Shown here: piece after piece, positions 1 through 12,774 of the stretch
How positions within the stretch are numbered: the stretch's first letter is position 1
Layout of the letters: each line of letters starts with the position of its first letter
Assembly: GCA_024227975.1 (NCBI GenBank)
Contig: JAAETV010000386.1
Location: 1-12,774, forward strand
From: Actinomycetes bacterium
GTDB lineage: Bacteria; Actinomycetota; Acidimicrobiia; Acidimicrobiales; SZUA-35
Reading direction: 5' to 3'
DNA: 12,774 nucleotides
Translations under genes and position numbers: made by a program
The notes under the pieces: generated by a model
What the model saw: the letters and a program-made list of their open reading frames with translations, nothing else
Databases searched by the model: none
Told to the model about the DNA's origin: nothing

Positions 1-160
1 GGGTGCCCAATGCATCCGGGACGCCGTAGGCGGGGCCTTCGTAGCCGGGGATCATGTCGAGCGGGTGCTTGCCAGGCTCTGATCGTGGTCTCGCCAAGGC
101 CGAGGTGGCGCTGGAGGCCTCGGTGGCTCCACTGAGGCCGACGCTGAGCACGTTACTCAC
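1..160 (-). CDS. Possible N-terminal part of an unrecognised protein, cut by the window edge
   Basis: An open minus-strand frame starts at a GTG (158-160) and stays open for 53 codons to the left edge. Its codons are mostly G/C-ending and it reads like protein, with a Ser/Ala/Thr-rich start and then a Gly/Pro/Tyr-rich stretch containing PGYEGPAYG. The family is not recognised, and it does not look like the start of the chromate transporter ChrA, the usual companion of chrB. The GTG overlaps the stop of a very short frame (GTGA), and the stop of the chrB C-terminal gene lies about 125 nt upstream, so it could be the next gene of that operon. Alternative reading: a plus-strand frame at 2-82 ends at TGA with a plausible 26-residue C-terminal tail (ending ERVLARL). 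Both cannot be right, and the window is too short to decide. Confidence 0.35.
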   Translation of the reverse strand, partial: MSNVLSVGLSGATEASSATSALARPRSEPGKHPLDMIPGYEGPAYGVPDALGT

Positions 161-284
161 TGGACGCCTGTCGGCGCGGCGACGTCCAAGCCGTGACCAT
201 ACAGCTCCTCGGTCACTTGGACCGTGTGCAAAAGGCACTCGCCGCATCAGGTGACGGCCACGGTTCGGTCCCGTCGAGGTGCAA

Positions 285-707
285 TCAGATTCGGCCGATT
301 GTCTCGCGGGTCAGGTGTCGGTACAGCCCGTCGAAGATCTCACTCGATATGTGGCGCACGGTTTCGTCGTTGCGGATCAGGGCGAGTCCGCAGATGATGG
401 CGTCGAGTCCGGCGGCCTCGGGTGCGTCGAAGCGGTCATCTTCGACGTCAGCCTGATGGACAATCTCGGCGAGGCGCTCCAGGACGGGATCGGTCAGGTC
501 ATAGCGTCGGAGCACCGTCTCGAAGGTGACATCGTCGCCATGGTGGGTCAGATCGACGCCGATCATGTCGAAGGGAGTCGCGTCGGCGGGTACGTCGGCT
601 GGATCGTTGACGTAGACGAATTCGGCTTCTGCGTCTATGTGCGCGGTGATCAACCAGGCGGTGGCGGCCCGATCAACGTGTATGCCGGGTCGAGTAGCCC
701 AGATCAT
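285..707 (-). CDS. chrB: Chromate resistance protein, ChrB C-terminal domain
   Basis: This 140-aa protein matches the ChrB C-terminal ('chromate resistance exported protein'-type) domain over its whole length. It opens with WATRPGIHVDRAATAWLI, like the family's W-x-T-R-P-x-x-HVDR-x-A-x-AWLI signature. It continues with ATPFDMIGVDLTHHGDDVTFETVL, and ends with a helical DPVLERLAEIVHQAD / RFDAPEAAGLDAI segment. No signal peptide is visible despite the domain name, so it is probably cytoplasmic. ChrB proteins are associated with chromate-responsive control or resistance in chr operons; the biochemical role of this domain alone is not settled. The ATG overlaps the TGA of the upstream ChrB N-terminal gene (ATGA, 704-707), indicating translational coupling. 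Full-length ChrB is about 300 residues; the two genes together give 299. No chrA is seen in the window. Confidence 0.88.
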   Translation of the reverse strand: MIWATRPGIHVDRAATAWLITAHIDAEAEFVYVNDPADVPADATPFDMIGVDLTHHGDDVTFETVLRRYDLTDPVLERLAEIVHQADVEDDRFDAPEAAGLDAIICGLALIRNDETVRHISSEIFDGLYRHLTRETIGRI

Positions 708-1183
708 CGAGCCGGCTCCGTTGTGGTCATGGCAAGGCGGTTGACGGCAATTCGTGCCTGATCGCGCATCGGGGCTCGAAAATAGTCCCGCCGATTGATA
801 TCGCGCAGGGTGCGGCGCAACCTCGCCAGGGTCCTGCCGTCAAGGTCATCGGGGTTCTGTGCGGCGGCCTCCTCGATCAGCACCTGGTACTCGTCTTGTC
901 GTGCTGATCGCATCTGGTTCGCGAGCTGTTCGGTGTCTCGATGTGACCCCGGCACTGCGACCCAGACCATGGCCTCACCGTCGGCTTCGATCACGGCTGC
1001 TGCGGTCCATTCGAGGTGCTCCTTGGTTCGAGCGTCATAGGGGAGCGCTACTAGTCCATCACCGATCTGGGCCACCCCGAGCTTACGAAGTCTTCGCCAT
1101 GTGGCGATGCGAGCGGTCGACGGCTCTCGGGGCAGGCGATAGGACAGCAGGACCCACTGCTGCTGAGTCGAAGGGTCATCCAC
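704..1183 (-). CDS. chrB: Chromate resistance protein, ChrB N-terminal domain
   Basis: The protein has 159 aa from a GTG start at 1181-1183. The recognisable ChrB N-terminal domain begins at about residue 10 with WVLLSYRLPREPSTARIATW and RRLRKLG, then GDGLVALP. A long charged C-terminal helical region follows (about 95-150). The frame stays open to 1432, but that extension crosses the AT-rich divergent promoter region and shows no family resemblance, so the GTG just before the domain is preferred; no strong ribosome site precedes it. In characterised chr loci ChrB binds its own promoter and responds to chromate, and this half carries the presumed DNA-binding part. Its stop overlaps the next gene's ATG. 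Separate N- and C-terminal ChrB genes are known in actinobacterial chromate loci such as Arthrobacter FB24, so the split is probably not a frameshift. Confidence 0.85.
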   Translation of the reverse strand: MDDPSTQQQWVLLSYRLPREPSTARIATWRRLRKLGVAQIGDGLVALPYDARTKEHLEWTAAAVIEADGEAMVWVAVPGSHRDTEQLANQMRSARQDEYQVLIEEAAAQNPDDLDGRTLARLRRTLRDINRRDYFRAPMRDQARIAVNRLAMTTTEPAR

Positions 1184-1193
1184 TTGACAATTC

Positions 1194-1249
1194 TTGCATG
1201 TAACCAAGGTTTCTGCAATGATAGAACAATCATGCAACAACAGTTGCAA
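1194..1249. promoter_or_regulatory. Nested TTGCA palindromes between chrB and a divergent gene (candidate operator)
   Basis: The 83-nt gap between the divergent starts is AT-rich compared with its surroundings. It contains a perfect inverted repeat TGCAAC-AACA-GTTGCA (1233-1248) and a second perfect pair, TTGCATG (1194-1200) with CATGCAA (1231-1237). A third, imperfect palindrome runs TGCAATGAT...ATCATGCA (1214-1236). On the minus strand a TATCAT that could serve as a -10 box lies inside the third palindrome, 30-40 nt before the chrB GTG; no convincing -35 box is seen. The arrangement suits binding of a dimeric repressor, and ChrB itself is the obvious candidate, but that is inference. Confidence 0.45.
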
Positions 1250-1266
1250 ACTAGATTGGTGAAACG

Positions 1267-1770
1267 ATGGATATGAACCGATTCGCTCAGTACTTCGCTG
1301 TGCCGGGTATGCGAGAGCAGATGGCCTCCCAGCCAGCCACCGGCTCGTTCCAGTCCAGGCACGCGCTTCATGGCGCAGCACCGGCGATGCGGGTCCTGTG
1401 GCAATTCGTCGCAGATCTCGCACCACAACCATGGCCTCCCCAGCCTGAAGCTACGGCAACAGGGGCCGCCAGCCTCCGGTCGCAATGGGGAGGAGTTCGG
1501 TCAGCGCTGCAAACGAAGGGCGCAGGCGATGAGCGGGCAGTTGATGCGACCCCGGTTCCCATCGGCCCTGTTGGCGATGACGGTGATGGGATCCGTCGAG
1601 ACGAACTCCTACGAGAGCTCCTGGCGGCCTGGAACCATCACGAGGACCTTCGCAAGCGAGGCTCGGCGATCGGCGAACTCTGGATCTCACGACAGCGTCT
1701 GGAGATGACACGACTCCAGGTTCGCCAGGTGCCGTGGCCCCCGGCGGGTCCCGCAGGTGGTTCGGTGTAG
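1267..1770 (+). CDS. Hypothetical protein, divergent from chrB
   Basis: This 167-aa frame is not recognised. It starts with MDMNRF and has GGTGAA just upstream of the ATG as a modest ribosome site. Its codons are predominantly G/C-ending. The first half is rich in Ala, Pro, Gln and Trp. The second half holds an acidic linker (VGDDGDG), then a charged amphipathic helical stretch (about 113-155, with DELLRELLAAW, HEDLRKRG and RQRLEMTRLQV), then a Pro/Gly tail. No signal peptide or membrane segment is evident. It shares the palindromic intergenic region with chrB, so the two may be co-regulated. It converges on the sulfatase gene, leaving 62 nt between the stops with no clear terminator. It may be spurious: shorter frames overlap it on both strands, and no family resemblance supports it. 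Confidence 0.45.
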   Translation: MDMNRFAQYFAVPGMREQMASQPATGSFQSRHALHGAAPAMRVLWQFVADLAPQPWPPQPEATATGAASLRSQWGGVRSALQTKGAGDERAVDATPVPIGPVGDDGDGIRRDELLRELLAAWNHHEDLRKRGSAIGELWISRQRLEMTRLQVRQVPWPPAGPAGGSV

Positions 1771-1832
1771 AGCTTGAGGTTGGTGTTGGTACTGGGCTGC
1801 GGATCGTGACTCAGAAGGCGAGTGTGTCCTGT

Positions 1833-3269
1833 CTATCCGCGGTCGGCGAGGTCGTACTCGGCCATGTAGTACGGATGATCGGGATCAAAGGTGGTGAGCG
1901 GTACGGGGTCGGACACTCGGCCGACCGATCGACGGCCCTTGCCCTCGACGCCGGAGGCGCCATCACCGAGATCGTCTCTGGCCCGGTCGATGTGGCGAAG
2001 GAGCTCGGCGACGACATCGGGATGCGACTCGGCGACATTGGTGGTCTCAGCGATGTCGATCTCGAGGTCGTAGAGCTCCTGGATCGGCCCCGTGCCGCCG
2101 CGGCGGTTGGGGGACTTGTAGACGTGGAGCTTCCATCGGCCCGCACGTACGGCTTCGAGATCGGAGCCCGAGTAGTAGAAGAAGGCCTCATGGGGCGACG
2201 TGTTGTCCTCGCCCCGGAGGATCGATGAGATGTCGCGGCCGTCGATCGTGCGGTCGGACGGCACCTCGGCTCCACACCAGGCTGCGATCGTGGGGTAGAG
2301 ATCCATGGCCGTGGTCATGGCGTTGCTTTCGACCCCGGGCGGGATCTGGCCTGGCCAACGCACGATGCACGGCACTCGCTGGCCACCTTCCCAGGTAGTG
2401 CCCTTGTTGGCCCTCAGAGGGAGGTTGCTCCCCTCGCCGGGGCGGGCGAGGGCTCCGTTGTCGCTGGTGAAGATGACGATGGTGTTGTCGTCGATGCCCA
2501 GTTGGCCCAACTCGTGCAGGAGCACGTCGGCGGCCCAGTCGATGCACCGAACCGCTGCCCCGTAGGGGCCGTTGCGCGACTCCTCGGCGAATCGGGGCTG
2601 GACGTAGATGGGCAGGTGGACGTACATGTGGGCGAAATACAAGAAGAAAGGCTCGTCTTGTTTCTCGCGGATGAACCGGACGGACTCCTGGAGATAGCGC
2701 GAGGTGAGCGACGCCTGGTCAGGCTGAGCCTCGATCACGTCCTCATCGAGCAACAACGGCAATGGGACCTGGAGCGGTGGCGGCAGCTTGATGTCGAACT
2801 TCTCTTCGATATCAGCACGTTCCTCGGCGGTGAGGGCGTTGGGCTGAATACCCATGTCGTTGCTGTAGGGCAGCCCGAGCCAATGATCGAAGCCGTGGCG
2901 GGTCGGGAGAAACTCGGGCTGATCACCGCAATGCCACTTGCCGACCATCATCGTCGAATAGCCGGCGTCCTTGAGTAGACGGGCGATCGTCACCTCCGAT
3001 GGGTTCAGGCCGACGCCCATTCCCGGAAACAGCACGTGGATGCCGTCGAAGTTGTCGAACCCGATCCGGGCCGGATAGCAGCCCGTGAGCATCGCTCCCC
3101 GCGATGGCGAGCAGACCGGCGATGCCATGTAGAAGTCCGTCAGGCGGGTGCCCTCGGCTGCCATGCGGTCTAGGGCCGGGGTGTCGTGGACCTGAGACCC
3201 GTAGCAGCCAAGATCGCCATAGCCGAGGTCGTCGCAATTGATGAGGATCACATTGGGGCGGTCACTCAT
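1833..3269 (-). CDS. Sulfatase (arylsulfatase family, formylglycine type)
   Basis: A 478-aa sulfate-ester hydrolase of the alkaline-phosphatase-like fold. The N-terminal metal ligands are in NCDDLGYGDLG (Asp13, Asp14). The active-site signature C-S-P-S-R is at residues 53-57, followed by GAMLTG, so Cys53 should be converted to formylglycine. GKWH (about 110-113) and TSDNG (Asp270-Asn271) supply further conserved active-site residues, followed by TTWEGGQRVP and VRWPG. The length is normal for the family. The protein begins MSDRPNVILIN with no Sec or Tat signal, so it is predicted cytoplasmic, which is less common for sulfatases. The start is chosen because the conserved core begins at once and AAGGA lies 9 nt upstream; the frame runs on to 3527, but that part is Arg-rich and non-homologous. 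No sulfatase-modifying enzyme is encoded nearby. The substrate cannot be told. Confidence 0.93.
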   Translation of the reverse strand: MSDRPNVILINCDDLGYGDLGCYGSQVHDTPALDRMAAEGTRLTDFYMASPVCSPSRGAMLTGCYPARIGFDNFDGIHVLFPGMGVGLNPSEVTIARLLKDAGYSTMMVGKWHCGDQPEFLPTRHGFDHWLGLPYSNDMGIQPNALTAEERADIEEKFDIKLPPPLQVPLPLLLDEDVIEAQPDQASLTSRYLQESVRFIREKQDEPFFLYFAHMYVHLPIYVQPRFAEESRNGPYGAAVRCIDWAADVLLHELGQLGIDDNTIVIFTSDNGALARPGEGSNLPLRANKGTTWEGGQRVPCIVRWPGQIPPGVESNAMTTAMDLYPTIAAWCGAEVPSDRTIDGRDISSILRGEDNTSPHEAFFYYSGSDLEAVRAGRWKLHVYKSPNRRGGTGPIQELYDLEIDIAETTNVAESHPDVVAELLRHIDRARDDLGDGASGVEGKGRRSVGRVSDPVPLTTFDPDHPYYMAEYDLADRG

Positions 3270-3543
3270 GTTGGGAGTTCCTTGGTTGGAGCGCCGGATG
3301 CCGCTTCGTTCGTGGCTTCGATACCGACAACGGGGGCGACGGCGTCTGATCGTTCGTTGCGCTCGCCTACCCCCACGAGCGGAGCGTACATAGGACGGGA
3401 CGACTTGCACAATGTATGAGTCGGCGATGCGTATGGAGTGCATGGACATCGACACCCTCCGATTCCACCCTGACAAACAGGGGACCGCCTGGGCTGTGTC
3501 GGATACCACCCCAACAGAACCCCGCACCGAGGAGAGACCGTCG
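3270..3543. other. Intergenic region upstream of the sulfatase
   Basis: This forms most of the 394-nt divergent gap between the sulfatase and the DUF6544-like gene. No convincing gene, RNA or repeat was found here. It should hold the sulfatase promoter; a TATGTA at about 3390 on the minus strand is a weak -10 candidate. The rest of the gap is the duplicated leader annotated separately. Confidence 0.5.
3279..3283 (-). promoter_or_regulatory. Ribosome binding site of the sulfatase
   Basis: AAGGA on the minus strand sits 9 nt before the ATG at 3269 and supports that start over upstream in-frame starts. Confidence 0.6.
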
Positions 3544-3655
3544 CGGGGAAGAGACGTTTGGATGATGGTCGAGGCGACTTCTGCCTGATTCGGATGGTTC
3601 AGGGTCCGATCAGGCTGTCTTCAGCAGCTCGAGTCGAGCTTCTGAGAACAAGGAG
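3544..3655 (+). repeat. Duplicated leader element, copy A (upstream of the DUF6544-like gene)
   Basis: This 112-nt stretch aligns without gaps to 4746-4857, with about 87 of 112 positions identical by hand count. The core GAGACGTTTGGATGATGG (3551-3568) is identical in both copies. The small hairpin-forming GCTG-TCTT-CAGC (3614-3625) is also identical. The copy ends in AAGGAG, the ribosome site of the following gene, 9 nt before its ATG. A nine-codon frame (ATG ATG ... TGA, 3562-3588) occurs at the same place in both copies. It probably contains promoter and regulator-binding sequences shared by the two transcription units. Confidence 0.85.
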
Positions 3656-3663
3656 AAAGAGCA

Positions 3664-4629
3664 ATGTCGACCACCATCCACCCCCCAGACACTGACACTC
3701 CCAAATCCCCAAACGACACCACGACGGGTGGCCGTCGGGGGGCGCCGCATCGCCGAAAAGGGGCCGGCCGCGCCCGACGCTTCCTCAAAGGCTCGTTGAT
3801 GGTTCTGGCCGCCATCATCGCGGTATTGGGCGTGACGGTTGCATACTCGGCTCGACAAACCGAGGCAGAAATCCGGGGCTTCCGCAATCGAGTCGAAGTC
3901 ATCGGAGTGGCGAACCCTTCGCCTGTGTATGACGCCGCTGTAGTCAGCGAGTTACCCAAGCCGGTCCAGCGGTATTTCGACTACACGTTCGTCGAGTCCC
4001 ACAAGCCAATCGAGTTTGTCGAGCTGACCATGGAAGGAGAATTCCGCCGGCCGCTGACCGACGGGTTCTCGCCAACGACCGCTGAGCAAACCGTCGCGGT
4101 TGGTGTCCCCGGCCTGATGTTTTCGGCCCGCACCACCATGGTCCCGGGGATCTGGGCTCGAGCCTATGACTTCTATTCCGAGGGCCAGATGGAGATGAAG
4201 GCGAAGGTCATGTCCACACTCACAGTGGTAGATGAGTCCGAAACCCCGGAACTCAACCAGACGTCGCTGCGGCGCTGGCTGCTCGAGAGTCCGATGTACC
4301 CCGCAGCGCTCCTGCCCGGTGGACCGGTCCACTGGGAGCCTATCGATGAGACCCATGCTCGGGCCATCGTGGTCGCTGACGGTCTCGAGGCCTCACTCGT
4401 TGCCACCTTTCGCCCCGACGGCAGCCTCGAGTCCTTCGCGGCGGAAGAGGACGGAGACCTGACCACTCCCTATCACGGCTCGGGCGAACATGTGCTGCGA
4501 GGCGACTACCGGCTCGTTGATGGGATGATGATCCCCCACAGCTTCACGATCTCAAGAGCCAACGGAGGTGAGAGGTTCCCGTTCTGGACCGGCCAGGTTG
4601 AGACCATTGGCTACCACACTGTTGGCTGA
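3664..4629 (+). CDS. Membrane-anchored DUF6544-family protein
   Basis: This 321-aa protein has a polar Pro/Thr/Asp N-terminus (1-20), a strongly basic stretch (about 24-42) and one hydrophobic helix (about 44-62). By the positive-inside rule the remaining 260 residues face outside. The domain resembles DUF6544: LPKPVQRYF near residue 97, a 'V-x-L-T-M-E-GEFR' strand, PGLMFSARTTMVPG, RAYDFYSEGQMEMKAKVMSTLTVVD, SLRRWLLESPMYP, PVHWEPIDETHARA and ATFRPDGSLESFAAE. The family has no established function. AAGGAG precedes the ATG by 8 nt, and the 14-bp hairpin downstream suggests a monocistronic unit. Its leader is duplicated in front of the neighbouring two-component operon, so it is likely co-regulated with it. 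The family call is from remembered motif order, not a search. Confidence 0.75.
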   Translation: MSTTIHPPDTDTPKSPNDTTTGGRRGAPHRRKGAGRARRFLKGSLMVLAAIIAVLGVTVAYSARQTEAEIRGFRNRVEVIGVANPSPVYDAAVVSELPKPVQRYFDYTFVESHKPIEFVELTMEGEFRRPLTDGFSPTTAEQTVAVGVPGLMFSARTTMVPGIWARAYDFYSEGQMEMKAKVMSTLTVVDESETPELNQTSLRRWLLESPMYPAALLPGGPVHWEPIDETHARAIVVADGLEASLVATFRPDGSLESFAAEEDGDLTTPYHGSGEHVLRGDYRLVDGMMIPHSFTISRANGGERFPFWTGQVETIGYHTVG

Positions 4630-4655
4630 ACGGTGACCTGTTTCGCCTTCTCAAT

Positions 4656-4688
4656 CGACCCCGTCGGACTATTGGTCCGACGGGGTCG
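4656..4688 (+). terminator. Perfect 14-bp hairpin terminator without T-run
   Basis: The arms CGACCCCGTCGGAC (4656-4669) and GTCCGACGGGGTCG (4675-4688) are exactly complementary around a 5-nt TATTG loop, starting 27 nt after the stop of the DUF6544-like gene. No T-rich tract follows. Such hairpins are common as terminators in high-GC actinobacteria. Confidence 0.75.
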
Positions 4689-4745
4689 CTCGCGTCCTCT
4701 CATCGGTGTCACACAGGTGGTGACGTCAGCCATGCCGCCGATGAC

Positions 4746-4857
4746 CGGGGATGAGACGTTTGGATGATGGGCAAGGCGACCTTTGCCTGACTCGGCCGGC
4801 TCGGGATCCGCTCAAGCTGTCTTCAGCGGCTCAACGGAAGCTACTCGAAGCAAGGAA
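4746..4857 (+). repeat. Duplicated leader element, copy B (upstream of the two-component operon)
   Basis: This is the second copy of the leader at 3544-3655, offset by exactly 1202 nt throughout with no insertions or deletions. The identical 18-nt core lies at 4753-4770 and the GCTG-TCTT-CAGC hairpin at 4816-4827. It ends in AAGGAA, 9 nt before the ATG of the 65-aa protein, the same distance as in copy A. The nine-codon frame is at 4764-4790. Divergence is greatest in the last 25 nt before the ribosome site. It is likely the promoter/leader of the small-protein, kinase and regulator operon. Confidence 0.85.
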
Positions 4858-4865
4858 CCAGGACT

Positions 4866-5063
4866 ATGGCCGATTCTGACGGTGAACGAAGCGATCAGAC
4901 CCCGGCTCATCCACCCGAGAACGCGGGCGGTGTCCATCAACCCGCAGGTATCCGCACCGGTACCATTGGTGCCAGCTTCGCCTCCTTGGCCACCGCCAGC
5001 ATCCTCATCCCGGTGCGAGACGACGACTCAGGCCTGCTTGCCGGGCAGACTGGACGACCGTGA
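4866..5063 (+). CDS. Small unknown protein (65 aa) leading the two-component operon
   Basis: The protein is not recognised. The first half is hydrophilic and rich in Asp, Pro, His and Gln. A weakly hydrophobic stretch of about 19 residues follows (GTIGASFASLATASILIPV, about residues 31-49), which could be a short membrane segment or an amphipathic helix, and then a polar tail. It is supported as a gene by three things: AAGGAA lies 9 nt upstream, its start is at the same distance from the duplicated leader as the DUF6544-like gene, and its stop overlaps the kinase start as GTGA (5060-5063). Codons are mostly G/C-ending. It may be a leader or coupling gene for kinase translation, or an accessory subunit of the sensor. 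A frame overlapping it from 4783 is judged a shadow. Confidence 0.6.
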   Translation: MADSDGERSDQTPAHPPENAGGVHQPAGIRTGTIGASFASLATASILIPVRDDDSGLLAGQTGRP

Positions 5064-6256
5064 TCGCTCTCTCCTCGACCGACGGTGAGCAAATCCCAAG
5101 CAAGGGCGACATCGCCTTGGCTGCGAGTCTGCTCGGCATTGCGATCCTCTCGGGCTTCTTCGTCGACGTCAATCGGCCCGATACCATCGAACCCTCGACC
5201 TGGTGGCACTGGCTCCTCATCGCCACCCCACCGATCCTGGTTGCGGTCCGCCGCCTCAACCCAATCCCGGTCACGATGCTCGCCGCAGTCGCCCAGTCCG
5301 GTATCTGGATCAGCAACCTCCCTGAGGTCCTGCTCTCGGTCATCGTGATCCTGTACACCGCTGCATCTGACGCCGACAAGCGAGGGTTGCAGGTTGCAGT
5401 CCTAGCGAGCACGGTGCTCACCGTCGTCACCGGGATCGGGGTGCGTATCGCCGACGACGTCACCCTCTATCAGCTCCCACTCATCGTCCTCACCTGTGGC
5501 ACTGCGATCGCACTCGGCGTCAACGCGTCGCGGCAACGACGAGTCGCCGAGGAGCTTGCAGCCCACATGGCCGAAGTCCGCGTTCGAAACGAACACGAAC
5601 GGGCCCAGGCCGTTGCCGACGAACGCTCGCACATTGCTCGAGAACTACACGACATCATCGGACACACCCTGTCGGTCATTGCGGTACGGGCCGAAGCCGC
5701 AGACCGTGTTGCAAAACATCAGCCAGGCGTCGCCGGAGAGGCCGTTGCGGATATTGCCGGAGCAGCACGCTCGGCGCTCAACCAGACCAGGCGGGTCCTC
5801 GCCGGCCTCCGCCAATCGGCTGTCACTGATCTCGCCCCAGCCCCAGACCTCGACGCAACCCGACGACTCGTCACCGACCTGGCCGAGGCCGGGGTCGATG
5901 CAACCCTCAGCGAGCAAGGCTGTGATGACCACAACCCGCCGACAGTCGTTGCCAGCGGAGCGCACCGGATCATCCAGGAATCGCTAACCAACGCCATCAA
6001 ACACGGCGGACCCGGTGTCACCATCAATGTCCAACTCACCTGCGGTCCAGCCGAGCTCGAGATCAGCGTGACCAACAACCTCAACCAACCAACCACGGCC
6101 GCTCTACCAGACGCTGGAGGGGCCGGCCTCACGGGGATGGCTGAACGGGCCGACATTCTCGGCGGTGCATTTGACGCCCAGCAAACCGGTGACCGCTTCA
6201 TCGTCCACGCCACCCTCCCCACCGGAAGTGCTCAGCCCGAAAGGGCCGCCCCATGA
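5060..6256 (+). CDS. Sensor histidine kinase, NarL/HPK7 type
   Basis: This 398-aa kinase should autophosphorylate and pass phosphate to the regulator encoded next. Residues about 17-155 form an integral-membrane sensor with several hydrophobic segments (about 18-36, 50-63, 70-84, 90-102, 112-128, 138-154) and little extracytoplasmic sequence, as in intramembrane-sensing actinobacterial kinases. A short coiled linker (about 158-188) precedes the HisKA_3 dimerisation region with DERSHIARELHDIIGHTLS, His197 being the phospho-acceptor. The ATPase domain follows, with N-box QESLTNAIKHG (about 304-315) and G-box GGAGLTGMAERADILGG (about 352-368). The GTG start overlaps the stop of the 65-aa gene (GTGA) and no ribosome site is visible, so translation is probably coupled. 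The 3' end overlaps the regulator by ATGA. The signal it senses cannot be inferred. Confidence 0.93.
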   Translation: MIALSSTDGEQIPSKGDIALAASLLGIAILSGFFVDVNRPDTIEPSTWWHWLLIATPPILVAVRRLNPIPVTMLAAVAQSGIWISNLPEVLLSVIVILYTAASDADKRGLQVAVLASTVLTVVTGIGVRIADDVTLYQLPLIVLTCGTAIALGVNASRQRRVAEELAAHMAEVRVRNEHERAQAVADERSHIARELHDIIGHTLSVIAVRAEAADRVAKHQPGVAGEAVADIAGAARSALNQTRRVLAGLRQSAVTDLAPAPDLDATRRLVTDLAEAGVDATLSEQGCDDHNPPTVVASGAHRIIQESLTNAIKHGGPGVTINVQLTCGPAELEISVTNNLNQPTTAALPDAGGAGLTGMAERADILGGAFDAQQTGDRFIVHATLPTGSAQPERAAP

Positions 6257-6915
6257 TCAGAGTTGCTATCGCCGACGACCTGGACATGATCCGAGCCGGG
6301 TTCGAGCTCATCATCAACAACGAGCCTGACATGAGCGTTGTCGCCTCGGTCGCCAACGGTCTCGAGATCATCGAAGCATGCCGGACTCGGCGGGTCGATG
6401 TTGTTCTGATGGACATCCGCATGCCACAACTTGATGGCCTCGCCGCTACCGAGGAGATCATGACCCAAGCCGACCCGCCACGGATCTTGATCCTCACCAC
6501 CTTTGGCCTCGACGAGTACGTGTCCACTGCCATCGTTGCCGGCGCCTCGGGCTTCCTGCTCAAAGACGCATCGTCTACAGACCTCATTGATGCCGTCCGC
6601 TCGGTCGCTGCGGGCGATGTCGCGATTGCACCATCGCTCGTCCGCGTCGTGGTCGAACAAGCCCGAACCTCACTCCAGGTTCGTCGCGTCCCAGGCATCG
6701 ATGAACTCACTGAGCGAGAGAGCCAGGTACTCCAACACCTGGCCGCGGGTCGATCCAACGCTGAGATCGCCGAACAGCTCTACCTCAGCGAGGCAACCGT
6801 CAAGACACATCTCAGCCGCGTGCTGACCAAGCTTGGCGTACGTGACCGCGTCCAAGCTGTCATCGCCGCCTTCGCCGCTGGCATCGCCCAGCCCGACCCA
6901 GACCAGAGAGCGTGA
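6253..6915 (+). CDS. Response regulator, NarL/FixJ (LuxR HTH) family
   Basis: A 220-aa DNA-binding regulator and cognate partner of the adjacent kinase. The receiver domain (1 to about 120) has the acidic pair Asp8-Asp9, the phospho-acceptor Asp54 in LMDIRMPQLDG, Thr82/Thr83 in LILTTFGLDEY and Lys104 in FLLKDAS, so all switch residues are intact. The LuxR-type helix-turn-helix occupies about 151-205, with LTERESQVLQHLAAGRSN, AEIAEQLYLSEATVKTHLSR and LTKLGVRDR. Its ATG overlaps the kinase stop (ATGA, 6253-6256). A plausible target is the duplicated leader in front of its own operon and of the DUF6544-like gene; this is inferred from position only. A decayed exporter gene starts 7 nt after its stop and was probably once part of the same operon. 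Confidence 0.95.
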   Translation: MIRVAIADDLDMIRAGFELIINNEPDMSVVASVANGLEIIEACRTRRVDVVLMDIRMPQLDGLAATEEIMTQADPPRILILTTFGLDEYVSTAIVAGASGFLLKDASSTDLIDAVRSVAAGDVAIAPSLVRVVVEQARTSLQVRRVPGIDELTERESQVLQHLAAGRSNAEIAEQLYLSEATVKTHLSRVLTKLGVRDRVQAVIAAFAAGIAQPDPDQRA

Positions 6916-6922
6916 CGAGCAC

Positions 6923-7173
6923 ATGCCTAGCTACGGGATTCTCCTGAGTTTCTCGGCCGCGACGATCGTTCTCGTCATGTTGCCGGGTCCCAACCTGTTG
7001 TACATCGTCGGCAATGGGATCAGCAGTGGAAGGCGGGCCGCGCTGAGCGTGCCTCGGGATCAAGGCGCTTTGGACCACACCCAGTGAGCGGCCCGGCGTA
7101 GTTGCGGTGCCTCGGGCGACCTCGCGCACCTTGGGCCGCGGTCTCGTGGTCAACGTGTTGAACCTGAAGCGAA
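6923..7173 (+). pseudogene. LysE/RhtB-family exporter remnant
   Basis: From the ATG at 6923 the translation is a clear LysE/RhtB amino-acid exporter N-terminus, with a first hydrophobic helix, LPGPNLLYIVGNGI and SSGRRAALSV (about 43 residues). The frame then turns nonsensical and stops at 7085-7087. In another frame (third-position phase of 7053) the family's middle resumes: LGIKAL at 7053-7070 and RTLGRGLVVNVLNLK at 7122-7166, corresponding to the usual F-x-x-G-L-L-V-N-L-L-N-P-K. At least one internal deletion with frameshift (about 7047-7053) has removed the second membrane region. The C-terminal half is missing, ending at the stop of the convergent propeller gene. A 10-nt direct repeat GTGCCTCGGG (7049-7058, 7107-7116) has one copy at the break. 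Intact members are about 205 aa. Confidence 0.8.
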
Positions 7174-7180
7174 TGGTTGC

Positions 7181-10100
7181 TCATCTGGGTGTCCAGGGAC
7201 CACCCGCGGCGTCGATATCGGCACTCAGCTCGGCCAGGTCGTCGACGAGAGTCCTCAGGTCGTCGGTCACGGCCGCAAAGGCGGCGGTTGCCCTATCGAT
7301 GCTTTCTCGCTGAGCCTGAGTCGGGGGCTGGGTGGTCTCGAAGTGGGAACCCATCACCCGCTCGATGAGGGCAATGATCGAGGGAACCGCCGGTTCTGAC
7401 AGCCGCTGGCGGACCGGGTCGCCGCTCAAAAACCGGGCGAGCTCTTCTCGGCGACGGTGGATGACCTCGAGTCTTTGGAACAGCCCCGTCGTTTCGCCTG
7501 GTGTGTGAACGAGGGCGGCCCGCAGATGCTTCAGCTTGTCACCGGCAGTTTGGAGCTGGGCGGCCGCCCCCGACGCGCGGCGCGCCAGATCGGCCGATAC
7601 CACTTGGAACGCCGTGTCCTCCGCGTTGTCGGAACGGTCGGTCGCCGCCGTGGCCTTGACCGCGAACGTCTCCGGTCCTGAGACCGTCTCGGTTGCCTCT
7701 GGGGTTACCAGTACCAGCTCGACGGAGTAGTTCCCGCTGGGAACGAGCGGGCCCTTGGGGGGTGAGTCCCAAGGCAGCTCGAAGTCGGGCTTCTCGAGAC
7801 GGACCGGAGCGGGGGGAGGGAAGCGCAGATCCCAGGTAGAGCGGTGGACGCCGGCCTTGGTTTCGGCCTCGATCCGTCGGATCGGATTTCCTTCGTCATC
7901 ACTCACCACGAGGAAGAGCCGTGGGCCGACATCGAGGTGCTCGATCCACAGGGTGTCCCAGCCTGCGAATGGCACATCGGTGTCGGGACCGATCTGCTTC
8001 TCGGCCTCGATGCGCTCCTTCTTCTTGGTCTGGTAGTCGGCCGCGATCCGATAGGTGAACGTTGCGCCGAAGGGAGGGTTGGGCGCCCGGAATGCGGATG
8101 ACCCGAGGGTGGGTTGCCCCGCCGCCTGCATCGGCTGGTACGAGACGTATCTCCAGGCATCCCGGACCCCAAATAGAACGGCGGGTCGAGCCAGGGCATC
8201 GGGGGACATCTGCCGCAGAGGCCCATAGTCGTCGAGTATGTAGATTCCGCGCCCGAAGCTGGCACCGACGAGATCGTCGTCTCGACGGTGGAGCTTGATG
8301 TCACGAAAGGCGATCATCGGTACGTCTCTGGTGAACCGGTCCCAGTTCCCTCCACGGTTCAGCGAAACGTAGATCCCGAACTCGGTGCCCAAGAACAGCA
8401 GGTCGGGGTTCACATGGTCTTGCTCGATGGCCCACACGATCGTGCCGTCAGGGAGATCACCGCTGATCGACCGCCAGGTGCGGCCCCGGTCAGGGCTTTC
8501 GAACACATACGGGGAGTAGTCACCGTTCTTGTGGGCATCGGCCACTGCGAACACCCCATCGGCATCGTGGCGGGAAGCCTCGACGTCGTTGACGAATGCA
8601 TCGTCGGTGACGCCGGGAAGCCCAGCGGCGACTCGCCACATGGAACCCCCGTCCTCGGTGACCTGGATCAGGCCATCGTCGGTGCCCACGTAGAGAACGC
8701 CCTCGGCCAGAGGTGATTCGGTGATGTGGGTGATGGTGCCGTAGTACGACATCGCCTCATGGTCGTAGAGCGCATCGATGCTCTCGACGCGACCCCCAGT
8801 TGGAAGCCCGAGGCGTTCTTGGCTTTTGGTGAGGTCTTCACTGATCGCAGCCCAGGAGTCGCCCCGGTCGTTGCTGCGCCACAGTCGCTGCGACGCGACA
8901 TAGATCCTGGCTGACTCGTGGGGACTGATGAGTATCGGTGTGTCCCAATTCCACCGCTCTGGGGGCTCGCCCGACTTGGGTTGGGGTTGGATGTCCTGGA
9001 GCTCCATGGTCCGGCGGTCGTATCGCATGACGTTGCCCACCTGCCACTCGAGGTAGGACGTCTCGGGATCATCGGGATCGAAGGCCACGTGATAGCCGTC
9101 GGACCCGAGGGGTACGTACCAGTCCTGGTTTCTGACCCCATCGACGTGCATGGTTCTGGACGGACCGAACAGTGTTCCCAGATCCTGAGCCCCGCCCAGG
9201 ATGTTGTAGAAGGGCTCTGAATTGTCGAGTGCCACCCGGTAGAACTGCGAGATTGCCATGTTGGGGAAGTGACGCCACGAGACACAGTCATCGAAGGTTT
9301 CGTAGAGCCCGGCATCACAGCCCACCAGCAGATGGTCTGGCTGGTCGGGGTCGATCCAGATGGCGTGATTGTCGCTGTGCTTGGCCTTCCCGGTCTCGTG
9401 GATCTTGAAGGTCTTGCCCCCATCGCTGGTCGCATGGAGGAACACATCCACCTGATAGACACGGTCTGCATCGACCGGCGACGCTGTGATCTCCTGGTAG
9501 TAGTGCGGCCCGGTCCCACCGGAGATGTACTCGTTCCTCCGTTCCCAGCTCTCACCCCGATCGGTTGATCGGTAGAAGCCTCGCTCCTCTTCGTTGGCCT
9601 CGATGGTGGCGTAGACGACGTCCGGGGCGGCGGGAGAGACGGCCAGGCCGATCTTGCCCATGTCGCCCTCGGGTAGACCTTTGGTGACACGGACCCAGGT
9701 TGCACCAGCATCGGTTGACTTCTGGATCCCGGACCCGGGACCGCCCCCAAGGAACGACCAGACCCGTCGGCGGCGCTGATAGGTGGCTGCGTAGATCACA
9801 TCCGGGTCGTCGGGTGCGAAGGCGACGCTGGCGACACCGGTGTTCTCGTCGATCTCGAGCACTGCTTCCCAGGTGTCTCCACCATCGATGCTCTTATAGA
9901 GCCCCCGTTCCCCACCCGGCGACCAGAGGGGTCCCTCTGCTGCTGCGTACACCACATCGCCGTCACGAGGATCAACGAGGATCTCGGAGATGTGCTCGGA
10001 GCGCTCCAAACCCGAGCGGCCCCAGGTCCTCCCACCGTCGAGGCTCCGATAGACACCGTCGCCCCAGGCCACATGGCGGCCACTGACATTCTCACCGGTG

Positions 10101-10423
10101 CCTACCCAGATGATGTCGGGCCGGTTCGGGTCAATCGTGACACAACCGATCGAATACGACGGCTGGTCATCGAAGACCGGCGTCCAGGTGGTGCCGGCGT
10201 TGACCGTCTTCCACAGCCCGCCGGAGCCCACGGCCACATACCAGGTGGCCCGGTGTCTTGGATGGACGGCAATATCAGCGATTCGGCCGCCCATGAAGGC
10301 CGGCCCGATGCTTCGCAGCGCGAGGCCGGAGATAGCCTCGCCGAGATCGGGGACCTCTCGGGCGGCATCCGACTCTGCCTCCGGGGCCCCGGTCGATTCG
10401 TGATCGTCATCGTGTGAATGCAT
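7181..10423 (-). CDS. Large Asp-box beta-propeller protein (glycosyl hydrolase / VPS10-like annotation family)
   Basis: This 1080-aa protein has an N-terminal two-thirds of Asp-box (BNR) repeats: TVNAGTTW (73-80), SLDGGRTW (127-134), SIDGGDTW (178-185), STDAGATW (236-243), STDRGESW (286-293), TSDGGKTF (332-339), SNDRGDSW (517-524), TEDGGSMW (589-596), SPDRGRTW (643-650) and SLNRGGNW (687-694). Between them lie family sequences such as LRSIGPAFMGGRIADIAV near the N-terminus and ASFGRGIYILDDYGPLR (721-737). These suggest two stacked propellers. The last 340 residues look like beta-sandwich (GVHRSTWDLRFPP) followed by a helical tail. Relatives are labelled glycosyl hydrolase, sortilin-like or photosystem-assembly-factor-like, but no catalytic activity is established. 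Most relatives carry a signal peptide; this one begins MHSHDDDHE with none, so secretion is doubtful. The start is chosen for GAGG 5 nt upstream and the lack of homology further upstream. Confidence 0.85.
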   Translation of the reverse strand: MHSHDDDHESTGAPEAESDAAREVPDLGEAISGLALRSIGPAFMGGRIADIAVHPRHRATWYVAVGSGGLWKTVNAGTTWTPVFDDQPSYSIGCVTIDPNRPDIIWVGTGENVSGRHVAWGDGVYRSLDGGRTWGRSGLERSEHISEILVDPRDGDVVYAAAEGPLWSPGGERGLYKSIDGGDTWEAVLEIDENTGVASVAFAPDDPDVIYAATYQRRRRVWSFLGGGPGSGIQKSTDAGATWVRVTKGLPEGDMGKIGLAVSPAAPDVVYATIEANEEERGFYRSTDRGESWERRNEYISGGTGPHYYQEITASPVDADRVYQVDVFLHATSDGGKTFKIHETGKAKHSDNHAIWIDPDQPDHLLVGCDAGLYETFDDCVSWRHFPNMAISQFYRVALDNSEPFYNILGGAQDLGTLFGPSRTMHVDGVRNQDWYVPLGSDGYHVAFDPDDPETSYLEWQVGNVMRYDRRTMELQDIQPQPKSGEPPERWNWDTPILISPHESARIYVASQRLWRSNDRGDSWAAISEDLTKSQERLGLPTGGRVESIDALYDHEAMSYYGTITHITESPLAEGVLYVGTDDGLIQVTEDGGSMWRVAAGLPGVTDDAFVNDVEASRHDADGVFAVADAHKNGDYSPYVFESPDRGRTWRSISGDLPDGTIVWAIEQDHVNPDLLFLGTEFGIYVSLNRGGNWDRFTRDVPMIAFRDIKLHRRDDDLVGASFGRGIYILDDYGPLRQMSPDALARPAVLFGVRDAWRYVSYQPMQAAGQPTLGSSAFRAPNPPFGATFTYRIAADYQTKKKERIEAEKQIGPDTDVPFAGWDTLWIEHLDVGPRLFLVVSDDEGNPIRRIEAETKAGVHRSTWDLRFPPPAPVRLEKPDFELPWDSPPKGPLVPSGNYSVELVLVTPEATETVSGPETFAVKATAATDRSDNAEDTAFQVVSADLARRASGAAAQLQTAGDKLKHLRAALVHTPGETTGLFQRLEVIHRRREELARFLSGDPVRQRLSEPAVPSIIALIERVMGSHFETTQPPTQAQRESIDRATAAFAAVTDDLRTLVDDLAELSADIDAAGGPWTPR

Positions 10424-10577
10424 GCTGTCCTCGATCTCCGCCTCTCGACGCGCTACCGGGCGGGGTCTCTCACTCCAGTTGGTATAGCCGCTGCGAAGAG
10501 CAGACAGTGAAGAGGCGGGCCCAAACTGCACCGTGGCATCCCGGCGGGTGGAGGCGGGGCCATCACCGACATCCAAC

Positions 10578-10613
10578 CTCGCACAACCAGACCCCTCTGG
10601 TTTAGGGTGCGAG
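10578..10613 (+). promoter_or_regulatory. Two-part inverted repeat upstream of the enoyl-CoA hydratase
   Basis: The outer arms CTCGCAC (10578-10584) and GTGCGAG (10607-10613) pair perfectly. So do the inner arms AACCAGA (10585-10591) and TCTGGTT (10596-10602), around a CCCC loop. The only interruption is a TAGG bulge on the right side. This makes 14 pairs ending 33 nt before the start codon. It could be a dimeric-repressor operator (TetR-type repressors often control acyl-CoA genes) or a 5' leader hairpin. TAGGGT (10603-10608) inside it is a possible -10 box. Confidence 0.5.
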
Positions 10614-10631
10614 AGCGGAACAGTTCACCTC

Positions 10632-10637
10632 AGGAGG
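10632..10637 (+). promoter_or_regulatory. Strong ribosome binding site fixing the enoyl-CoA hydratase start
   Basis: AGGAGG lies 9 nt before the ATG at 10647. This selects that start over the in-frame start at 10533, whose extra residues would cross the palindromic regulatory region. Confidence 0.8.
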
Positions 10638-10646
10638 TCGTGGCAG

Positions 10647-11450
10647 ATGGCCGAGCAGATGTCGCCGTCGGGAAAGCTCATCATGGGCAAGGAGGGCCCA
10701 GTCACGACGATCATCCTGAATCGCCCGGAGGCGCACAACGCGCTGGATCGTGAGCTCTCCCAGGAGCTCAACGACGCAATGAAAGAGGTCAACATCGATC
10801 GGGAGTGCCGGGTGCTCGTGCTCACCGGGGCCGGGAACACCTTCTGTGCCGGCGACGATCTGAAGGAATTCAACGACTGGAAGCCCCAGGATGCCCAGTG
10901 GCAGGTGCGCCTGTACCAGGAGACGGTGAAGCTGCTGGAGAACCTGGTGCCGGTGACCGTCGCCGTTGTCGATGGCGTCTGCACCGGCGGTGGTTTGGAA
11001 CTCACCCTGGTGTCGGATTTCGTGGTGGCCACTCCTCGGTCGCGTTGGGGAATGCCCGAAATCAACTGGGACATCACGCCGGGTTGGGGCGGAACGGCGA
11101 AAATCGCGAAGTATGCGGGACGCCGCAAGGCAAAGGAGTGGAATCTTCTGGGCACCCTGTTCAGCGCGGAGAAGGCTGAGCGCTATGACCTGGTGAACCG
11201 CCTGGTGGAGCCCGGGGATCTCGAGCGCGAGGTGAATGCGCTCATCGAGATCCTGCTGTCGAAGGACCCAACGGCCATGCACTGCACAAAGTACTTCCTC
11301 GATCATGGGGCCGACCTGGACTACGCCGACGTCATGGCCTTCGAGGGCGCCCCTCAGCGGAAGCCGTTCGGTCAGGGCATCAAGGACTTCGTCGAACGGG
11401 ACTCCCGCGATGAGCGGCGCAAGCTCCTCGACGGCTTCTGGTTCGACTGA
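10647..11450 (+). CDS. Enoyl-CoA hydratase/isomerase (crotonase) family protein
   Basis: This 267-aa crotonase-fold protein acts on acyl-CoA thioesters in the cytoplasm. The substrate-binding and oxyanion-hole motifs are NRPEAHNALD (25-34), FCAGDDLKEF (66-75) and GVCTGGGLELTLVSDF (110-125). Glu118 and Glu138 (in WGMPEINWD) are 20 residues apart, the same spacing as the two catalytic glutamates of classical enoyl-CoA hydratase, so hydration of a 2-enoyl-CoA is chemically possible. TPGWGGT and AGRRKAKEWNLLGTLFSAEKAERYDLVNRLVEP are typical of the family's second half. Length is normal. The exact substrate cannot be told, and CoA hydrolase or ring-cleavage members of the family are alternatives. 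It stands alone on the plus strand, divergent from the propeller gene with about 220 nt between. A FGGY kinase follows after 139 nt. Confidence 0.92.
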   Translation: MAEQMSPSGKLIMGKEGPVTTIILNRPEAHNALDRELSQELNDAMKEVNIDRECRVLVLTGAGNTFCAGDDLKEFNDWKPQDAQWQVRLYQETVKLLENLVPVTVAVVDGVCTGGGLELTLVSDFVVATPRSRWGMPEINWDITPGWGGTAKIAKYAGRRKAKEWNLLGTLFSAEKAERYDLVNRLVEPGDLEREVNALIEILLSKDPTAMHCTKYFLDHGADLDYADVMAFEGAPQRKPFGQGIKDFVERDSRDERRKLLDGFWFD

Positions 11451-11589
11451 TCGGTGCCACGGAGCTCGAACCGGGTAGGCGGTATTCGCGCTGTGCTTGG
11501 GCTCCACCTCGTTCGCCGGACCCGCATCGTCTGGATCGGCCCGTTGCTACCAGCCAGCTAGACTGCGGCATGGAGAGAGTAGCAAAGCG

Positions 11590-12774
11590 ATGACCGCGGC
11601 CCTGGGACTCGACATTGGCACGAGCAACGTCAAGGCCGTCCTCGTCACCGACGACGGCCGAGCGGTTGGCCAGACCCAGAGGGCGCTGAGTACCGACCGT
11701 CGGGGCTCAGCGGTCGAGCAGGATGCTGGTGAACTCTGGGCCCGCACGGTCGATGCCGTTGCCGAGCTCACAGGGGCTCATGCCGGGGTCGCCTCGGACG
11801 TCACCGCCATCGGCGTGTGCAGCCAATACTCGTCCATCGTGCCGGTGAACGGCGAGGTTGACCCGGTCGGACCGCTGGTGATGTGGAGTGATCAACGGGG
11901 TACCGATCACTCGCTGGCGATCATGGCTGACGACGAGAGCTCGTTTCTGATCTGGCTCGACAAGCACGGCATCCCCCCGCTGGGTGGCGGTCTGGCCCTG
12001 GCCCACATCCTCCACCTCCAACACGACCGACCCGAGTGTCGCCAGGCCACCGCCGCCTACCTCGAGCCGATGGACTACGTCACAGCCCGTTTGACCGGGC
12101 GCATTACGGCCACCCAGCACTCGATGTTCATGTCGCAGTTGTGCGACAACCGCACCCTCGGAGCGCTGAGCTATGACGACGAGCTGGTGGCCCTCGCCGG
12201 TGTCGATCCCTCGTGCCTGCCGCCGCTCATCGGGGTCGACGAGGTCGTCGGCACCCTCCGTCCGGCAGTTGCCTCCGAACTCGGCCTCCCGGCTGAAGCG
12301 GTGGTGTTCCCGGGGTCGAACGACACCGCCATCGTCGGTGTCGCCTCGGGGATGGTTCGGCCCGGACGGGCCGGGTTGGCGATCGGCACCACCAGCGTGG
12401 TCGTCGATTCGGTTGGACACAAGGACACCGATGTCGACCACGAGGTCCTGTCGATGCCCGGCCTGTCACCCGACCACTATCTCGTGTTGGCCGAGAACGG
12501 GTACGGGGGTCGTGTCGTCGAGTACATGCTCGATCAGATCGTCTACGCCGGTGATGCCCTCGCCCAGCACACCACCGACACCCTCTTCGCCAACCTCGAC
12601 ACCGCGCTGGCTGAGACTTCACCAGGCGCCGGTGGAGCCCTGTTCCTGCCCTGGCTGGGCGGATCCCTCGCCCCCAGCTCCAACCCCGAGATGCGCGGCG
12701 GGTTCATCAACCTCTCGTTGACGACTCGGCGGGTCGATCTCCTTCGCAGTGTCACCGAGGGGGTGGCTCATAAC
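11590..12774 (+). CDS. FGGY-family carbohydrate kinase (xylulokinase-like), 3' end outside window
   Basis: The frame is open for 395 codons from the ATG to the right edge; FGGY kinases are usually near 480-520 aa, so roughly 100 residues are missing. It would phosphorylate a sugar or polyol with ATP. The phosphate-binding loop LGLDIGTSNVKAVLV lies at residues 5-19, and VEQDAGELW and GVCSQYSSIVPV are typical N-domain segments. MWSDQRG (about 98-104) helps bind substrate. The second actin-like domain begins near residue 240, with GSNDTAIVGVASG, where Asp245 is the likely catalytic base, and LAIGTTSVVV. LFLPWLGGSLAPSSNPEMRGGF matches the family's late core. GGAGAG lies 12 nt before the ATG, a long spacing. 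A TAGACT at 11559-11564 could be a -10 box. The substrate is unknown; xylulose is only the nearest well-known type. Confidence 0.92.
   Translation, partial: MTAALGLDIGTSNVKAVLVTDDGRAVGQTQRALSTDRRGSAVEQDAGELWARTVDAVAELTGAHAGVASDVTAIGVCSQYSSIVPVNGEVDPVGPLVMWSDQRGTDHSLAIMADDESSFLIWLDKHGIPPLGGGLALAHILHLQHDRPECRQATAAYLEPMDYVTARLTGRITATQHSMFMSQLCDNRTLGALSYDDELVALAGVDPSCLPPLIGVDEVVGTLRPAVASELGLPAEAVVFPGSNDTAIVGVASGMVRPGRAGLAIGTTSVVVDSVGHKDTDVDHEVLSMPGLSPDHYLVLAENGYGGRVVEYMLDQIVYAGDALAQHTTDTLFANLDTALAETSPGAGGALFLPWLGGSLAPSSNPEMRGGFINLSLTTRRVDLLRSVTEGVAHN

Follow-up and report, generated by a model that had tools for sequence, protein, structure and literature searches.

A duplicated direct-repeat element as the probable operator of a two-component operon and a DUF6544 gene in an Acidimicrobiia-type bacterium

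Autoregulated two-component operons are already a known kind of control circuit, VraSR and LiaFSR both being autoregulated. Membrane proteins and lipoproteins are described among the targets of MacR, the regulator of the MacRS system (PMC9739842). The locus considered here lies in a 12,774-nucleotide stretch of DNA analysed at its full length (the window), and resembles VraSR and LiaFSR in that a HisKA_3 kinase adjoins a receiver-GerE regulator, further small genes are present and a conserved site stands before its own operon; its kinase and regulator also belong to the same superfamilies as those of MacRS and MadRS. The nearest solved regulators by sequence are VraR, ChrA, NarL, DesR and DevR. 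We propose that a leader found twice in the window is probably the operator/promoter module of this autoregulated HisKA_3/NarL-type operon, and that it has been duplicated, with a DUF6544 gene under the same regulator.

The repeated leader and its surroundings

An earlier note on this DNA had reported two 112-nt stretches that match end to end without gaps, each ending shortly before a start codon with a ribosome site included, and both observations were borne out. The two copies, 1.2 kb apart, are identical at 87 of 112 positions (78%), the next best separate pair scoring 59 when all ungapped 112-nt pairs on the plus strand of the window are compared, and 8 nt separate the end of each copy from an ATG (at 3664 and 4866 respectively). 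Both 3' ends are Shine-Dalgarno-like, i.e. AAGGAG in copy 1 (3650-3655) and AAGGAA in copy 2 (4852-4857). The features of the locus are as follows.

1833-3422, minus strand: sulfatase (Pfam).
3544-3655, plus strand: first leader copy (copy 1), in front of the DUF6544 gene.
3553-3588, plus strand: core of copy 1, direct repeats at 3553-3565 and 3576-3588 in a 23-bp register, ATG 111 nt on (core present in 7 of 7 leaders).
3664-4629, plus strand: DUF6544/DUF6920 protein of 321 aa with a long N-terminal helix (Pfam; AlphaFold model of moderate quality, PDB comparison).
4656-4688, plus strand: strong hairpin between the two units with a 15-bp stem, terminator-like without a T-run (fold of 4640-4700, z -6.06).
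4746-4857, plus strand: second leader copy (copy 2), in front of the two-component operon.
4755-4790, plus strand: core of copy 2, direct repeats at 4755-4767 and 4778-4790, 111 nt to the ATG at 4866 (core present in 7 of 7 leaders).
4866-5063, plus strand: 65-aa ORF, an anthrone oxygenase (PF08592) remnant whose C-terminal 35 residues match a protein of the relative G030.
5060-6256, plus strand: HisKA_3 sensor histidine kinase, GTG start at 5060 (Pfam).
6253-6915, plus strand: NarL/LuxR-family response regulator, the proposed ligand of both operator copies (Pfam).
6923-7169, plus strand: decayed LysE-type exporter gene (tblastn matches in two frames).
After the regulator gene: convergent gene for a sortilin/BNR-like protein (Pfam).

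That copy 2 fronts the two-component operon, as the note also held, is correct insofar as it heads this operon; the nearest ATG, however, is that of the 65-aa ORF, and the kinase starts from its GTG further on. The core occurs exactly twice in the window, no further site being present on either strand at up to four mismatches. In the decayed exporter behind the regulator, nothing beyond residue 125 of 214 is matched locally on this strand; the LysE-type exporter is intact as the fourth gene of the operon in the relatives L001 and G030 (Pfam). Elsewhere in the window, at 285-1432 on the minus strand, ChrB_C and ChrB_N lie on two ORFs with a 4-nt overlap instead of on one protein.

The core in related genomes

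Seven leaders from six lineages were compared, i.e. the two window copies and those of L001, L033/G031, L034/G024, L063/G026 and L064/G055, the start being set at the ATG that a Shine-Dalgarno-like sequence precedes (in L033, L034, L063 and L064 this ATG lies within a longer mechanical ORF). Their alignment defines a core of 36 bp that consists of two 13-bp direct repeats, GACNTTYGGATGA-N10-GAYNTYYGNNYGA (blocks A and B), in a 23-bp register, and that begins 111, 111, 111, 107, 107, 112 and 110 nt before the ATG in the seven leaders. Over the 21 pairs, mean identity is 0.83 in blocks A and B (29 columns), 0.39 in the spacer, 0.37 in the 51 nt downstream and 0.26, i.e. chance level, in the 40 nt upstream; for the diverged leaders L001, L033, L034 and L063 the corresponding values are 0.82, 0.42, 0.25 and 0.21. 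Invariant columns number 11 of 13 in block A and 7 of 16 in block B plus 3 nt, with none among the 10 of the spacer, none among the 40 upstream and 2 among the 51 downstream. The window copies, L033 and L064 are mutually alike downstream of the core (0.49-0.73), so that conservation among closer relatives extends beyond the core. Blocks A and B are alike at 8.86 of 13 positions on average, a likeness reached by none of 300 permutations of all columns and none of 3000 permutations of the 39-column core.

The core heads an orthologous HisKA_3 kinase/NarL-type regulator operon in all five relatives with readable upstream DNA; for a sixth such operon, that of G030, the contig stops 4 nt before the first gene and the upstream sequence is unreadable. 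Kinase and regulator follow in the same order in L001, G031, G024, G030, G026 and G055. The G055 kinase gene is broken (L064, 5539-7283), with its matches in separate pieces and part of the membrane region missing, and the core, the two first genes and the regulator are in place despite this. The window regulator is 83% identical to that of L001, 86% to that of G031 and 72% to that of G024, and the helix-turn-helix of the seven orthologues reads [LI][ST]RVL vs VGR[VI]L in 13 of 15 paralogues in genomes of the same family.

Kinase and motif searches bear on how closely the core is tied to this operon. Among 394 sampled genomes of the order, a kinase search that scored four candidates per genome, and could thus have missed orthologues, gave six matches at E up to 1e-50, with identities of 70% (G001), 67% (G031), 56% (G024) and at most 38% for the other three. 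Across 39 genomes of the family of G002, the orthologues from a separate kinase search (E up to 1e-45) number five, namely G030, G031, G024, G026 and the fragmented G055, which are 54-71% identical, all other listed matches being at most 38%. The motif search of the same 39 genomes, made without protein information and at up to two mismatches with a pattern from the first five leaders, gave 10 sites in 9 genomes vs 5 for a reversed-pattern control. Four of these sites head orthologous kinase operons, those of G031 and G024, already known, and those of G026 and G055, which lay outside the motif set; the core was thereby found with four of the five kinase orthologues, the fifth being the unreadable G030. 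The other six sites, with no match to kinase, regulator, DUF6544, anthrone oxygenase, exporter or hydrophobic protein within up to 1.5 kb on each side, are taken as chance.

When a refined pattern was applied to 264 genomes sampled from the order, exact sites appeared in G001, G024 and G031 only, each at this operon, together with one two-mismatch site, in G573, without operon genes nearby (four sites vs two for the reversed control). Judged by the two controls, weak core matches are largely chance. The matches in G001, G024 and G031 follow from the construction of the pattern, the independent evidence being the G026 and G055 matches and the absence elsewhere. The six non-operon sites and the G573 site sit within mechanical ORFs of 229-769 aa; location within an ORF was dropped as a sign of a false site, four of the seven true cores also lying within mechanical ORFs (about 200-540 aa). 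The exact window-core pattern, with 22 specified bases, had no match in viral_contigs or genome_contigs, and is too strict because relatives differ in the spacer.

The first gene behind the core differs between lineages, being a DUF6544 gene, an anthrone oxygenase gene or a gene for an unnamed hydrophobic protein. It is DUF6544 behind window copy 1 and in L001, an Acidimicrobiia metagenome-assembled genome in which a single core copy is followed by DUF6544, kinase, regulator and LysE-type exporter, and which is the only relative of readable context to hold both DUF6544 and kinase/regulator, both behind one core. The order in G031 is core, a 149-aa hydrophobic protein without a Pfam match, kinase and regulator, and in G024 core, anthrone oxygenase, kinase and regulator; in G055 the anthrone oxygenase is preceded by a hydrophobic protein resembling the one of G031. 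Scanning of the operon neighbours gave matches to DUF6544/DUF6920, Anthrone_oxy (PF08592; above cut-off in proteins of G024, G030, G026 and G055) and LysE. The hydrophobic protein of about 140-150 aa (L033, 2126-2575; L064, 7619-8044; 68% identical over 99 residues) matches no Pfam family in either locus and is placed between core and kinase in both.

DUF6544 itself has many members, with 614 homologues at E up to 0.001; the close relatives P0001, P0003-P0007, P0009 and P0010 are 71-84% identical over the aligned region. When genome_contigs was scanned with an alignment of 21 DUF6544 members, 24 loci were recovered, two of them titled Acidimicrobiia or Acidimicrobiales, and a kinase/regulator match was absent from the available flanks at 23 of the 24, including the 22 more distant loci (L003-L024; E up to 1e-8). 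DUF6544 searches of 20, 39, 395, 397 and 397 overlapping genomes (E up to 1e-30; five candidates per genome scored in the last three) returned only G001 and G002. DUF6544 alone as the carrier of the element was rejected, as in G002 (L002) a DUF6544 gene occurs but the core does not, and the available flanks show no kinase or regulator match. The DUF6544 product possibly has a LolA/LolB-like domain, although Foldseek TM-scores of its moderate model (pLDDT 67) against this fold are 0.15-0.33 and sequence identity to LolA/LolB-fold proteins (with RseB/MucB and LppX as weaker resemblances) is 3-11%.

A putative operator and the competing readings

Taken together, these data make it likely that the core is an operator. 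In the mechanism that we propose, the phosphorylated regulator (6253-6915) would bind both 13-bp direct repeats, which lie some 110 nt ahead of the start codon, and binding would switch the transcript behind the core. In relatives one module would head one or two variable small genes, kinase and regulator, with a LysE-type exporter in L001 and G030; in the window two modules would head a DUF6544 unit and a kinase/regulator unit, with the hairpin between them and the same regulator acting on both. That the regulator binds, in which direction it controls and to what signal the pair responds are inferred, and the signal is probably the state of the envelope.

The strongest competitor, which we nonetheless regard as improbable, is that an alternative (ECF-type) sigma factor uses the core as its promoter, the blocks serving as -35 and -10 elements. 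Two conserved blocks at a fixed spacing and a nearly fixed distance from the start codon would suit such a promoter, as would the lack of a TA dinucleotide, hence of any TANNNT -10 box, in copy 1. The usual distance between -35 and -10 is 16-18 bp, however, whereas the blocks measure 13 and about 16 bp with a 10-bp spacer, and they resemble each other; moreover, one would expect other genes to be served by a sigma factor as well, yet exact sites occur only at the kinase/regulator operon (39 and 264 genomes).

That a tandem duplication of a promoter region was kept by chance, free of functional constraint, is very unlikely. The proximity of the copies and their identity over the whole 112 nt are what it would predict, but the core keeps an identity of 0.82 in relatives whose other leader sequence is at chance level. 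Nor do the copies look recent: of 90 positions, 65 are identical between copy 1 and L033, 64 between copy 2 and L033 and 71 between the two copies, i.e. each is nearly as close to L033 as to the other. The duplication accordingly does not look recent.

Even less speaks for a conserved 5' UTR that works as an RNA leader, whether riboswitch or attenuator. Leader length is nearly constant, and copy 1 alone folds better than its shuffles (z -2.65), but copy 2 folds worse than its own (z +2.69), the consensus of the seven leaders reaches only -0.79 kcal/mol with 8 pairs, an Rfam search gave no match, and the constraint takes the form of two short blocks with a free spacer. A structured RNA leader was rejected on the Rfam, consensus-fold and single-fold results; since the leaders show chance identity ahead of the core and no common RNA fold, the element would act as DNA. 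A dispersed mobile or REP-like repeat, suggested by two neighbouring copies in one window, is scarcely credible given at most two sites per genome at up to two mismatches, exact sites in the relatives only at this operon (39 and 264 genomes) and the fixed distance to the ATG.

The operator reading retains much of what the earlier note had proposed. Its suggestion of a cis-regulatory element common to the DUF6544 gene and the two-component operon is supported by the core conserved in relatives, and the outcomes that it had set against itself did not appear: hundreds of unlinked copies are absent from the relatives' genomes (39; 264), and the element is not lost from relatives that keep the genes, all five readable orthologous operons carrying it. 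Its description of a conserved 112-nt leader needs revision on two counts, as the constraint across relatives covers the 36-bp core, not all 112 nt, and the conserved cis-element, having no common RNA structure, is better viewed as a DNA operator/promoter.

If the operator reading holds, the locus would be a case of an operator whose geometry stays nearly fixed while the gene served changes between lineages. It would supply an uncharacterised two-component system of Acidimicrobiia-type bacteria with a candidate binding site of 36 bp, and would tie DUF6544/DUF6920, a family of unassigned function, to a two-component circuit. More tentatively, and with considerable doubt on our part, the core and its leader of about 110 nt might constitute a portable control cassette in which geometry and ATG distance are kept and the gene behind is exchanged, one sensor/regulator pair thereby recruiting unrelated envelope-type proteins through an operator that is copied or retained.

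History of the two units and comparison with described systems

The 65-aa ORF behind copy 2 bears on what that copy formerly controlled. Its C-terminal 35 residues can be aligned to the final part of the anthrone oxygenase of G030 with a score of 64, reached by none of 2000 shuffles, and 82 nt of DNA in this region align with G030 without gaps (none of 1000 shuffles); matches to the other three anthrone-type proteins are weak, 39, 187 and 589 of 2000 shuffles reaching the score. A protein search with the ORF returned itself alone (database predicted protein P0121). We rejected the ORF as a real new gene on the strength of the G030 match, which indicates that copy 2 probably once headed an operon of anthrone oxygenase, kinase, regulator and exporter like that of G030. 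In L001 the 38-nt spacer between DUF6544 and kinase keeps 15 of 16 bases of the stretch that precedes the kinase in the window (1 of 1000 shuffles). This would fit the loss of a copy-2-like segment from L001, in which case the two-unit arrangement of the window would be the older.

The literature searched, mainly titles and abstracts, contained neither the direct-repeat core, this operon nor the DUF6544 link, no paper with the term DUF6544, and none combining two-component, anthrone oxygenase, response regulator and operon. In NCBIfam, both proteins stay below the cut-off of every family listed, of which there were six for the kinase and, for the regulator, the best 25 out of 83. The window regulator scores 138.3 vs an equivalog cut-off of 300 for MadRS, and the kinase 31.6 vs 500 for MadRS and 21.2 vs 300 for MacRS, all below. 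The MacR site, furthermore, is a palindrome, whereas the window core is a direct repeat, and the 23-bp direct repeat likewise departs from the inverted half-site arrangement usual for NarL-family regulators. No LiaF-named Pfam domain was matched among the scanned proteins of the window and its relatives. Relative to VraSR and LiaFSR, the locus is set apart by its core, a 13-bp direct repeat in a 23-bp register, and by a first gene that varies.
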